Positions 1 to 64,000 of a stretch of DNA of 64,000 bases are shown here, piece after piece. Under the pieces are notes generated by a model, which saw nothing but the letters and a program-made list of their open reading frames with translations, was not told where the DNA came from and did no database searches. The DNA comes from Myxococcus hansupus (GTDB lineage Bacteria > Myxococcota > Myxococcia > Myxococcales > Myxococcaceae). Each line of letters starts with the position of its first letter. The stretch's first letter is position 1. Location of the stretch: the NCBI RefSeq assembly GCF_000280925.3, contig NZ_CP012109.1, positions 3,368,501-3,432,500 of the forward strand, in the 5' to 3' direction. The position numbers and the translations under genes are program-made.

Positions 1-363
1 ACCGGGCTGTCCACGCCGGCGAGCACCCGCCGCGCCGAGGCGGACACGCGCAAGGCGCAGCTCAACCTGGAGCAGGCCGCTCGGGAGATCGAGGGCGAGG
101 TCCGCGCCGCGCACCGCAGGCTGGAGGCCCAGCTCGAGGCCGCCCGTCTGGCCGCGCAGAACGTCGAGGCCGCCGCCTTGGGCCTCAACGTCCAGGACAC
201 GCGCTTCAAAGCTGGCGCGGGCTCCACCCTGGATGTTCGTGACGCGCAGCTCAGCCTCACGCGGGCCGAGCTGGCGCTGCTGGAAAACAGAATCGATGTC
301 GAAATCGCCCGCTATACGCTGTTGCGGGCCATGGGCGCCCTGAGCCCGGGAGAATCGAAATGA
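1..363 (+). CDS. TolC-family outer membrane efflux protein, C-terminal end only
   Basis: The frame is open from the first base of the window, so only the last 120 residues are present. They are almost entirely amphipathic helix, rich in Ala, Glu, Arg and Leu. The ending (TRFKAGAGSTLDVRDAQLSL followed by a run of ARAELALL type) is typical of the second half of a TolC/OMF protein: the conserved 'F..G..s.ldv.dAq..l' motif in the last helical hairpin of the periplasmic tunnel. Its TGA overlaps the ATG of the following membrane-fusion protein gene (ATGA, 360-363). This makes it the outer membrane channel of a tripartite pump encoded in one operon. The family call is firm; the substrate is unknown. 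Confidence 0.85.
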   Translation, partial: TGLSTPASTRRAEADTRKAQLNLEQAAREIEGEVRAAHRRLEAQLEAARLAAQNVEAAALGLNVQDTRFKAGAGSTLDVRDAQLSLTRAELALLENRIDVEIARYTLLRAMGALSPGESK

Positions 364-1615
364 AGTGGTGGAAGGGTGCCATTGCAGGCGCGTTGTTCCT
401 GGGAGCCGCTGCCATCACCGCGGGCGGGTTGAAGGACCGGCCGCCGCCGTCGCTCGAAGTCCAGCTTTCGAAGGCCCGCAAGGGCACCATCACCCGCACC
501 ATCACGGGCGCGGGCAAGGTGCAGGCGGCCACGACGGTGAAGATTTCGTCCAGCCTCTCCGGCGACCTGGTGGAGCTGTCCGTGAAGGACGGCGAGGCCG
601 TGTCGAAGGGGCAGGTGCTGGGCCGCATCGACCCGCGCCTCTATCAGGCCGCGCACAAGCAGGCGCTGGCGTCGCTCAACGCCTCGCGCGCCGACGTGCA
701 GGTCGCGGAGGTGGAGGTGGGCCGCGCGCAGTTGGAGTTCAAGCGCGTGGAGGAGCTCGCGACCAAGGGCCTGGCCTCCGCCGCCGAGGTGGACACGGTG
801 CGGGCGCAGAAGAGCACGGCGGATGCGCGGCTGACGGCCGCCAAGCAGATGCTGGCGCGGAACATGGCCATCGTGGACCAGGCGCAGACGGACCTGCAGC
901 GCACCACGCTGCTGTCGCCCATCGACGGCAACGTCATCGAGCTGTCGCGCGAGGTGGGTGAGCGCGTGCGTGGCTCGGACCTCTCCGAGGACGTGGTGAT
1001 GACCATCGCCGCGCTCAGCGCCATGGAGGTGAAGTTCGAGGTGGGTGAGCACGAGGTGGTCCACCTCAAGCCGGGCCAGCCCGCGGAAATCACGTTGGAC
1101 GCGCTGGAGGGCCAGACGTACTCGGGCTCGGTGGTGGAGATTGCGCAGAAGGCGCTCATCAAGAACGAGGGCACCGAGGCGGAGGTGACGAGCTTCCCCA
1201 TCACGGTGGCGCTGGACACCCGGCCGCCCAACGTGCTGCCCGGCATGAGCGCCGAGGCCCGCATCTCCGCGGAGACGCACAACGACGTGGTGCTGGTGCC
1301 CATCCAGGCGGTGACGGTGCGCTCGGAGCGCACGCTGCCGGACTACAAGGCCCCCATCGAGGGTGGCGGCCTGACGGCGAAGCGCACGGAGTCGCTGGCC
1401 AAGGTGGTGTTCGTGGTGGACGCCAACAACAAGGCGCAGGTCCGCCGGGTGCAGACGGGCATCGCGTCCGACACGGAGCTGGAGATCCTCACCGGAATCA
1501 ACGACGGGGACCGGGTGATTGAAGGTCCGTACCGGACGCTGTCGAAGGAGCTGAGCGACGGCGACATCGTGCGCGAGCCCGAGCAGGGCGCCGGAATGAA
1601 GGGCGGTCGCAAGTC

Positions 1616-1619
<4 letters not shown>
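360..1619 (+). CDS. MacA-like periplasmic adaptor (HlyD/RND-type membrane fusion protein)
   Basis: A 419-residue adaptor that bridges an inner membrane ABC transporter and the TolC-type channel. An N-terminal membrane anchor or signal (about residues 7-27) is followed by a first lipoyl half ([18 protein letters not shown], about 79-98). Next come a coiled-coil hairpin (about 100-180), the second lipoyl half ([19 protein letters not shown]) and beta-barrel/membrane-proximal domains. The loop near residues 320-350 is longer than in E. coli MacA. The start overlaps the upstream TolC stop, and the gene ends in a GTGA overlap with the ATPase gene. Gene order (OMF-MFP-ATPase-permease-permease) supports a MacAB-TolC-type exporter in the envelope. 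Substrate is not predictable; macrolides, peptides, lipids or signals are all possible in this family. Confidence 0.9.
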
Positions 1620-2367
<748 letters not shown>

Positions 2368-2371
<4 letters not shown>

Positions 2372-3606
2372 GCGGTCCGTCCGCCTTCCGAGTGGATGTC
2401 TTGGAGGGCGCACGCATCGCCGTCTTTTCGCTGAAGGCGAACCGCCTTCGCACCGTGCTGACCACGCTGGGCATTGGCATTGGCGTGGCCACGCTGCTGG
2501 CCATCGTGGGCATCATCCAGGGACTCAACACGTCCTTCCACCAGCAGCTCGCCACCTTCGGCGCCAACACGATGTACGTCTCCAAGTTCCCCTGGATGAT
2601 CAAGGGCGACTGGTGGCGCTACCGGAACCGGAAGAACTTCACCCTGGACCAGGTGCAGCGCCTGCGCACGCTGGCGCCGTTCGTGACGTCCATGTCGCCG
2701 TCGGTGCAGCGCCTGGCCGACGTGGCGCACGGCGGCGAGCAGATGTCCACCGTGCGCATCCAGGGCGTGACGCACGAGTACCTCAACATCTCCGGCTACG
2801 AAGTCACCGGCGGGCGCTTCCTCACCGAGGCGGACGACACGACGACGCGGCCGGTGGCGGTGCTGGGCGCGGACGTGGTGGACGGGCTGTTCCCCGGCGT
2901 CAATCCGGTGGGGCAGACCATCCGCATCGAGAACCGCACCTTCCAGGTGGTGGGGACGCTCAGCCGCAAGGGGAAGATGGTGGGCGAAAGCCTGGACCTC
3001 ATCGTCTTCATCCCGTTCAAGACGTTCTATTCGAGCTTCGGCAACCGGCGAGGCTTCGAGATCGCCATGGCGGTGGAGGACGCCTCCCAGGTGCGGGCCG
3101 CGGAGGACCAGCTCGTGGGCATCCTGCGCCGCGTGCGCTCCACGCCGCCGGGCGTGGACGACGACTTCTCCATCAACCGGCCGGAGGCCATGGCGCAGAC
3201 GTATGAGCAGCTCACGGGCGCGCTGTATGGCGTGGCCGTGGGCGTGGGGCTCATCACGCTGTTGGTGGGCGGCATCGGCATCATGAACATCATGCTGGTG
3301 TCGGTGCGCGAGCGGACGCGGGAGATTGGCGTGCGGCGGGCCCTGGGGGCCCGGAAGCGGACCATCGTCTTCCAGTTCCTGATGGAAGCCTCCAGCGTGT
3401 CCGCGGTGGGAGGCCTGCTGGGAACCACGGTGGGGTTGGGCACGGCGAAGGTGGTGTCGCTCGTCACGCCGCTGGCGGCGGACGTGCAGCCGATGACGGT
3501 GGTGGCGGGGGTGGGCTTCGCCGCGCTGGTGGGCCTGCTGTTCGGCATCTGGCCGGCGGCGCGCGCGGCGAACCTGGACCCCGTGGAAGCCCTTCGTTAC
3601 GAGTAA
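2368..3606 (+). CDS. MacB-type ABC transporter permease (first of two)
   Basis: A 412-aa FtsX/MacB-like permease. I chose the ATG at 2368 because it overlaps the ATPase stop codon (ATGA); an in-frame ATG lies about 105 bp upstream but falls inside the ATPase gene. Architecture: TM1 (about residues 22-45, motif [17 protein letters not shown]), a periplasmic MacB_PCD-like domain of about 230 residues, then three TM segments. TM2 carries the hallmark [31 protein letters not shown]. The C-terminus ends [15 protein letters not shown], the typical family ending. It is closely related to the next gene and probably forms a heterodimer with it on the ATPase dimer. Confidence 0.92.
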
Positions 3607-3610
3607 CCCG

Positions 3611-4843
3611 ATGCGCGCGTTCCTGGACAACCTGCGGCTGGCCCTGGGCACCTTCCTGGGCAACCCGCTGCGCTCGCTGTTGACGCTGCTGGGCATCGTC
3701 ATCGGCGTGGCGACGGTCATCACCATGATGGGGCTCATCGAGGGCCTTCGCATCAAGGTGAACAACGACATGGGGCGCATGGGCGCCCACACCTTCCAGG
3801 TGACGAAGTGGCCCGCGGGCGGCTTCGGCCGCATCAACTGGGCCAAGTACGCCAAGCGGCAGGACTTCGAGATGCCGGACTCCCGCGCCATCGAGGAGTC
3901 GTGCCCGTCCGTGGGCACGGTGGTGCCCACCGACGACGAGGGCGGCCAGAAGCTGTCGACGCCGAGCTCCGAGACGCGCCCGTCCGTTCGCGTCTTCGGC
4001 ACGCCCGCCAACTACCCGGTGGTCAGCGGCGTGTCGGTGCAGGCGGGGCGCTACTTCAACGAAGTGGAGGCGCTGGACGGCCGGCACGTGGTGCTGCTGG
4101 GCACGGATGTGTCGGACGCGCTGTTCCCCGGCATGAATCCGGTGGGCCACGAGGTGCGCATCAAGGGGCGGCCCTTCCGCGTCATCGGGTTGCTCCAGAA
4201 GCGGGGCAGCATGCTGGGCATGTTCAGCATGGACAACCAGGTGATGATTCCGCTGCGCGCCTTCCACCAGCTCTATGGCAAGGCGCGCTCCCTGGACATC
4301 AGCGTCCAGGCGAAGGACCCGGACCTGTTCAAGAAGGCGCAGGACGAGGTGTCCGCACTGATGCGTCGCCGCCGCGACGTGCCGGCGAACATGCCCAACG
4401 ACTTCGAGATTCACACCAACGAGTCCGTGACGGCGTCGTTCAACCAGCTCTCCAACGTCATCACCATCGCGGGCGTGGGCGTGTGCCTGCTGTCCCTGGT
4501 GGTGGGCGGCATTGGCATCCTCAACATCATGCTCGTCTCGGTGATGGAGCGGACGCGGGAGATTGGCGTGCGCAAGGCGCTGGGCGCGCGCAAGCGCCGC
4601 ATCCTGGGCCAGTTCGCCACCGAGGCCATCCTGCTGGCGCTGATGGGCGGCGCCATCGGCGTGGGCATGGGGTTTGGCCTGGTGTTCCTGGGGAACTGGA
4701 TGCTGGGATTCCCCATGCACGTGCCGCCCTGGGTGGTGGGCCTGGCCTTGTTCATGAGCTGCGGCGTGGGGCTGCTGTTCGGCATCTACCCGGCGGCCCA
4801 GGCGGCGAAGCTCGACCCGGTGGAGGCCATGCGGGCGGATTGA
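3611..4843 (+). CDS. MacB-type ABC transporter permease (second of two)
   Basis: A 410-aa paralogue of the preceding permease, starting 4 bp after it. It has the same topology: TM1 with RSLLTLLGIVIGVATVI, a large periplasmic domain, and a C-terminal three-helix bundle with [31 protein letters not shown]. It ends QAAKLDPVEAMRAD. Two different permeases served by one ATPase suggest a heterodimeric MacB-type pump, whereas classic MacB is a homodimer of fused ATPase-permease chains. The operon appears to end here: 47 bp separate it from the next gene, which belongs to a different pathway. Confidence 0.92.
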   Translation: MRAFLDNLRLALGTFLGNPLRSLLTLLGIVIGVATVITMMGLIEGLRIKVNNDMGRMGAHTFQVTKWPAGGFGRINWAKYAKRQDFEMPDSRAIEESCPSVGTVVPTDDEGGQKLSTPSSETRPSVRVFGTPANYPVVSGVSVQAGRYFNEVEALDGRHVVLLGTDVSDALFPGMNPVGHEVRIKGRPFRVIGLLQKRGSMLGMFSMDNQVMIPLRAFHQLYGKARSLDISVQAKDPDLFKKAQDEVSALMRRRRDVPANMPNDFEIHTNESVTASFNQLSNVITIAGVGVCLLSLVVGGIGILNIMLVSVMERTREIGVRKALGARKRRILGQFATEAILLALMGGAIGVGMGFGLVFLGNWMLGFPMHVPPWVVGLALFMSCGVGLLFGIYPAAQAAKLDPVEAMRAD

Positions 4844-4890
4844 GCGCCGTTCCCGGTGACGGGGAGGGCGCGTCGCGTTAAGGACGTCCC

Positions 4891-5883
4891 ATGGCGCCTC
4901 GCATCGGTACGCTTTGGGACTCCGTTGGTAATACGCCCTTGCTTCGCATCGGCTCGCTGAGCCGGCAGACGGGGTGTGAAATCCTCGCGAAGGCCGAGTT
5001 CATGAACCCCGGCGGCAGCATCAAGGACCGCGCCGCCAAGGGGATGATTCAGCGCGCGGAGGCGCAGGGCCTGCTCGAGCCCGGCGGCGCCATCTTCGAG
5101 GGGACGGCGGGCAACACCGGCATTGGCCTGGGGCTGCTGGGCCGCGAGCGCGGCTACCGCGTCGTGGTGACGATGCCGGACAACCAGGCGCGCGAGAAGT
5201 ACGAGCTGCTCGAGGCCATGGGCGTGGAGGTCCGCAAGGTGCCCGCGGTGCCCTTCTCCAACCCGGCGCACTTCTTCCACCAGGCCCGCGTGCTGGCGGA
5301 AGAGCAGGGCGGCTTCTGGGCGAACCAGTTCGAGAACCCGGCCAACGGCGACTACCACTACGAGACCACGGGGCCCGAAATCTGGGAGCAGTGCGAGGGG
5401 CGCGTGGACATCGTCGTCGCGTCGGTGGGCAGCGGCGGGACGATGTCCGGCATCAGCCGCTACCTGAAGGAGCAGAACCCCGCGGTGCGCGTGGTGCTGG
5501 TGGATCCTCCGGGCTCGGGGCTCTTCCACTTCGTGCGCGACGGGAAGATGGAAGGGCCCGGTTCCTCCATCACCGAGGGCATCGGCATCATGCGCCTCAC
5601 GGAGAACTTCCGCCGCGCGCGCGTGGACGAGGCCATGCGCCTGGGCGACCAGGAGATGGTGGAGATGCTCTACCACCTGGCCCGCGAGGACGCGCTGGTG
5701 GTGGGGACCTCCGCGGCCCTCAACGTGCGGGCCGCGTGGGAGCTGGCGCGCCGTCACCGGGGAGAGGGCCTGCGCATCGTCACCCTCCTGTGCGACCACG
5801 GGAGCCGCTACGCGTCGAAGGTGTTCAACCCGGAGTTCCTCGCGTCCAAGCAGCTCCAGGTGAAGCCGCTGCCCGTGGACTGA
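4891..5883 (+). CDS. Cysteine synthase-like PLP-dependent enzyme
   Basis: A 330-aa fold-type II PLP enzyme of the cysteine synthase/cystathionine beta-synthase family. The predicted reaction is O-acetylserine (or a relative) plus sulfide to cysteine. The PLP lysine is K45 in GGSIKDRAA, and the PLP-phosphate loop is GSGGTMSG (about 185). The substrate loop reads EGTAGNTGIGLG, where CysK has E-P-T-S-G-N-T; the Ser-to-Ala change and a longer insert at about 125-150 (HFFHQARVLAEEQ) resemble the eukaryotic-like or mitochondrial cysteine synthase subgroup rather than CysK or CysM. The ATG at 4891 follows a short leader after the efflux operon; read-through transcription is possible. The family is sure; donor substrate is not. 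Confidence 0.85.
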   Translation: MAPRIGTLWDSVGNTPLLRIGSLSRQTGCEILAKAEFMNPGGSIKDRAAKGMIQRAEAQGLLEPGGAIFEGTAGNTGIGLGLLGRERGYRVVVTMPDNQAREKYELLEAMGVEVRKVPAVPFSNPAHFFHQARVLAEEQGGFWANQFENPANGDYHYETTGPEIWEQCEGRVDIVVASVGSGGTMSGISRYLKEQNPAVRVVLVDPPGSGLFHFVRDGKMEGPGSSITEGIGIMRLTENFRRARVDEAMRLGDQEMVEMLYHLAREDALVVGTSAALNVRAAWELARRHRGEGLRIVTLLCDHGSRYASKVFNPEFLASKQLQVKPLPVD

Positions 5884-6074
5884 CTCCGAAGCCCGCAGCG
5901 CTGGCCATGGCCCGCCCGCTGTGACGGCTGACGTTACACGGCGGGAGGTCATGTATCGTGTCGCGTCACTTCTCGCGGCTCGGAATGACAGACCTGCCCA
6001 GGCATTCGTGAAGGCGGGCTCTGGCCTGTGGGGTGCACAGCACGGCGGTGCTGTCTACCCGCGAGGAGTCCCCC

Positions 6075-7859
6075 ATGAAGCAGTCTGGCAAGAAGGTTCC
6101 AGGCATGTTGCGTGCCTGGTCTGGCGTGTTCGCCGCATCCCTGCTGGCAGGGTGTGGTGGCGCCGAGAGTGTCTCATCCGAGGAGCCGCCCGCCGCCGCG
6201 CAGGAGCAGGCGCAGGAAGTTCCCGGCGCGCCCATCGTCGACTCGATGGAAGCCATCGCGCTCGACAGCGTGCTGTCGGCGAAGACGCGCAGCCTCATCC
6301 GCGCGCGGCTCGCGGAAGGACAAGCGCAGATTCATCAGCAAATTCCCGTCGTATCGGACTCGGGTCAGCAGCTCGTCCTCAACGACCGCGGTGTCGACGG
6401 TGACGAGAAGGCCGGCGACGGCGTGTTCTCCGCCATTGGCGACGTCGACTTCGTGGCGCTGCAGGCCACGCAGTCGCGCATCCGTGAGTTCCAGGAGCGC
6501 AACCCCCAGACGCCGCTGACGTTCGCGACGTTCGACAACCGCGCGTTGGTGTCCGAGCGCGCGTTGACGCCGCTGTCCGCCGACATCTTCAAGCCCGGCG
6601 TTCCGATTCCCATCACCCCCGTGGGCATCTCGTTCGCGGTGAAGCCGGCGAACTCGCTCATCATCAACCATCCGTCCGTCATCAACGACCCGACGCGGAC
6701 GTATGACCCGTGCTCGAACGTCGGCAACCCGAACGGCGTGTGGACGTTCAACCACCTGATGCGGGAGATGGCGAACACGCACGTGTCGCCGCCCGTGCTG
6801 ACGGAGCACTGGCTGCGGCAGTGGACCGTCAACCAGAACATCAATGGCTGGACGGTGCCGGCGCGTCCGTCCATGAACTCGTTCATCCTGTCGCCGTGGC
6901 CCCGCGTGAGCGGCGCGCTGGACCTGACGCGGTCGCCGTTCAAGCTGGTGGCCATCGTCAACCGGTTGGACCTGGGCGGCAACCGAGGCCCGTCTGCGTA
7001 TGCGTCCGGCAACGCGGGCGAGCTGCGCTTCGTCTTCGCCGCGGTGGACCGCACGGCGACGACGTGTGCCGTCCGGCCCTTCCTGGTCATCTTCGAGTAC
7101 GGCGTGCCGCACGCGAGCTGTTCCGCCGTCCAGACGTGGGCCCGCCAGTGGCTGGACCTGTCCTCGCCCCTCATGGCGCTGGGCAGCCCGACCTACAACG
7201 CGGCCCTGGCCAACCTCACGCAGCAGGTGGTGACGCGCAACGCGGCGCCCCGCAAGCCGAACGGCAGCGCCATCAACCAGATTCGCACCAACGAGGAGTG
7301 GCTGCGCTACCCGTGGGAGCTGCGCGAGTTCCACCTGATGGGCTCGGGCATCTCCGCCAACCGCCTGCAGGGCCAGCCGACGGTGATGACGCCGGGCGAC
7401 TCGCACAACAACACGCCGGTGCTGCGTGACTTCGTCAACGCGAACACCTCCGCCATCCTCGCTGGCACCTACACCGTTCCGGCGACGTACCCCACCGCGG
7501 GCACGCCGTTCCTGGGCGCGTTCCCCTGGATTTCGACGGTGCCGAGCGCCTTCTGGCGCGCGACGGGCATCGCGAACAACGACGCCCGGCACCAGTTCTC
7601 GCTCAACACGTGCAACGGCTGCCACGCTCGCGAGACGAACACCGGCTTCATGCACATCAACCAGCACGGCGGGCTGTCGCCGTTCCTCGCCACGGGGATG
7701 GCGTCCCCGACCACGCCCTACTGGGTGCAGGACCCCGTCGTCAGCTCGGTGAACCGTCCGTTCTTCGAGATTCGGATGCGGGCCCAGAACCTGGACAGCG
7801 TGGCGAACCAGGCTTGCCTGTCGCGCGCGTTCGACCGGGCCATCACCGCCGCGCACTGA
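6075..7859 (+). CDS. Predicted lipoprotein with N-terminal choice-of-anchor-like domain and one CXXCH motif
   Basis: The start at ATG 6075 is chosen because it follows GAGGAG by 7 bases and opens a lipoprotein signal peptide (LLAGC, Cys27); an upstream in-frame ATG at 6033 would bury that signal. The mature protein is about 568 aa. Residues about 95-135 contain a DRGVDGDEKAGDGVFSA stretch, like the Ca-binding turn of choice-of-anchor X domains. The large central region is Trp/Asn/Pro-rich and matches no family I recognise. Near the C-terminus is CNGCH (C513, C516, H517), a canonical c-type haem attachment site, in a context (N-T-C-N-G-C-H-A-R-E-T-N) seen in secreted myxobacterial proteins. 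It may be an exported mono-haem protein, or the motif may be structural. The gene is monocistronic and faces a convergent pair. Confidence 0.6.
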   Translation: MKQSGKKVPGMLRAWSGVFAASLLAGCGGAESVSSEEPPAAAQEQAQEVPGAPIVDSMEAIALDSVLSAKTRSLIRARLAEGQAQIHQQIPVVSDSGQQLVLNDRGVDGDEKAGDGVFSAIGDVDFVALQATQSRIREFQERNPQTPLTFATFDNRALVSERALTPLSADIFKPGVPIPITPVGISFAVKPANSLIINHPSVINDPTRTYDPCSNVGNPNGVWTFNHLMREMANTHVSPPVLTEHWLRQWTVNQNINGWTVPARPSMNSFILSPWPRVSGALDLTRSPFKLVAIVNRLDLGGNRGPSAYASGNAGELRFVFAAVDRTATTCAVRPFLVIFEYGVPHASCSAVQTWARQWLDLSSPLMALGSPTYNAALANLTQQVVTRNAAPRKPNGSAINQIRTNEEWLRYPWELREFHLMGSGISANRLQGQPTVMTPGDSHNNTPVLRDFVNANTSAILAGTYTVPATYPTAGTPFLGAFPWISTVPSAFWRATGIANNDARHQFSLNTCNGCHARETNTGFMHINQHGGLSPFLATGMASPTTPYWVQDPVVSSVNRPFFEIRMRAQNLDSVANQACLSRAFDRAITAAH

Positions 7860-7875
7860 CGCGGTGGACGTGCCT

Positions 7876-7903
7876 GGGGCGCACCGGTGAATGGGTGCGC
7901 CCC
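7876..7903. terminator. Bidirectional hairpin between convergent genes
   Basis: A perfect 10-bp inverted repeat (GGGGCGCACC / GGTGCGCCCC, 7876-7885 and 7894-7903) with an 8-base loop. It sits 16 bp after the lipoprotein stop and 17 bp before the end of the convergent DUF4123 gene. There is no U tract, as is usual in this GC-rich genome. The position makes a shared terminator likely. Confidence 0.6.
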
Positions 7904-7920
7904 GGGTGGGGCCACGCGCT

Positions 7921-8490
7921 TCAGACGAGCGGCGTCGGGAGGATGGAGAGCGGCGGCGCGTCCAGCGGCGCGTCCTCGGGACGGCGCGCATAGGCGAGCA
8001 TGCTGTTGCCATCCTCGGATTCGGCGAAGTACTGCTCGATGGGGCCGAAGAGGAAGTCCAGCTCGCCGTCCGTGCAGGTGGGCAGGTAGACGCGCAGCAC
8101 GCGCGGGTCGTAGTAGCGGAACACGAGCGCCTTGCCGTTGGCGTCCTTGACCTTGAGGAAGCGCCGCAGGTGCCGGCGCAGCGCGTCCGGGTGCGCGGGG
8201 CTCTGCACGAAGATGCCCCAGCTCTTGCCCCAGCCGGCGGCGATCAACTGCTCCGTCGCGGGCGCGCCGGGCCTCAACTGCACCAGGTAGGGCGCCACCT
8301 CCACCAGCTCCGGAGGCAGCTTCCCCGCGTAGAGGCAGGAGTGCGTCAGCCCGCAGTTGAGCACCAACCGGTGGATGTTGGGGGCGCGGGCGCCATCCAG
8401 GATGGCGTAGAGCGCCGACGTGGGCGCCTCCTCGGTGGCCTGACGCACCCACTTCAACAACCCAGGGAGTTGGGGGACCGGTTCGCTCAC
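7921..8490 (-). CDS. DUF4123 protein, type VI secretion effector chaperone/adaptor (Tap/TEC type)
   Basis: A 189-aa cytoplasmic protein. The GTG at 8490 overlaps the TGA of the upstream gene (GTGA), so the two are translationally coupled. The DUF4123 pattern is clear: LYAILDGAR near the start, then CLYAGKL, EVAPYLVQL, GWGKSWGIFVQS, HLRRFLKV, VFRYYDPRVLRVYLPT and LFGPIEQYF. DUF4123 proteins load effectors onto the VgrG spike of type VI secretion systems. No VgrG, PAAR or Hcp gene is present in this window, so this is an orphan adaptor-cargo module. The immediate upstream gene is the natural candidate for the cargo or a co-adaptor. The family call is strong. Confidence 0.85.
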   Translation of the reverse strand: MSEPVPQLPGLLKWVRQATEEAPTSALYAILDGARAPNIHRLVLNCGLTHSCLYAGKLPPELVEVAPYLVQLRPGAPATEQLIAAGWGKSWGIFVQSPAHPDALRRHLRRFLKVKDANGKALVFRYYDPRVLRVYLPTCTDGELDFLFGPIEQYFAESEDGNSMLAYARRPEDAPLDAPPLSILPTPLV

Positions 8491-9005
8491 GCCGCCGCCC
8501 GCTGCTTCTTCTCGCACTCCTCGCAGAACGGGACGCCCGCCGCGGCGGCCTGACGCAGCGTTTCGGCCTGGCGCGCCGGATCAGGGAAGAGGGTGAAGGG
8601 CTCCACGGGCGGGCGGGCCATCGGGATGACGTCCGGCTCGGGGCGGGGCGGGGGAACGATGGCCTCGGGCCAGGCCCAGGCGGCGGCGCGGCGCTCGACG
8701 CGCAGGGCCACCAGCTCGCCACGCTCCAGCGCCTGGACGAGCCGCTCCCGCACGCGGGTCTCCTGCCGCGAGCGCTCCAGCGAACTCAGGTTCCACGGGA
8801 GGATTCCGCCCAGGGCTTCGTACATCTCGAAGAGGGCCCGGCTGGCGGAGCGCATCCAGTGGTCGAGCTGCCAGGTGATGAGCTCGGCCGGAGCGCACTG
8901 CTCGGGTTCGAGCGGCGTCACGGCGCGCACGATGACCAGCTCGTACTCTTCAGCTCCCGAGCGGAGCCGCCAGGGACCAGGGAAGCCAATTCCAGGGACG
9001 GTCAT
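8487..9005 (-). CDS. Unknown protein coupled to DUF4123 adaptor; possible T6SS cargo or spike-binding partner
   Basis: A 172-aa protein starting at ATG 9005 and overlapping the DUF4123 gene by 4 bp. It has no signal peptide or membrane segment. The N-terminal half carries a conserved-looking Trp/Leu-rich segment (ELVIVRAVTPLEPEQ and WQLDHWMRSASRALFEMYEALGG). The middle is Arg/Glu helix, then a Pro-rich linker. The C-terminus ends in a CEECEKK motif (CxxC), possibly a metal or disulfide site. I do not recognise a catalytic domain. Position upstream of DUF4123 suggests a T6SS-associated role. This is inference from context only. Confidence 0.5.
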   Translation of the reverse strand: MTVPGIGFPGPWRLRSGAEEYELVIVRAVTPLEPEQCAPAELITWQLDHWMRSASRALFEMYEALGGILPWNLSSLERSRQETRVRERLVQALERGELVALRVERRAAAWAWPEAIVPPPRPEPDVIPMARPPVEPFTLFPDPARQAETLRQAAAAGVPFCEECEKKQRAAA

Positions 9006-9072
9006 GAGGGCCTTCTCAAGCGCGGAACGGCCTCAAAGTGTACCCGGGACAGGCTGCCGGTGCACCTCGACC

Positions 9073-9091
9073 TGCACGAAATCTGCACGAA
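9073..9091 (+). promoter_or_regulatory. Direct repeat TGCAC-N6-TGCAC upstream of creD-like gene
   Basis: TGCACGAA occurs twice, at 9073-9080 and 9084-9091, an 11-bp period; a weaker third copy (TGCAC) begins at 9061. The spacing equals that of the E. coli CreB 'cre tag' (TTCAC-N6-TTCAC), which lies before creD. It sits 64 bp upstream of ATG 9155 in the divergent intergenic region. It is a likely response-regulator or activator site; binding by the regulator encoded at 13266-13964 is inference. Confidence 0.4.
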
Positions 9092-9154
9092 CATTCCTCG
9101 GAAGGCGCACAGGGGGGACATCGCCGTTGCACGGGGGGCGCCCATCCTGCGCCC

Positions 9155-10480
9155 ATGAACGCACCTCCACCGCTTCCGCCCCGCCCGGCGCGCACGTCCG
9201 AAAGCACGGCGCGCCGGCTCTTCCGCTGGCTCGTGGCCCACCACGTCTTCGGCAGTCTGGTCATCGTCGTGTTCGCCACGGCCGTCATCGCCGGGCAGGT
9301 GGCGGACCGGACGGACTTCGCCAACTCGGAGCTGGCCGCCGGGGTGGAGGACCGCTGGGGCGCCCCCGTCACGCAGCCCGCCCCATCCCTGCGCTACGTG
9401 CACAGCGGCACCATCTTCACCGAGCTGAAGCCGCTGCCCTTCGACCGCCAGCACGTCGAGGTGCAGGCGCACATGAACTACCGCAAGCGGGGCCTGCGCT
9501 ACTTCTCCGGCTTCGACTTCACCCTCAGCGCCGACTACGCGGTGGTCAACCGCGAGAGCACCGACATCGACGTGGCCTTCATCTTCCCCATGGAGATGGA
9601 CAAGTCGCAGGTGCTGCTGTCGGAGCTCCAGTTCCTCGTCGACGGCAAGGAGTCCAGCCTGGACCTGGGCGAGTCCGGCAACCGCCTGGTGTGGACGGGC
9701 CGCATCGCCAAGGGCGCCACGTCGCGCTTCAACATCCGCTACCGCGCTCGGGGCTTGAACTCGTTCGTGTACCGGTTGGACCCGGCGCTGCCTGCGCGAG
9801 ACGTGCGCGTCCATGTCGCCGTGGAGGGCGGGGAGAACTACGACTACCCGTCGGGGGTGCTGGCGGCCTCGTCGGTGACGGCCACGGGGGACGCGGTGAC
9901 GTTGGACTGGGCGTTCCAGTCGCTGGAGTCCGGCGTCAACCTGGGCGTCATCCTGCCCTCGGAGAAGACGTTCGACGCGCTGGTGGGCACCATGGCCACG
10001 CGCGCCTGGGTGCCCTTCGTGGGACTGCTGGCGCTGCTGGCCGCGCTGGGGCTGCGCCACCGCCGCCAGCTCGCGCTTCATGAGACGTACTTGCTGGCGG
10101 CCGTGTACGGCTTCTTCTTCGTCCTGCTCGCGTACCTCGCGGCCTTCATGAACTTCTATGCGGCCTATGTGCTGTGCGCGCTGGGACTGGGCGCGGCCGT
10201 GGTGGTGTACGTGCGCTGGCTCTTTCCGAAGGAGCGCACGCTGGTGGTGGCGGGGCTCTGGGCCGCCACGCTGGTGGTGCCCACGGGCGCCGTCATCCTC
10301 CAGGGCTACACCGGGCTCATCTACACGCTGGAGATTCTCGCCGCGCTGCTGGGCCTGATGGTGCTGTCCACCCGCGCCGGTGTGCGGGCCTTCCTCTCCG
10401 ATTTGTCACTGCCCGGTGAGCCTCCGCGCGCCGCCGAGGCTCCCGCCGTCTCCACCCCTGTCACCCCGGAAGCGAGCTGA
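9155..10480 (+). CDS. CreD-like inner membrane protein
   Basis: A 441-aa membrane protein. I chose ATG 9155, since the upstream in-frame ATG at 9038 only adds a Pro/Gly-rich non-conserved leader. There is one N-terminal TM (about residues 25-47), a soluble periplasmic beta-rich domain (about 48-280), then five or six C-terminal TM segments (about 284-425). The C-terminal block, with HETYLLAAVYGFFFVLLAYL, FYAAYVL and ILQGYTGLIYTLEILAALLGL, resembles the C-terminal membrane domain of CreD (HPMQYLLVG..FYLLLLALSE..) in order and spacing. The N-terminal periplasmic part does not align obviously. CreD is an envelope-stress protein of the CreBC regulon. A two-component pair lies close downstream, which supports the idea. 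Remote similarity only. Confidence 0.5.
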   Translation: MNAPPPLPPRPARTSESTARRLFRWLVAHHVFGSLVIVVFATAVIAGQVADRTDFANSELAAGVEDRWGAPVTQPAPSLRYVHSGTIFTELKPLPFDRQHVEVQAHMNYRKRGLRYFSGFDFTLSADYAVVNRESTDIDVAFIFPMEMDKSQVLLSELQFLVDGKESSLDLGESGNRLVWTGRIAKGATSRFNIRYRARGLNSFVYRLDPALPARDVRVHVAVEGGENYDYPSGVLAASSVTATGDAVTLDWAFQSLESGVNLGVILPSEKTFDALVGTMATRAWVPFVGLLALLAALGLRHRRQLALHETYLLAAVYGFFFVLLAYLAAFMNFYAAYVLCALGLGAAVVVYVRWLFPKERTLVVAGLWAATLVVPTGAVILQGYTGLIYTLEILAALLGLMVLSTRAGVRAFLSDLSLPGEPPRAAEAPAVSTPVTPEAS

Positions 10481-10487
10481 TTCCGCC

Positions 10488-11666
10488 ATGTGGACCGTAC
10501 CGCTCATCGTTGGATTGCTCCTGACCACGGCCGAGGCCGCCGCCGCCGCGTCGCCTTCGGGCACCGCCACCGTCCCGCTGGAGGAGTTGATTCCGCTCTA
10601 TGCCCAGCGCGAGGCGCCCCCCACCACGCCGCCGCCCACCGAGGCGTTGGTGAAGAGCCAGCTCAAGGGCCGGCTCACGGCGGATGCGCTCTTCGTGGAA
10701 GGACACTTCGACGTGGAGGTGCTCGCGGACGGACGTTGGACGCAGGTGCGCCTGCTCCAGCTCGACGCGGACACCTTCCCGGGCACGCTGCCCGCGGTCG
10801 AAGGCGCCACCGTGGGCGTCATCGACGGGCACCTGTGCCTGCTCACGCGCAAGGCGGGCCGCTACGTCTTCGATGTGGGGCTCCATGTCCGTTCACCCGG
10901 CGCGGGCCCGGAGCGCCGCGCGCAGCTTCGCTTCGGCGCCCACGTGTCACCGGTGCCGCTGTCGCTGGAGGCGGACACCTCCGTGTTCACGCTGGCGGAG
11001 CCCCTGCCCACGCTGGGTGGCGAGGCGTTCGCCGTCTATCCCCAGCAGGGCGCGCTGCGCGTCGGCTGGCGGGCCGCGCTGGCGCAGACGTCGCCCCAGC
11101 AGAAGCAGCAGGTGCGGCCGCCGCTGGAGCCGCGCATCACCGAGGCCAACGCGTCCTGGGTCTCCACGCTGGAGGGCCGCGCCACGCTGCGGGTCAGCTA
11201 CGCGCTGAGCCTGGACCGCGAGCAGCCGCTGGACCTGGTGCTCCCCGAGGGGCACCGGCTGGAGCGCGTCACCCTCAACGCCATCCCCATCCCCGTGATG
11301 TCCGAGGAGGGGAGCTTGACGCTGAAGGCCGCTCCCGCGCGGCTGGGTGAAACGACGGGGACGCTGGAGGTGGTGTTGTCGCGCGAGCTGGGCGTCTTCC
11401 ACCTCTCCGGGCGGCTGCACCTCGCGCTGCCTCGCGTGTCGTGGCCGGTGGCGGAGCTGCGCGCCCGGGCGCACTTCCCCGCGGTGTTCAACTACCGCCG
11501 GGAAGGAGGCAGCCTGGAGCAGTATGAGTCCGCGTCCGTCTCCGAGGCCGGGGCGTCGGGGCTGCCCGGAAAGGCGCTCCACTTCCGTCAGTATCTGGTG
11601 GCGGCGTCCGCGCCCACGCTGGAGCTGGGCTACTCCGTGGACATCTCCGGCAGCTACTTCCGCTGA
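10488..11666 (+). CDS. Exported protein of unknown function, co-operonic with CreD-like protein
   Basis: A 392-aa protein starting 7 bp after the CreD-like gene; I chose ATG 10488 because it opens a signal peptide (cleavage near AEA-AAAA, residues 18-22). The mature part appears all-beta: repeated Val/Leu strands with charged turns, many of them xGxLxLxxxP and VxLxxD types. There are no TM segments after the signal and no cysteines or catalytic motif. The domain order and the coupling to a membrane protein with a large periplasmic domain suggest that the two act together at the inner membrane. Its end overlaps the convergent histidine kinase gene by 13 bp. No family recognised. Confidence 0.6.
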   Translation: MWTVPLIVGLLLTTAEAAAAASPSGTATVPLEELIPLYAQREAPPTTPPPTEALVKSQLKGRLTADALFVEGHFDVEVLADGRWTQVRLLQLDADTFPGTLPAVEGATVGVIDGHLCLLTRKAGRYVFDVGLHVRSPGAGPERRAQLRFGAHVSPVPLSLEADTSVFTLAEPLPTLGGEAFAVYPQQGALRVGWRAALAQTSPQQKQQVRPPLEPRITEANASWVSTLEGRATLRVSYALSLDREQPLDLVLPEGHRLERVTLNAIPIPVMSEEGSLTLKAAPARLGETTGTLEVVLSRELGVFHLSGRLHLALPRVSWPVAELRARAHFPAVFNYRREGGSLEQYESASVSEAGASGLPGKALHFRQYLVAASAPTLELGYSVDISGSYFR

Positions 11667-13297
11667 AGCCGGGGCAGGGGGGCCACCACCGCGAAGGTGG
11701 TCCCCACGTCCGTCGCGGGCAGGAGCTCCAACCGCGCACCGAAGGCCCGGAGCATGGACTGCGAAATCGTCAGGCCCAGTCCCGTGCCGCCGCGCTCACG
11801 GGCGGTGGTGAAGAAAGCGTCGAAGATGCGCGCCCGGTTCGCTTCGGAGATGCCTCGGCCGGTGTCCCGCACGAGGACTCGCACGGTGGAGGTTTCGTCC
11901 TCCTGCTCCACCGCGAGATGGAGCTGGACGTCTTCTCCGCCATGCTGGCGCGCGTTGGTGACGAGCTGCCACAGCACGTCGTCGAGGACCTCTTGCGGCA
12001 GCGCCACTTTCAGTCCCGAAGGAGGCGCCGATACCTGGAGGTTGGACACCCCCTCTGCGCGGACTCGGGTGGCGAGCGCGTCCAGCACCGGCGCCACTTC
12101 GGTCCGGGCGGACGTGGCCGTCATGGAGTCCGCGCGGGCCAGCTCGAGGAGGCGCTGGACCAGCCGGGTGAGTCTTCGGGCATCCGCGTCCACGTTGGCG
12201 AGGAACCGCGCGCGCTGCTCCGGCGTCATGGCGTCCGCGCTGTCTCGCAGCAGCTCCACCGCGCCCTGGATGGAGGCCAGCGGCGTCTTGAACTCGTGGG
12301 ACACGTTGGCCGCGAAGGAGCGGATGTACTGGTTCCGGTCTCTCAGCGCGGTGGCCATGCCGGCCAGCGATTCGGACAGCTCGGCCAACTCGGCGACGAC
12401 GGGGCGGGCCACAGGCTCGAAGCCGGCGGGGTCGCTCGCGGCGATGGCGCGCGTCTGCCGCATCAACGCGCGCAGGGGCCGGCCCACCAGCGCGCCGGCG
12501 GCCAGGGACATCAGCGCCACCACGCCGAGCAGCACGAAGCCCGTGGCGGTGAGGTTCCACCGGTCCGCGTACGTCGCCTTGGCGAACGTCATGGGCGTGC
12601 GTGTCAGCACCACCGCGCCCCAGACGCGGTCTCCTTCCAGGACGGGCAGGGCCACGGAGACGCGGATGCCCGTGTCGCGGCTGAGGGAGGCCAGCGGGGT
12701 GTCCTCGGGCTCGGCGTACCGGCGGCGCAGCACGCTGACGGGCTCGCCGCGCAGGGCGCGTTGGACCTCGAGGCGGTCCGCCAGCGTGGCACCCAGGAGC
12801 GCGGCGCTGCTGCTGGCCACCACCACGCCCTCCGTGTCCACCACGCGGATGCCGGCCAGGGTGGCGGCGCGGACCTGTTCGAGCAGCGGCGTCAGGCGCT
12901 GCCCCGCGGCCTGGGACAGCGGTTCGGCGGGGACGCGCGAGGCCTTGGGCGTGTCCCCGGCGGGCAGCGGCGCGTCCGCGGCACGGAGCGATGGGAGGAT
13001 GGGCCGCAGCCGCGTGTCGTCGGGGATGGGGAAGGGCCACGGGGCGGTGCGCTCGCGGCCGAAGGTGTCGGGCGGCTCGGCGTCCCGCAGTCGATCTCGG
13101 AAGACCTCCGCGATGACCGCGCCCTGGGCGATCAGCTCCGACTCCGTCTGCCGGATGAGCTGGTTGTCGTAGACGCGCACGAAGGCGAGCCCCGCCAAGG
13201 TGAGCATGAAGCCCGCGACGCCCACGGCGGCGAACACGAGCCACAGGCGCGGGCGCGCGCGGCGCTCAGGGGAGGGCGAGCCGATAGCCGAGGCCAT
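11654..13297 (-). CDS. Two-component sensor histidine kinase (membrane-bound, HAMP)
   Basis: A 547-aa kinase. TM1 is about 19-41; a periplasmic sensor region of about 200 residues (dCache/CHASE-like, containing RVVDTEGVVVASS and GVRVSVALPV-type strands) follows; TM2 is about 251-272. Then come HAMP (LVGRPLRALMRQTRAIA), HisKA with H334 in NVSHEFKTPLASIQ, and HATPase_c with the N box (QLVTNARQHG), G1 (VRDTGRGISEANRARIF), F box (FFTT) and G2 (GGTGLGL). ATG 13297 is chosen; it overlaps the response regulator end by 32 bp, so translation is coupled. The pair is transcribed toward the CreD-like operon, and the 3' ends overlap by 13 bp. It probably phosphorylates the regulator just upstream. Signal unknown. 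Confidence 0.92.
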   Translation of the reverse strand: MASAIGSPSPERRARPRLWLVFAAVGVAGFMLTLAGLAFVRVYDNQLIRQTESELIAQGAVIAEVFRDRLRDAEPPDTFGRERTAPWPFPIPDDTRLRPILPSLRAADAPLPAGDTPKASRVPAEPLSQAAGQRLTPLLEQVRAATLAGIRVVDTEGVVVASSSAALLGATLADRLEVQRALRGEPVSVLRRRYAEPEDTPLASLSRDTGIRVSVALPVLEGDRVWGAVVLTRTPMTFAKATYADRWNLTATGFVLLGVVALMSLAAGALVGRPLRALMRQTRAIAASDPAGFEPVARPVVAELAELSESLAGMATALRDRNQYIRSFAANVSHEFKTPLASIQGAVELLRDSADAMTPEQRARFLANVDADARRLTRLVQRLLELARADSMTATSARTEVAPVLDALATRVRAEGVSNLQVSAPPSGLKVALPQEVLDDVLWQLVTNARQHGGEDVQLHLAVEQEDETSTVRVLVRDTGRGISEANRARIFDAFFTTARERGGTGLGLTISQSMLRAFGARLELLPATDVGTTFAVVAPLPRLQRK

Positions 13298-13964
13298 GCA
13301 CCGTCTCGATGACTTCTCCGCCCGCGGACGCGAACTTCTGCCGGACCCGGCGCACGTGGCTGTCAATGGTCCGGTCGCTGACCACCACGTCGTCGTAGAC
13401 GCGCGTCATCAGCTCGTCGCGGGTGAAGACCTTGCCGGGCACGCGGAGCAGCGTGGCCAGCAGTTGGAACTCCGTCACGGTGAGCACCACCTCGGTGCCG
13501 CTCCACCAGGCGCGCCAGCGCTCGGCGTCCATGCGCAGCGGCCCGCGCTCCTGCATGCGCGAGGTGGGCGCCTCGGGCTCCGGCGCCGGCGTAGGCCGGG
13601 CACGCCGCAGCACCGCCTTCACGCGGGCCACCAGCTCCCGGGGGCTGAAGGGTTTGGTCAGGTAGTCGTCGCCCCCCAGCTCCAGGCCGAGGATGCGGTC
13701 GACCTCGTCGTCTCGCGAGGAGAGGAAGACGATGGGCAGCTCGTGCTTGCGCCGGACCTCGCGGCAGACGGCGAGCCCGTCGAGCTCCGGCATCATGATG
13801 TCCAGGACGATGAGCGCTGGAAGTGCCCGGTCCACCTGCGCCAGGGCGGCGCGGCCGTCAGCGGCCTCCTCCACCCGGAAGCCACCTTGCTCCAGGGCGA
13901 AGCGGACGATTTCCCTCAGGTGGGGATCATCGTCGACGACCAGGACATTGAGACGCTCGGCCAC
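13266..13964 (-). CDS. OmpR-family response regulator
   Basis: A 232-aa DNA-binding regulator. The receiver domain (1-120) has the acidic pair DDD at 11-13, phospho-acceptor D55 in IVLDIMMPELDG, Thr/Ser replaced region FLSSRDDEVDR, and K in YLTKPFSPREL. A linker rich in Pro (PTPAPEPEAPTSRMQERGPL) joins a winged-helix domain with VLTVTEFQLLATLL and the recognition segment SDRTIDSHVRRVRQKF. It is first in the operon with the kinase. A CreB role is suggested only by the nearby CreD-like gene and the direct repeat before it. Confidence 0.92.
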   Translation of the reverse strand: MAERLNVLVVDDDPHLREIVRFALEQGGFRVEEAADGRAALAQVDRALPALIVLDIMMPELDGLAVCREVRRKHELPIVFLSSRDDEVDRILGLELGGDDYLTKPFSPRELVARVKAVLRRARPTPAPEPEAPTSRMQERGPLRMDAERWRAWWSGTEVVLTVTEFQLLATLLRVPGKVFTRDELMTRVYDDVVVSDRTIDSHVRRVRQKFASAGGEVIETVHGLGYRLALP

Positions 13965-14026
13965 GGTTGCTCGGAAGGGAGGAGGTGCGACGGCTCCCTC
14001 AGTCTACACGTGTCCGACGCGAGAAG

Positions 14027-14058
14027 CCGGCCGGGGTGTCTGTCGTACCCCCGGCCGG
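14027..14058. terminator. GC-rich hairpin in the gap before the two-component genes
   Basis: CCGGCCGGGG (14027-14036) pairs perfectly with CCCCGGCCGG (14049-14058); the loop is 12 bases. A second hairpin, CCGGCG-tgag-CGCCGG, follows at 14071-14086. They lie downstream (minus strand) of a possible 26-codon ORF and upstream of the response regulator, in a 300-bp stretch with no established gene. Likely a terminator insulating the regulator operon from upstream minus-strand transcription. Confidence 0.4.
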
Positions 14059-14067
14059 GTTGCCTGA

Positions 14068-14148
14068 CTACCGGCGTGAGCGCCGGCGGGGCCGCGGGAT
14101 GGCGACCGCCGCGGCGAAAAGGAGAATCACTGGAATGAAGATGAGCAT
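14068..14148 (-). CDS. Possible 26-aa small membrane peptide
   Basis: ATG at 14148 opens a 26-codon frame with one hydrophobic stretch (LIFIPVILLFAAAVAIP) and a strongly basic tail of seven Arg in nine residues. That is the layout of a single-span small membrane protein with cytoplasmic C-terminus. No clear ribosome binding site precedes it, and the Arg-rich tail is partly encoded by the hairpin at 14071-14086, so it may be chance. It is the only plausible coding signal in the 13965-14268 gap. Confidence 0.25.
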   Translation of the reverse strand: MLIFIPVILLFAAAVAIPRPRRRSRR

Positions 14149-14268
14149 CGTCTGAACCAACACCGCCGCCCCCGTTGAGGAAGTGCCGCTACTATGGCGG
14201 GCCGGTCTGACGTTCCGCTCGCGGCATTCCTGAAAACACGTTTTGACGGGACGGTGACAGGTCCGGAT

Positions 14269-15102
14269 TCAGATGCGCTCGCGGGTGAGGACCTCGGAGC
14301 GCTCCTGGTCGTTCCAGGTGACCTTCCGGGTCTCCCGGCCGTTGAAGTAGATGGCCTCCCGGTCGCTGATGAGTTTGCGGATGGTGATGCGCGCCACGGA
14401 CTGGCGGTCATCCACGCCGTGGGTCAGCTCGTAGCGGGCGACATCGCTGGGGACTTCGCCCAGGCGGAGCCGAATCTCCCCGAGCGCGTCCACGTAGTCC
14501 CCCAGGGACTCCAACTGCGCCAGCGCGCGTCCCATCACCTTGCCGGTGTGGCGGCTCAGGACGCGGTCCCAGAAGAGGTAGCCCGCGCCCAGCGTCGCCG
14601 CGCTGGTGAAGAACATGAAGAAGTTGAGCGCCGGGTCCAGCACCCGGTTGCGAGTGAGGCCCGGCGGGGTCGACGCGTCGACCAGGATCTCCTTCATGGC
14701 CTCCACGGCCGAGCGGTGGGCCAGGTGCGTCCACTCCCGCGCGTCCCGCTCCGCGCCGAACGCCCACCAGCAGAGTCCCAGGTGCAGCGCGAGGAGCGAC
14801 TGGCGTGCCTTGTCGTGCTCCAGCGCCAGGGCCTCCTTGATGGACTCCCGCGCGGCCCTCAGACGTTCCAGCCGCACGTCGCGTGGGACGCCGTCCGCGC
14901 GCACCGCTTCCAGGTGCTGCCGGGCGGTATGGAAGGGGCCTCGATGAAAGGGGCGCACGTCCCGGCGAAGGCCGTGCAGCAGGTCGAGCTGCGTCTCCTG
15001 GACGCCGAGCATCGCCTCCACCAGCGACACTGGAACGGGCGCTTCCAGCCTGCCTCCCGCCCGCGGAAGAACCGCCAGGACGAGCTCATCCCACTTGGCC
15101 AT
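14269..15102 (-). CDS. Unknown protein with one internal membrane segment
   Basis: A 277-aa protein. ATG 15102 chosen (MAKWDEL); upstream extension is compositionally unlike coding sequence. The first 160 residues are helical and charged, with repeated Leu/Arg/His patterns. One hydrophobic segment (LNFFMFFTSAATLGAGYLFWDRVL, about 152-175) is followed by helical and beta-rich cytoplasmic sequence. No motif I can assign. It is flanked by about 140 bp on one side and the 14-kb gap on the other, so probably monocistronic. Confidence 0.55.
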   Translation of the reverse strand: MAKWDELVLAVLPRAGGRLEAPVPVSLVEAMLGVQETQLDLLHGLRRDVRPFHRGPFHTARQHLEAVRADGVPRDVRLERLRAARESIKEALALEHDKARQSLLALHLGLCWWAFGAERDAREWTHLAHRSAVEAMKEILVDASTPPGLTRNRVLDPALNFFMFFTSAATLGAGYLFWDRVLSRHTGKVMGRALAQLESLGDYVDALGEIRLRLGEVPSDVARYELTHGVDDRQSVARITIRKLISDREAIYFNGRETRKVTWNDQERSEVLTRERI

Positions 15103-15242
15103 GGATCGACTCCGTGAGGCTGGGCAATGCAAGACACGACGCAAGCCCCCTGGCGGGTCAGTCTGCCATAAGCCTCGCGCCATTGAAGTGTTTGGCATTC
15201 ATTTCGTGCGAGAGCGGCATTCTTCAATGACCTCGAAGCGTG

Positions 15243-16061
15243 TCAGTGTTGGCCCGGAGGCGGGGCCATGTACATGCGGAAGCGCGTCACCGGCCGGTAG
15301 CCCAGGCGGGTATAGACAGGCTGGCCGGCGTCCGTGGCGTGGAGGACGGTGCGCTGGATGCCCCAGTCCTGCTGGGCCTTCTCCAAGGCGTGCCGCATCG
15401 CGGCCTCGGCGGCGCCCTGACGGCGGAGCTGGGGCAGGGTCGCGACCAGCGCGACGTAGGCGGCCTGGTCCACGCGCATCACCAACGTGCTGGCCGCGGC
15501 TTCGTCATTCCGGCACGCGACGAAGCCCCGGCAGTCTCGGCCGTAGAGCGTTTCCTCGTCGAAGGCCTCACGGCCGAAGTGTCGAGGGACGTCGTACGAG
15601 GTTGAGTTGATGTCGGCCACGGCCTGGCGGCCCCAGGCATCCGATACCGCGCGCACGTCAAATGAGGGCAGGGCACGGGTGGGCGGTTGCAGTCCGTCCG
15701 CGACCATTCCGGTGACGCTGATGTCGGCCTTGAGGCCATACCAGGCGAGGATGGAGGGCGCGCTTTCGCGCACGGCGGGGGCCAGCCAGTCGTCGTTGAT
15801 GACGAAGCACCAACCGTGCTTGCCCGCGGCGAAGTAACGGGCGGCCGAGGCAGCGGAGGCCGCGAGTGCCTGCTCCGTCTCGACGGGCTCGCGCAGGAAG
15901 GCCGCGTTCATCATCGACCAGGTGACGTGGCAGGCGGTGATGTAGATGTCGGAGCGTTCCACGACCTCCCCGGCCTTGCTGCCCAGCGCGAACAGTCTCC
16001 ATGCACCGCGGTATTGAGCGTTGGATTCGTCAATCTCGGCTCGAGTGGTGGAGGTGGTCAT
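15243..16061 (-). CDS. GNAT-family N-acetyltransferase
   Basis: A 272-aa protein; ATG 16061 is preceded by AGGAG at a good distance, whereas the longer frame starting at 16154 would run into the divergent gene's leader. The N-terminal half is variable (possible substrate-recognition region with many Trp/Tyr). The C-terminal half has the GNAT fold: VDQAAYVALVATLPQLRRQGAAEAAMRHAL, where QLRRQGAA is the acetyl-CoA pyrophosphate loop (Q/RxxGxG/A), then a late strand with VYTRLGYRPVTRF, the usual 'ytklGF' ending. Substrate unknown. Divergent from the MNIO gene with an 84-bp spacer. Confidence 0.8.
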   Translation of the reverse strand: MTTSTTRAEIDESNAQYRGAWRLFALGSKAGEVVERSDIYITACHVTWSMMNAAFLREPVETEQALAASAASAARYFAAGKHGWCFVINDDWLAPAVRESAPSILAWYGLKADISVTGMVADGLQPPTRALPSFDVRAVSDAWGRQAVADINSTSYDVPRHFGREAFDEETLYGRDCRGFVACRNDEAAASTLVMRVDQAAYVALVATLPQLRRQGAAEAAMRHALEKAQQDWGIQRTVLHATDAGQPVYTRLGYRPVTRFRMYMAPPPGQH

Positions 16062-16145
16062 CGGGCTCCTGGGGGTTGAGGGAATCGGCGAGTGTACCTC
16101 GACTGGCGTGTGGCGAAGGGCACCCGGCGCGTCTACGTTGAGGCG

Positions 16146-17795
16146 ATGACGCATGCGGCGCCCGAAGCGTGGACACTGCCCTGGCGGGGCCTGGGCCTGA
16201 GCAGCAACCTGAGCGTGGCGGACGTGCCGCAGCCCTACCGGATGTTGGACGAATCACCCGGCCTCTTCGACTACGTGGAGTACAGCGCGCCGCTGTCGCT
16301 GGAGGCGTCGAAGGCGCACGCGTCGCTGTTCCCGGAGATGTGGCGCCGTCGGCACGAGGTGCCCGTGTTGTTCCACCCCGTCCACCTCAACCTCTGGGGC
16401 CCCGCACTGGAGCCCGCACAGGCCTTGATGGACCTGGAGGCCCACGCGCGCGCCGTGGAGAGCCCGTGGGTGGGCAACGACGTGGGGTGGTGGCATGTCG
16501 AGGGCCAGCCCTTTCCCGGCTACCTCTACTTCACGCCGCCGTTCAACGAGGCAGGGCTGGAGGAATGCGTCACGCACGCGCTCCACGTGCAGCGGCACCT
16601 GTCCAGGCCGCTCGCGCTGGAGAACCCCGCGGTGCTGGCGCGGCGCGGGCACTGGCACGTGCTCGACTTCATGGCGAAGCTTCACGCGCGCACCGGCCTG
16701 CCGCTGCTCCTGGACCTGGGGCACCTGTTCAGCCATCAGTTGTCCGCGGGCCTGCCGCTGGAGTCGGGGCTGGATGGCTTCCCGCTCGACCAGGTCATCG
16801 AACTGCACATCGCGGGCGGCGTCGTCACGCACCGGGGCGCGCGCAGCTTCTACGTGGATGACCACACGCAGCCCGTGCGCGAGGAGCTGTTCACGCTGCT
16901 GGCGTCACTGATTCCCCGCTGCCCGTCCCTGCGCGCCGTCACCTTCGAAGGGGATGGCCATCCGCCCGAGGTCGCGCTGGCGTCGTTACGCCGGCTGCGC
17001 AAGCTGGTCCCTGCGGGGGCGCGTCCGCCGCTCACGCTTCGCGTGCCGGAGGCCGTCGACGTGCCACCGCTGACGGAGGGCAGCCAGCCCTGGGCGTTGT
17101 TCGACGCCGGTTATGCCGCGGCGCCCGCCAGCTCCGTGGAGGACGAGGCGGGGACCGTGGCCGACCAGGATTTCCGCCTGGCCGTGGTCGCCGAGGTCCT
17201 GGACCGGGAGTGGCCGCTCACACGCCTGTTGCTCGCCGGGACGCGGGAGTCGCTGGCGGCCTTCACGGGCTCGAAGGAGTTCCGGAAGACTTTCGCGGCA
17301 GGCGGGCGTTCGCCGGGGCAGGCCTTCGCCTCCTGGGCCATGCGCCGCCTTCGAGAGCAGAAGGAGGAGGGGGCCTCCGCGGTGCTGACGCTGGAGATGC
17401 TCCTGCCCTCCCTGTTCATGCGGCGGGTGCCCGCGCCGGGGCCTGGGCAGGTGGGGCTGGCCGAGGACGTGCGGCTGGGGTCACTCCCGGTGGACCTGTC
17501 CGAGCTCGTCTATGCCGCTCGCGCCGTGCGCCGCCACCTCACGGCCCGCGCGTGGGCGAGCGGCGCCTTGGAGCTGTCGGGCCTGGAGACGTTGCTCCAG
17601 GTGTCGCGGCGTCCAGAGCCGGGGCCGTGGACCTTCATCGCCCGGCGCAGGTCCGGAGGGACGGAGCTGACGAGCGCGTCTGGAGGATTGGTGGGATTCC
17701 TTGGAAAACTGGCGGCGCAGGCCGTGACAGAGGCGGAGGTGGACCCCTTGCTCGTGGCCGAGGCGCGCGAGCGAGGGCTGATCCGCCGAGGTTAG
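16146..17795 (+). CDS. DUF692/MNIO-type multinuclear iron oxidase-like protein with a C-terminal extension
   Basis: A 549-aa protein, start ATG 16146. Residues 1-280 form a DUF692 TIM barrel: LGLSSNL at the start, H77/H80 in LFHPVHLN, N111-D112 with W115-H117, E159-N160, D190-x-x-H193, H197, E219-L-H221-I-A, D239-H240, E268-x-D-x-H272. These match the metal-ligand pattern of MbnB, TglH and bufferin MNIOs, which use two or three irons to modify Cys or Asn residues of a peptide. Residues 290-549 are an extra alpha-rich domain of unknown family, with an ending (TFIARRRSGGTELTSA) faintly like the DUF2063 partner proteins. I see no obvious substrate peptide next to it. Function is otherwise unknown. 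Confidence 0.8.
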   Translation: MTHAAPEAWTLPWRGLGLSSNLSVADVPQPYRMLDESPGLFDYVEYSAPLSLEASKAHASLFPEMWRRRHEVPVLFHPVHLNLWGPALEPAQALMDLEAHARAVESPWVGNDVGWWHVEGQPFPGYLYFTPPFNEAGLEECVTHALHVQRHLSRPLALENPAVLARRGHWHVLDFMAKLHARTGLPLLLDLGHLFSHQLSAGLPLESGLDGFPLDQVIELHIAGGVVTHRGARSFYVDDHTQPVREELFTLLASLIPRCPSLRAVTFEGDGHPPEVALASLRRLRKLVPAGARPPLTLRVPEAVDVPPLTEGSQPWALFDAGYAAAPASSVEDEAGTVADQDFRLAVVAEVLDREWPLTRLLLAGTRESLAAFTGSKEFRKTFAAGGRSPGQAFASWAMRRLREQKEEGASAVLTLEMLLPSLFMRRVPAPGPGQVGLAEDVRLGSLPVDLSELVYAARAVRRHLTARAWASGALELSGLETLLQVSRRPEPGPWTFIARRRSGGTELTSASGGLVGFLGKLAAQAVTEAEVDPLLVAEARERGLIRRG

Positions 17796-17863
17796 GTCAA
17801 GAATTGTCCGGGATTGGACCGAACCCTTGCGCGGACCGTCCCGGTAAGATAGGTCGCGCCGCC

Positions 17864-18499
17864 ATGGCGTCCCCCCTTGTCGTCGGAATTGCGGGCGGCA
17901 CCGCGTCCGGCAAGACCACCGTTGCTCGCAAGGTTCGCGAGGCACTGGCTGACTGCCGCGTGGCCTTCATTGATCAGGACTCGTACTACCGGGACCTGAA
18001 GGACCTCCCGCTGGCGGAACGGCGCGAGGTGAACTTCGATCACCCGGACGCCTTCGACCGGGAGCTGCTCGTGCAGCACCTGAAGGCGTTGAAGTCCGGT
18101 CAGCCCATCCAGAAGCCCGTCTACGATTTCGTGACGTCGTCCCGTCTGCCTCAGACGAAGAACGTCGAGCCCGGCGACATCATCCTCATCGAAGGCATCC
18201 TCGTCCTCCACATGAAGGAGGTCCGGGATGAGATGGACGTGAAGATCTACGTCGACGCGGATGACGACCTGCGCATCCTTCGGCGCCTCACGCGCGACAT
18301 CAAGGACCGCGGCCGCGACTTCGACCACGTGGTGAGTCAGTACCTGCGCCACGTGCGGCCCATGCACATGGGCTTCGTGGAGCCGTCCAAGCACTTCGCG
18401 GACATCATCATCCCGCACGGCGGCAACAACGAGATCGCCATCGGCATGTTGGTGGGCGCCCTTCGCGGGAAGCTCTCCGGCCCCACGGCGCGCGAGTAG
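17864..18499 (+). CDS. udk: Uridine kinase
   Basis: A 211-aa P-loop kinase that phosphorylates uridine or cytidine with ATP or GTP (pyrimidine salvage, cytoplasm). The Walker A is GGTASGKTT (10-18). Other family signatures: DQDSYYRDL (uridine-binding region), NFDHPDAFD, YDFVTSSR, VILIEGILVLH, and the lid region RLTRDIKDRGRDFDHVVSQY. Length and start (ATG 17864, MASPLVVGIAGG) match Udk proteins. It follows the MNIO gene by 68 bp and ends exactly adjacent to the convergent hydrolase stop (18499/18500), leaving no intergenic base. Confidence 0.95.
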   Translation: MASPLVVGIAGGTASGKTTVARKVREALADCRVAFIDQDSYYRDLKDLPLAERREVNFDHPDAFDRELLVQHLKALKSGQPIQKPVYDFVTSSRLPQTKNVEPGDIILIEGILVLHMKEVRDEMDVKIYVDADDDLRILRRLTRDIKDRGRDFDHVVSQYLRHVRPMHMGFVEPSKHFADIIIPHGGNNEIAIGMLVGALRGKLSGPTARE

Positions 18500-19531
18500 T
18501 CAGCACCGCCGCAGGAAGTCGCTCAGCGGGCCATGCAGCCGCTCCGAATCCAGGAGCAGCGAGGCATGGTCCCCCGGGCCCGGCAGCTCCAGGAAGCGGG
18601 CGCTCACGCCCGCGGCGCTCAGCAGGTGGTAGGTGTCCCGCACCCGGTTCACCGGGGCCATGGCGTCCGACGCGCCGGCCACCAGCAACACCCGCGCGCG
18701 AATCTGCGAGAAGCCGTCCGACACGTCGCTGCCCGCGTAGGCCGAGCACAGCGAGGCCCAGGACACCGCGTCGAACGCATTGGCGAAGGCGTCCGCGTCC
18801 GCCTCTTGCGCCGCGCGCGCGGTGTCCGCGTCGGGGAACATGGCGCTCAGGAACTCGCGTCCGCACAGCAGCTTCTGGAAGTCCAGGCGCAGCTTGCGCA
18901 TCGTCTTTCGCGGCGGTGCGTCCGGCGCATAGAGCCCGTCTCGATAGTCCGGGTCCGCGCGCAGCACCTGCCATGACAGGCCCAGCTTCTCGCGCACGCC
19001 TTCGGTGAGCGCCCGCGCGGAGCCAATCGCCACGACGCCTTCAGCCAGGTCCGGGAACAAGGCGGCCAGCCGCAAGGCCACATGGCCGCCCAGCCCCACG
19101 CCCACCACCGCGCGCACGTGGCTCAGTCCCAGCGCACGCAGGGACGCGGACACCCCGCGCGCCATGTCCTGCACGGTGAGCGGCGGCAGCTCGAGCCCCC
19201 AGCGTGCGCCCGTGACGGGGTTCATCGTCGCGGGCGACGTGCTGCCGAAGGGACTGCCGAGCAGCCCCGGTGAGATGACGGGCGTGACGGCGGGGTCCAA
19301 CGCGAGGCCCGTCCCCACCAGGGCCCGGCCCCATCCCGAAGGCTGGTACGCCGAGTCCTCCACCGGCCCCAACGCGAGGTGCGAGTTCGCGAGGTCGTGC
19401 AGCAGCACCACCGCTTTGCCGTCTGATGGTTCTCCGTAAGCGGCCCAAGCCACCTGGGGATTGCCCAGCAGCTCTCCTTCCTCCAAGGGAAGAGGCGTGG
19501 TGAACACGTGGGTGCCGGTGGCCTGGATCAC
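18500..19531 (-). CDS. MetX-like alpha/beta hydrolase with the nucleophile Ser replaced by Gly
   Basis: A 343-aa protein from a GTG start (19531). The layout is that of homoserine O-acyltransferase (MetX): AWAAYGEPSDGKAVVLLHDL, the oxyanion-side loop LLGSPFGSTSPATMNPVTGARWG, TVQDMARG, then the nucleophile elbow. The elbow reads VVGVGLGGHVAL, so the expected catalytic Ser of GxSxGG is Gly146. The acid (D in VAGASDAMAPV) and a His (in PGDHASLLL) are retained. Either a non-catalytic relative or one with a different chemistry. It is divergent from the next gene over 51 bp and convergent with udk. Confidence 0.75.
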   Translation of the reverse strand: MIQATGTHVFTTPLPLEEGELLGNPQVAWAAYGEPSDGKAVVLLHDLANSHLALGPVEDSAYQPSGWGRALVGTGLALDPAVTPVISPGLLGSPFGSTSPATMNPVTGARWGLELPPLTVQDMARGVSASLRALGLSHVRAVVGVGLGGHVALRLAALFPDLAEGVVAIGSARALTEGVREKLGLSWQVLRADPDYRDGLYAPDAPPRKTMRKLRLDFQKLLCGREFLSAMFPDADTARAAQEADADAFANAFDAVSWASLCSAYAGSDVSDGFSQIRARVLLVAGASDAMAPVNRVRDTYHLLSAAGVSARFLELPGPGDHASLLLDSERLHGPLSDFLRRC

Positions 19532-19568
19532 GTTGGGGAATTTTCATATCACTGCTGGGACAAAGGCA

Positions 19569-20500
19569 CAGGAGACTGCCGCTTGAAGCGCTACTTCGGA
19601 GTCATCGTCATCATCGCGGGTGTGCTGCTGGCCGCCGTCATGAGCTACCGCAGCGCCAGTGGTCGCGCGCTGGAAGCGCAGCGGAACGCGGATCAGCAAC
19701 GCATCCATGCGGAGTACCTCGAGCGCGTCGGCTGGATGCGCGCCAACCCGGACGAAGCCAGCTACCGCGACGAGCTGAAGCCTTTCTTCAAGAACTACTT
19801 CGAGCAGGTGGACGCGCACCTGACCCGTTTCCGCGGGAACACGAAGTTCGACGACTACCTGCTGGAGATGGAGAAGCGCGCGGAGAGCGGCGCGAAGGAT
19901 GACCGCGCCAACGACCGCAAGGCCTTCTACGAGTACACGCGCAAGACGTTCGACAGCATGCGCGAGGGCCGCTACCGCCCGGTGTGGACCGCCACCGAGA
20001 AGGGCATGCGCCTGGACATCATCTCCTCGGACGTGGTGATGGTGCTGGGCAAGCCGCAGATTCGCCTGCAGATGGCGGTGTGGGGCGCGCAGCGTGTCCT
20101 CAAGGAGGAGGGCAAGGTGCTGAAGATGCTGACCAGCGCCTCCTTCGACACGGTGTGGAAGCTCACGGACGCGAAGGGGAAGCTGCTCGGCGAGATGCGC
20201 GGTGCGGACCCGTCCATGAAGATTGACCACCCGGAGCGCTTCGTCCGCGAGTTCCCCCCGCAGATGCTGCTGGGGCACTACGACCTGGACCTGCTGCCGA
20301 ACGAGGTGGCGAAGATGGAGATGACCATCAACCTCTCCTCGAGCGCGGCCTCTGGCGGCACGGCGGCGGCCACCTACGTGTGGAAGGTGGACCCCATCCC
20401 GTCCGACTGGAAGCTCGGCGCTGGTGAGTCCTGGGAGGGTGCCACCCAGGAAGAGCGCCCCGAGGAGGAGATTGACCCGTCGAAGGCCGCGCGGAACTAG
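19569..20500 (+). CDS. Membrane-anchored protein of unknown function (TTG start at 19583)
   Basis: The coding sequence starts at TTG 19583, which is placed 8 bases after an AGGAGA ribosome binding site (19570-19575, included in the interval); the in-frame ATG at 19508 would read back through the site and into the neighbouring promoter. Product 305 aa: one N-terminal membrane helix (about residues 5-24), then a mostly helical charged domain with FEQVDAHLTRF and beta-rich sequence, ending in a short acidic tail. The topology predicts a periplasmic (or cytoplasmic) domain anchored by one helix. No family recognised. Convergent with the propeller gene 15 bp away. Confidence 0.6.
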
Positions 20501-20515
20501 GCGGCCCCTCCGGGG

Positions 20516-22711
20516 TCAATCCACCACGGCGAAGTGAGAGCCGAGCCGGTACGCGGACAGCGTGCCGGCATCATCCAGGAAGTAGAGGTTGAGGCGCACG
20601 TCCGCCTGGAGCGCGACGAGCCCCACCCCGGCCTGGACCTCCGCGAGCACCTGACCGCCGCGGGGGTCCACGGCCCGCACCTTCTCGCCGGGAATCAGCG
20701 TGACGTCCCGCGCGGTGTGCGCGGGCAACGCGCTGATGAGCGGCTCGCCCGAGACGCCCACGCGCCAGTCCACCGTTCCGGAGGCCGCCACCCGCGTGGC
20801 CGCGCCCGAGGCGCTGGTCACCACCACCGCGCGCGGCAGGGGGGCCAGGGCATACGGGCCCGGGCCCAGGTTCAGCGGCCGCTCCCACAGGCGCCGGCCC
20901 TTGCCGTCGAGGCACAGCAGCATGCCCTCCCGGTCGCGCTCGCCCGCGATGAACACCCGCGAGCCCACCGGAAGTGGCGCGGACAGGTGTGACAGGTCCG
21001 GCTCGCACGTCCAGATGGATTCGCCGGTGTGCGCGTCCGCGAGCAGCAGCGCCCAGTGCGAGCCGCGCCCGAGCATGGCCAGGAAGCGGCGGCCCCAGGC
21101 CACCGGAGCGCCGTGGAACGGCATGGGCGCCCGCATGCGGTAGCGGACCTGTCCGTCCTCCAGGTCGAGTCCGTAGAGATAGCCCGAGTCCGTTCCCACC
21201 AGCGCCCGGTGTCCCTGCGTGGCCAGCCAGCTTCGCTGCGTCCGGGGTGGGGCCAGTCGCCAGATTTCGCGCCCGGTGGCCTCCGCGAAGGCGACCACCG
21301 TGCGGTCCTCGGAGAGGGTGAGCAGCAGCCCGTCCTTGCGCAGTAGCAGCGGCCCCAGGGGGATGCCGTCATGGTCGTGCAGCCAGCGCGCGCCGCCGCC
21401 CCGGCCCGTGAAGCCGTAGACGCGCGCGATGTCCGCCGCCACGGCGTGGCCGTCCGCCGAGGCCGCCACGCCCAGCGCCGCGGCGCGTTTCCACAGCAGC
21501 GTCCCGTCCTTGCGGGAGAAGGCCGACGCGAGCTGCGGCGCGCAGTACACCGGACCGTGCCGGCCGAGCAGCAGGCGCGACTCCTCCGCATCCGGCAGGC
21601 CGCGCTGCTCCCACAGCTTCGCGAAGCGCAGCCGGCGCAGGCGCCCGGGCACCTTCAGCGGCCGCGATGCGCCCTGGCCGGGGCGGGGCTTCTTGTCCCG
21701 GGCCGCGCGCTGGGCCTCGGGCGGTTGGACGGGGCCGCGCAGGTGGGAGAGGCCCTCGCGGCAGCGCTCCGCCAGCTCCACGCGGTAGGTGTTGCTCACC
21801 AGGGCCCGGTCCGCCTCCGCGAAGGCCGCGGCCAGGGATTCACCCAGATGGAAGAGGGCGGCGGCGAGCACGTTGCCGGCCAGGGGGAACGCCGTCCCGG
21901 TGCGGCCGACCTTCGCCTGTCCCGACTTCAAGTCGACCAGCAGCGCCGTTTTCACGCCGGCGGGGGCCAGCTCGAAGCGGGGCTCTCCCAGCTCCACCGC
22001 GCGCGACAGCTCCACCGCCAGCCGGGACAGCTCCAGCACGGTGAGGAAGGGCGGGCCGGATATCTTCCAGGCCTCGGACTTGCCGGGCAGCGACAGCCAC
22101 ACCTCACCCGCCGCCAGCAGCGGGGCGAGCAGTCCCGCCGTGGCCCTGGCGGCGCCTCGGCCCGTGGGGACTCCGGCGTCACGGAGCTCGAAGCCGAAGC
22201 CAGGGAGTTCGGTGGGCTCGTGGCGGCGTGTGGCGGGGCGGGCGGGGGCTTCGTCCGGCGGGCGGGCGGGGCGCCGCAGACCCTTGAGCGGCTCCTTGAG
22301 GGCCTGGGCGAGGGAGGCGGAAAGCGTCTTGGGGCCTGTCCGCGTGACATCCGCGAGGAAGCGCTCCCCGGCCTCCCGGGCCGCCTCCGCCAGTTCCTCC
22401 AGCTCCACCCGCACGGGCGGCCGCATCAGCCGGGCCGGGCGCGCGAGGTTGGCCACCAGCAGCTCCACCTCTGGACCCACACGCCGGAGCACCAGCTCCA
22501 GGTGGGCTTCAGGCAGGGAGACCTGGGCCAATCGGTGTCGCCCCCCGTATAGCGCCGCAACTGAGCGCACCAGGGAGGGCACCACTTCTGCTAGAGACTC
22601 CTCCACGGCCCCGGACAGAAGGTCCACCCCGTCCAATTCCAGTGCGATGGAATCGAGCGGGGAAGCCGCGGGTTCGCGTTTCCAGCGCTGTCCGATGCGT
22701 ATGCGGGTCAT
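20516..22711 (-). CDS. PQQ-type beta-propeller repeat protein without signal peptide
   Basis: A 731-aa protein. Residues 1-340 are helical and Ala/Leu/Glu-rich with no recognised domain. Residues about 355-731 are a beta-propeller of about seven blades; typical repeat cores are FSRKDGTLLWKRAA, AFAEATGREIWRLA, GLDLEDGQVRYRM, ADAHTGESIWTCEP and CLDGKGRRLWERPL (the A-x-D-x-x-x-G-x-x-x-W pattern of PQQ/YVTN repeats). No quinoprotein active site residues are evident. The N-terminus has no signal peptide, so the propeller is predicted cytoplasmic, unlike most PQQ-repeat proteins. Probably a scaffold or binding protein. It is divergent from the HARE-HTH gene, sharing a 98-bp control region. Confidence 0.7.
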   Translation of the reverse strand: MTRIRIGQRWKREPAASPLDSIALELDGVDLLSGAVEESLAEVVPSLVRSVAALYGGRHRLAQVSLPEAHLELVLRRVGPEVELLVANLARPARLMRPPVRVELEELAEAAREAGERFLADVTRTGPKTLSASLAQALKEPLKGLRRPARPPDEAPARPATRRHEPTELPGFGFELRDAGVPTGRGAARATAGLLAPLLAAGEVWLSLPGKSEAWKISGPPFLTVLELSRLAVELSRAVELGEPRFELAPAGVKTALLVDLKSGQAKVGRTGTAFPLAGNVLAAALFHLGESLAAAFAEADRALVSNTYRVELAERCREGLSHLRGPVQPPEAQRAARDKKPRPGQGASRPLKVPGRLRRLRFAKLWEQRGLPDAEESRLLLGRHGPVYCAPQLASAFSRKDGTLLWKRAAALGVAASADGHAVAADIARVYGFTGRGGGARWLHDHDGIPLGPLLLRKDGLLLTLSEDRTVVAFAEATGREIWRLAPPRTQRSWLATQGHRALVGTDSGYLYGLDLEDGQVRYRMRAPMPFHGAPVAWGRRFLAMLGRGSHWALLLADAHTGESIWTCEPDLSHLSAPLPVGSRVFIAGERDREGMLLCLDGKGRRLWERPLNLGPGPYALAPLPRAVVVTSASGAATRVAASGTVDWRVGVSGEPLISALPAHTARDVTLIPGEKVRAVDPRGGQVLAEVQAGVGLVALQADVRLNLYFLDDAGTLSAYRLGSHFAVVD

Positions 22712-22721
22712 CTTGCGTTCG

Positions 22722-22751
22722 TTGACAAGCCAGTTTAGCGATGGCTAGCAT
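22722..22751 (+). promoter_or_regulatory. Probable sigma-70 promoter of the HARE-HTH gene
   Basis: TTGACA at 22722-22727 matches the -35 consensus exactly. TAGCAT at 22746-22751 is a 4/6 match to the -10 element, with an 18-bp spacer. The predicted start would leave a leader of about 50 bases before ATG 22810. On the same strand the leader holds a T5 run and a short AT-rich stretch. It is a clear candidate in otherwise GC-rich sequence. Confidence 0.5.
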
Positions 22752-22809
22752 CCGCCGCCTATACGGACCTACATTTTTGTAACCGTTCGGAATTCCTGGG
22801 GAATACTCG

Positions 22810-25491
22810 ATGACATTTTACGAGGCCGCGCTCCGCATCCTGGAGAGCGAAGGTCGTCCCCTCCACTTCCTTGAAATTACCGAGAAGTCCATCGAGCAGA
22901 GCCTGCTTTCCCACGTGGGCAAGACGCCTGAGGTGACGATGCTGTCGCGCCTCGCAGCCATGGCGCGCCGCACGCGGGACCGCAAGGTGCTCGTTACCGC
23001 GAAGGATACCTTCGCGCTGGTCGACTGGGCGATTCCCGAGGACGTCGAGGCACTGGCTCAAACTGGCGTGGTGGAGCCGCATCCGGAAGAGGAGCTGCCG
23101 CCGCTGCGCCCGGTGGAGCGTCACCCCGAGCCTCGCACGGACAACGTCCGTGTCGCGGGCCGTGGCAGCGACCGCAAGCGCCGCCGGGACGAGGACGAGG
23201 AGCGCGGTGGACGCCGCAAGCGCTTCCCGCCGCTGCCCGAGGTGGTGTTCGAGATTCTCAGCGACGCGGAGGTCGCGCTTCGCACCGAGCAGATCATCGA
23301 GCGTGCCCGGGCCAAGGAGCTGTGCTCCGAGGAGACCTCGGTGGAGGCGGTGCTCACCGCGCTGCTGGAGGACAACCAGCGCCGCATCGACGCCGGCCGC
23401 CGCCCGCAGTACGCCTTCAGCAAGGACTCCGGCGAGGTGTCGCTGGAGCGCGCCGGTGCCCCGAGCGAGGCCCCGCCGCTGGAGCTCCAGGCCGCGTTCG
23501 CGCAGGCGCTGGGCATCCCGCTGGAGGGAGGGCGCCCGCTGCTGGGCAAGCCGTCCGCCGCCGCGGGCGAGCCCCAGGCGGATGCCGCGCTGGTGTCCAC
23601 GCTGCGCGCCGCGCTCAAGGATGCGCGCCGCTCCGTGGCGCGTGGGCTGCGCAAGCGCCTGGGCGAGCTGGACGTCGGCACGTTCGAGAAGTCCGTCGTG
23701 AAGATGATGCACGGCCTGGGCTTCCGCGAGCTGAAGGTGGCGAAGCGGTCCAAGGAAGGCCCTTTGCTCACGGCGCGCAAGCGCGAGGGCAGCGTGGAGC
23801 TGCGTTACGCGGTGCGCATGCTGAAGGGCACGCCGGGCATCGACCGCAAGTCGGTGCAGGAGCTGCGGCGCGACCTGGGCCACTACTCGGCGCAGGTGGG
23901 CTTGCTGGTGAGCGCGGGTGACGTGCGCGGTGATGCGCGCACCGAGGCGCAGGCCAGCGGCTCGTTGGTGATGCTCTGGTGCGGTGACGCGCTGGGCGAG
24001 AAGTTCCTGGAGGCGAAGACGGCCGTCGCCGTCACCCAGGTCGAGCTGTTCGAGGTCGACGAGAAGTTCTTCGATGCCGCGAAGCTGGATGCCGAGGAGG
24101 CCCAGAAGCGCCGCGAGGAGCGTCAGCGCGAGAAGCAGGCTCGGGAGGGCGAGGAGACCACGGAGGCCGCGGCTCCGGAGCGCGAGACCGAGCGTGAGCG
24201 TCCGAGGGAGAAGCGTCGCCGCGAGCGTGAGCGGCGGGAGGCCCGTGAAGCTGGCGAGGCGTCCTCGGGTGATGGGGAGGTGGTTGCCCCGGCAGCCGCC
24301 GCGGAGGAGGCGCGTGACGCGGCCCCCGCGCCGGCAGCGCCTGTCTCGCAGGGCCGTGAGGACGACGAGGAGGGCGACGACGAGGAAGGCGATGATGAGG
24401 ACCTCGAGGCCGCCAGCGCCTTTGTCGGCGGTGCGCGTCCTGACGGGGCCGCGGGTGAGGCCGGAGCCGAAGGGGCTCAGGGCGACCGCAAGCGCCGCCG
24501 TCGTCGTCGTCGGGGTCGTCGCGGCCGTGGCAACCGCGCGGGTGAGGCCGGCGCCGCCGGTGCTCCGGGCGAGGGTGAAGCCGGTGCCGCTGCTGCGGGT
24601 GAAGCCGTGGCCGGGGCTGGTGCGGGTGAAGCTGGTGCCGGTGCTGGGGCTGCCGCGGGTGAAGCCGCTGCTCCGGGTGGAGCCGTAGTCGGTGAGTCCG
24701 GCGTCGCGGCGGCTCCGGGCGAGAGTGAAGCCGTGGCCGGTGCCGCTGCTTCGGGTGCGCATGGGGCGGGCGATGCCGCTGCTTCAGGCGGGCCTGCGGC
24801 GGGCGAGACTGCTGTTTCGGGTGCGCTTGCGGCCGGCGAGACTGCTGCTTCCGGTGCCTCTGCGGCCGGCGAGACGGCTTCAGGTGCGTCTAAGGGCGGC
24901 GTTGCTGCTTCCGGTGCGTCTGCGGCCGGCGAGACGGCTTCGGGTTCTTCTGGGGTCGGCGAGACCACTGCTGGTGTTCCTGGGGTCGGCTCCGCCGCTG
25001 CTTCAGGTTCCTCTGGGGTCGGCGAGACCACTTCAGGTGCGCCTGGGGCCGGTGAGGCTGCCGCCGTCGCCGGGGCTGCCGCCGACGCCGCTGTTGCTGG
25101 GGCCCTCCTGGCCGAGTCCGGCGTCGTCGCCGTGGCTCCGGGAGAGGGCTCCGTGAGCGGAGCCGGCGGGTCGCCGGTGAAGAGTGCCGACGCTGCCGCT
25201 GATGGCACGCCCGACGTCAGCGTGTCGGGGGCGTCCGCCAACGGCGCGGCGCCTCAGGCCACCGCGACGCCCACTGTGTCCACGAGCGCGCAGGGCTCGG
25301 CGCCGACGGACACCGTGGCCGCCATCGCCGCCGAGGCGGACGCGGCTGCCTCGGAACCCAGCCCGGAGGCGCTCGCGCGTCCCGACGGCGCTGCGGATAC
25401 GTCCGAGCCTGCCTCCCCGCCCAGCGAGGGGGAAGCATCCGAGGACACGTCCAAGGCTCCCAGTGGGCCCTCTGGTGAGCGCGAAAGCTGA
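22810..25491 (+). CDS. HARE-HTH domain protein with Mrr-like fold and long low-complexity tail
   Basis: An 893-aa protein in distinct blocks. Residues 1-76 are a HARE-HTH winged helix (MTFYEAALRILESEGRPLHFLEI), the fold of the RNA polymerase delta subunit and of restriction-linked proteins. Residues about 139-205 look like a second winged helix. Residues about 286-400 resemble an Mrr-type endonuclease core (LDVGTFEKSVVKMMHGLGFRELKV), but the catalytic D...(Q/E)xK residues are not conserved. The next block is Glu/Arg-rich (430-490), then acidic, then a run of nine Arg (about 560) like the C-terminal tail of RNase E/G. The last third is an Ala/Gly/Ser/Val repeat, probably disordered. It is probably a nucleic-acid-binding scaffold; the function is unknown. 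The gene's promoter is at 22722-22751. Confidence 0.75.
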   Translation: MTFYEAALRILESEGRPLHFLEITEKSIEQSLLSHVGKTPEVTMLSRLAAMARRTRDRKVLVTAKDTFALVDWAIPEDVEALAQTGVVEPHPEEELPPLRPVERHPEPRTDNVRVAGRGSDRKRRRDEDEERGGRRKRFPPLPEVVFEILSDAEVALRTEQIIERARAKELCSEETSVEAVLTALLEDNQRRIDAGRRPQYAFSKDSGEVSLERAGAPSEAPPLELQAAFAQALGIPLEGGRPLLGKPSAAAGEPQADAALVSTLRAALKDARRSVARGLRKRLGELDVGTFEKSVVKMMHGLGFRELKVAKRSKEGPLLTARKREGSVELRYAVRMLKGTPGIDRKSVQELRRDLGHYSAQVGLLVSAGDVRGDARTEAQASGSLVMLWCGDALGEKFLEAKTAVAVTQVELFEVDEKFFDAAKLDAEEAQKRREERQREKQAREGEETTEAAAPERETERERPREKRRRERERREAREAGEASSGDGEVVAPAAAAEEARDAAPAPAAPVSQGREDDEEGDDEEGDDEDLEAASAFVGGARPDGAAGEAGAEGAQGDRKRRRRRRRGRRGRGNRAGEAGAAGAPGEGEAGAAAAGEAVAGAGAGEAGAGAGAAAGEAAAPGGAVVGESGVAAAPGESEAVAGAAASGAHGAGDAAASGGPAAGETAVSGALAAGETAASGASAAGETASGASKGGVAASGASAAGETASGSSGVGETTAGVPGVGSAAASGSSGVGETTSGAPGAGEAAAVAGAAADAAVAGALLAESGVVAVAPGEGSVSGAGGSPVKSADAAADGTPDVSVSGASANGAAPQATATPTVSTSAQGSAPTDTVAAIAAEADAAASEPSPEALARPDGAADTSEPASPPSEGEASEDTSKAPSGPSGERES
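24540..25110 (+). repeat. Degenerate tandem repeat encoding (G/A)-A-x-(A/S)-A-G-E units
   Basis: This stretch of the preceding gene encodes a run of near-identical short units, for example GASAAGETAASGASAAGETA, each about 10 residues (30 bp) and varying at Gly/Ser/Ala/Val/Lys positions. The DNA shows recurring GGCGAGACxGCTTCxGGTGC type blocks. It is in frame throughout, so it is a coding repeat, and copy number may vary between strains. Confidence 0.75.
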
Positions 25492-25530
25492 CGTCGCGCT
25501 CCGGGCGGTGAGGGATTGACCGGCGCGGTC

Positions 25531-25556
25531 GCTCTCCAGGTGTTACCCTGGAGAGC
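25531..25556. promoter_or_regulatory. Perfect inverted repeat that covers the ribosome binding site of the next gene
   Basis: GCTCTCCAGG (25531-25540) and CCTGGAGAGC (25547-25556) are perfect 10-bp arms with a 6-base spacer. The right arm contains the purine-rich GGAGAG that would serve as ribosome binding site for ATG 25558, one base after the repeat. In RNA the hairpin would hide the site. It could equally be a DNA-level operator or the terminator of the preceding gene (its stop is 39 bp upstream). Confidence 0.5.
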
Positions 25557-25557
25557 G

Positions 25558-26475
25558 ATGAAGCCGGTCCTGTTGCTCGCCTCCTGCGTTGTCCTGCTCG
25601 GTGCCTGCCGCTGGCAAGCACCGCGCTACCCGGTGGAGCCGGTGGAGTTGTCCGGTGCCACCCTGAAGGACAATGCCCTCCTGGGACTGGCTCCCGAGGG
25701 CGTGGCCACGCTCTTCTCCGCGGCGCTCAAGGATTCGGGCCGTTTCGAGCAGAAGGGCGAGGACGCACCTCGTGAGGAGCGGCCCTGGCGGTTGACGCTG
25801 GAAGTGCCCTTCACCCGAGAGGTGCTGAAGGACGGCGACCCTCGCAGCTTCGCGGAGGTGGGCGCCAACCTCGTCCTCGAACGCTTTGGTGGGCGGCTGC
25901 CCCAGCGCTATGAGCTGGTGGGGCTGGGTGAAGCGCCCGTCGAGGAGGATTCGCCGGGCGGGCGGCAGAAGGCCATGCGCGAGGCGCTGGCCAACGTCCT
26001 GCACCAGGTGACGGAGTCCGCCGTCATGCAGCTCACCGCGCTGGACCGCACCGACGACGAGCTGGTGCAGGACCTCAAGGCCTCGGACGCGCGCGTCCGG
26101 GAGTTCGGCCTGCGCACGTTGGCGGAGCGGCAGCACCCGTCCGCCGCGCCGCTGCTCATCGAGCGTCTCAAGGAAGCGACCGACGCGGAGACGGTGCGCA
26201 AGACGATGGGCTCGCTGGTGGAGATGAAGGCGCGGGTCGCGGTGCCGGTGCTCATCGACCTGGCGCGGGGCCGGGACTTGAGCTTCGTGCAGGAGATTGT
26301 CTTCGCGGTGGGCGAAATCGGAGGGCCGGAGGCGGAGGCCTATCTGTACACGATGGCCCAGGGGCATGATGCGCCCGCGGTCCAGGCCGCCGCGCAGCAG
26401 GCGCTGGACACGCTCTACGCATCACGCAAGCAGCACTCACCCCTGGAGGCGCGTGGCCCGGGCCGCGCGGACTGA
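25558..26475 (+). CDS. Lipoprotein with HEAT-type repeats
   Basis: A 305-aa predicted lipoprotein starting at ATG 25558 (signal MKPVLLLASCVVLLGAC, lipobox LLGAC with Cys17). After a beta/alpha N-terminal region of about 170 residues, residues about 180-295 form HEAT-like helical repeats (VRKTMGSLVEMKARVAVPVLIDL and similar, with conserved Asp/Arg). Such repeats serve as protein-binding scaffolds. It is predicted to sit in the periplasm or outer membrane. The next lipoprotein gene follows in 7 bp, so the two are probably one operon. No enzymatic motif. Confidence 0.7.
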   Translation: MKPVLLLASCVVLLGACRWQAPRYPVEPVELSGATLKDNALLGLAPEGVATLFSAALKDSGRFEQKGEDAPREERPWRLTLEVPFTREVLKDGDPRSFAEVGANLVLERFGGRLPQRYELVGLGEAPVEEDSPGGRQKAMREALANVLHQVTESAVMQLTALDRTDDELVQDLKASDARVREFGLRTLAERQHPSAAPLLIERLKEATDAETVRKTMGSLVEMKARVAVPVLIDLARGRDLSFVQEIVFAVGEIGGPEAEAYLYTMAQGHDAPAVQAAAQQALDTLYASRKQHSPLEARGPGRAD

Positions 26476-26482
26476 CATCGAG

Positions 26483-27088
26483 ATGAAGCGTTCATTCGGC
26501 GTGCGCGGAGCGGTGGTGCTCGCGGCCCTGGTCCTGGGCACCGGTTGTTCCAAGAACGTGGACGCGGCGGCGGACACGGGCGCCAGCAGTGGCGACGTGT
26601 CGGAGTACTACCCGCTCGCGGTGGGCAACTCTTGGACGTACCGGATCAACGGCCGCGACGACAAATCCGTCACGGTGGAGATCGTCAAGGAAGAGGCGGG
26701 CATCTTCCACGACAACCAGGGCGGGCAGCTTTCCGTGGACGGCTATGGCCTGAGGGATCCCAAGCGCTACCTGCTGCGCGGTCCGCTGAAGACGGGGCAC
26801 GCGTGGACCAACGTGGTGTCCGTGTCCTCGACGGAGCGCTACCGCATCGTCCAGGCCGGTGAGTCCTGCCAGACGCCCGCGGGCACCTTCCCGAACTGCG
26901 TGCAGGTGGAGGGCCGCAACCGCGTGGATGCCAAGGCCACGCTGGTGAACACCATGACCTTCGCGCCCGGGGTCGGCATGGTGCGTGTCGACATGGCGGT
27001 GGAGACCGACGGGCAGCTCATGCCCCAGACGTCCCTGGAGCTGACGGCCTGGCAGCTCCGCGATGGCGCGGCGCCGCCGTCCGGCTGA
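26483..27088 (+). CDS. Predicted lipoprotein, unknown function
   Basis: A 201-aa lipoprotein: ATG 26483, hydrophobic core to LGTGC (Cys22). The mature region is Gly/Val/Thr-rich beta with an early conserved-looking SEYYPLAVGNSWTYRI segment, and only a single further Cys. YYPLAVGNSWTYR is a motif common in secreted proteins of delta-proteobacteria with an unnamed beta-sandwich. It follows the HEAT lipoprotein by 7 bp and precedes birA by 35 bp. No function can be assigned. Confidence 0.65.
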   Translation: MKRSFGVRGAVVLAALVLGTGCSKNVDAAADTGASSGDVSEYYPLAVGNSWTYRINGRDDKSVTVEIVKEEAGIFHDNQGGQLSVDGYGLRDPKRYLLRGPLKTGHAWTNVVSVSSTERYRIVQAGESCQTPAGTFPNCVQVEGRNRVDAKATLVNTMTFAPGVGMVRVDMAVETDGQLMPQTSLELTAWQLRDGAAPPSG

Positions 27089-27123
27089 CAGGTTCCCCGA
27101 GAGACTCGCCACGAGGTGCCGCC

Positions 27124-28131
27124 GTGCCCGCCCATTCGAATGAGCAGACCCAGGAAGAGCTCATCCTGAGCTTCCTCTCCGAAAGAGGGAGCGACGACTA
27201 CACGTCTGGCGAGGCGCTCTCCAACAAGCTGGGCCTGTCCCGCACGGCGGTGTGGAAGCACGTGGAGTCCCTTCGCGCCAAGGGCTACCGCATCGAGGCG
27301 GTGCCCGCGCGGGGCTACCGGTTGGTGTCGGTGCCGGACCGGCTGACCGCGCTGGAGGTGGGGCCGCTGCTGGACACCCATGACTTGGGCCGCACCATTC
27401 ACCACCACGAATCGCTGCCTTCCACCAACGAGAAGGCCTTCCGCCTGGCCCAGGACGGCGCCGAGCACGGCGTGGTGGTGGTCGCCGAGCAGCAGACCTC
27501 GGGGAAGGGCCGCCGGGGGCGTGTCTGGGTCTCCCCGTCGGGCCTCAACCTCTACTTCTCCGCCATCCTCCGCCCGGAGCTGCCGCCCCAGCGTGCGCCG
27601 GAGCTGACGCTGGTGGCCGCCGTGGCGTTGGCGGAGGCGCTGCGGGACGCCGGCGCCGACGCCGCCATCAAGTGGCCCAACGACGTCCACATCGACGGGC
27701 GCAAGGTGGCGGGCATCCTCACCGAGCTGTCCGCGGAACCCGAGCGCGTCCACTTCGTCATCGTGGGCGTGGGGGTCAATCTCAACTCCCAGGTCGAGCA
27801 CTTCCCGGAGGAGCTGCGCGACACCGCCACGTCCCTGTCATTGGCCCTGGGCCGGCAGGTGCAGCGGGCCCCGTTCGCCGCCGCGCTCTGGACGCGGCTG
27901 GAGGAGTGGTTGGACCTCTACCTGGAGACCGGCTTCGACGCGGTGCGTGCGCGGTGGAAGGCCATGTCCTCCACGCTGGGGCAGGATGTGCTGGTGCGCA
28001 CGGACCGGCAGGAGCTGCGGGGCAGGGCGGAGGACATCGACCCTTCGGGGGCCCTGCTGGTGCGGACGGCGGAGGGCTCGCTCGAACGCGTCTTGGCGGG
28101 CGACGTGGAGCAGCTCCGGCCACGGCGGTAG
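27124..28131 (+). CDS. birA: Bifunctional biotin-[acetyl-CoA carboxylase] ligase / biotin operon repressor-type
   Basis: A 335-aa protein from GTG 27124. Residues 10-75 are a winged-helix HTH ([22 protein letters not shown]). The catalytic core has the biotin/ATP loop [18 protein letters not shown] and [10 protein letters not shown]-terminal SH3-like domain follows ([16 protein letters not shown]). It makes biotinyl-5'-AMP and transfers biotin to the carboxyl carrier protein; the HTH suggests it may also repress biotin genes. It is followed immediately by coaX, a common arrangement in bacteria (birA-coaX). Confidence 0.95.
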
Positions 28132-28144
28132 ACTGCGCGGCGTG

Positions 28145-28915
28145 ATGCTCCTCGCCATCGATGTCGGCAACACCAACACCGTTCTGGGGGTGTTCGAGGG
28201 CCGGCGCCTGCTCGACCACTGGCGCGTGGAGACCAGCACGCGCCGCACCTCGGACGAGTACGGCATCCTGGTGCGGCAGCTCTTCACCCACCGGGGCATC
28301 GACCCGACGAAGGTGACGGCCGTCGCGGTGTCCAGCGTGGTGCCGCCGCTCCAGTCCAACCTGGAGAAGATGAGCGAGCGGTACTTCCGCCTCCGCCCCA
28401 TGTTCGTCGGCCCGGGCGTGAAGACGGGCATGCCCATCCTCTACGACAACCCCCGCGAGGTGGGCGCGGACCGCATCGTCAACGCGGTGTCCGCCTACGA
28501 GAAGCACCACACGGGGGTGCTCGTGGTGGACTTCGGCACCGCGACGACGTTCGACGCGGTGTCACCGAAGGGCGAGTACCTGGGCGGCTGCATCTGCCCC
28601 GGCATCAACATCTCCATGGAGGCGCTGTTCCAGAATGCCTCCAAGCTGCCGCGCGTGGAGTTCGCGCGGCCGCCGCACGTCATCGGGCGCAACACCGTGC
28701 ACTCCATGCAGTCCGGGCTCGTCTACGGCTACGTGGGAATGGTGGACGGCATCTGCGCCCGCATGCAGGCTGAGCTGGGCTTTCCGGTGAAAATCGTCGC
28801 CACCGGAGGGCTCGCGTCGCTGGTGGCCAGCGAGTCCAAGGCCATCCACCAGGTGGATGAGTTCCTCACGCTCGAGGGCCTGCGCATCATCTACGGAAGG
28901 AATCACGCGTCATGA
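28145..28915 (+). CDS. coaX: Type III pantothenate kinase
   Basis: A 256-aa ASKHA-fold kinase that phosphorylates pantothenate, the first step of CoA synthesis. The nucleotide-binding motif [13 protein letters not shown] opens the protein; [10 protein letters not shown] and [25 protein letters not shown] follow, and a late VATGGL. ATG 28145 is chosen; GTG at 28142 immediately before it is an equally placed alternative. The end overlaps the next gene by 4 bp (ATGA), so the three genes birA-coaX-unknown form one operon. It has no effector domain and is of typical type III length. Confidence 0.95.
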
Positions 28916-30045
28916 CCACCGCCGTCCCCAACAATGTGCCGACGCCGCCCCCGGGCTGTCCCTTCGACGCGGAGTTCCTGCCGCCCAACCTGCGCAAGCA
29001 CGTGGACCCGGCCGCGCCGGTGCCGCTGCGGATGATGGCGGCCAAGTCGCTCGTCCCGCTCAACCCGTCCGACATGGTGGGCGCGCTCTACATGCTCACG
29101 TTCGATCCGGACGCGGGCGTGCGCGAGACGGCGGCGAAGACGGCCGCGGGGCTGCCGGACAAGATTCTGGGCTCCGCACTGCGCGACGAGGAAGTGCAGC
29201 CGCAGGTGCTCGGGTACTTCCTGGGGCTCGTCAAGGACAAGGACGCCTACGCGGAGATGCTGGTCCTCAACCCGAGCACGCCGGACGACGCTGTCGCGGA
29301 CGTGGCCCGGGACTGCAGCTCGAAGCTGACGGAGATCATCGGGCAGAACCAGCTCCGCCTGCTGCGCAACGAGGGCATCCTCCGCAACCTCTGCGTCAAC
29401 GCGAGCGCTCCGGTGTCGCTCATCGACAACGTCTGCGACTTCGCGGTGCGCAGCGGGATGCAGTTGCTGGACGTGCCGCAGATGAAGGCGGCGCGGGTGC
29501 GCGTCTTCGGTCCCGAGGCCGCCGAAGCGCCGCCGCCCCAGGGGCCCACCGCGGAAGAGGTGCTTCAGGAATTCGAGGAGGCCGCGGATGAGACGGCCGC
29601 GCCCATGGAGGAGGGCAAGCGGCTGACGCTGGCCCAGCGCATCATGCGCATGTCCATCGCGGAGAAGATCAAGCTGGCCACGCTGGGCAACAAGGAAGCC
29701 CGCACGGCGCTCATCCGCGAGACGAACAAGCTGGTGGCCGTGGCCGTCATTCGCAGCCCGCGCATCACCGATGGTGAGGTGCTCGCGTGCGCCGCCAACC
29801 GCGCGATGATGGATGACGTGCTGCGCGTCATCTACAGCAACCGCGAGTGGACGAAGAACCACAAGGTGAAGATTGCCCTGGTGAAGAACCCCAAGGTTCC
29901 GCTCACCGTCACCATGAAGTTCCTCAACTCGTTCCGCGACGCGGAGTTGAAGGACCTCAGCCGCGACAAGAACGTGCCGGCGGCCGTGCAGAGCTTCGCG
30001 AAGAAGCTGCACGAGAAGAAGACGGCCCCGAAGAAGCAGGGCTAG
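28912..30045 (+). CDS. Helical-repeat protein of unknown function (HEAT/LRV-like)
   Basis: A 377-aa protein whose ATG overlaps the coaX stop. No signal peptide or TM. Most of it is short helix pairs with Asp/Arg and Ala/Leu spacing, for example [24 protein letters not shown] and [18 protein letters not shown], close to HEAT/LRV repeats; a Pro/Glu-rich linker at about 200-225 divides two halves. The ending is basic. It lies next to frzS, transcribed toward it, and its homologue is a neighbour of frzS in Myxococcus; a motility role is only a suggestion from position. Confidence 0.65.
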
Positions 30046-30057
30046 GGGGATGCGGCG

Positions 30058-30082
30058 CCCCGGGCTCGCATTGCGCCCGGGG
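30058..30082. terminator. Hairpin between the birA-coaX operon and frzS ends
   Basis: CCCCGGGC (30058-30065) pairs with GCCCGGGG (30075-30082), 9-base loop. It sits in the 53 bp between two convergent stops (30045 and 30099) and could serve both strands. Confidence 0.5.
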
Positions 30083-30098
30083 AGACGGCGCGCGGTGT

Positions 30099-31832
30099 CT
30101 AGGCCGCGGCCTCGTTGGCGTCGTCCTCCGCCACGGAGGAGGCGGGCTCGTCCAGGAGCTGCTGGGCGATGGCGAGCGCCTTCTTGGTCTTCTCGCGCAG
30201 CTTCTCCTCGCCCTTGATGCGGGCGTAGAGCCGCGTGACGCGCTCCTCGTTGCGGGCCGTGGCGGTCTCCAGCTCGGCGATGCGACGGCGGAGCTCGTCG
30301 GCCTCTTCGGTGGCGCGGGTGCTCTGCTCGGACAGCTCGACCTGGGCCTGACCTACCTGGACACGCAGCTCCTCGGCCTCGTGCTGCGCGGCCTCGACCT
30401 GCGTCCGGAGGCTCTCGGAGGCCTCCTGCGCGGCCTGGACGTCCGCCTCCAACTGACCGGCGCGCGAGCGCAGCTCTTCCAGCTCGGTGGCGTAGGCGTG
30501 CGCCTGGGCCTGGTGCTGATCCAGCTCCGCCTGGAGCGCGGTGAGCTGCGCCGAGGCGCTCCGGGCCTCGTCCTTGGCGGCGGCGAGCTGCTGGTCCACG
30601 CGCTTGCGGTCCGCGGTGAGCGAATCCGCCCGGGCGCTCAGCGTCTTGAGCTGGGCGTCGCGCTGCGTGAGCTCGGACTCGGCGGTGCTGGCCTTCTGCT
30701 CCAGCTCCAGGCTCTGGTCCTTGAGCTCGAGAATCTCCTGGTCCTTCTGGTTGAGCTCCGTCTTGAGGCGGAGGATCTCCTTGTCCTTCTTGTTGGCCGC
30801 GTCGCGAAGGGCGAAGGTGTCCTTGTCGTTCTTCCCGGAAGACGCACGGGCCGTCTCCAGCTCGGTGCTCTGGGTCTCCAACTGCGCTTCCAGATCACGC
30901 ACGCGGTCCTCGGCATGCGTCGCGGCGCCGCGCGAGTCGTCGAGCTCCGCCTGCAGCTCGGCCACCTTCGCGCGCAGGGTGCGCAGCTCCGCGGCATCCG
31001 CGGCGGGCGCGATGGAGATGGGCGGCGGGGCAGGGCGGGCCGCGGGCGGCGGACGGGGCGCGGCCACGGGGGGCGGCGCGACGGCGCGCGGCGGCTCCGG
31101 CGGCGGAGCGACCGGCACCGGCGTGATGAAGCCAATCACCGTCTTCTCGGAGTCGTCCAGTCCATCCAGCACGTCCTCCGCGTCGTCGGTGCCCAGGGAG
31201 TCCAGCGTGGAGAAGTCCTCTTCGATGCCCTCCACCACGGCCTCGGGCGGGGCGACGACGACTTCTTCCTCGAAGGACGGCGTCTCCTCGGGGGTGGACA
31301 GGTCGCCGAAGGCGGCGTCGAGGTCCAGCTCCTCGCCAGTGACGGGCGGCTCCTCCGCGGTCTCGACGGAAATCTCCTCGCCGAAGTCCGCCGTCATCGG
31401 CTCATCGCCGAGCGCGTCCAGCGTGAGGCTCTCGTCGACGACATCCTCGGTGACGGGCAGCTCGGGGAAGCCAATCAGCGTGCCCGCCGCGTTCGCGAGC
31501 TGCTCGGCGTCCACCGGCTTGGCGACGTACTCATCGGCGTGCGCCTTCAGCTTGCGGTGCTGCGCGAAGCCGTCCGGATTGCCGATGATGACAATGGGGA
31601 CGTTCTTGAGGTCGTCGTCCTTCTTCAGCTTGCCGCAGATGAGGTAGCCGTTCTGTCCCGCGGACAGGTCCACCGCGAGCACCACGAGGTCCGGCCGGTC
31701 CCTGCGGATCTGCTCCACGCTGCCCTTGCCGTCCGCCGTCTCGTCGACCGAGAAGCCCCGGCCCTCCAGGGCCGAGCGCAGGGAGGCGGAGAGAGCGGTG
31801 TCGCTTTCGACAATCAGGATTTTCTTCGACAT
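30099..31832 (-). CDS. frzS: FrzS, polar social-motility protein with pseudo-receiver and coiled coil
   Basis: A 577-aa protein; ATG 31832 chosen. Residues 1-125 are an atypical receiver (MSKKILIVESDTALSASLRS, then LVVLAVDLSAGQNGYLICGKL); in M. xanthus this domain is known not to work as a normal phosphorylation switch. Then come an acidic/Pro-Ala linker (130-285) and a long coiled coil (about 285-560; heptads of A/L with Q/E/R, e.g. AELQAELDDSRG, LELEQKASTAESEL), ending SSVAEDDANEAAA. FrzS localises to the leading pole and drives type IV pilus-based S-motility with pole switching at reversals. It is transcribed from its own promoter region (31833-32020). Confidence 0.95.
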   Translation of the reverse strand: MSKKILIVESDTALSASLRSALEGRGFSVDETADGKGSVEQIRRDRPDLVVLAVDLSAGQNGYLICGKLKKDDDLKNVPIVIIGNPDGFAQHRKLKAHADEYVAKPVDAEQLANAAGTLIGFPELPVTEDVVDESLTLDALGDEPMTADFGEEISVETAEEPPVTGEELDLDAAFGDLSTPEETPSFEEEVVVAPPEAVVEGIEEDFSTLDSLGTDDAEDVLDGLDDSEKTVIGFITPVPVAPPPEPPRAVAPPPVAAPRPPPAARPAPPPISIAPAADAAELRTLRAKVAELQAELDDSRGAATHAEDRVRDLEAQLETQSTELETARASSGKNDKDTFALRDAANKKDKEILRLKTELNQKDQEILELKDQSLELEQKASTAESELTQRDAQLKTLSARADSLTADRKRVDQQLAAAKDEARSASAQLTALQAELDQHQAQAHAYATELEELRSRAGQLEADVQAAQEASESLRTQVEAAQHEAEELRVQVGQAQVELSEQSTRATEEADELRRRIAELETATARNEERVTRLYARIKGEEKLREKTKKALAIAQQLLDEPASSVAEDDANEAAA

Positions 31833-32020
31833 GGAGGGACGGCCCGTCCTGGTATGCGGCGCGCGCAAACGCCCTACCGGCCGCGACGCGCAAGGAGAAA
31901 AGATGCGTCGAGGCTATCGGCCATGCGCGGGAGCGTCAATGTTCGGACCGGGCGGAATTCCGGCTGCTTGAGCAGCGAGCGAGCGCCGTCACACAGCAGA
32001 CGTTTCACCGCAACAGGCTG

Positions 32021-32923
32021 CTACGGATGCGGGTACGTCGCCGGTTCAAAGGAGAACGCGGGCCGCGAGTATTGCGGACGCGGCGCGGGCGGCAGCGAGA
32101 AGAGCGGCTCTTCGGGTTCGCGCGGAGCCTTGCGCGCCAGCTTCTCACCGCTGTCTCGCTCGGCGAGCATCCGGCGGATGTCGCCTTCGTCCATGTCCGT
32201 CACCATCTCATAGACGATTTCGTCATCACGCCAGGTGACCACGTTGAAGCCCTGCGCGGAGTCCACTTCCACGGCCTGCAACGCCTGGAGTCGCGGGATG
32301 GCGGCTTCGCCTTCACCGGGGAGCACGAACACACCCAGCCGGCGGCGCGGTTCATCGTCGGTGTCCGGCAGCGTCTCGTAGCTGATGTACGCGACCTCGC
32401 GGCCGTTGAGGATGGAGATGCGGCCGCCCAGCGGCTTGGCCTTGGGAATCTGCGGCACGGTGATGCGCGGATCCACCTTGTCCTTGAACCACTCCTCCAC
32501 GTGCTCGGGCGTGTTGGACGCGATTTCGAAGGGGAGCGCCTTGCTCTTGCTGTGGCGCTGCACGGCCTCCGCGCGCGCGGCGCTCAGGCGCTGTTCGGTA
32601 TGGAACGCGGCCCAACCTCCGCCGACCGTCACCACCACCAGCACCATGGCCCCCGCGCGCAGCCACACGCCAAACTGGGCGCGGCGCTGCTCCTGCCTGA
32701 GGCCACCCTGGATGCCAGCCCGGAGCGAGGCGGGAGCCCGCATCCCTGAAACGGAGTGGCGCGCGGCTCGCCGCAGCGCCTGTCGCATCTGCTGCTCTTC
32801 CTCCGCGCAGCGCCGACATTCAGCGCACCCGGACAGGTGGGTTTCCACGTCCATCCGCTCCTCCGGCTGGAATTCGCCGTCGAGGTACGGATACAGCAGG
32901 CGTTCGAGATCCTGGCAGTTCAT
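32021..32923 (-). CDS. Anti-sigma factor with zinc-finger and one TM
   Basis: A 300-aa protein next after the ECF sigma gene. N-terminal zinc-finger anti-sigma domain: C3 in MNCQDLERLL, H-x-x-x-C-x-x-C in HLSGCAECRRC (about 29-39). A TM segment (GAMVLVVVTVGGGWAAF, about 93-109) follows; the C-terminal half is periplasmic, with beta-rich RISILNGREVAYISYE and LLAERD segments and an Arg/Pro-rich end. It would hold the sigma factor at the membrane until an envelope signal. It is 22 bp after rpoE1, so co-transcribed. The reported M. xanthus locus carries a similar gene with rpoE1. Confidence 0.85.
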   Translation of the reverse strand: MNCQDLERLLYPYLDGEFQPEERMDVETHLSGCAECRRCAEEEQQMRQALRRAARHSVSGMRAPASLRAGIQGGLRQEQRRAQFGVWLRAGAMVLVVVTVGGGWAAFHTEQRLSAARAEAVQRHSKSKALPFEIASNTPEHVEEWFKDKVDPRITVPQIPKAKPLGGRISILNGREVAYISYETLPDTDDEPRRRLGVFVLPGEGEAAIPRLQALQAVEVDSAQGFNVVTWRDDEIVYEMVTDMDEGDIRRMLAERDSGEKLARKAPREPEEPLFSLPPAPRPQYSRPAFSFEPATYPHP

Positions 32924-32945
32924 GGGGCGCGCTAGGAACGGGTTT

Positions 32946-33587
32946 CTACCCCGTCTTCTTCCTGTTGCGATACTCTTCCAGGTCCGCGGGCGCGTTCACC
33001 GGCTCTCCGTCATGCCGGAAGACACCCTGGCCCTCCGCGTACTCGCGCAGGTTCTTCTGCAGGAGCTTGCGCCCACGGAAGAGGCGGCTCATCACCGTGC
33101 CCACGGGGCACTCGAGAATCTCCGCGATCTCCTTGTAGGAGAACTCCTGGAGGTCCGCGAGGATGACCACCAGCCGGAAGTCGATGGGCAGCGAGTCGAT
33201 GGCCCGCAGCACGTCGTCCGACAGGAGCCGGTCGAAGAAGTACTGCTCCGGGTTGGCCGCGAAGTCCGTCGCGTCACGGCTCACGAAGCGCTCGTGGACC
33301 GCCTCGCGCTCCACGCCTTCCACCACCGTGCGCTCCTTCACCTTGCGCCGGTACCGGTTGATGAACGTGTTCGTCAGAATCTTGAAGAGCCAGGCCTTGA
33401 TGTTCGTGCCGCGCTCGAACTTGTCGAAGAAGCGGTAGGCCCGCATGCAGGTGTCCTGCACGAGGTCCTCGGCGTCGCGTTCGTTCTTCGTCAGACGCAA
33501 CGCCGCCGAGTAGAGCGGATCGAGGTGCGCGAGCGCCAGCTCTTCGAATTCCTGCTTCGTCCGGTTGGGTTGCCTGAAATCCAACAT
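32946..33587 (-). CDS. rpoE1: ECF sigma factor RpoE1
   Basis: A 213-aa ECF sigma factor, ATG 33587 ([17 protein letters not shown]); in-frame codons upstream to 33719 fall in the intergenic region. Region 2: [34 protein letters not shown], with DAEDLVQD as core-binding motif and the 2.4-type [20 protein letters not shown]. Region 4: [47 protein letters not shown], with the -35-binding helix [13 protein letters not shown]. xanthus RpoE1 was described as an ECF sigma affecting motility behaviour, encoded beside aldA. The anti-sigma gene lies downstream. Confidence 0.88.
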
Positions 33588-33729
33588 ATCCCGCCTTCCA
33601 AGGGCCCGAAACAAATGGGGAATGAGTTGTCGCTTACCCGCCAAATGTATGCACGGGAACAACCAGGGCAACAACGGCATCCCACGACACCCGCCCGCAC
33701 GCCCGCTTCGGGAATACACGACGCGGGAC

Positions 33730-33746
33730 GGGGAAAGATATTCCCC
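33730..33746. promoter_or_regulatory. Inverted repeat GGGGAA-N5-TTCCCC upstream of rpoE1
   Basis: GGGGAA (33730-33735) and TTCCCC (33741-33746) flank AGATA. It lies about 145 bp upstream of rpoE1 and 85 bp after the end of aldA. Could be an operator. Evidence is sequence symmetry only. Confidence 0.3.
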
Positions 33747-33761
33747 ACATCAGATAACGGA

Positions 33762-33796
33762 CGGGGAGGCCGGATGTCGCCATCCGAGCCTCCCCG
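33762..33796 (-). terminator. Strong hairpin after aldA
   Basis: The stem runs CGGGGAGGC-CGGATG (33762-33776) with CATCCG-(a)-GCCTCCCCG (33781-33796); it has 15 paired bases, a one-base bulge and a 4-base loop. It lies 33 bases beyond the aldA TAA on the minus strand. It therefore separates aldA from the rpoE1 operon. Confidence 0.7.
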
Positions 33797-33829
33797 CCTG
33801 AAACCGCGTCGTCTGCCTGCTTGCTGAGC

Positions 33830-34957
33830 TTACTTGCGGCCGGCCAGCGCGTCCGCCAGCGGCATGTAGGGGTAGCCCATGTCCTTCGCGACGGCCTCGT
33901 AGGTGACGTGGCCGTTGTAGGTGTTCACCGCCAGCGCGAGGGCGCGGTCGGCCTTGATGGCCTCCACCAGGCCCAGGTCGGCGATCCTCCGCGAGTAGGG
34001 GCGGGTGACGTTGGTGAGGGCGTAGGTGGACGTCTGCGGCACGGCGCCCGGCATGTTGGCGACGCAGTAGTGAACGACGCCGTGGACCTCGAAGGTGGGG
34101 TTGTCGTGGGTGGTGGGCTTGCAGGTCTCGATGCAGCCGCCCTGGTCCACCGCCACGTCCACCACCGCGGAGCCCGGGGTCATCTCACCGATGAGGGCCT
34201 CGGAGACGAGCTTCGGGGCCTTGCCGCCGGGGATGAGCACCGCGCCCACGACGAGGTCCGCCTCGCGCACGCTGCGGGCGATGCTCTCCGAGTCGGACGC
34301 CAGCACGCCCACGCGGCCGAGGAACACGTCGTCCAGGTAGGTCAGGCGCTCCATGTTGACGTCGAGGATGGTGACCTCGGCGCCCATGCCCACCGCGACC
34401 TTGGCGGCGCACAGGCCCACCACGCCGCCGCCGATGATGGTGACGCGGCCGCGGCGCACGCCGGGCACGCCGCCCAGCAGGATGCCCTTGCCGCCGTGGG
34501 CCTTCTCCAGGCACTTGGCGCCGACCTGGATGGCCATCTTTCCGGCCACCTCGCTCATGGGCTTGAGCAGCGGCAGGCTGCCGTCATCCAACTGCAGCGT
34601 CTCGTACGCGACGGCCGTGGCCTTCTTCTGAAGGAGCGTCTTGGTCAGCTCCGGGTCCACGCCGGCCAGGTGGAAATACGTGTAGACGATCTGGCCGGGC
34701 TGGATGCGCGCGTACTCGGGCGCGATGGGCTCCTTGACCTTGATGATCATCTCCGAGCGCTGCCAGACCTCGTCCGCGCTGGAAACGATTTGCGCGCCAA
34801 CGCGCACGTACTCCGAATCGGGGATGCCGGAGCCCACGCCGGCGTTCGTCTCGATCAGGACGGTATGGCCCGCGGCGGTGAATGCGCTCACGCCTGCTGG
34901 GACCATGCCGACGCGGTACTCGCGGGTTTTGATCTCCTTGGGAACTCCGACGATCAC
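33830..34957 (-). CDS. aldA: Alanine dehydrogenase
   Basis: A 375-aa enzyme (GTG 34957, preceded by GGAGG at 6 bases). It oxidises L-alanine to pyruvate and ammonia with NAD+. Hallmarks: [16 protein letters not shown] at the N-terminus, KVKEP (pyruvate-binding Lys region), YFHLA (catalytic His), the Rossmann loop [28 protein letters not shown] and DVAVDQGGC with [15 protein letters not shown]. Typical length. M. xanthus aldA is needed for normal development and lies beside rpoE1, as here. Divergent from the radical SAM gene over 187 bp. Confidence 0.95.
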
Positions 34958-35144
34958 GACTGCCTCCGAGAGGGGGACGTAAAAAAGCGCGCGGACCCTA
35001 ACGGGGGCCCCGAGGGGAATCAAGGTGCGCTCGGACAGCCCTTCGCGGCGGGCGAACGCGCCGAGCGCCCTCCGCGAACATGACGCGAGGCGTTGGATGC
35101 GATGCGTGATGAAGCGCGCGCGGCTCGTGTTAGTTACCAGGGAC

Positions 35145-36449
35145 ATGACGTCTGCCCCGAAGCTCCTATTCGCGGACCCCAAGGGACGGGTGATGGAACA
35201 CCCGTACCTGCTCGCCACGCTGCGCAGCGGTGAAGAGCTCGTCCCTCCGCAGGACAAGCCCATCGCGCTGCCGTCCGCCGGGCGGCTCGTCCATCTTCCG
35301 GGCAGACTGCCCGTGGGCCTCCACCCCGAGACAGGCGAGCTGGAGCTCGTCCGGGAGATGAAGGTCGGCGGCAAGGCGTTCGTGCCCAACGCGGTCGGCG
35401 CGTTGCTGCCGCCGGGCTACACGCGGACCTTTCTTCCGGGCGAGGTGAAGGGGAGCGGGCCGGTGCTTCCGCAGTGGGCGTACACCGCCGCGGCGTGGGG
35501 CAAGGACGGGCCGGTGGCCTGGGCCATCCATACCGACCGTCGTTCGCACTGGGATCCGGAGCGCTTCTCCACGCCGGACATGAAGGACCTGGTGGCGAAG
35601 CACATGGAGCGCTTCCCGGACAACCGCGTCCTCAAGCAGCTCAAGACGTGCGCGATGCTCTACCGGTGCTTCACGTCGCAGAACACGTTCTACGTGCGCG
35701 ACGAGGCGGCCATCCCCGCGTCTGTCATGTGCAACGCGCGCTGCGTGGGCTGCATCTCCGACCAGCCCGCGGATGGGCCTCCGGCGTCGCACGAGCGCAT
35801 GGATGACGGGCCCACGGGTGAGGAGATGGGCCAGATTGGCCTCTTCCATCTGGAGCACGCGCCGGGCCGCACGATGGTGAGCTTTGGCCAGGGGTGCGAG
35901 GGCGAGCCGCTCACGCGCTGGAAGCAGATCGCGGAGGCCATCCGCTACATGCGGGCGCGCTCGCAGGCGGGCTCCATCAACATCAACACCAACGCGAGCC
36001 TCACGCGTGGACTGGAGGCCTTGTTCGACGCGGGGCTGGACGCCATCCGCGTGTCGCTGAACTCGGCGGTGAAGGACCTCTACGAGGCCTACTACAAGCC
36101 GGTGAAGTACGGCTGGGAGGACGTGGAGGCGTCCATCGCGCTGGCGCGTGAGCGCGGTGCGTACCTGGCGCTGAACCTGCTGCTGTTCCCCGGTGTCACC
36201 GACCGCGAGGGCGAGGTGAAGGCGCTGGAGCGGCTGGTGAAGAAGTACCGCGTGGACCAGGTGCAGACGCGCTCGCTGTGCATCGACCCGTTGCAGTACC
36301 TGGAGGTCGCGCGCGAGCGCGGCGCGGGTGGCGAGCCGGTGGGCATCCGCACGCTGCTTCAGCGGCTGAAGGCGGCGCGCCCGGGACTCATCGTCGGCAA
36401 CTTCGCGCGTGGACTCGAGGAGCGCGAGAACGCGGCGGGGGCTCGGTAG
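35145..36449 (+). CDS. Radical SAM protein
   Basis: A 434-aa protein; ATG 35145 chosen (MTSAPKLLFADPKGRV), since upstream in-frame codons up to 35025 lie in the divergent promoter region. The 4Fe-4S cluster motif is C196-x3-C200-x2-C203 (MCNARCVGCISDQP), in the middle of the protein after a 190-residue N-terminal domain of unknown fold. Further features of the SAM barrel: GQGCEGEPLTRWK (GxGEP-like), INTNASLTRGLEALFDAGLDAIRVSLNS and LLFPGVTDREGEV. Such architecture is found in unassigned proteins in many delta-proteobacteria. It ends 58 bp before frzZ (convergent). Substrate unknown. Confidence 0.85.
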   Translation: MTSAPKLLFADPKGRVMEHPYLLATLRSGEELVPPQDKPIALPSAGRLVHLPGRLPVGLHPETGELELVREMKVGGKAFVPNAVGALLPPGYTRTFLPGEVKGSGPVLPQWAYTAAAWGKDGPVAWAIHTDRRSHWDPERFSTPDMKDLVAKHMERFPDNRVLKQLKTCAMLYRCFTSQNTFYVRDEAAIPASVMCNARCVGCISDQPADGPPASHERMDDGPTGEEMGQIGLFHLEHAPGRTMVSFGQGCEGEPLTRWKQIAEAIRYMRARSQAGSININTNASLTRGLEALFDAGLDAIRVSLNSAVKDLYEAYYKPVKYGWEDVEASIALARERGAYLALNLLLFPGVTDREGEVKALERLVKKYRVDQVQTRSLCIDPLQYLEVARERGAGGEPVGIRTLLQRLKAARPGLIVGNFARGLEERENAAGAR

Positions 36450-36462
36450 CGCGCCCTGGGGT

Positions 36463-36494
36463 GCGCCGGCTCGACCCACGAGGGGAGCCGGCGC
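36463..36494. terminator. Bidirectional hairpin between the radical SAM gene and frzZ
   Basis: GCGCCGGCTC (36463-36472) and GAGCCGGCGC (36485-36494) are perfect 10-bp arms with a 12-base loop, placed 14 bp after each convergent stop codon. A shared terminator is likely. Confidence 0.65.
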
Positions 36495-36507
36495 GGAACC
36501 TTCCGAA

Positions 36508-37383
36508 CTACTCGTTCCCGGTGGGCATCAGCTCCTTGGCCACCAGGTTGCCCATCACCGCGTCCTTCGGGATGTAGCCGTCGGCGCCCGCCTCGCGGCA
36601 GATGCGCTGCAGCTCCTCGACGTTCTCACCCGAGCACAGCAGCACCTTGATGCCCTTGAAGAGGCTGTTGCTCTTGATGAAGCGGCAGAACTGCTCGCCG
36701 TTCACGTTGGGCATGCGCACGTCCAGCAGCACCAGGTCCGGGCGCGTCTGCTTCTTGAGGATGATCTTCGTCGCCTTGTCGGCCGTGTCGGCGACATGCA
36801 CCTCGAAGCCCTTGGCCACCAGGTCCGCTTCGATGATGCGGGCCGTCATCTCGCTGTCATCCACGATGAGGATGCGCGGCTTGCGTCCGCCCGTGGTGGG
36901 CGCGGCCTTCAGGCCACCCATCGCGGGGGCGGCAGGGGCCGCGGGCGCCGGGGCGGCGGGAGCAGCAGGGGCGGGCGTGGCGGCCACCGGGGCCGGCACC
37001 GCCGTGGGGATGCCCAGGGCGGGAGGTCCAATCAACCCCATGACCCCGCCCAGCACGGCCTCGAGCCCGCCGCTCTTCAGAATGTAGCCGTCCGCGCCGG
37101 AAGCTTTGGTCTTCCCATCCAGCTCCGCCTCGGAGATGTCGGAGTAGAGGACCAGCTTCGCGGTGACCTTCTTCTGCCGGCGCAGGTACTCCACGACGTC
37201 ATCGCCGAACATCTCCGGCATGTTGACGTCCATGAGGATGAGGGAGAACGGCCCCTCCGCGAGCTTCTGCTCGAGGCTGGCCAGGTCCTGCGCACCGCTC
37301 GCCTGGTAGCCGGCGGCGGTGAGGGCCCGGACGGTGAGCTCCACCAGCATCGGGCTGTCGTCAATGACCAGTACGCGCGACAT
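36508..37383 (-). CDS. frzZ: FrzZ, double-receiver output of the Frz pathway
   Basis: A 291-aa protein made only of two CheY-type receivers. Receiver 1 (1-120): IDDSP at 7-11, D52 in LILMDVNMPEMFGDD, Lys103 region YILKSGGLEAV. Linker about 128-158 is a run of Ala/Pro. Receiver 2 (168-291): IVDDSE, D221 in LVLLDVRMPNVNGEQ, KDAVMGN. FrzE phosphorylates both in M. xanthus; FrzZ then relays to reversal control. It is divergent from frzA over a 170-bp region that likely holds both promoters. ATG 37383 has GAGGAGG just upstream. Confidence 0.95.
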   Translation of the reverse strand: MSRVLVIDDSPMLVELTVRALTAAGYQASGAQDLASLEQKLAEGPFSLILMDVNMPEMFGDDVVEYLRRQKKVTAKLVLYSDISEAELDGKTKASGADGYILKSGGLEAVLGGVMGLIGPPALGIPTAVPAPVAATPAPAAPAAPAPAAPAAPAMGGLKAAPTTGGRKPRILIVDDSEMTARIIEADLVAKGFEVHVADTADKATKIILKKQTRPDLVLLDVRMPNVNGEQFCRFIKSNSLFKGIKVLLCSGENVEELQRICREAGADGYIPKDAVMGNLVAKELMPTGNE

Positions 37384-37553
37384 CGTCCTCCTCAAGGGCT
37401 TCGCGGTGGAACCCTACACCTTTGGTGCAGCGCGGACCATCGAAACGGCGACCAGGCGGGCGGGTCGTCAGGTCCTCTTGACCGCTATTCATCGCCTCCG
37501 GATACTTTGGCGCCTTGACCACGACCTCGACTCCCCTCCAGCGAGCACTCCGG

Positions 37554-38036
37554 ATGGCTCCGGACCGCGCTTTGGCCACCCAGGCCCGGCCGGAGCAGGA
37601 GTTCTTCTGCTTCCGCGTGGGCGACCTCCGCCTGGGCGTGCCCAGCGAGAACGTGCTCGAAGTCCTCCGGGCCGGCCTGCTCACGCCGCTGCCTCGCACG
37701 CCGTCCTTCATCATGGGCGTCACCGGCCACCGGGGCGAGGTGCTCCCGGTGCTGGACCTGCTGCGCTTCCTCTCCAAGGGAGAGGCTCGCATCGGACCGC
37801 GCACCCGCCTCTTCGTCGGCGTCACGGGCAGCTACGTGGCCGGGGTCGTGGCGGACACGGTGCTGGGCCTGCGCCGCGTGCCCGTGGCGGACATCCTTCC
37901 TCCGCCCCTGGGCGGTGACGCCGCCGCCGAGCACCTCCTGGGTGTGGTGCAGGCCAGCGGCAACCAGGAGGCCATCAACCTCCTCAACTTCTCCAAGCTG
38001 CTCCAGACGGCGCGGCAGCGGGCGGTGGCCCGGTGA
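37554..38036 (+). CDS. frzA: FrzA, CheW-type coupling protein
   Basis: A 160-aa CheW: FFCFRVGDLRLGVPSENVLEVL, then FIMGVTGHRGEVLPVLDLLRF (receptor/kinase-interface sequence) and VVADTVLGLRRVPVADILPP. It couples FrzCD to FrzE. ATG 37554 is chosen because it gives 160 aa, as in M. xanthus; a TTG at 37515 would add 13 residues. First gene of the frzA-B-CD-E-G-F operon; overlaps frzB by 4 bases. Confidence 0.93.
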   Translation: MAPDRALATQARPEQEFFCFRVGDLRLGVPSENVLEVLRAGLLTPLPRTPSFIMGVTGHRGEVLPVLDLLRFLSKGEARIGPRTRLFVGVTGSYVAGVVADTVLGLRRVPVADILPPPLGGDAAAEHLLGVVQASGNQEAINLLNFSKLLQTARQRAVAR

Positions 38037-38407
38037 CCGACGATCCCGTCCAGGAGAAGGAGGAAGAGGTGGACCTGCTCTTCTTCGACATTGGCCCCAC
38101 GCTCTATGGGACGGATGCGTCCCAGGTGCTGCGCATCGACCGCGCGCTGCCGGACGATTTGACGCTGCGGGAGCTGGGGCTGCCCTTCAAGGGCAACCGG
38201 GCCATCGTCTTCGACACGCCGGAGGGCGAGGCCCACCTCAAGGTGGACGCGGTCCACGGCGTGCGCTCCATCCCCGTCAATTCCCTGCGCCGGATGCCCC
38301 CCACGGCCGGCGCCGCAGCCTACGCAGTCGGTGTGTGCCTGGAAGAGGCCCGCACCGTGTTGCTCATCGATCTGGTCGAAACCGCAAGGACTCAAGGAAG
38401 GCACTGA
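38033..38407 (+). CDS. frzB: FrzB, divergent CheW-like coupler
   Basis: A 124-aa CheW-like protein from GTG 38033 (overlapping frzA stop). It has the CheW start (EVDLLFFDIGPTLYGTDASQVLRI) and core (FKGNRAIVFDTPEGEAHLKVDAV) but is shorter than FrzA and lacks the RGEVLPVLDL-type kinase-binding face. In M. xanthus FrzB is known to lack the motifs for binding the kinase while still binding FrzCD. Translated in series with frzCD, 5 bp downstream. Confidence 0.9.
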   Translation: MTDDPVQEKEEEVDLLFFDIGPTLYGTDASQVLRIDRALPDDLTLRELGLPFKGNRAIVFDTPEGEAHLKVDAVHGVRSIPVNSLRRMPPTAGAAAYAVGVCLEEARTVLLIDLVETARTQGRH

Positions 38408-38412
38408 GACAC

Positions 38413-39666
38413 ATGTCCCTGGACACCCCCAACGAGAAGCCCGCTGCCAAGGCACGCGCCCGGAAGGCTCCCGCCTCCAAGGCCGGTGCCGCCAACGCGG
38501 CGTCGACCTCCTCCTCCACGAAGGCCATCACCGACACGCTGTTGACGGTGCTGTCCGGCAACCTCCAGGCCCGCGTGCCCAAGGAGCTGGTGGGTGAGTC
38601 CGGCGCGGAGCTGGCCCACCTGCTCAACCAGGTGCTGGACCAGTTCGCCGCCTCCGAGCACCGCAAGCACGTGGCGGCGCAGGAGATCGACCAGGCGCTG
38701 GACGCGCTCATCGGCCTGGTGCGCGAGGGCGACCTGTCCCGGTGGAACACCACCACGGAAGACCCCCAGCTCGGGCCCCTGCTGGAGGGCTTCGGCAAGG
38801 TCATCGAGACGCTGCGCACCTTCGTGCGGGAGATCAACGAGGCGGCGCTGAGGCTGTCCTCGTCCGCCAACCAGGTGCTGGCGGCGTCCACGCAGCACGA
38901 GACGTCCTCCACGGAGCAGGCGGCGGCCATCCACGAGACGACCGCCACCATGGAGGAGCTCAAGCACGCGTCGGCGCAGATCGCCGAGAACGCGGGCAGC
39001 GTGGCGCGCGTGGCGGAAGAGACGCTCGGCGCGGCGCGCGCGGGCCGGGGCGCCATTGGCGAGTTCATCCAGGCCATGCAGCAGATCCGCAGCGACGGCG
39101 TCGCGGTGGCGGACTCCATCGCCAAGCTGTCCAAGCGCGTGGAGCGCATTGGCACCGTGGTCGAGGTCATCGACGAGATCGCGGACCGCTCCGACCTGCT
39201 GGCGCTGAACGCGGCGCTGGAAGGCAGCCGCGCCGGTGAGGCCGGCAAGGGCTTCTCCATCGTCGCGGCGGAGATGCGGCGCCTGGCGGAGAACGTCCTG
39301 GACTCCACCAAGGAGATCAAGAACCTCATCACGGAGATTCGCGAGGCCACGGCCGCCGCGGCCGGCGCCGCCGAGGCGTCCAAGTCCGCGACCGAGTCCG
39401 GCGAGAAGCTGGGCGCGGTGGCGGCGCAGGCGGTGGAAGGCATCCTCGCCGGTGTCCAGGAGACGAGCGACGCGGCCCGCGTCATCAACCTGGCCACGCA
39501 GCAGCAGCGCACGGCCACCGAGCAGGTGGTGGCGTCCATGGCGGAGATCGAGGACGTGACGCGCCAGACGACGCAGGCCTCGAAGCAGGCCACGGGTGCG
39601 GCCGCGGAGCTGACGCAGTTGGCCGGACGCCTGGCCGAGCTCATCAAGCGGTTCAAGGCGGACTAG
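38413..39666 (+). CDS. frzCD: FrzCD, soluble methyl-accepting chemotaxis protein
   Basis: A 417-aa receptor with no TM, length identical to M. xanthus. Residues 1-30 are Lys/Ala-rich (KPAAKARARKAPASK), like a histone tail; in M. xanthus this region binds DNA and places Frz clusters on the nucleoid. Residues about 60-150 hold a HAMP-like and non-canonical sensory region. The signalling hairpin tip is EVIDEIADRSDLLALNAALEGSRAGEAGKGFSIVA, and flanking helices with Glu/Gln are the methylation regions acted on by FrzF/FrzG. Encoded directly after frzB and 33 bp before frzE. Confidence 0.96.
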   Translation: MSLDTPNEKPAAKARARKAPASKAGAANAASTSSSTKAITDTLLTVLSGNLQARVPKELVGESGAELAHLLNQVLDQFAASEHRKHVAAQEIDQALDALIGLVREGDLSRWNTTTEDPQLGPLLEGFGKVIETLRTFVREINEAALRLSSSANQVLAASTQHETSSTEQAAAIHETTATMEELKHASAQIAENAGSVARVAEETLGAARAGRGAIGEFIQAMQQIRSDGVAVADSIAKLSKRVERIGTVVEVIDEIADRSDLLALNAALEGSRAGEAGKGFSIVAAEMRRLAENVLDSTKEIKNLITEIREATAAAAGAAEASKSATESGEKLGAVAAQAVEGILAGVQETSDAARVINLATQQQRTATEQVVASMAEIEDVTRQTTQASKQATGAAAELTQLAGRLAELIKRFKAD

Positions 39667-39699
39667 CGCTTCCTGGAAGGGGAGGGGCGAACGCCGGCC

Positions 39700-42027
39700 A
39701 TGGACACCGAGGCTCTAAAGAAATCCCTCCTGAAGAAGTTCCAGGAGGTCACCGCCGACCGTCTCCAGAAGATTCAACTGGGGGTGTTGGACCTGGAGAA
39801 GGAGACCGCGGACCAGGCCGCGGAGGACGTCGCGCGCGAGCTGCACACGATGAAGGGCGAGGCCCGCATGTTGGGTCTGGCCGCCATCGGGCAGCTTGCG
39901 CACGCCGCCGAGGACGTCCTGCGCGCGGAGCGCGAGGGCAAGACGGCCACCGAGGTGGCCACCGACGTCCTGCTCAGGGCGTGCGACGTCCTCTCCGACC
40001 TCAACGAGGATTTGTCCGGTGCCAACACCGGCAACTCGGCGAGCGAGGAGATGGTCCGCATGCTCGCGGAGGTCTCCGGACAGACGCCGCCCGCCATTCC
40101 GGGCGCGAAGCCCGCGGCCCCCGCTGCTCCGCCGCCGGCGCCCGTCGCCGTGCCGGTGGTGGCACCGGTGGCCGTGGCGCCGCCGACCGTGCCCGTGCAG
40201 GCTCACGCCGCACAGCCCGCACCCCGGGCGCCCGTGGCGGAGCCCGCGCCGGCCCATGCCAGCGGGGCGCATCCGGCCCCCGCGCACGGCCGTGACGAGG
40301 AAGCCCCGAGCGCCGCGAAGTCCGCGGTCGCCGACCGGAGCATCCGCGTCAACGTGGAGGTGCTCGACTCGCTGGGGTTGCTCGCGGGCGACCTGCTGGT
40401 GGAGAGCGCCCGCGGCCGGCTGCGCAGCTCGGAGACCGAAGAGTTGTTCGAGCGCTTCAGCCGCCTGGGGGACCGCTTCCTCCGGCTGGCCGAGGAGATC
40501 GACATCTCGGTGGACGTCCGGGAGCAGTTGGACCGCGTGGAGAGCGACCTCCACATGCTGCGCGACGATGCGTTCCGCTTCGTGCGCCGCAACGACGACG
40601 GCATCAACACGCTGCACGGCAACCTGGCCAAGATGGCGGACCACGTGGCCGAGGCCCGGCTGGTGCCGCTGTCCACCGTGTTCGACGCCTTCCCGCGCGC
40701 CGTTCGCGAGATGTCGCGCACGCAGGGCAAGGAAGTGGACCTGGTCATCGAGAACGCCGACATCGGCGTGGACCGGTCCATGCTGGGGGACGTGCGCGAC
40801 GCGCTGGTGCACCTGCTGCGCAACTCGGTGGACCACGGCGTGGAGTCTCCGGACACGCGCCAGCAGCTCGGCAAGCCGCTCAACGGCCGCATCCGCATCC
40901 GCGTGCGCGTGGATGGGGACATGCTCCACATCGAGGTGGAGGACGACGGCCGCGGCATCGACCCGGAGCGGCTGCGTCAGGCGGCCATCTCCAAGCGCCT
41001 CATCAACGCGGTGCAGGCCGCCGCGCTGTCCGAGCGCGAGGCCATCGAGCTCATCTTCCGCCCCGGCTTCTCCACCCGCGACCAGGTCAGCGAGCTGTCC
41101 GGCCGTGGCGTGGGCATGGACGTGGTGAAGCGGAAGGTGGAGACGCTGGGCGGCTCGGTGGGCGTGAGCAGCCGCATCGGCCGTGGCACCACCATCACCC
41201 TGCGCCTGCCGCAGTCGCTGGCGTTGATGAAGGTGTTGCTGGTCCGCCTGGGCGACGACGTCTACGGCATGCCCGCCGCGGACGTGGAAGCGGTGATGCG
41301 CGTGAAGCCGGATGACCGGCTGGAAATCTTCGGCACCCTGGCGGTCCGGCACCGTGGCAAGCCCACGGCGCTGGTGGCGCTGGGGCCGCTGCTGGGGCTC
41401 AACGGCGGCAACCGCTTCGACAAGCCTCCCGCGGTGGTGGTGCGCCACGGCGAGGACCACGCGGCGCTGGTGGTGGACGGCTTCGTGGACGAGCGCGAGG
41501 TGGCCGTGAAGCCGTGCGGCGGCGAGTTCCTCAAGGGCGCGCCCTTCATCGCGGGCACGGCGGCGCTGGAAGACGGCCGCATCGCGGTGCTGCTCCACGT
41601 GCCGGACATCATGTCGGAGGTGCGCCGCATGGCCCGCCCCGTCACCCAGGCTCCCGCCGCCAAGCGCCTCCGGGTGCTGCTGGTGGACGACTCGCCCATT
41701 GCCCGCGCCACGGAAGGGGCGCTGGTGAAGGCGCTGGGGCACTCCGTCGAGGAGGCGCAGGACGGCGAAGAGGCCTACGTGAAGGTGCAGAACAACACGT
41801 ACGACCTCATCCTCACGGACGTGCAGATGCCCCGACTGGACGGGTTCTCGCTGGCGCGGCGGCTCAAGTCGACGCCCGCGGTGGCCCGCATTCCCGTCAT
41901 CATCCTGTCGTCGCTCGCCTCTCCGGAGGACAAGCGGCGCGGTTTGGACGCGGGCGCGGATGCCTATCTCGTCAAGGGCGAGCTGGGCGTGGAAGTGCTT
42001 GCCCAGGCCATCGACCGGCTGACCTGA
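39700..42027 (+). CDS. frzE: FrzE, hybrid CheA kinase-CheY
   Basis: A 775-aa chemotaxis kinase. Hpt domain (1-120) with the phospho-acceptor H49 in ELHTMKGEARMLG; a Pro/Ala linker (about 128-205); dimerisation/ATPase domain with RNSVDHGVESPD (N box), EVEDDGRGIDPERL (G1) and SGRGVGMDVVKRKVE (G2); a CheW-like domain (LPQSLALMKVLLVRLGDDVYGMPA); and a receiver (RVLLVDDSPIARATEGA, D in DLILTDVQMPRLDG, K in YLVKGELG). The receiver controls the kinase. It phosphorylates FrzZ. Same order and length class as M. xanthus FrzE. Confidence 0.95.
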   Translation: MDTEALKKSLLKKFQEVTADRLQKIQLGVLDLEKETADQAAEDVARELHTMKGEARMLGLAAIGQLAHAAEDVLRAEREGKTATEVATDVLLRACDVLSDLNEDLSGANTGNSASEEMVRMLAEVSGQTPPAIPGAKPAAPAAPPPAPVAVPVVAPVAVAPPTVPVQAHAAQPAPRAPVAEPAPAHASGAHPAPAHGRDEEAPSAAKSAVADRSIRVNVEVLDSLGLLAGDLLVESARGRLRSSETEELFERFSRLGDRFLRLAEEIDISVDVREQLDRVESDLHMLRDDAFRFVRRNDDGINTLHGNLAKMADHVAEARLVPLSTVFDAFPRAVREMSRTQGKEVDLVIENADIGVDRSMLGDVRDALVHLLRNSVDHGVESPDTRQQLGKPLNGRIRIRVRVDGDMLHIEVEDDGRGIDPERLRQAAISKRLINAVQAAALSEREAIELIFRPGFSTRDQVSELSGRGVGMDVVKRKVETLGGSVGVSSRIGRGTTITLRLPQSLALMKVLLVRLGDDVYGMPAADVEAVMRVKPDDRLEIFGTLAVRHRGKPTALVALGPLLGLNGGNRFDKPPAVVVRHGEDHAALVVDGFVDEREVAVKPCGGEFLKGAPFIAGTAALEDGRIAVLLHVPDIMSEVRRMARPVTQAPAAKRLRVLLVDDSPIARATEGALVKALGHSVEEAQDGEEAYVKVQNNTYDLILTDVQMPRLDGFSLARRLKSTPAVARIPVIILSSLASPEDKRRGLDAGADAYLVKGELGVEVLAQAIDRLT

Positions 42028-42064
42028 GGAACCTGGCTTGGGCGGCAGCGCGGTGGCGGCAGGA

Positions 42065-43069
42065 ATGGCGTTTCGTGTGCTCATGGTGGGCAAGGGCCTC
42101 CGTGCGCTCGCGGCCCGGGGGCTCTTCGATGGAGAGTCCCTGGTGCCCGTGGGGCCGGCGGAGGTCGAGTTCTCCGGTGCCCTGGTGGCCGTGCAGCGCC
42201 ACTTCCCGGACGTGGTGCTCGTGGACCTGACCGCCGTGGATGCGCTGGCCGCCATCGAGCAGGTGATGGTGGAGCGCCCCGTGCCGGTGCTGGCCCTTCA
42301 CCCGGGCCTGTTGTCCGGCCAGGAAGCGTTCCAGGCGATGGTGATGGGCGCATTGGAGGTGCTCGAGCGCCCCGCGACGCCAGGGCCCGAGTTCTGGTCG
42401 CACGTGTCGCGCAAGCTGGTGCTGCTGGCGCAGGTGAAGGCGGTGCGCCAGGTGCAGACGCGGCCCGTGCAGCAGCCGGCGCGCGAGGCCCGGCCCCCTC
42501 CGCCGTACCCGCTGGTGGCCATCGCGGCGTCGCTGGGCGGGCCCAAGGCGGTGGCGCAGGTGCTGCGCATGATTCCGCGCTCGTTCCCGGCGCCCATCGC
42601 CTACTGTCAGCACATCAGCGAGGGCTTCACGGAGGGCCTGGCGCACTGGCTCGCCAATGAAACTGCGCTTCGCGTGCGCGAGGCCGAACATGACGTGGTC
42701 ATGGAGCCGGGCTCGGTGTACATCGCTCCGTCAGGCAGTCATCTGTTGGTCAGACCCGAGGGCAGGTTGGAGCTGGACTCCGGCCCCGCGCTTCGCGGTT
42801 TCCGGCCCTCCTGTGACATGCTGCTGACGTCGGCGGGCGAGGCGTTCGGCTCGCGCTGCATCGGAGTCATCCTGACGGGCATGGGGCGCGACGGCGCGCG
42901 AGGACTGAAGGAGATTCGGGAGCGCGGGGGCCGGACGATTGCCCAGGACGAAGCGTCCAGCGTCGTCTGGGGCATGCCTCGCGAGGCGGTGCTGATGGGC
43001 GCGGCGCACGAGGTGCTGCCGTTGAGCCGGATTGGCGCGGCGTTGATGCAGTGGGTGGACTTGTGCTGA
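42065..43069 (+). CDS. frzG: FrzG, CheB-type methylesterase
   Basis: A 334-aa protein using ATG 42065, which matches the M. xanthus FrzG length; TTG 42038 is better placed for a GAGGA site and remains an alternative. The C-terminal methylesterase domain has catalytic Ser in [12 protein letters not shown] (here S of ASLGG), and [27 protein letters not shown] and [15 protein letters not shown] (catalytic Asp). The N-terminal 130 residues look like a decayed receiver: VLMVGKG replaces the acidic pair, while [10 protein letters not shown] keeps an Asp. It removes methyl groups from FrzCD. Confidence 0.92.
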
Positions 43070-44880
43070 CGGCGAGCCAGAAAGTGTTGCAGCAACTGGC
43101 CGCGCTCCTCCTGGAGCGCGCGGGCCTGAAAATCACCCCGGATGGTTTCCACAGCCTCCGGCTGGCCCTGTCCACGCGCATGCCCGTGCTGGGCCTGGAC
43201 GAGCCCGAGCACTACATCCAACGGCTCACGGGCCCCGGCGGCGAGGAGGAGCTGCGCTCGCTGCTGCCGCTCGTCACGGTGGGGCACACCGAGTTCTTCC
43301 GCGACGCCAAGCAGTTCCGCGCGCTGGAGAAGCGCGTGCTGCCGGACCTGGTGTCCCGGTCGCGGCGCGAGATGCGCAAGGTGTCCATCTGGTCCGCGGG
43401 CTGCGCGACGGGCGAGGAGCCCTACAGCCTGGCCATGGTGCTCGCGGAGCTGGGAGCGCTGTCCCTGGAGGTGGACCTCTGGGCCACGGATTTGAACCTG
43501 GCGGCGGTGGAGGCCGCGAAGCAGGGGCGCTTCACGTCGCGGCGCGCCATCAGCATCAACCAGGAGCGGCTCACGCGCTTCTTCCGGCCCGTCGAGGAAG
43601 GCTACGAGGCCCTGCCCGCGCTGCGCGAGTACATCCGCTTCGACGGGCAGAACCTCGCCGTGCCCGTCTTCGACAAGGTGGCGCTGTCGTCGCTGGACCT
43701 CATCCTCTGCCGCAACGTCATCATCTACTTCGACCTGCCCACCATCCGCGGGTTGATGGACCGCTTCCTCGCGGCGCTGCGGCCGGGCGGGCTGCTGTTC
43801 CTGGGCTACTCGGAGAGCCTCTTCAAGGTCTACGACCGCTTCGAGATGATTGAAGTGGATGGGGCCTTCGTCTACCGACGCCCGCTGAACGACAAGGGCC
43901 TGCGCGTCCCGCCGCTGCGGATGACGCCGTATCCCGGCGAGCCGGAGGTCCCCGCGCTCAATGCCGTTGCCCCGGCGGACCCGCTCCCCACCGACGTGCG
44001 CAGGCGCGTGTCGCCCGCGGACGTCCCGCTGACGACGCGCCTGCCCGCGGTGGTCCTGCCCGCCGCGGCGTCGGCCACAACCCCGCCCAGCCGGCCCAGC
44101 GTGACGCTTCCCGCGCTGGGGGCCTCGACGGGGCCCCGGTCCGTGGTGCCAGGGCGCTTGCCCGCCGTGTCGCCGCACGCGCCGTTGCCGGTGATTGCCG
44201 CGCCCCCTCCGGCCAGCGCGGCGCGCACGCGCATCACCGCCGAGCTGCCCACGGTGGCGAGCCTGGACTCCGCCCGCCCGCGCATCACCACCGAGCTGCC
44301 CACGGTGCCCGCCGCGCCGCGGACGCCCACGGTGGAGGTGCCCGCGTGGCCCATGCTCCTGCCTCCGGCGGAGCGTCTGGCCATGGCGGTGCGGAAGATG
44401 ACGCAGGGGGACTTCTCCGCCGCCATCGCGGGTGTGCAGCGGCTGCTGGCGGACGAACCCAGCGACCTGGACGGGCTGCTCACGCTGGGCAACCTCTTCT
44501 CGCTCACCGGGCGCATCCCCGAGGCCCGGGAGGCCTTCGCCCAGGCCATCCAGCGCGAGCCGCTGTGCGTGGAGGCGCGCGTGTTCGGCGGGGTCGCCGC
44601 GTTGCAGGCGGGGGAGCTGGCGGAGGCGCGGTCCGAGCTGGGCAAGGCCCTGTTCCTCGAGCCCACGCTCGCCATTGGGCACTACCTCCTGGCCCAGGTG
44701 CACGAGCGCACCCAGGACCATGAGGCGGCCCGGCGCAGTTACCGCAACGCCATTGCCCAGCTTCGCTTTCCGCAGCGGCCCCTGGCGGGGCACTACCCGG
44801 AGATGCCGGACTCGGCGGACGCCATCTCCCGCGCGGCGCGGTACGCGCTGGCCGCGCTGGAGGAACAGCCCCTGCGCTGA
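43063..44880 (+). CDS. frzF: FrzF, CheR-type methyltransferase with TPR
   Basis: A 605-aa protein starting at GTG 43063 inside the frzG end (alternative GTG 43051). CheR N-terminal helices; CheR catalytic domain with [26 protein letters not shown] (SAM-binding), [13 protein letters not shown] and [14 protein letters not shown] Pro/Ala-rich linker (about 285-430) includes two near-identical RITxELPTV repeats. The C-terminus has two or three TPRs ([52 protein letters not shown]). It methylates FrzCD; the TPR region is thought to control site selection. Last gene of the operon, ending in a hairpin. Confidence 0.94.
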
Positions 44881-44889
44881 CGCAGGGGC
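44868..44889 (+). terminator. Terminator hairpin overlapping the frzF stop codon
   Basis: GCCCCTGCG (44868-44876) pairs perfectly with CGCAGGGGC (44881-44889); the loop CTGA contains the last bases of the stop codon (44878-44880). A 9-bp GC-rich stem at the end of the frz operon and 16 bp before the convergent gene's end. Confidence 0.6.
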
Positions 44890-44904
44890 CGTGGGGCCTT
44901 CACT

Positions 44905-45225
44905 TCAGTCCAGGCTGGTCTTCACCTGGTCCAGGCTCTTGCTCGGGTCGAGCACCATGCCGAACTTCTTCTGCAGGTAGCTCTTGGCCTGACCGCGCAG
45001 CAGCATGCCCGGGTCGGTGCCCTCGCCCTCGACGGCCTTGTCGGTGATGACGAAGGAGGCGTCCATCTGGATGCCCATCACCTTGCCGACGATTTTCGCG
45101 CCTTCCCCCTGCCAGTCCGCTTTCACGCCGTACTTGCCGCCCCAGTACTGGAGCAACTGCTCGACGCGCTGCTTGACCTCCTCCTTGGGGAGGGAGTGGG
45201 GGATATCGAACTTCATCATTCCCAT
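44905..45225 (-). CDS. Polyhydroxyalkanoic acid system family protein
   Basis: A 106-aa protein. MKFDIPHSLPKEEVKQRVEQLL, WQGEGAKIVGKVMGIQMDASFVIT and LRGQAKSYLQKKFGMVL match the PHA_gran_rgn family (putative polyhydroxyalkanoate granule-associated, ~95 aa). No PHA synthase is in the window, and the family occurs widely without PHA genes, so the name should be taken loosely. ATG 45225 with AGGAG upstream. Convergent to frzF. Confidence 0.75.
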   Translation of the reverse strand: MGMMKFDIPHSLPKEEVKQRVEQLLQYWGGKYGVKADWQGEGAKIVGKVMGIQMDASFVITDKAVEGEGTDPGMLLRGQAKSYLQKKFGMVLDPSKSLDQVKTSLD

Positions 45226-45329
45226 GGCCGGCTCCTGATCTCGGTGTCCCGCTTCGAGCGTTTAGCCGCGCCCGAGCAGGAATGGAACCGCCGTGTCACT
45301 TTTGGGCGCTCGGATGTCAACAGCCTTGC

Positions 45330-46796
45330 TCACCCGACTGCCTTCCTTCGGACGCGCTTGAGCTTCACCGGTGGGTCGTCCGGCCGCCCCCAGCGCTCCA
45401 GGTAGGGTGCCAGGTCATACTTGTCCGCCGTGCGGGCCGAGCTCATGGGCCGCACCTTGCCCAGCACCTTCCGCTCCTGGAAGGGCCGGTCGTGCAGGCC
45501 CAGCACCCACATGAAGTTGGCGACGCTGGCCGGGTCCCTGCCGTCCACCGCGTACTTGTCATTGAGGAACGCGATGCGTTGCAGCGCCACCTTGGGGGAC
45601 GGGCTCCACTCCAGGAGCTTCTTGCCCCAGAGCATGCGCAGGTAGTTGTGGATGCGGCCTCGCTCCATCAGCTCGCGCTGGGCCGCGTTCCACAGGCCAT
45701 CCTCGGTGCGCGCCGTCTCCAATTGCTTCATCGAGTAGCGATGCTCGCGCGCGTCCTTCTGATGCTTCGTGAGCGATTCGCGAGCCCATGGCGGCAAGGA
45801 GGCCACGGAGAGCTGCTGGGGGCCCGGCGTGTGGTAGCAGTAGTTGAAGCCCAGCTCGCGGCGGACGAGCAGCTCCTCGATGAAGCTCTGGACGGAAGGG
45901 TCCTTCGCGCCGCGAGCCTTGATGGCGGCGCGCGCGGCCTCTCCGGGGAAGAGGTTGCCCCAGTGGAAGAAGGGGGACAGCCCGGAGGACTGCGCGAGGC
46001 CCGGGTCGTTCCGGCCGGTGTCGTAGCTCTCCAGGTTGCGGCGCACGAAGTCACGCATGGCCTTGAGGCCGGCCTTGCGTCCGCCTCGCTCGGAGATGGG
46101 GGCCACGGCGTGGTCCAGGTCGAAGGTGTGCAGGGCCTCGCGGGCCTCGTGTGCGTCAGCCGTGTCGAAGTCCGGTGACAGCTTGCGCCCGGCCGCGGCG
46201 GCCTTCACGTCGCGGGACGGGACGGTGCGCTCCAGGTACTCGGGCCACAGCTTCTTCAACTTGGGCCGCAGCGTGTACGCGCCAATCTGCCGCGTGGCGA
46301 TGCGTTGCATGGGCACCACGCACGAGGCGTCCACCGCGAACAGCGGCACGTCCAGCGCCTTGGCCGCGCCGCGGAGGTGGCCTGGGATGATGAACGTGGG
46401 GAACAGGTCCGAGACGACGGCGGCGGCGCGGCGGCCCAGCTCGGCCAACCGGGGGCGGTGCTCCTTCGTCGTGCGGGGCAGCTCCAACCAGTAGGGCAGG
46501 CCGCGCGCGGCGCAGTCCGTGGCCATGTCCATCATCCCCTCCAGGGCCCAGGCATGGAGCCGGTCCGAGGCGTAGGGGTAGTCCGGGCGGATGGCCTGAT
46601 AGACGACGACGGGGAGCCCAAGCTGGTTGCCCAGTCCGATGGCGGCGTCGAGCGCGTGGTTCTGCTCGGCGCGATGGTTCACCATGCACCAGTACAGGAC
46701 GAACTCACGGCGGCCGGAGGGAAGGGGGATGTCCTTGACCACCTGGACACGGGACGAGTCGACGCCGAGCTCTGACCACGAGAAGCCTTCAGGCAT
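45330..46796 (-). CDS. phr: Class II CPD photolyase
   Basis: A 488-aa deoxyribodipyrimidine photolyase that splits cyclobutane dimers using FADH- and blue light. N-terminal Rossmann antenna domain (FVLYWCMVNHRAEQNHALDAA, typical of class II); C-terminal FAD domain with RNLESYDTGRNDPG, SFIEELLVRRELGFNYC, RGRIHNYLRMLWGKKLLEWS, NDKYAVDGRDPASVANFMWVLGLHDRPF and a basic tail. This is the animal/archaeal-like class II type reported for M. xanthus. It is encoded close to frz there as well. Its start is 158 bp from the divergent next gene. Confidence 0.95.
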   Translation of the reverse strand: MPEGFSWSELGVDSSRVQVVKDIPLPSGRREFVLYWCMVNHRAEQNHALDAAIGLGNQLGLPVVVYQAIRPDYPYASDRLHAWALEGMMDMATDCAARGLPYWLELPRTTKEHRPRLAELGRRAAAVVSDLFPTFIIPGHLRGAAKALDVPLFAVDASCVVPMQRIATRQIGAYTLRPKLKKLWPEYLERTVPSRDVKAAAAGRKLSPDFDTADAHEAREALHTFDLDHAVAPISERGGRKAGLKAMRDFVRRNLESYDTGRNDPGLAQSSGLSPFFHWGNLFPGEAARAAIKARGAKDPSVQSFIEELLVRRELGFNYCYHTPGPQQLSVASLPPWARESLTKHQKDAREHRYSMKQLETARTEDGLWNAAQRELMERGRIHNYLRMLWGKKLLEWSPSPKVALQRIAFLNDKYAVDGRDPASVANFMWVLGLHDRPFQERKVLGKVRPMSSARTADKYDLAPYLERWGRPDDPPVKLKRVRRKAVG

Positions 46797-46954
46797 GGTG
46801 ACCCACTGATACGCGAGCCGCGTTCGCGCCGCGGAAGAAAAGAAGTGCGTGGCTGTGAACGACCCCTGGCGGAAGTCGACTGGCGCTCCAAATTACGCCA
46901 CCGGAGGACGGGTTGTGGTTTTCTGCCTCCAGGCCGGACCGAAGGAGTCCTTGC

Positions 46955-48403
46955 GTGTCACTTCTGAGAAGCTGGAGCAGCCTTCCCCTCACCGTCCTCG
47001 CTCTCGCGCTGGTCCTTCCGGAGTCCGTGAAGGCGCAGGCCGGCGGAACCTATCCATCCCCCGCGGATGCGCAGCCGCCGTCCGCTCCGGCGGGTTACGC
47101 GGCGCCGCCGCAGCCCACGTATCGCCAGACAGGGACGGGCGAGCAGCCCGCGGACCCGTACGCGCAGCCTCCCGCGCAGCAGCCGGTGGATTCGTACGCG
47201 CAGCCGCCGTCGCAGCAGCCGGTGGATTCGTACGCACAGCCGCCGTCGCAGCAGCCCGCGGACCCGTATGCGCAGCCGCCGTCGCAGCAGCCCGCGGACC
47301 CGTATGCACAGCCGCCGTCGCAGCAGTCGGCGGACCCGTACGCGCAGCCTCCCTCGCAGCAGCCGGCGGACCCGTATGCGCGGCCGCAGCAGGGGACGTA
47401 CCCGCCCGAGCAGAATGGCTATCCGTCTCCGGACCGCTCATCGACGGTGAGCGACGCGCCGACGATGCCTCCGGACGAGGACTCGCTGCGGACGCGGCCG
47501 CAGTCGCCGCTGACGCCGGACGGGCGTGCCACGGCCAAGGCCTCCGCGGCCGCGCCTCCCATGGAGGACACCGGGGTGATTCTGGACGGCCGTCCGCGAC
47601 AGGGCCCGTTCCTGTCCGGCCCGGGCAGCTTCACCTTCATCGTGCACCACACGACGCTGGGCGCGCTGGGCGGGTTCTTCACGCAGGCGTTCGCCAGTGA
47701 CTTCAACTTCGACAAGAGCTCGCGCGAGGCGATGCTCGCGGGCACGCTCATTGGCGCGGGCCTGGGCTTCGGTGCCTCGTCGTGGTGGCAGTTCAACAAC
47801 TGGGTGGACCGGCCCATGTCCACCTTCAGCATCGCGAACTCGGTGGTGGGCGGCATGTTCACCGCGGGCCTGATGGACCTGTTCACCCAGGACGCGGGCG
47901 TCCTGACGTGGTCCGCCTTCCTGGGCGCCGAACTGGGTGCGTGGCTCACGGCGGGCATTGGTGGTGGCCAGATGCCGTTGAACGATGGGTTGCTCATCTC
48001 CTCGGGCGCGGGCTGGGGCGCCGCGTACTCGGCCCTGTTGCTGGCCATCATCCACTTCTCGGGGACGCCGGTGTCCGGCAAGACGTGGCGCGACACGTTG
48101 CTGCTGGCGCCGGGCATCGGCGCGGGAGCGCTGGCCCTGGCCACCATGCGTTACAACCCGACGCCGACCCAAATCGTCCGAGCAAACATCTTCGGCGGCG
48201 GTGTGGGCGCGGTGGTGCTGCTCATCTCCGGCCTGGTGCTGGGCGGTTTTGATCAGTCCACGCCGTACGTCCTGTCCTTCCTGGGCTCCGCGGGCGCCAT
48301 CACCACGGTGAGCCTGCTGTGGGAGGAGAGCGTGGACCGCTCCGCGCTGAAGATGTCTGGCCGCAAGGAGAAGGAGCGGCCTTACACGAACGTCTGGTGG
48401 TAG
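46955..48403 (+). CDS. Exported/membrane protein with Pro-Gln-rich tandem repeats and C-terminal TM domain
   Basis: A 482-aa protein. GTG 46955 is chosen: GGAG lies 7 bases upstream and the frame opens a signal peptide (LLRSWSSLPLTVLALALVLPESVKAQA). Residues about 30-165 are a Pro/Gln/Tyr-rich low-complexity region with a 12-residue repeat. Residues about 215-470 are Gly/Ala-rich with six or so hydrophobic stretches (GALGGFFTQAFA, GLGFGASSWWQ, AYSALLLAIIHFS, GGGVGAVVLLISGLVLGG) and could be helical membrane segments. No family recognised. Probably cell-envelope. Confidence 0.6.
   Translation: MSLLRSWSSLPLTVLALALVLPESVKAQAGGTYPSPADAQPPSAPAGYAAPPQPTYRQTGTGEQPADPYAQPPAQQPVDSYAQPPSQQPVDSYAQPPSQQPADPYAQPPSQQPADPYAQPPSQQSADPYAQPPSQQPADPYARPQQGTYPPEQNGYPSPDRSSTVSDAPTMPPDEDSLRTRPQSPLTPDGRATAKASAAAPPMEDTGVILDGRPRQGPFLSGPGSFTFIVHHTTLGALGGFFTQAFASDFNFDKSSREAMLAGTLIGAGLGFGASSWWQFNNWVDRPMSTFSIANSVVGGMFTAGLMDLFTQDAGVLTWSAFLGAELGAWLTAGIGGGQMPLNDGLLISSGAGWGAAYSALLLAIIHFSGTPVSGKTWRDTLLLAPGIGAGALALATMRYNPTPTQIVRANIFGGGVGAVVLLISGLVLGGFDQSTPYVLSFLGSAGAITTVSLLWEESVDRSALKMSGRKEKERPYTNVWW
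47147..47392 (+). repeat. 36-bp tandem coding repeat (12-aa unit P-(A/V)-D-(P/S)-Y-A-Q-P-P-(A/S)-Q-Q)
   Basis: Six full contiguous 36-bp units and a truncated seventh, all in frame, encode the consensus PADPYAQPPSQQ. Units 2-3 share VDS, the others ADP; unit 6 begins with S. Contiguous and in frame, without spacers, so it is a coding repeat that may slip in copy number. Confidence 0.9.
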
Positions 48404-48471
48404 ACGCGCTCTGAAGCGGCCTGGCGAGCGCCATGGCACGGCGGGGCAGGAGGCACCACCTTCCCCCCGAC

Positions 48472-49617
48472 ATGGCGCGCGTCAATCCCTTTACGGCCCT
48501 TCTCGCCCCTCTGGAGTCCTCGCTGGAGCCCAGCGGCTACGTGCCGCGTGGCAACGCGGTGCCCCAGCCATCGCATGTCCGCCCGTTGCTGGAGGCCGCC
48601 AATCCCTCGGCCGAGCTGCGGCGCTTGCGCGACTCGGGCACGTTGCTGAGAGACCCCCGGCCCGCGATGTACCTGGTGGAAATCCAGGGGCCCGCCGGGA
48701 AGCTGGGCGGGCCGCCGGTGCGCTTCCTCTTGTGTGCCCTCAATCCGAATGGGGGCACGTCCCTGGAGCACGACCCGTACCGCCCTCGGGCGTGGGAGGC
48801 CGAGCCCGCCGTCACGCTCACCGCGGACGACCACGGCGTGCTGCGAGGTCTGCTCGCGGAGGTTTCGGAGCGGGCCGTCGTCATGTGGCAGGGGCAGTTC
48901 GGACAGAACACCCTGTGCCTGCGGCGCATCGAGCCTTCGCCCGTGTCGAAGCGAATCCAGGCCGTGCTGGATGAGGCACCCATGCGCCCGCTGGCCGCGC
49001 TGGACGAGCGAGGCCCCACGCTGGCGGCCGTCGTCCCGCTGTCCGACCCCGGCCTGGAGCTGCTGCCCATCCACCGCGCGCTCAAGGGCGTGGAGACCTT
49101 CAAGGAGGAGACGTTCCTCACGCTGGTGACGGCGTATGCGCGCGTCTACGAACTGGACGAGCCGCTGAACACGCCCCGGGGCCTGTCGGTGGCGCGCGAG
49201 CGGCTGGCCACGCTCATCACCGGGCACCACGCGGTGCTGCTGGTGCTTCCGGGCGGCCGAGGCCGCATCCTCCGGTTCCGTCAGGGCCTGGACCTGGCGC
49301 ACCTGAAGGGCGCGCCGCGCAATCCCACGCTGCGGAGCCTGGACCTCGCGTTGCTCAACGCGTTGGTGTTGCGGACGGTGCTGGGCATCAAGGACCCGGA
49401 GGCGCCGGGGCACTCGCAGGTGTTCCCCGTGCAGGGGCTGGCGTCGCTGGTGGAGGGCGTCGAGTCGGGCATGTTCCAGGCGGGCTTCGCGCTCAATCCA
49501 CCTCCGCTGTGGGAGGTGCGCGCGGTGATGGAAGCCCAGGCCACGCTGCCGCCGAGCACCCTGCGAGTCGAACCCTTGCCACCCGCGGGGCTGCTCTTCA
49601 TGGACCGGGAAGCCTGA
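48472..49617 (+). CDS. DUF1015-family protein (SerK-like), divergent
   Basis: A 381-aa protein from ATG 48472 (MARVNPFTALLAP); an ATG at 48433 would add 13 residues and neither has a good binding site. It follows the DUF1015 layout: an N-terminal NPFTALLAPLE-type opening, YLVEIQG and the C-terminal LASLVEGVESGMFQAGFALNPPPLWEVRAVMEA, which matches the family's G-x-x-x-A-F-x-L-N-P-T block. The family includes an ATP/ADP-dependent L-serine kinase. The D-G-H-H-R-Y-E-T catalytic motif cannot be found here, so it may not be an active kinase. Confidence 0.65.
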   Translation: MARVNPFTALLAPLESSLEPSGYVPRGNAVPQPSHVRPLLEAANPSAELRRLRDSGTLLRDPRPAMYLVEIQGPAGKLGGPPVRFLLCALNPNGGTSLEHDPYRPRAWEAEPAVTLTADDHGVLRGLLAEVSERAVVMWQGQFGQNTLCLRRIEPSPVSKRIQAVLDEAPMRPLAALDERGPTLAAVVPLSDPGLELLPIHRALKGVETFKEETFLTLVTAYARVYELDEPLNTPRGLSVARERLATLITGHHAVLLVLPGGRGRILRFRQGLDLAHLKGAPRNPTLRSLDLALLNALVLRTVLGIKDPEAPGHSQVFPVQGLASLVEGVESGMFQAGFALNPPPLWEVRAVMEAQATLPPSTLRVEPLPPAGLLFMDREA

Positions 49618-49724
49618 GACCTGGCGGCCTGGAGTTGCAGCCGCCTCTGGTGCTGCACGCGAACGCCACGCCGGGCTTCACGGACGAAGTGAACGCGATG
49701 CCGGCGTGAGGCCGCGGGTTCCCG

Positions 49725-50525
49725 TCATGCGATGGTCGGAACGACGCCGCCGTCGGCGCGCAGCGCGGCGCCGTTGGTCGCCGATGACAAAGGGCTTGCG
49801 ACGAAGGCCACGAGCGCCGCGATCTCCTCTGCCTCGATGACGCGCTGGAGCAGGGACGTCGGGCGTTCCTTCTTGAAGAACTCGGCCTCGATTTCGGCCA
49901 TGGGGGCGTTCGGGTTCGATGCCACGCTCTTGAAGAAGTCGCCAATGCCCTCGGAGCGGGTCGTGCCTGGAAGCACGGCGTTGACGGTGACGCGGGTGCC
50001 CTTCGTCGTCGCGGCGAGCCCTCGGGAAATCGAGAGCTGGGCGGACTTCGTCATGCCGTAGTGAATCATGTCCGGAGGAATGACGAGCGCGGAGTCACTG
50101 GCGATGAAGATGATGCGTCCCCAATTCCGCTTCATCATTCCCGGCAGGTACTGACGCGCCAGCCGGGCGCCGCTCAGGACGTTCACCTCGAAGAATTTTC
50201 GCCAGTCCTCGTCGCTGACATCGCCGAAGGCCTTGGACTCGTAGATGCCAAGGTTGTTGACGAGGATGTCCACGTCGGGAAGCTCGCGAGCGAGGAGGGT
50301 GGCCCCGGCCGCGTCGGCCGGGTTCGCCAGGACCGTCCGCACGCGTGCTGCCGTACCGGGATGGGCCCGTTCGATGTGCGCGACCGCCGCATCCAGCTTC
50401 TCCCGTGAGCGCCCGGGAATCACCACGTGGGCGCCTTCCGCGGCCAGCCGCGCCGCGATGGCCAGGCCGATGCCTGCGGTGCTTCCCGTCACCAGTGCGG
50501 TTCTTCCGTCGAGTTGTAGATCCAT
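49725..50525 (-). CDS. Short-chain dehydrogenase/reductase (SDR)
   Basis: A 266-aa classical SDR. NAD(P) loop TGSTAGIGLA (about 13-22), VILVNNLGIY (NNAG-type), catalytic Ser in IASDSALV, and Y-x-x-x-K as YGMTK (about 155-159). The R-rich segment GRSREKL after beta2 points to NADPH. Substrate unknown. Divergent from the LysR gene over 125 bp with palindromes in the gap; probable target of that regulator. Confidence 0.9.
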   Translation of the reverse strand: MDLQLDGRTALVTGSTAGIGLAIAARLAAEGAHVVIPGRSREKLDAAVAHIERAHPGTAARVRTVLANPADAAGATLLARELPDVDILVNNLGIYESKAFGDVSDEDWRKFFEVNVLSGARLARQYLPGMMKRNWGRIIFIASDSALVIPPDMIHYGMTKSAQLSISRGLAATTKGTRVTVNAVLPGTTRSEGIGDFFKSVASNPNAPMAEIEAEFFKKERPTSLLQRVIEAEEIAALVAFVASPLSSATNGAALRADGGVVPTIA

Positions 50526-50550
50526 GTCCCGTCTCCAGACGCCCGTGGGC

Positions 50551-50576
50551 TTCAGCCGAGTGAACGCTGGGGTTCA
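50551..50576. promoter_or_regulatory. LysR-type operator candidate before the SDR gene
   Basis: TTCA-N6-TGAA (50551-50564, including a T-N11-A) overlaps TGAAC-N6-GTTCA (50561-50576). The three alternating half-sites are the pattern expected for a LysR-type regulator. It is 26 bp upstream of the SDR ATG and 75 bp before the regulator. Found by symmetry. Confidence 0.45.
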
Positions 50577-50626
50577 TTTAGTGGCGAGCGCCTTGAGCGG
50601 AAACGTCCAGAATGTCAAAGTGCCTG

Positions 50627-50639
50627 TGAATCAAATTCA
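50627..50639. promoter_or_regulatory. Inverted repeat TGAAT-N3-ATTCA before the LysR gene
   Basis: TGAAT (50627-50631) and ATTCA (50635-50639) flank CAA, 11 bp before GTG 50651. It lies just upstream of the AGAGG binding site. An autoregulatory operator is plausible. Confidence 0.35.
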
Positions 50640-50650
50640 AAGAGGTCTCG

Positions 50651-51559
50651 GTGGACCACCGCGCGGGTGAGATGGCTGTCTTCGTGGCCACGGCTGACAG
50701 TGGGAGCTTCTCGGCGGCGGGGAGGAAGCTGGGGTTGACGCCCTCGGCGGTCAGCAAGCTCGTTGCTCGCATCGAGGACCGGCTGGGCACTTCGCTGCTG
50801 CTGCGTTCGACGCGCGCGCTGCAACTGACGCCAGAGGGAGCGCTCTATCTGGAGCGGGCGCGGCGCATCCTCGCGGAGATTGATGACGCGGAGAGCCTGG
50901 TGACGACAGGCAACGTGGTGCCACGTGGGCTGTTGCGGGTGAATACGTCGGTGGCGTTTGGCGAAGTCCATCTGTTGCCGCTCGTGCCCCGGTTCCTGGC
51001 CTTGTATCCGCAGGTCGAGCTCGACGTTTCGCTGACGGACACGGTGATCGACCTGATGGACCAGCGCACGGATGTCGCCATCCGGACGGGGCCACTGCGG
51101 GACTCCACGCTCAAGGCGCGGAAGCTGCTCGAGAGCCGGCGCGTCATCGTGGCGTCGCCCGGCTATCTCAAGGCGCATGGGCTCCCCAGGCGTCCGGAGG
51201 ACCTGTCCCAACACAACTGCCTGAGGTTCAACTTCCGGCGGCCCACGGACGAGTGGCCCTTCAGGGACCCCGCGAGTGGTGAGGCGTACGCGTTGCCCGT
51301 GTCAGGCAACGTCCACGGCAACAGCGGTGTCATGCTGCGCCAGCTCGTCCTGGAAGGCGTGGGCCTGGCGCGGCTTGGCGGCTATCACGTCCAGCCGGAC
51401 ATCGCCTCCGGCAGGTTGGTTGCTGTGCTGGAGCGATACAGCGCGGGAGACATCGAACTCATCCACGCCGTGCACATTGGCCATGAGCACCTGGCGACGC
51501 GTGTCCGGACCTTCATCGACTTCCTCGTCGAGTCGCTCAAGGGCCGCGCTGTCCGCTGA
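50651..51559 (+). CDS. LysR-family transcriptional regulator
   Basis: A 302-aa LTTR from GTG 50651. HTH at about 8-40 (FVATADSGSFSAAGRKLGLTPSAVSKLVARIEDRLGTSLL), followed by linker helix and an effector domain from residue about 90 (RGLLRVNTSVAFGEVHLLPLVPRFLALYPQVELDVSL; VHIGHEHLATRVRTFIDFL at the end). The subgroup resembles aromatic/xenobiotic-responsive LTTRs. It is divergent from the SDR gene, the classic LTTR-target arrangement. Confidence 0.93.
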   Translation: MDHRAGEMAVFVATADSGSFSAAGRKLGLTPSAVSKLVARIEDRLGTSLLLRSTRALQLTPEGALYLERARRILAEIDDAESLVTTGNVVPRGLLRVNTSVAFGEVHLLPLVPRFLALYPQVELDVSLTDTVIDLMDQRTDVAIRTGPLRDSTLKARKLLESRRVIVASPGYLKAHGLPRRPEDLSQHNCLRFNFRRPTDEWPFRDPASGEAYALPVSGNVHGNSGVMLRQLVLEGVGLARLGGYHVQPDIASGRLVAVLERYSAGDIELIHAVHIGHEHLATRVRTFIDFLVESLKGRAVR

Positions 51560-51620
51560 AGCTGCGCCGGGGCGGGCTCCCCGGCGCGCTCGTTTTCCTC
51601 CGCGCGGGCAACGGGCCTCG

Positions 51621-51737
51621 TTACAGACAGTCGGAGACGCACGCGTCCATGCACGTGGGGTTGTTGGTGCCACACTGTTGACGACAGACTTTGTTGCAGA
51701 AGCAGACCGGGTTGTCTTCGCAGGCTTGGGCGCTCAC
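51621..51737 (-). pseudogene. Small cysteine-rich ORF, possibly the remnant of a secreted peptide gene
   Basis: Between 51560 and 51845 no ordinary gene is evident, but on the minus strand GTG 51737 opens 38 codons to TAA (51621-51623). Eight Cys occur in the last 33 residues (pattern C-x5-C-x-C-x3-C-x3-C-x6-C-x3-C-x3-C, with CNKVCRQQC and CMDACVSDC). An upstream stop codon in the same frame blocks a longer N-terminus, and no signal peptide can be read, so it may be a remnant of a lipoprotein-like gene. Real translation is not demonstrated. Confidence 0.3.
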
Positions 51738-51845
51738 GTTTGAGTCAGGCGCGCCTCCTGGTGGGTGCTCGCCCGACGGGTGGGCGGCGAAGATGGTTCA
51801 GGGAGGTCGGGCAGGAGACATTGCAATGGCTGGGATTGGCTGCCT

Positions 51846-54449
51846 TCAGCCAGGTTGGCTCAGGATTTCCACGTACCCGTCCGTTCCATGCACGCGAATC
51901 CGCTGACCGTCCTGGATCCGCCGGGTGGCATGCTCCACCCCCACGACGGCTGGCAAGCCGTACTCCCTGGCAATCACCGCGCCATGGGTCATCAAGCCTC
52001 CCACCTCCGTCACCAGTCCCTTGATGGAGACGAACAGGGGCGTCCAGCTCGGGTCCGTGTAGGCGGTGACCAGGATGTCGCCCGCTTCGAGGTCGGCCTC
52101 CGCCATGTCCAGGATGACGCGGGCCCTCCCTTCGATGGTTCCGGAGGAAACCGGCAGGCCGACCAGCGCTCCGGCCGGGACATCGTCGCGTCGATACGCC
52201 CCGGTGAGGACTTCGCCATCCGACGTGAGCACCCGGGGCGGGGTGAGCGCTTGATATGACCTGTACGCGTCCTCGCGCAGGCGGATGAGTGATTCATCCA
52301 CCTGGTTCGTGCGCACGACGGTGTGGAACTCCTGAAGCGTGAGGAAGAAGATGTCTTCCTTCTTTCGAAGCACCTGGGCTTGTACGAGGCGCTCGGCTTC
52401 GAGCAACAAGGCCTGCTTGTAGTTGAAGTAGCGGTTGACGATGCCGTACTTCGGATACTCCCGATACCCGATGAAGGTCCGGACCCGGTCGATCATCCGC
52501 TGGGTGTCTTGGGCCTTCTGCTCCCCGTCCGGCAACGTCCGCAGGCGCTCCAGCAGCTCCTGTTCCTTCTTCAGGGCCTCCTGGCGTCCTTGCTCGAAGC
52601 GTCGCTCGCCCGCGCCCGGGTCGAAGTTCTTGATGTTGCCGAGGAGGAGGGGCACGAGCGTGGTGGGGCGTTCGCTCCAGCGCGGCTTCGTGATGTCGAT
52701 CTCCCCGACGCAGCGCATGCCGTACTTGTCGAGGTAGGACTGGATGGCGTCGCGCGCCTCCTGTCCGCCTGGAAGCCTGACCAGTTCCTCCAGAAAGCCC
52801 TCGTCCTCGACGTCCCGCAGAAACGGCACCACGTGTGGATGCGGACGAATCACGTCCGCGACGTCCAGGAGCGCCAAGCCCATCTCCGACGTGACGTTGT
52901 GGGGGACGGACTGTGTGAGGGTGTCGGCTGCGTTCTTCTCGCCCAGCCACGCGAGCAGGTGTTCGTTGAGCCACCAGGAGGCCTCGAACGCCGCCATGAT
53001 GACTTGATGGCTTCGCGGATCGAACAAGAGCCGCTTCAGCTCTTGGATGTCCGTCAGGATGAAGTCGAGCAGCTCGGAACCGGACTTCGTCTGGATGTCG
53101 CGCTTCAAGGCCGCGATGGAGGCCTGGCTGCGAGCGATCAGCTCGTCGACGATGGCCGGATTCGTTTCGAGCGGGGCTGGCGCACCGCCCGCAGGTGCCT
53201 TGCCGGGCCCGACGTCCGGCAGTGTCTGGATGAACTCCCCGCGTCCGAGGAGCGTCTCCAGCGCGTCCTTGATCAACGGGTCGGACTTCCCCAAGGCATC
53301 GAGGAGGACCGCGCGGCTTGCTGGCGAAGCCAGGCCCTGGGCGATGTCGACGAACAGCCTCCCTCCGGCCTCATACATGGGCCGCAAGGCCGTCAGTTGG
53401 AACAGGGAGAGCCCCAGCGGCTTCATGGCGTCGGTCATCATCTGCTGATGACCCACGGAGACGTAGACGTGGTTCTCCCGATCGCCTGTCGCGGGGATGG
53501 GGAACAGCGTGGTGATGGGCCGGCTTTGGACGATCTGGAAGCCATCGTCGACCAGGCACCATTCAATGTCCTGGGGGCAGCCGAAGTGCGCTTCGAGCTT
53601 CCGGCCCAACTGCGCGAGCCGCACGGCCTGCGCGTCCGTCAGCGTGGCCTGCTGCTGCCGCTCCGGCTCGATCGCTTGTTCGTGCGTCCCGCCCTCCGGC
53701 GAGGCGTGGATGGCCAGCCGCTTGGTGGCGACCGTCTTGTCGATGACCTCGCCGTCCCGCACCTTGTAGACGTCCGCGTTCACCAGGCCTGAGACGAGCG
53801 CCTCGCCAAGGCCGAAGCTGGCCTCCACGGAGGCGACCTTCCGGTTGGAGGTGACGGGGTCGGCCGTGAACAGGATGCCGGCCACCCGCGGGAAGAGCAT
53901 CTGCTGCACGACCACCGCCATGCGGACCTTCCGGTGGTCGAAGCCGTTTCGCAGGCGGTAGATGACGGCCCGCTCGGTGAAGAGCGAGGCCCAGCACCGG
54001 CGGATGTGCTGGAGGATCGCCGCCGGCCCCACGATGTTCAGGTACGTGTCCTGCTGGCCCGCGAAGGAGGCCGTCGGGAGGTCCTCCGCTGTCGCGCTCG
54101 AGCGGACGGCGTAGGCGGCTTGCTCTCCATGACGGGCGAGCGAATCGGTGATCGCCTTCGCCAGTGCGTCGGGGATGGGGGTCGCTTCAATCGTTTGACG
54201 GATTTCAGCGCTGAGCGCGCGGAGCTGCTCCCGGTCGTCCGGCTTCAGCCGCGACAGCCGTTCAATCCGCTCGTCGAGCGACGGAGCTTCCGCCATGACC
54301 CGCAGGAAGGCGTCCGTCGTCACGCAAAAGCCAGCCGGTACGCGGACGCCTTCGAGCCGCGAAAGCTCCCCCAGATGCGCGCCCTTGCCGCCAACGCTCG
54401 CGACCTGCGTCAGCCCGATGTCCTGGAGCCCCAACACGTAGCGGTCCAT
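51846..54449 (-). CDS. rph: Rifampin phosphotransferase (PEP-synthase-like)
   Basis: An 867-aa protein of the PEP synthase/PPDK family. ATG 54449 is chosen (GGGAGG 8 bases upstream); an ATG at 54509 adds 20 unlikely residues. ATP-grasp domain: SVGGKGAHLGELSRLEGVRVPAGFCVTTDAFLR, YAVRSSATAEDLPTASFAGQQDTYLNIVGP, PQDIEWCLVDDGFQIVQSRPITTLFPIP. Middle rifampin-binding-type domain from about 335. C-terminal swivelling His domain with GGLMTHGAVIAREYGLPAVVGV (His822 as phospho-carrier). Length and sequence resemble Listeria Rph, which phosphorylates rifampin at the C21 hydroxyl using ATP, giving AMP, Pi and rifampin phosphate. True PEP synthase lacks this pattern. Confidence 0.88.
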   Translation of the reverse strand: MDRYVLGLQDIGLTQVASVGGKGAHLGELSRLEGVRVPAGFCVTTDAFLRVMAEAPSLDERIERLSRLKPDDREQLRALSAEIRQTIEATPIPDALAKAITDSLARHGEQAAYAVRSSATAEDLPTASFAGQQDTYLNIVGPAAILQHIRRCWASLFTERAVIYRLRNGFDHRKVRMAVVVQQMLFPRVAGILFTADPVTSNRKVASVEASFGLGEALVSGLVNADVYKVRDGEVIDKTVATKRLAIHASPEGGTHEQAIEPERQQQATLTDAQAVRLAQLGRKLEAHFGCPQDIEWCLVDDGFQIVQSRPITTLFPIPATGDRENHVYVSVGHQQMMTDAMKPLGLSLFQLTALRPMYEAGGRLFVDIAQGLASPASRAVLLDALGKSDPLIKDALETLLGRGEFIQTLPDVGPGKAPAGGAPAPLETNPAIVDELIARSQASIAALKRDIQTKSGSELLDFILTDIQELKRLLFDPRSHQVIMAAFEASWWLNEHLLAWLGEKNAADTLTQSVPHNVTSEMGLALLDVADVIRPHPHVVPFLRDVEDEGFLEELVRLPGGQEARDAIQSYLDKYGMRCVGEIDITKPRWSERPTTLVPLLLGNIKNFDPGAGERRFEQGRQEALKKEQELLERLRTLPDGEQKAQDTQRMIDRVRTFIGYREYPKYGIVNRYFNYKQALLLEAERLVQAQVLRKKEDIFFLTLQEFHTVVRTNQVDESLIRLREDAYRSYQALTPPRVLTSDGEVLTGAYRRDDVPAGALVGLPVSSGTIEGRARVILDMAEADLEAGDILVTAYTDPSWTPLFVSIKGLVTEVGGLMTHGAVIAREYGLPAVVGVEHATRRIQDGQRIRVHGTDGYVEILSQPG

Positions 54450-54536
54450 CCGCGCACCTCCCTGTGTGAACGGGCGGCACTGTACTCCTGACGGTGGAAT
54501 GAGGTGCACCTGCGCTCGCGCGCGCTGCGTCCCGTA

Positions 54537-55466
54537 TCACACGTCTTTCGGACCTGTGCCGACGCGACGCTCCCGCGCCCAGGTCTCGAAGCTCATGGGG
54601 GACAGGCCGTAGGAACGCGCGAGCTCAGGCCGTGCCAGCACTGGGGCGACGTTCAAGTACGTCATGCCTTGCGCCACGCCGGGGTGCAGTCCGGCCGCGA
54701 CGGCCTCTTCGACCGTGCCGGACTTGACGTCGTACGCCTTGCCATCGACGCGCGAGAGGACCTCGGCGATCTGCGGCAGCGTGAGCAAGTCACTCGCGAG
54801 TTGCAGCGTCACCCCGTTGAAGGTCGCGGGGTCGTTGATCGCCGCCGCTGCTGCCTGGCCAATGTCTTCCGGCGCGACCAGCGCGAGGGGGCGCTCGGGA
54901 TGAACCACCGTGAGCAAGGTTCGCCCATCCACGAAGCCTGCGGGATCCAGCATCGAATGATCCATGAAGGTGGCGGGCAGGATGACGGTCCAATGCTTGA
55001 ACCCCGCGGTGCGCACGAGGTCGCAGGTGGCGAGCTTGTTCTCCCAATAGGTCTCGTGCGCCTTCCAGCGGCCCTCCGCCCAGCCCTCGACGTTGCGGTG
55101 GTCGCCGACGCCGGAGGTCGCGGTGTGCACGAACGTCTCGACACCTTCGGCGAGCGCGGCCTCGACGAGGTTCTTCCCTTGTTGAAGCTCCTTGCTGAAG
55201 TCGATCCCCGTCGCTGAGACGATGGGCGCCTGCATCGAGAAGACCGCCCGCACCCCCGCGCAGGCGGCGCGCAAGGACGCTGGGTCGTCCAGGTCCCCGA
55301 CGACCACCTCCGCGCCCGCCGCCGCGAGCGCCTTGGCGTTCGGTGCTTCGGGATTGCGTACCAACACGCGCACGGCGGTTCCGCCTCCGGCCAGCAGCGC
55401 CCGGGCGGTCGCTCCGCCCTGACGCCCCGTGGCCGCGGTGATGAGGACAGGTTGGGTGCTGTGCAT
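54537..55466 (-). CDS. NmrA-like NAD(P)-binding atypical SDR
   Basis: A 309-aa protein with Rossmann loop TAATGRQGGATARALLAGG (about 8-26), VRVLVRNPEAP (NADP-preferring Arg), and family motifs VVVGDLDDPASLRAACAGV and FSMQAPIVSA. NmrA/HSCARG family members are often redox sensors or act on small ketones/quinones. Typical length. Its promoter faces the TetR gene over 105 bp, so it is the probable target of that repressor. rph begins 87 bp beyond its end on the same strand and may be cotranscribed. Confidence 0.88.
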   Translation of the reverse strand: MHSTQPVLITAATGRQGGATARALLAGGGTAVRVLVRNPEAPNAKALAAAGAEVVVGDLDDPASLRAACAGVRAVFSMQAPIVSATGIDFSKELQQGKNLVEAALAEGVETFVHTATSGVGDHRNVEGWAEGRWKAHETYWENKLATCDLVRTAGFKHWTVILPATFMDHSMLDPAGFVDGRTLLTVVHPERPLALVAPEDIGQAAAAAINDPATFNGVTLQLASDLLTLPQIAEVLSRVDGKAYDVKSGTVEEAVAAGLHPGVAQGMTYLNVAPVLARPELARSYGLSPMSFETWARERRVGTGPKDV

Positions 55467-55484
55467 GGACCGCTCCTTCTGTAA

Positions 55485-55498
55485 GTGGGGGACCCCAC
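55485..55498. promoter_or_regulatory. Palindrome GTGGGG-GA-CCCCAC, TetR operator candidate 1
   Basis: A perfect 6+2+6 palindrome 18 bp before the NmrA start, in the NmrA/TetR divergent region; it would overlap the minus-strand leader. Followed by CCGTTTAA, a sequence also seen after the second site. Confidence 0.4.
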
Positions 55499-55519
55499 CG
55501 TTTAATTTCGTGGTTAGAT

Positions 55520-55536
55520 ACGGAGGGGCACCCCGT
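55520..55536. promoter_or_regulatory. Imperfect palindrome ACGG-N9-CCGT, TetR operator candidate 2
   Basis: 17-bp site with six of eight pairs matched; shares the GGGG-N(1-2)-CCCC core and following GTTT with the site at 55485. Located 36 bp upstream of the TetR GTG. Confidence 0.35.
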
Positions 55537-55571
55537 TTGTCAACGAAGGTTCAGGAAAGGGGAGGGTTGTC

Positions 55572-56123
55572 GTGGAGCGTGTGAAGCCGTTGCGCGCGGA
55601 TGGGCAGCGCAATCGGGAGCGGCTGGTCGCGGCCGCCGCGGAGCTGGTTGGAAGGGATGGCGCGCAGGCGTCGCTCGAGGAAATCGCGAGGCGGGCGGGC
55701 GTTGGCTCGGCCACGCTGCACCGGCACTTTCCTTCGCGGCAGTTGCTGTTGGAGGCGGTGTTCCGCGATGGCGTCGCGCAGCTCTGTGAGCGGGCCGCCG
55801 TGCAGCCGGGCGAGGAGCCCGCGACCCGGTTGGCCACCTGGCTGGAAGAGGTGACGGTCTACACGGCGACGCACCGAGGGCTTGCCGAGGCGCTGCTGAC
55901 CGGCCCAGAAGCCCTGACGGCCGAGGAGATTTGCTGCAGCGACATGCTGCTTGAGGTGCTGGATGCCCTGGTGGCGCGGGCGTCCTCCGCCGGCGCGATT
56001 CAGGCCGGTGCCACTTCGGAGGACCTGATGACGCTGGCGAACGCGATCGCGGTCGCCAACGAAGATGATCCGGACACCGCGCGCCGGGTGCTTCGCCTCG
56101 CGCTCGCCGGCATCAGGCCGTGA
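55572..56123 (+). CDS. TetR/AcrR-family transcriptional regulator
   Basis: A 183-aa repressor from GTG 55572 (GGAGG at 8 bases). N-terminal HTH: RLVAAAAELVGRDGAQASLEEIARRAGVGSATLHRHFPSRQLLLEAVF, a standard TetR DNA-binding domain. C-terminal ligand domain is helical with an Asp-rich AVANEDDPDTARRVLRLALAGI ending. Divergent from NmrA, its probable target. The ligand is unknown. Confidence 0.93.
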   Translation: MERVKPLRADGQRNRERLVAAAAELVGRDGAQASLEEIARRAGVGSATLHRHFPSRQLLLEAVFRDGVAQLCERAAVQPGEEPATRLATWLEEVTVYTATHRGLAEALLTGPEALTAEEICCSDMLLEVLDALVARASSAGAIQAGATSEDLMTLANAIAVANEDDPDTARRVLRLALAGIRP

Positions 56124-56233
56124 GCACACCGTTCACGTAGCAGCGATACCTTGATGGGGGAGGACACTGGAGAGGCGCTGTGGTCGCGTGTCCGCTGCCA
56201 TGGGGTTTTCGAGCAGGGCCTGTCATCGTTGAG

Positions 56234-56403
56234 CGCTGCCCTGACGGGGCAGGTGGACGGTGAACCGCGTCCCTTCATCCAACGTGGAGACCACGTCGAT
56301 GTGTCCCGCATCCCAATCGCCTTGTCCGTCACCCTCGTGGCGCAGCTCCAGCGTGCTTGAGTGCGAACGGCTCGTGAAGGAACGTCGAGCCGCCTTGAAG
56401 CAC
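56234..56403 (-). pseudogene. Histidine kinase C-terminal remnant
   Basis: In the 700-bp gap 56124-56824 the minus strand still reads the end of a HATPase_c domain: WDAGHIDVVSTLDEGTRFTV and HLPRQG followed by TGA (56234-56236). This corresponds to the 'hGG.I.v.S....GT.F.v.LP' end. Upstream in the same frame the sequence is Ser/His-rich with no N, G1 or G2 box. No start or HisKA could be found, so it is a decayed remnant or fused relic. The other ~450 bp of the gap hold the Fur-like sites described below and otherwise nothing I recognise. Confidence 0.5.
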
Positions 56404-56667
56404 CGTCACCGTCAATGCGGGCGCAAGACCAAGCATGATTCCGCCAACTGCCTCCGCCCTCATCTGCCGAGCATCGCTCCCGCGCTCGCTCGTTGGACTC
56501 ACAGGCAGCCTTTGACAATCCACCGCTGATGCTTCCGCGGGCGGGCTGACCATCCATCAGGACGCCGAAGATGGAGCAGACCGCCACCCGGTGCGTTTCA
56601 TTCATGCCAGGGTTGTCTTTAACCGGCGCCAAATGGCTCAAGACGGGTGGCGGTCACCATGATGTTT

Positions 56668-56686
56668 CATGAGAATCTCTCTCATT
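56668..56686. promoter_or_regulatory. Fur-like site 1: ATGAGA-N5-TCTCAT
   Basis: A perfect 6-bp inverted repeat (56669-56674 and 56680-56685) around ATCTC, embedded in AT-rich sequence upstream of the lipoprotein. It resembles Fur boxes of the TGAGAA..TTCTCA type. It is about 140 bp before ATG 56825. Confidence 0.4.
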
Positions 56687-56765
56687 ATTTCACTTTTCTC
56701 GGTGCGGATTTCGCGAACGGCAGGTTGACTGCCATTGAATGTCCGGAGTAGGAGACTGTTCGCAT

Positions 56766-56796
56766 CGAACTGATAACGATTATCGTTCGCAGTTCG
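56766..56796. promoter_or_regulatory. 31-bp near-palindrome with a Fur-like dyad
   Basis: The site is centred on T56781. The inner dyad AACGAT-T-ATCGTT (56775-56787) is a 6-1-6 Fur-type element in a GATAACGATTATCGTTC context (14 of 19 positions match the E. coli Fur consensus). Outside it, CGAACTG (56766-56772) and CAGTTCG (56790-56796) continue the symmetry; only two of fifteen pairs mismatch. It lies 29 bp upstream of ATG 56825. Iron control of the lipoprotein/receptor operon is inferred. Confidence 0.6.
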
Positions 56797-56824
56797 AGGG
56801 ACTCCCACGGAGGGGAAGCGCATC

Positions 56825-58309
56825 ATGTTGAAGACGGTGAAGAGCCGCGGTTTGCTCATGCGTGGAACGGCCCTTGTGATCACGCTGGTCTGCATGACGG
56901 GGTGTGGCGACGACGAACCCACCCCGACGCCGATTCCGGATGCGGGCACCCAAACGGATGCGGGCACGGAGCCCGTTCCCGACTCGGGCACGGAGCCCAC
57001 GCCCGACGCGGGCACGGGCGCGCTGGACAGCGACATCGCCGTGGTTCGATTCAATCAGGACGGCACGCATGACACGACGTTCGGTGCCGGCGGCGTCACG
57101 CATGTGGACTTCGGCCCGGGCCGTGACGGCACGCGCGACTCCCTGTGGGACCTGAAGGTGGACGCCACGAATCGCATCGTGCTGTTTGGTAACAAGCGCG
57201 GAGAGGGCGCGCGCGCGGATACCGACCGCGTGGTGGCCCGGCTGACGTCCGCGGGGGCCCTGGACACGACGTTCGGTTCATCCGAGCCGCGCAATGGCTT
57301 CAGCGTCCTCAACCTGTCCAATCTGAATGATGGCATGCGCAACGGCCTCATCCAGCAGGACGGCAAGATCATGGCGTCCGGCTACACGTCCATGCCCACG
57401 GGCGTAGGGGCGCAAGCGGCCAACCGCATTGTGCTTCAACGGCTGAACGATGACGGCTCGTCCGACGCCACGTTCGGTTGGCAGGGCGTGGTGACGTCGG
57501 CGCCGTTCCTGGCCCAGAGCGAGACGCTTCCCGAGTGGGGGATGGCCGAGGCCTACGCCGTCGGCCAGCAGTCCAACGGCAGCTACGTGACGTCCGGCTA
57601 TGGGCGCGTTGCCTCCTCGGGAACGGTGGACCTGGTGTCCTTCCGCTACACGCCCACGGGTGAGTTGGACCCGACGTGGGGCACGGGGGGCTCCGTGGTG
57701 CTGGACCTCGCGGGAGACAACGACTACGGCCGTCACATGGTCATTCTCAGTGATGATCGCATGTGCTCCGTGGGGAGCTCCGCGCTCGGCGCACAGAACA
57801 CCGACGGTCTGATTCTGATGCTGACGGCGGATGGACAGCGAGATACGACGTTCGCTCCAGAGGGTTACAAGACGTACGACTTCGACCGGCCTAACAATGC
57901 CTTTTTTGGCGTGGCCGCGTCACCCGATGGCAACTGGATTGCCGCGGCGGGCTTCCGCGCGGGCGGCAACCAGAATGACGACGCCATCCTTGCCATCATC
58001 CCCACGGGCGGCGCGGGGGCGGAGGTCTTCAAGGCCACGCCCATCTCCGCCACTGAAAACGATCGCTTCTGGGCCGTTACCTTTGATGCGTCCAACCGCA
58101 TCTATGCGACGGGCTTTGTCACGGAGGGGGGCGACAGCCGCATGGTGGTCGCGCGCTTCACGATTGATGGCAATCTGGACCCGACCTTCGGCGTTGGCGG
58201 CATCGCGACGCTCAATGTCGTGACCGGCGCGACGGAGGAGGCTGGTCGTGGCATCGCCCTCCAGTCCGACGGCAAGATCGTCATCGCGGGCCCTGTCGAG
58301 AAACTGTAA
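56825..58309 (+). CDS. Lipoprotein with delta-60 repeats
   Basis: A 494-aa lipoprotein (signal to TGC, Cys27). A Thr/Pro/Asp-rich linker (about 32-67, repeated DAGT units) tethers a beta-propeller-like domain of about seven delta-60 repeats, each with a hallmark D-(P/T)-T-(F/W)-G turn: GTHDTTFG, GALDTTFG, SSDATFG, GELDPTWG, GQRDTTFA, GNLDPTFG. These repeats occur in secreted proteins of myxobacteria. GGAGG and the Fur-like palindrome precede ATG 56825. It is probably co-regulated and perhaps cooperates with the receptor downstream. Confidence 0.85.
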   Translation: MLKTVKSRGLLMRGTALVITLVCMTGCGDDEPTPTPIPDAGTQTDAGTEPVPDSGTEPTPDAGTGALDSDIAVVRFNQDGTHDTTFGAGGVTHVDFGPGRDGTRDSLWDLKVDATNRIVLFGNKRGEGARADTDRVVARLTSAGALDTTFGSSEPRNGFSVLNLSNLNDGMRNGLIQQDGKIMASGYTSMPTGVGAQAANRIVLQRLNDDGSSDATFGWQGVVTSAPFLAQSETLPEWGMAEAYAVGQQSNGSYVTSGYGRVASSGTVDLVSFRYTPTGELDPTWGTGGSVVLDLAGDNDYGRHMVILSDDRMCSVGSSALGAQNTDGLILMLTADGQRDTTFAPEGYKTYDFDRPNNAFFGVAASPDGNWIAAAGFRAGGNQNDDAILAIIPTGGAGAEVFKATPISATENDRFWAVTFDASNRIYATGFVTEGGDSRMVVARFTIDGNLDPTFGVGGIATLNVVTGATEEAGRGIALQSDGKIVIAGPVEKL

Positions 58310-58421
58310 TCCCATCCGTCACAGGCGCAGCCGCGGGGAGGGGCACAGGCTCGCCTCCACCCCGGCTGCTGCCTTTGGGACCGTCGGACATCCCTGTCGA
58401 GACAAGGTCGATATACTTCAG

Positions 58422-60740
58422 ATGGCACTGTTCGAGCATAAGTTGATGCAGACGCTGCGTTGGACGCTTCCCGCGCTGGGGCTGGCGTGGAGCGCTCAGG
58501 CCGCGGCGCAGTCCGAGCCATTTCAGACACACGATGGTGTTGTCACCGCCGAGCCGCCGTCGGAAGGGCCCGTGGAGGACGCGCCGCTGCTGGTGGATGC
58601 TCCCGTGGGCGAACCCCTGATTCTGGAGCCTTCCGCGGAGGCCGTGGAGAGGAAGTTCGAAAGCGTGGTGGTGGGAACGTCGGAGGCGCGCACGAGTGGC
58701 TCCATCCACGTGCTGAAGCCCGCGACGTTGGAGCGTTTCGAGCGTGATGACCCGGAGGCCATTCTCCGAACCGTCCCTGGCGTGTACGCGCGGGGTGAGG
58801 ACGGCTTCGGCCTGCGGCCCAACGTGGGCCTGCGCGGCGTCAACCCGAACCGGAGCAAGAAGATCACCCTGCTGGAGGACGGCATCCTCTTCGGCCCCGC
58901 GCCATACTCCGCGCCGGCGGCGTATTACTTCCCGCTCGCGACGCGCATGCAGAGCATCCGCGTCTTGAAGGGGCCCTCCGCCATTCAGCAAGGGCCGCAG
59001 ACGGTCGGCGGCTCGGTGGATTTCATCACCCGGGACATTCCCGCGGCCGAGTCCATCTGGTTGGACGTGGCGGGGGGCGGGTACTTGTACGGCAAGGCGC
59101 ATGGCGTCTTCGGGGCCAGCACCGAGCGCGCGGGCTTCCTGCTCGAAGGGCTCCACCTGCGCAGCGACGGCTTCAAGGAGCTGGACACCGTGGGGGGCAA
59201 CACGGGCTTCACCCGCAACGAATGGATGGCCAAGGGCCGCTATCTGCTCGTTCCGGACGGTCCCGTGCGGCAGACGCTCCAAATCAAGCTGGGCTACTCC
59301 GACGAGGACGCCAACGAGACGTACCTGGGCCTCAGTGACGCGGACCTCGCCGCGCAGCCGCTGCGCCGCTATGTCGCCACCGCGCTGGACCACATGGCGT
59401 GGCACCGCACGCAGGTGGTGCTCAGCCACGTGCTCGAGGCGGGCTCCCTGGTGGTGACCACCTCCGTCTATCGCCACGACCTGACGCGCGTCTGGCGCAA
59501 GGTGAACCGCTTCCGAGGCGCGTCGCTCTCCAATGTGCTCGCGGACCCGAGGAGCGCACGCAACGCCATCTACTATGGCGTGCTCACCGGCACGCTCGAT
59601 ACATCGTCAACGGAGGACACGCTGCTGATTGGGCCCAATGACCGGACGTTCGTGTCGCAGGGCGTCCAGAGCATCGCCCGTTGGACCCTCGCCACGGGCC
59701 CGCTGAACCACCACGTCGAAGTCGGCGCCCGCTTCCACTACGACAGCCTTGACCGCCTCCACACCGAGGATGCGTACCTCATGCAAGGCGGTCAGCTCGT
59801 GCGAACCAACGAGCCCACGTACACGACGGCCCACAACAAGGACTCCACGCACGCCGTGGCCCTGCACGTGACGGACGCGATTGCTTGGGGGCCGCTGGTG
59901 CTGACCCCGGGGGTGCGCCTGGAAATCATCCGCTCCCACTCCGTGAACCGACTGATGGAGACGTCGTCGAGCGGAGCGGTGGAGGTGTTGATGCCAGGCA
60001 TGGGCGTCTACGGTGCGTTGACCCGAGAGCTGGGGCTGTTCGCGGGCGCCTATCGCGGATTTTCGCCACCCGCCCCTGGACAGCCGTCCGCGGTACTTCC
60101 TGAGAAGAGCATCAACTATGAGGGGGGCGCGCGGTGGACGCGCCGCGGCGAGCGTTTCGAGGTCTTGGGCTTTTTCAGCGACTACTCGAACCTCACCGAT
60201 ATCTGCACCTTCTCCAGCGGGTGCATCAATGACGACCTCGATCGGCAGACAGACGCGGGAAAGGCGTTCATCCATGGCCTGGAAGTCTTCGGTGAGAAGA
60301 CCTTTCGTCCAGGCGGCGGCCTGACGTTTCCCGTGTCGCTGTCCTACACCTTCACGCGCACGCGGCTGCGTGAGGACTTCCAGTCGGCGGACCCGCAGTT
60401 CGGCAACGTGCGCGCGGGCGACGAGCTCCCCTACGTTCCGCGTCACCAGCTCTACGCCACCGCGGGTGTGGAGACCTCGTTCGGCGGGCTGGCCCTGAGC
60501 GCGTTCTACTCGGGGGCCATGCGTGAGCGGGCGGGGCAGGGCGAGGCGCCTCCGGGCTTGCTGACGGGCGAGCTGCTGACGTTCGACGTCAACGCGAACT
60601 GGAACTTCTCTCGCTGGGGCCAGTTGTACCTGAGCGCACGCAACATCCTCAATGAGCAGGTCATCGTGTCGCGCCGGCCCTTTGGCGCGCGGCCCAACGC
60701 ACCTCGAACCCTCATCCTGGGCTTCAAGCTGAACGTGTGA
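58422..60740 (+). CDS. TonB-dependent outer membrane receptor, FecA-like
   Basis: A 772-aa receptor; ATG 58422 chosen, ATG 58446 starts a cleaner signal peptide (MQTLRWTLPALGLAWSAQAAA) and is possible. No extra N-terminal signalling domain of the FecA/FpvA type is present. Plug domain (about 70-220): EDGFGLRPNVGLRGVNPNRSKKITLLEDGILFGPAPYSAP and IRVLKGPSAIQQGPQTVGGSVDFITRDIP resemble FecA (ferric dicitrate). A 22-strand barrel follows, ending IVSRRPFGARPNAPRTLILGFKLNV. It imports an iron chelate across the outer membrane with TonB energy. Confidence 0.9.
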   Translation: MALFEHKLMQTLRWTLPALGLAWSAQAAAQSEPFQTHDGVVTAEPPSEGPVEDAPLLVDAPVGEPLILEPSAEAVERKFESVVVGTSEARTSGSIHVLKPATLERFERDDPEAILRTVPGVYARGEDGFGLRPNVGLRGVNPNRSKKITLLEDGILFGPAPYSAPAAYYFPLATRMQSIRVLKGPSAIQQGPQTVGGSVDFITRDIPAAESIWLDVAGGGYLYGKAHGVFGASTERAGFLLEGLHLRSDGFKELDTVGGNTGFTRNEWMAKGRYLLVPDGPVRQTLQIKLGYSDEDANETYLGLSDADLAAQPLRRYVATALDHMAWHRTQVVLSHVLEAGSLVVTTSVYRHDLTRVWRKVNRFRGASLSNVLADPRSARNAIYYGVLTGTLDTSSTEDTLLIGPNDRTFVSQGVQSIARWTLATGPLNHHVEVGARFHYDSLDRLHTEDAYLMQGGQLVRTNEPTYTTAHNKDSTHAVALHVTDAIAWGPLVLTPGVRLEIIRSHSVNRLMETSSSGAVEVLMPGMGVYGALTRELGLFAGAYRGFSPPAPGQPSAVLPEKSINYEGGARWTRRGERFEVLGFFSDYSNLTDICTFSSGCINDDLDRQTDAGKAFIHGLEVFGEKTFRPGGGLTFPVSLSYTFTRTRLREDFQSADPQFGNVRAGDELPYVPRHQLYATAGVETSFGGLALSAFYSGAMRERAGQGEAPPGLLTGELLTFDVNANWNFSRWGQLYLSARNILNEQVIVSRRPFGARPNAPRTLILGFKLNV

Positions 60741-60799
60741 CCGCGCCATTCACCCCAGGCAGAGGAGGGGCAGGTGGGCGCGCAGGGTGAGAGCACGCC

Positions 60800-61474
60800 T
60801 CACTTCTGACTCCGAAGGACATATCCGGCGCTCCTCACGGTGTGAATGAGCTTGAGCTTGAAAGGGGCATCCACCTTGGCCCGGAGATATCGGATGTAGA
60901 CTTCGACGACATTGGAGAAGGCCTCGAGGTCGTGTTCCCACACGGCCTGGACGATGCTCGTTCGGGAGACGACCTCTCCCGCATGCTCGAGCAGGAACCG
61001 CAGCAGGGCGAACTCCCGCGCCGTCAGGATGATGTTCTCCCCTGCGCGGGTGACCCTTCGCGTGGCGGGGTCCAAGGTCAGGTCCGCGTGACTCAACAGC
61101 GGACCTGGTCGCTGCACGACGCGACGGAGGATGGCCCGGATGCGTGCGAGCAGCTCCTCGAAGGAGAAGGGCTTGACGAGGTAGTCGTCGGCGCCGGCAT
61201 TCAGCGCGAGAACGCGGTCGGCGACGGTGTCCTTCGCGGTCAGCATGATGACCGGCGTGTTGTCACCCTGCGCTCGCATGGCCCGCAGGAGGTCCAGGCC
61301 TGGCAAGCCGGGAAGCACCCAGTCGAGGATGATGAGGTCGAACCGTTCGATGCGAAGGAGCTCCTGTGTCTGGAGCCCATCGGCACTCTCCCGAACGCGA
61401 AAGCCTTCTTCCTGCAGGCCCCGCGCGATGAACGCTCGGACCCTCAGCTCGTCTTCTACAATGAGAATGGACAC
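60800..61474 (-). CDS. OmpR-family response regulator without adjacent kinase
   Basis: A 224-aa regulator. Receiver: EDE at 7-9, D51 in LIILDWVLPGLPG, T80 in VIMLTAKDTVADR, K102 in YLVKPFSFEELLARI. Winged helix: IILTAREFALLRFLLEHAGEVVSRTSIVQAVW, and a recognition helix SNVVEVYIRYLRAKV. The CusR/QseB-like pattern normally comes with a kinase gene directly downstream, but the next gene on this strand is missing; the receptor gene faces it instead. Confidence 0.92.
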   Translation of the reverse strand: MSILIVEDELRVRAFIARGLQEEGFRVRESADGLQTQELLRIERFDLIILDWVLPGLPGLDLLRAMRAQGDNTPVIMLTAKDTVADRVLALNAGADDYLVKPFSFEELLARIRAILRRVVQRPGPLLSHADLTLDPATRRVTRAGENIILTAREFALLRFLLEHAGEVVSRTSIVQAVWEHDLEAFSNVVEVYIRYLRAKVDAPFKLKLIHTVRSAGYVLRSQK

Positions 61475-61581
61475 GACCCGGTCGCCTGGTTCCTGCTGAG
61501 CGGTGCGGGTGTGCCTATAACATTCACGTCAGCGCCCCGCGGTGCCTCGCGCGGAGCCGTTTGGTTTCCGTTTACCCAGCC

Positions 61582-62826
61582 TCAGCCGGCCAGTTCCTGG
61601 GGCTCGCTCGCTGCCTGCTTGGGCTCTCCAAAGGACATCAGCCGGCGGTGGAGCGGCGTGAGGAGCCCGACGAAACACACCAGCACGCCCGTGGCTTGAA
61701 GGATCCGCTCGATGGAGACGACTTCCGCCAGTGGCCCGTAGAGCAGCATGGACAGGGGCATCAGCGCCGTGGAGAGCATGGTCATCACGCTGAGGACGCG
61801 GCCCAGGTAGGCCGGCTCCACGCGCTCCTGGAGCATCACCATGGCGGGCGTGTTGTAGAGCGGCAGGGCCACGCCGAAGATGCCCATGAACGCCAGGTAC
61901 ACCGCGAAGTGGGGCACCACGCCCAGGGCGACGGTGCACGCGCCCATGATGTGGTTGGAGGCGAGCATCGTCCGCATGCGGCTGCTGAACCCGCCCCAGG
62001 CCGCGAGCGCGGCCCCTCCCAACATCATGCCCACCGAGAAGACCATCTCGATGGCCGTCAGCCGCCACACCTCGTCCCCGAAGCTTCTCGCGGTCTGCAG
62101 CGGCGTCAGGAACGCGGCCGGGGTGATGAGGATCAGGATGAACCCCAGGTAGCTGAAGAACGGCACCAGGTGCGAGTGGCCGCGGATGTAGCGGAAGCCG
62201 TCGCGAATCTCCTTCAGTTGCGACGCCCCCGCCTGCTCTGGAGCGCGGGGGCGTGCCTCGAGCCGGACGAAGAGCATCACCAGCGCGATGGCCAGGGCCG
62301 CGGTCGACACGTCGATGAAGAAGAGCACCTGCAGCGGGGCCACGGACATGAGGAAACCCGCGAGCGCGGGCGCCCCCAGCATGTTGACCGAGAGGAGGGT
62401 GCTCTGGATGCTGTTGACCCGCATCAACTGGTCTTCAGGCACCAACTGCGGCAGCAGCGCGCCCACCGCCGGTTGCTGAACGGCCGCGCCCACGGAGCGG
62501 AATCCGGCCGCCAGGAAATAGAGCCACAGTTCCGGGCCGCGCAGCGTGAAGGTCACCGCCAGCGCCAGGGTCACCAACGCAATCGCCGCGTCGGCGAGAA
62601 CGATGAGCTTGCGGCGGTCGTACCGGTCCGCCCAGACGCCCGCGAAAGGGGACAGGAGGAACGTGGGCAGGAACCCGGCCACGATGTAGAGCGTCATCAT
62701 GACGCTCGACCGGGTCTGCAAGGTGACCTGCCACAGGAGCGCGTACTGCACCAGGGATGAGCCGAGCAGCGAGAGGGCCTGGCTGCCCAGAAAGAGGGCC
62801 GTGTTGCGCTTCCATGAGGCTGACAT
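61582..62826 (-). CDS. MFS transporter (drug-exporter type)
   Basis: A 414-aa protein, ATG 62826. Twelve TM segments are expected: NTALFLGSQALSLLGSSLVQYALLW (TM1), FLPTFLLSPFAGVWADRYDRRKLIVLADAA (TM2 plus the MFS signature DRYDRRK), and so on to LSMLLYGPLAEVVSIERIL. It resembles enterobactin-exporter/DHA3 type MFS proteins. A charged loop (RLEARPRAPEQAGASQLKEI) divides the halves. Located in the iron-related area, so siderophore or drug export is possible. Confidence 0.85.
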   Translation of the reverse strand: MSASWKRNTALFLGSQALSLLGSSLVQYALLWQVTLQTRSSVMMTLYIVAGFLPTFLLSPFAGVWADRYDRRKLIVLADAAIALVTLALAVTFTLRGPELWLYFLAAGFRSVGAAVQQPAVGALLPQLVPEDQLMRVNSIQSTLLSVNMLGAPALAGFLMSVAPLQVLFFIDVSTAALAIALVMLFVRLEARPRAPEQAGASQLKEIRDGFRYIRGHSHLVPFFSYLGFILILITPAAFLTPLQTARSFGDEVWRLTAIEMVFSVGMMLGGAALAAWGGFSSRMRTMLASNHIMGACTVALGVVPHFAVYLAFMGIFGVALPLYNTPAMVMLQERVEPAYLGRVLSVMTMLSTALMPLSMLLYGPLAEVVSIERILQATGVLVCFVGLLTPLHRRLMSFGEPKQAASEPQELAG

Positions 62827-62917
62827 GGCGCGCACTGTAGCGCTCCCGTGAAATTGAATCCGCGCTCGTTCGTGTCGGACCCTGGAGACGCGAATTCGCG
62901 TGGGAGCGAGGGACCGC

Positions 62918-64000
62918 ATGCTGCAGAGGTGGATGGACGTTCGACTCGCCGTGGGACTGGCGCTGGTGCTCGGGGTCACACCGGCCCTGGCCGCGAGCAA
63001 GCAGGCTTCGATTGACAAGCTCGCCGCCCAGTACCACGCGTTCCAGCAATTCAATGGAACGGTGCTCGTCATGGACGAGAAGGGCCTCGTCCTCAAGAAG
63101 GCCTACGGGCTCGCGGACTTCGAGTGGCGGGTTCCCGCCACCCCGGACACGAAGTTCCGCATCGCGTCCGTCACCAAGCAATTCACGTCCATGGTCATCA
63201 TGCAGATGGTGGCCGATGGCTCGGTGGGGCTGGAGGACACCCTCGGCAAGCTCCTCCCGGATTACCGTCAGGACACGGGCTCGCGCGTCACGCTCACCCA
63301 CCTGCTGAACCACACCTCTGGCATCCCCAACTTCACCAGCCATCCGGACTTCGGGAAGGTGTCGCGGCAGCCCATCCCTTCCGTCGAGTTCATCCCTCGG
63401 TTCGCCAGCGGCGACCTGGAGTTCGAGCCCGGTACGAAGTACGCCTACAGCAATTCTGGCTACTACCTGCTCGGCGCCATCATCGAGCGGGTGGCGGGCA
63501 AGCCCTACGCGCAGGTGGTCCAGGAACGCATCTTCGACCCGGTGGGGATGAAGAACTCGGGCTACGACGTGTCCGCGACGGTGCTTCCCAAGCGCGCGAG
63601 CGGCTACGTGGCCACGCTCGACGGCCTTCGCAATGCCCCTTACATCGACATGGGGCTCCCCTTCGCCGCGGGTGGGTTGTACTCGACCGTCGAGGACCTG
63701 GCGCTGTGGAGCCGGGCGCTCCAGGGAGACACGTTGCTGCCGCCAGCGCTCAAGCAGCGGATGTTCACCCCGGGCCTGCAGGGCTACGCGTTCGGCTGGG
63801 AGGTGCAGCCCGTCAAGTTGGATGACGGAAAGACCGAGGTCGCGCTCCAGAGTCATCGCGGCGGTGTCGAGGGGTTCTCCACCCTCATCTCCCGGTCCGC
63901 GGAGACGAAGCAGGCCGTCATCATCTTGTCGAACGTGCGCGGTTCCAATGTGCAAGGGCTGGCGTCCGGCATCTGGAGCCTCCTGCACGGCGTCAAGCCA
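62918..64000 (+). CDS. Beta-lactamase-like serine hydrolase (class C/PBP4 family), 3' end missing
   Basis: ATG 62918 (GAGG upstream) opens a signal peptide (RLAVGLALVLGVTPALAA) and continues to the window edge (361 codons, stop not reached). The catalytic Ser is in RIASVTKQF (SxxK), and the Tyr of YxN is in YAYSNSGYYLLGAIIERV. The third motif is likely HRGGVEG. The family hydrolyses peptides, esters or beta-lactams; it is not predicted to be an active class C beta-lactamase. Exported to the periplasm. Divergent from the MFS gene over 91 bp. Confidence 0.88.
   Translation, partial: MLQRWMDVRLAVGLALVLGVTPALAASKQASIDKLAAQYHAFQQFNGTVLVMDEKGLVLKKAYGLADFEWRVPATPDTKFRIASVTKQFTSMVIMQMVADGSVGLEDTLGKLLPDYRQDTGSRVTLTHLLNHTSGIPNFTSHPDFGKVSRQPIPSVEFIPRFASGDLEFEPGTKYAYSNSGYYLLGAIIERVAGKPYAQVVQERIFDPVGMKNSGYDVSATVLPKRASGYVATLDGLRNAPYIDMGLPFAAGGLYSTVEDLALWSRALQGDTLLPPALKQRMFTPGLQGYAFGWEVQPVKLDDGKTEVALQSHRGGVEGFSTLISRSAETKQAVIILSNVRGSNVQGLASGIWSLLHGVKP

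Follow-up and report, generated by a model that had tools for sequence, protein, structure and literature searches.

One gene in the analyzed stretch of Myxococcus hansupus DNA (64 000 nucleotides, called the window below) probably encodes a one-chain MNIO holoenzyme whose substrate is recruited in trans. Established work has shown that MNIOs act with a partner protein that binds the substrate leader. In the protein described here, the N-terminal barrel would be the oxygenase, presumably dependent on iron and O2, and the C-terminal half, with a predicted TglI/DUF2063-type partner fold, would bind the substrate leader and complete the enzyme. A 46-residue linker would hold barrel and partner domain at 1:1. 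The substrate, either a peptide or a protein domain, is presumably encoded elsewhere in the genome and would be recruited by the RRE-like domain.

Gene structure and conservation

The ORF at 16146-17795 on the plus strand is translated without a stop codon into 549 aa. Its start ATG at 16146 is common to close orthologues, and the open frame itself opens upstream at a GTG at 16092. Residues 41-277 match the Pfam family MbnB_TglH_ChrH (PF05114) with an E-value of 1.2e-28 and 100.6 bits against a cut-off of 25, while the ~260 aa outside this family gave no Pfam match even at E 5. Identity with the BufB equivalog (NF050167; 87.3 bits versus a cut-off of 310) or the ApyH equivalog (NF050151; 84.9 bits versus 400) was rejected, BufB still being the best NCBIfam match. 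The coordinates of the features are given in Table 1.

Barrel and extension occur together at full length in 26 named genomes, from Myxococcus, Pyxidicoccus, Corallococcus, Citreicoccus, Archangium-like bacteria and Hyalangium. Using a profile search, we found the fusion in 76 of the 145 genomes of the order, one copy in each, including every genome of genera g1, g3, g5, g6, g7 and g8. All domains are under purifying selection; for 12 orthologue pairs dN/dS was below 0.42 in all segments (barrel 0.07-0.23, helical part 0.08-0.26, RRE-like part 0.14-0.41). The barrel is the most constrained segment, with 84 of 279 columns invariant, and the linker is the least. Since the extension is kept across the named genomes and this part of the order with low dN/dS, it is not a chance read-through. 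The ORF is an intact gene for an MNIO (DUF692) barrel with a conserved 260-residue extension; the PF05114 match and the retention of the extension in orthologues bear out the original prediction on this point. The host genome (9.49 Mb) has two further MNIOs, of which the first is accompanied by a DUF2063 partner gene and the second adjoins a TIGR04222 protein; the fusion is a separate third.

A record labelled Comamonas sp. KCTC 72670 (L004, BNCN01000004.1) shows 93% protein identity and full synteny with the Myxococcus window; the organism name on this record is probably wrong. Two other window genes, of 584 aa (6105-7859) and 277 aa (14269-15102), are kept in this close relative, and neither matched a Pfam family above cut-off.

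Table 1. Features of the fusion gene and its surroundings, in window positions
Feature	Position	Strand	Basis or remark
CDS, 549-aa MNIO-partner fusion (partner half by predicted fold)	16146..17795	+	Translation, Pfam, orthologues
MNIO TIM barrel, residues 12-290	16179..17015	+	PF05114; best PDB matches of the barrel model, parts of which are of low confidence, TglH (Z 16.0) and MbnB (Z ~14)
Linker, residues 291-336, poorly conserved	17016..17153	+	Invariant columns 0/46
Helical domain, residues ~337-435	17154..17450	+	Model resembles N-terminal domain of TglI/NGO1945/MbnC
RRE-like alpha/beta domain, residues ~436-549	17451..17792	+	Predicted fold
Codon for Asp112, which aligns with TglH His107 (ligand of iron site 1)	16479..16481	+	Alignments; ligand list of PMC10880893
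Codon for His193, which aligns with TglH Asn187 (ligand of iron site 3)	16722..16724	+	Alignments
HlyD membrane-fusion protein, ABC ATPase, two MacB permeases	360..4843	+	In several other genera, homologues immediately precede the MNIO gene
305-aa membrane-anchored protein, no family	19583..20500	+	Directly 3' of the MNIO gene in L063-L065

Fold of the C-terminal half

A fold search with the whole protein gave mostly barrels, and for this reason the C-terminal half was modelled apart. Residues 318-549 were folded alone from an alignment of 27 orthologues, yielding a model with a pLDDT of 86. When this model was compared with the PDB using Foldseek, the matches were TglI (8hi7_A, E = 4.1e-5; 8hci_A, 1.4e-4; chain A was assigned to TglI by length and because the other chain is TglH), NGO1945 (9.0e-4) and MbnC (0.13). 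Beyond these four targets only unrelated proteins were found, with E-values of 0.47 or higher. By VIA-align, TglI matched model positions 1-232 with Z 11.2 (rmsd 6.8, 197 residues aligned), followed by NGO1945 (DUF2063+RRE; Z 9.0, 166 aligned), MbnC (Z 6.1, 81 aligned) and the MccB RRE (Z 5.5, 61 aligned), the rest having Z values of 5.4 or below. Because such Z values are reachable by chance among helical folds, our argument is based on which proteins rank first, and all three known MNIO partner types head the PDB fold list. The predicted model has a helical domain followed by an RRE-like domain, as in the TglI/NGO1945 fold, and the elements of the RRE-like domain are ordered bb-aa-bb-aa-b. 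The model thus strongly supports the C-terminal half being a fused MNIO partner domain.

The original prediction had been staked on the extension sharing a fold with MNIO partners, and the model of residues 318-549 is similar to TglI, NGO1945 and MbnC. Its remark that the extension is faintly like DUF2063 holds for the fold (NGO1945) but not for the sequence. The signature of DUF2063 (PF09836), that of PME-type 1, is absent from the extension in Pfam at E 5, HMMER with the C-terminal profile found no partner proteins, and hhalign gave a probability of 3%. We consequently rejected a link by sequence between the extension and either DUF2063 or unfused partners, the fold being the only connection.

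It is extremely improbable that the C-terminal half is a DNA-binding regulator domain and the protein a ligand-responsive regulator. The PDB entry for NGO1945 (3dee) describes a putative regulatory protein and Pfam names DUF2063 a ‘putative DNA-binding domain’, but NGO1945 has since been reinterpreted as an MNIO partner (PMC12452194). The proven MNIO partners TglI and MbnC are also matched, TglI better than NGO1945, and the catalytic barrel is the best-conserved part of the protein. Three points do weigh against a one-chain holoenzyme: the identity of the partner comes from predicted fold, sequence homology to partners being undetected; several deep-branching orthologues lack the final 40-50 residues of the RRE-like domain, its last helices; and the barrel of the full-length model (pLDDT 33-55 across residues 21-130) is too poor to judge docking of the TglHI type.

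Ligand substitutions and the D/H branch

TglH is the solved protein closest to the barrel by sequence and also by profile. The iron ligands of TglH are H71, H107, E151, D184, N187, H216, D229, H231 and E258 (PMC10880893). Alignment to TglH and multiple alignments of MNIOs placed these at H77, D112, E159, D190, H193, H221, D238, H240 and E268 of the fusion. Seven of the nine (H77, E159, D190, H221, D238, H240 and E268) are identical to those of TglH. The claim that the barrel keeps the metal-ligand pattern therefore stands for these positions but fails at two, where His107 and Asn187 in TglH numbering are replaced by Asp and His in all orthologues. D112 and H193, like all nine ligand positions, are invariant in 37 orthologues. 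As the canonical ligand set is not present, we filed the protein as a variant MNIO.

The substitutions define a branch, here called the D/H branch. All 17 branch members have H-D-E-D-H-H-D-H-E, whereas all 15 canonical MNIOs have H-H-E-D-N-H-D-H-E, one row among the latter being gapped at the last ligand position. The split between branch and canonical MNIOs had a support of 100/100 with the swapped columns and their neighbours removed and 100/99 with them included. The branch takes in proteins from a Streptomyces plasmid (L116) and a Piscinibacter plasmid (L117). We did not find a description of this branch in the openly accessible literature, which leaves an earlier description possible.

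Could the barrel be another xylose-isomerase-like TIM-barrel enzyme, without MNIO chemistry? Two ligand positions do differ from TglH and isomerase-like barrels match the model too, but we consider this very unlikely. In a fold comparison using the full-length model, with its poor barrel, MNIO structures matched better (Z 12-16) than isomerase-like barrels (Z 10.7 and lower). The substituted positions keep side chains that bind metal, all nine positions are invariant, and the partner-like domain is retained.

In the branch cofactor, the His pair of site 1 would become His plus Asp, and the Asn of site 3 would become His. MbnB binds the substrate Cys thiolate at site 1, a site with two His (PMC13419390). 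Since one site-1 His is replaced by Asp here, we infer that a C-H bond of a non-Cys residue is more likely to be oxidized, in a hydroxylation-type reaction, than cysteine. The MNIO of the std cluster hydroxylates homocitrulline (PMC13174530), and the surroundings of the Piscinibacter protein look like such a cluster and include a carbamoyltransferase gene as well as an SNK-containing precursor. By analogy, this neighbourhood hints at non-Cys chemistry.

At this locus, on a Piscinibacter gummiphilus plasmid (L117:1987-6837), the end of the D/H MNIO overlaps an open frame leading into the carbamoyltransferase gene, and an adjacent precursor-like ORF of 57 aa ends in SNKARQKPW. The Streptomyces europaeiscabiei plasmid (L116:2771-4575) encodes a fused MNIO of 533 aa with D/H ligands, a branch MNIO with ~240 further residues. 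It is preceded by a 51-aa ORF and surrounded by YcaO, MBL-fold, acyl-protein synthase and acyl-CoA reductase genes. A further relative (L093:5088-6606:+) has the D and H swaps and is without two ligands (H221 to N, H240 to Y); behind this MNIO-like gene is a long ORF that contains AAVRCAPAVDPSMYHP repeats and whose leader faintly resembles the Os1348 NHLP clan.

In other Myxococcota families, the branch MNIO is a separate protein of 291-324 residues, followed by a gene for a 216-303-aa protein, the probable partner. L106 and L108-L111 show a 4-bp overlap of the two genes, and L107 has a 20-bp gap between them. By hhalign and HMMER, the similarity of the downstream proteins to the fused half was not significant. 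Fusion of such an adjacent MNIO and partner gene pair is the simplest origin of the gene.

Fusions have arisen elsewhere as well: in two single ORFs (L077:4759-6486:- and L078:4588-6270:-) a canonical MNIO continues into a true DUF2063 partner, with Pfam E-values of 4e-108 and 9e-20 in L077. We also observed a RiPP-like cluster in Myxococcaceae genera g5 and g6 (L083, L084, L088, L089, L091 and L092), in which a 30-36-aa ORF (MYIQSEIVRVSAAxDKCTC..GM / MYTNAQIVRVSAASDKCTCGGGM) is present one to three times. Downstream of the small ORFs lie genes for MFS, CBM9/DUF5916 and methyltransferase proteins, a canonical MNIO and a probable partner of 190-200 aa.

Candidate substrates and comparison with known systems

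The gaps flanking the fusion gene (84 bp upstream, 68 bp downstream) contain no precursor-like gene, in agreement with the earlier statement that no substrate peptide is adjacent. Likewise, no small precursor genes were found in the tight operons of six related loci. In six genera the fusion gene is the last, or nearly the last, of a MacB-type exporter operon. In g2, g11, g12, g21 and g22, where the operon has the order Yip1 - OEP - HlyD - ABC ATPase - MacB - MacB, it comes after the second MacB permease, either overlapping it by 4 bp or starting within ~30 bp of its end. The distance to the HlyD gene is ~4 kb in four g8 genomes. The exporter of the window spans 1-4843, ~11 kb from the fusion gene, its preceding OEP gene ending at 363. 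Neither the MacB-type exporter nor the 305-aa membrane protein has an obligate link to the fusion, both being present in many genomes that lack it; the adjacency in six genera is real.

These arrangements bear on the possibility, which we take seriously while judging it the less probable outcome, that the gene encodes a core-genome protein-modifying enzyme whose target is an envelope or exported cellular protein, not a RiPP, with an ancestral place at the end of the exporter operon. The fusion is single-copy and universal in well-sampled genera, as a housekeeping gene would be, and a precursor was found in none of the loci. Its position directly 3' of two MacB permeases in five genera, and near the membrane-fusion gene in the g8 genomes, fits this reading, as does the L106 locus, where two large Cys-rich secreted proteins are encoded on the same strand downstream of an MNIO/partner pair. 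However, the exporter and the 305-aa protein occur in many fusion-free genomes, so that the link is not obligate, and RRE-like domains normally read leader peptides. At L106 (7190-15076:+) the pair belongs to the D/H branch and the secreted proteins have C-terminal sorting-like tails. A link to MYXO-CTERM, prompted by this locus, was not upheld: the tag is found in 142 of the 145 genomes of the order regardless of the fusion, and its distribution gives no support.

We think it rather unlikely that the protein is a fused BufBC/HvfBC-like enzyme that still oxidizes Cys in a secreted copper-handling peptide encoded elsewhere, the swaps merely tuning the cofactor. BufB is the best NCBIfam match (87 bits), but this score is well under the 310-bit cut-off. 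A bufferin-type locus of the same genome includes a small ORF with Cys (L082), but that locus is already equipped with a canonical MNIO and a DUF2063 gene of its own. The fusion gene of three genus-g4 genomes adjoins a 134-aa DoxX-like gene (a Pfam match just below cut-off in two, none in the third), a type known in bufferin clusters (PMC12452194). Against this reading, one His of site 1, the site at which the Cys thiolate sits in MbnB (PMC13419390), has been lost.

Returning to the one-chain holoenzyme, we offer a broader and rather doubtful proposal: in at least three phyla, a His/Asp site 1 and a His site 3 may give a different cofactor and C-H chemistry, and the myxobacterial form may be a single-chain core-genome oxygenase of a cellular protein. 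MNIOs introduce unusual modifications into peptides, and a naturally occurring clade in which two ligands are swapped offers a ready comparison for asking how many of their irons are catalytic and what determines Cys versus C-H chemistry. A one-chain enzyme avoids the problem of partner assembly that hampers in vitro work. The modification of ordinary proteins by MNIOs has been raised as a possibility (PMC12452194), and a single-copy core MNIO without a precursor would be a direct test of it.

Among known systems, TglHI (3-thiaglutamate, Pseudomonas syringae; 8hci/8hi7) is one of the closest. The barrel is nearest TglH by sequence and fold, and the entire extension is, by predicted fold, nearest TglI (Z 11.2, 197 aligned). 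The differences are that TglHI consists of two separate chains, that His107 and Asn187 of TglH correspond to Asp112 and His193 here, and that the fusion has no nearby precursor gene. By model, the extension has the same two-part fold as partners of PME-type 1 (DUF2063+RRE; BufC/HvfC/NGO1945) and PME-type 2, and like PME-type 2 it is without the DUF2063 sequence signature (PMC12452194). Unlike those partners, it is joined to the enzyme, and sequence similarity to them is undetectable.

MovX (Vibrio methanobactin-like) and ChrH also combine an MNIO and a helper domain in one chain. The ChrH helper exists as a protein of its own in cyanobacteria, so that the split/fused pattern is shared (PMC12636315). 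However, MovX has an RRE/wHTH domain only and the helper of ChrH is a helical bundle of ~7.8 kDa, whereas the fusion has a predicted full partner of two domains and ~210 residues. HvfB and HvfC have been fused by engineering into an active protein that is more productive than co-expression of the two (PMC13419390). In this protein, as in L077 and L078, the enzyme C-terminus is joined to the partner N-terminus as in the fusion, but the engineered protein is artificial and the two natural ORFs have canonical ligands and a true DUF2063 domain. StdDE, a homocitrulline bis-hydroxylase (PMC13174530), resembles the branch through the std-like neighbourhood of L117 but has a separate partner. MNIOs with fused helpers are thus already known (MovX, ChrH; PMC12452194, PMC12636315, PMC13419390), and the architecture of the Myxococcus protein is a variant of these.
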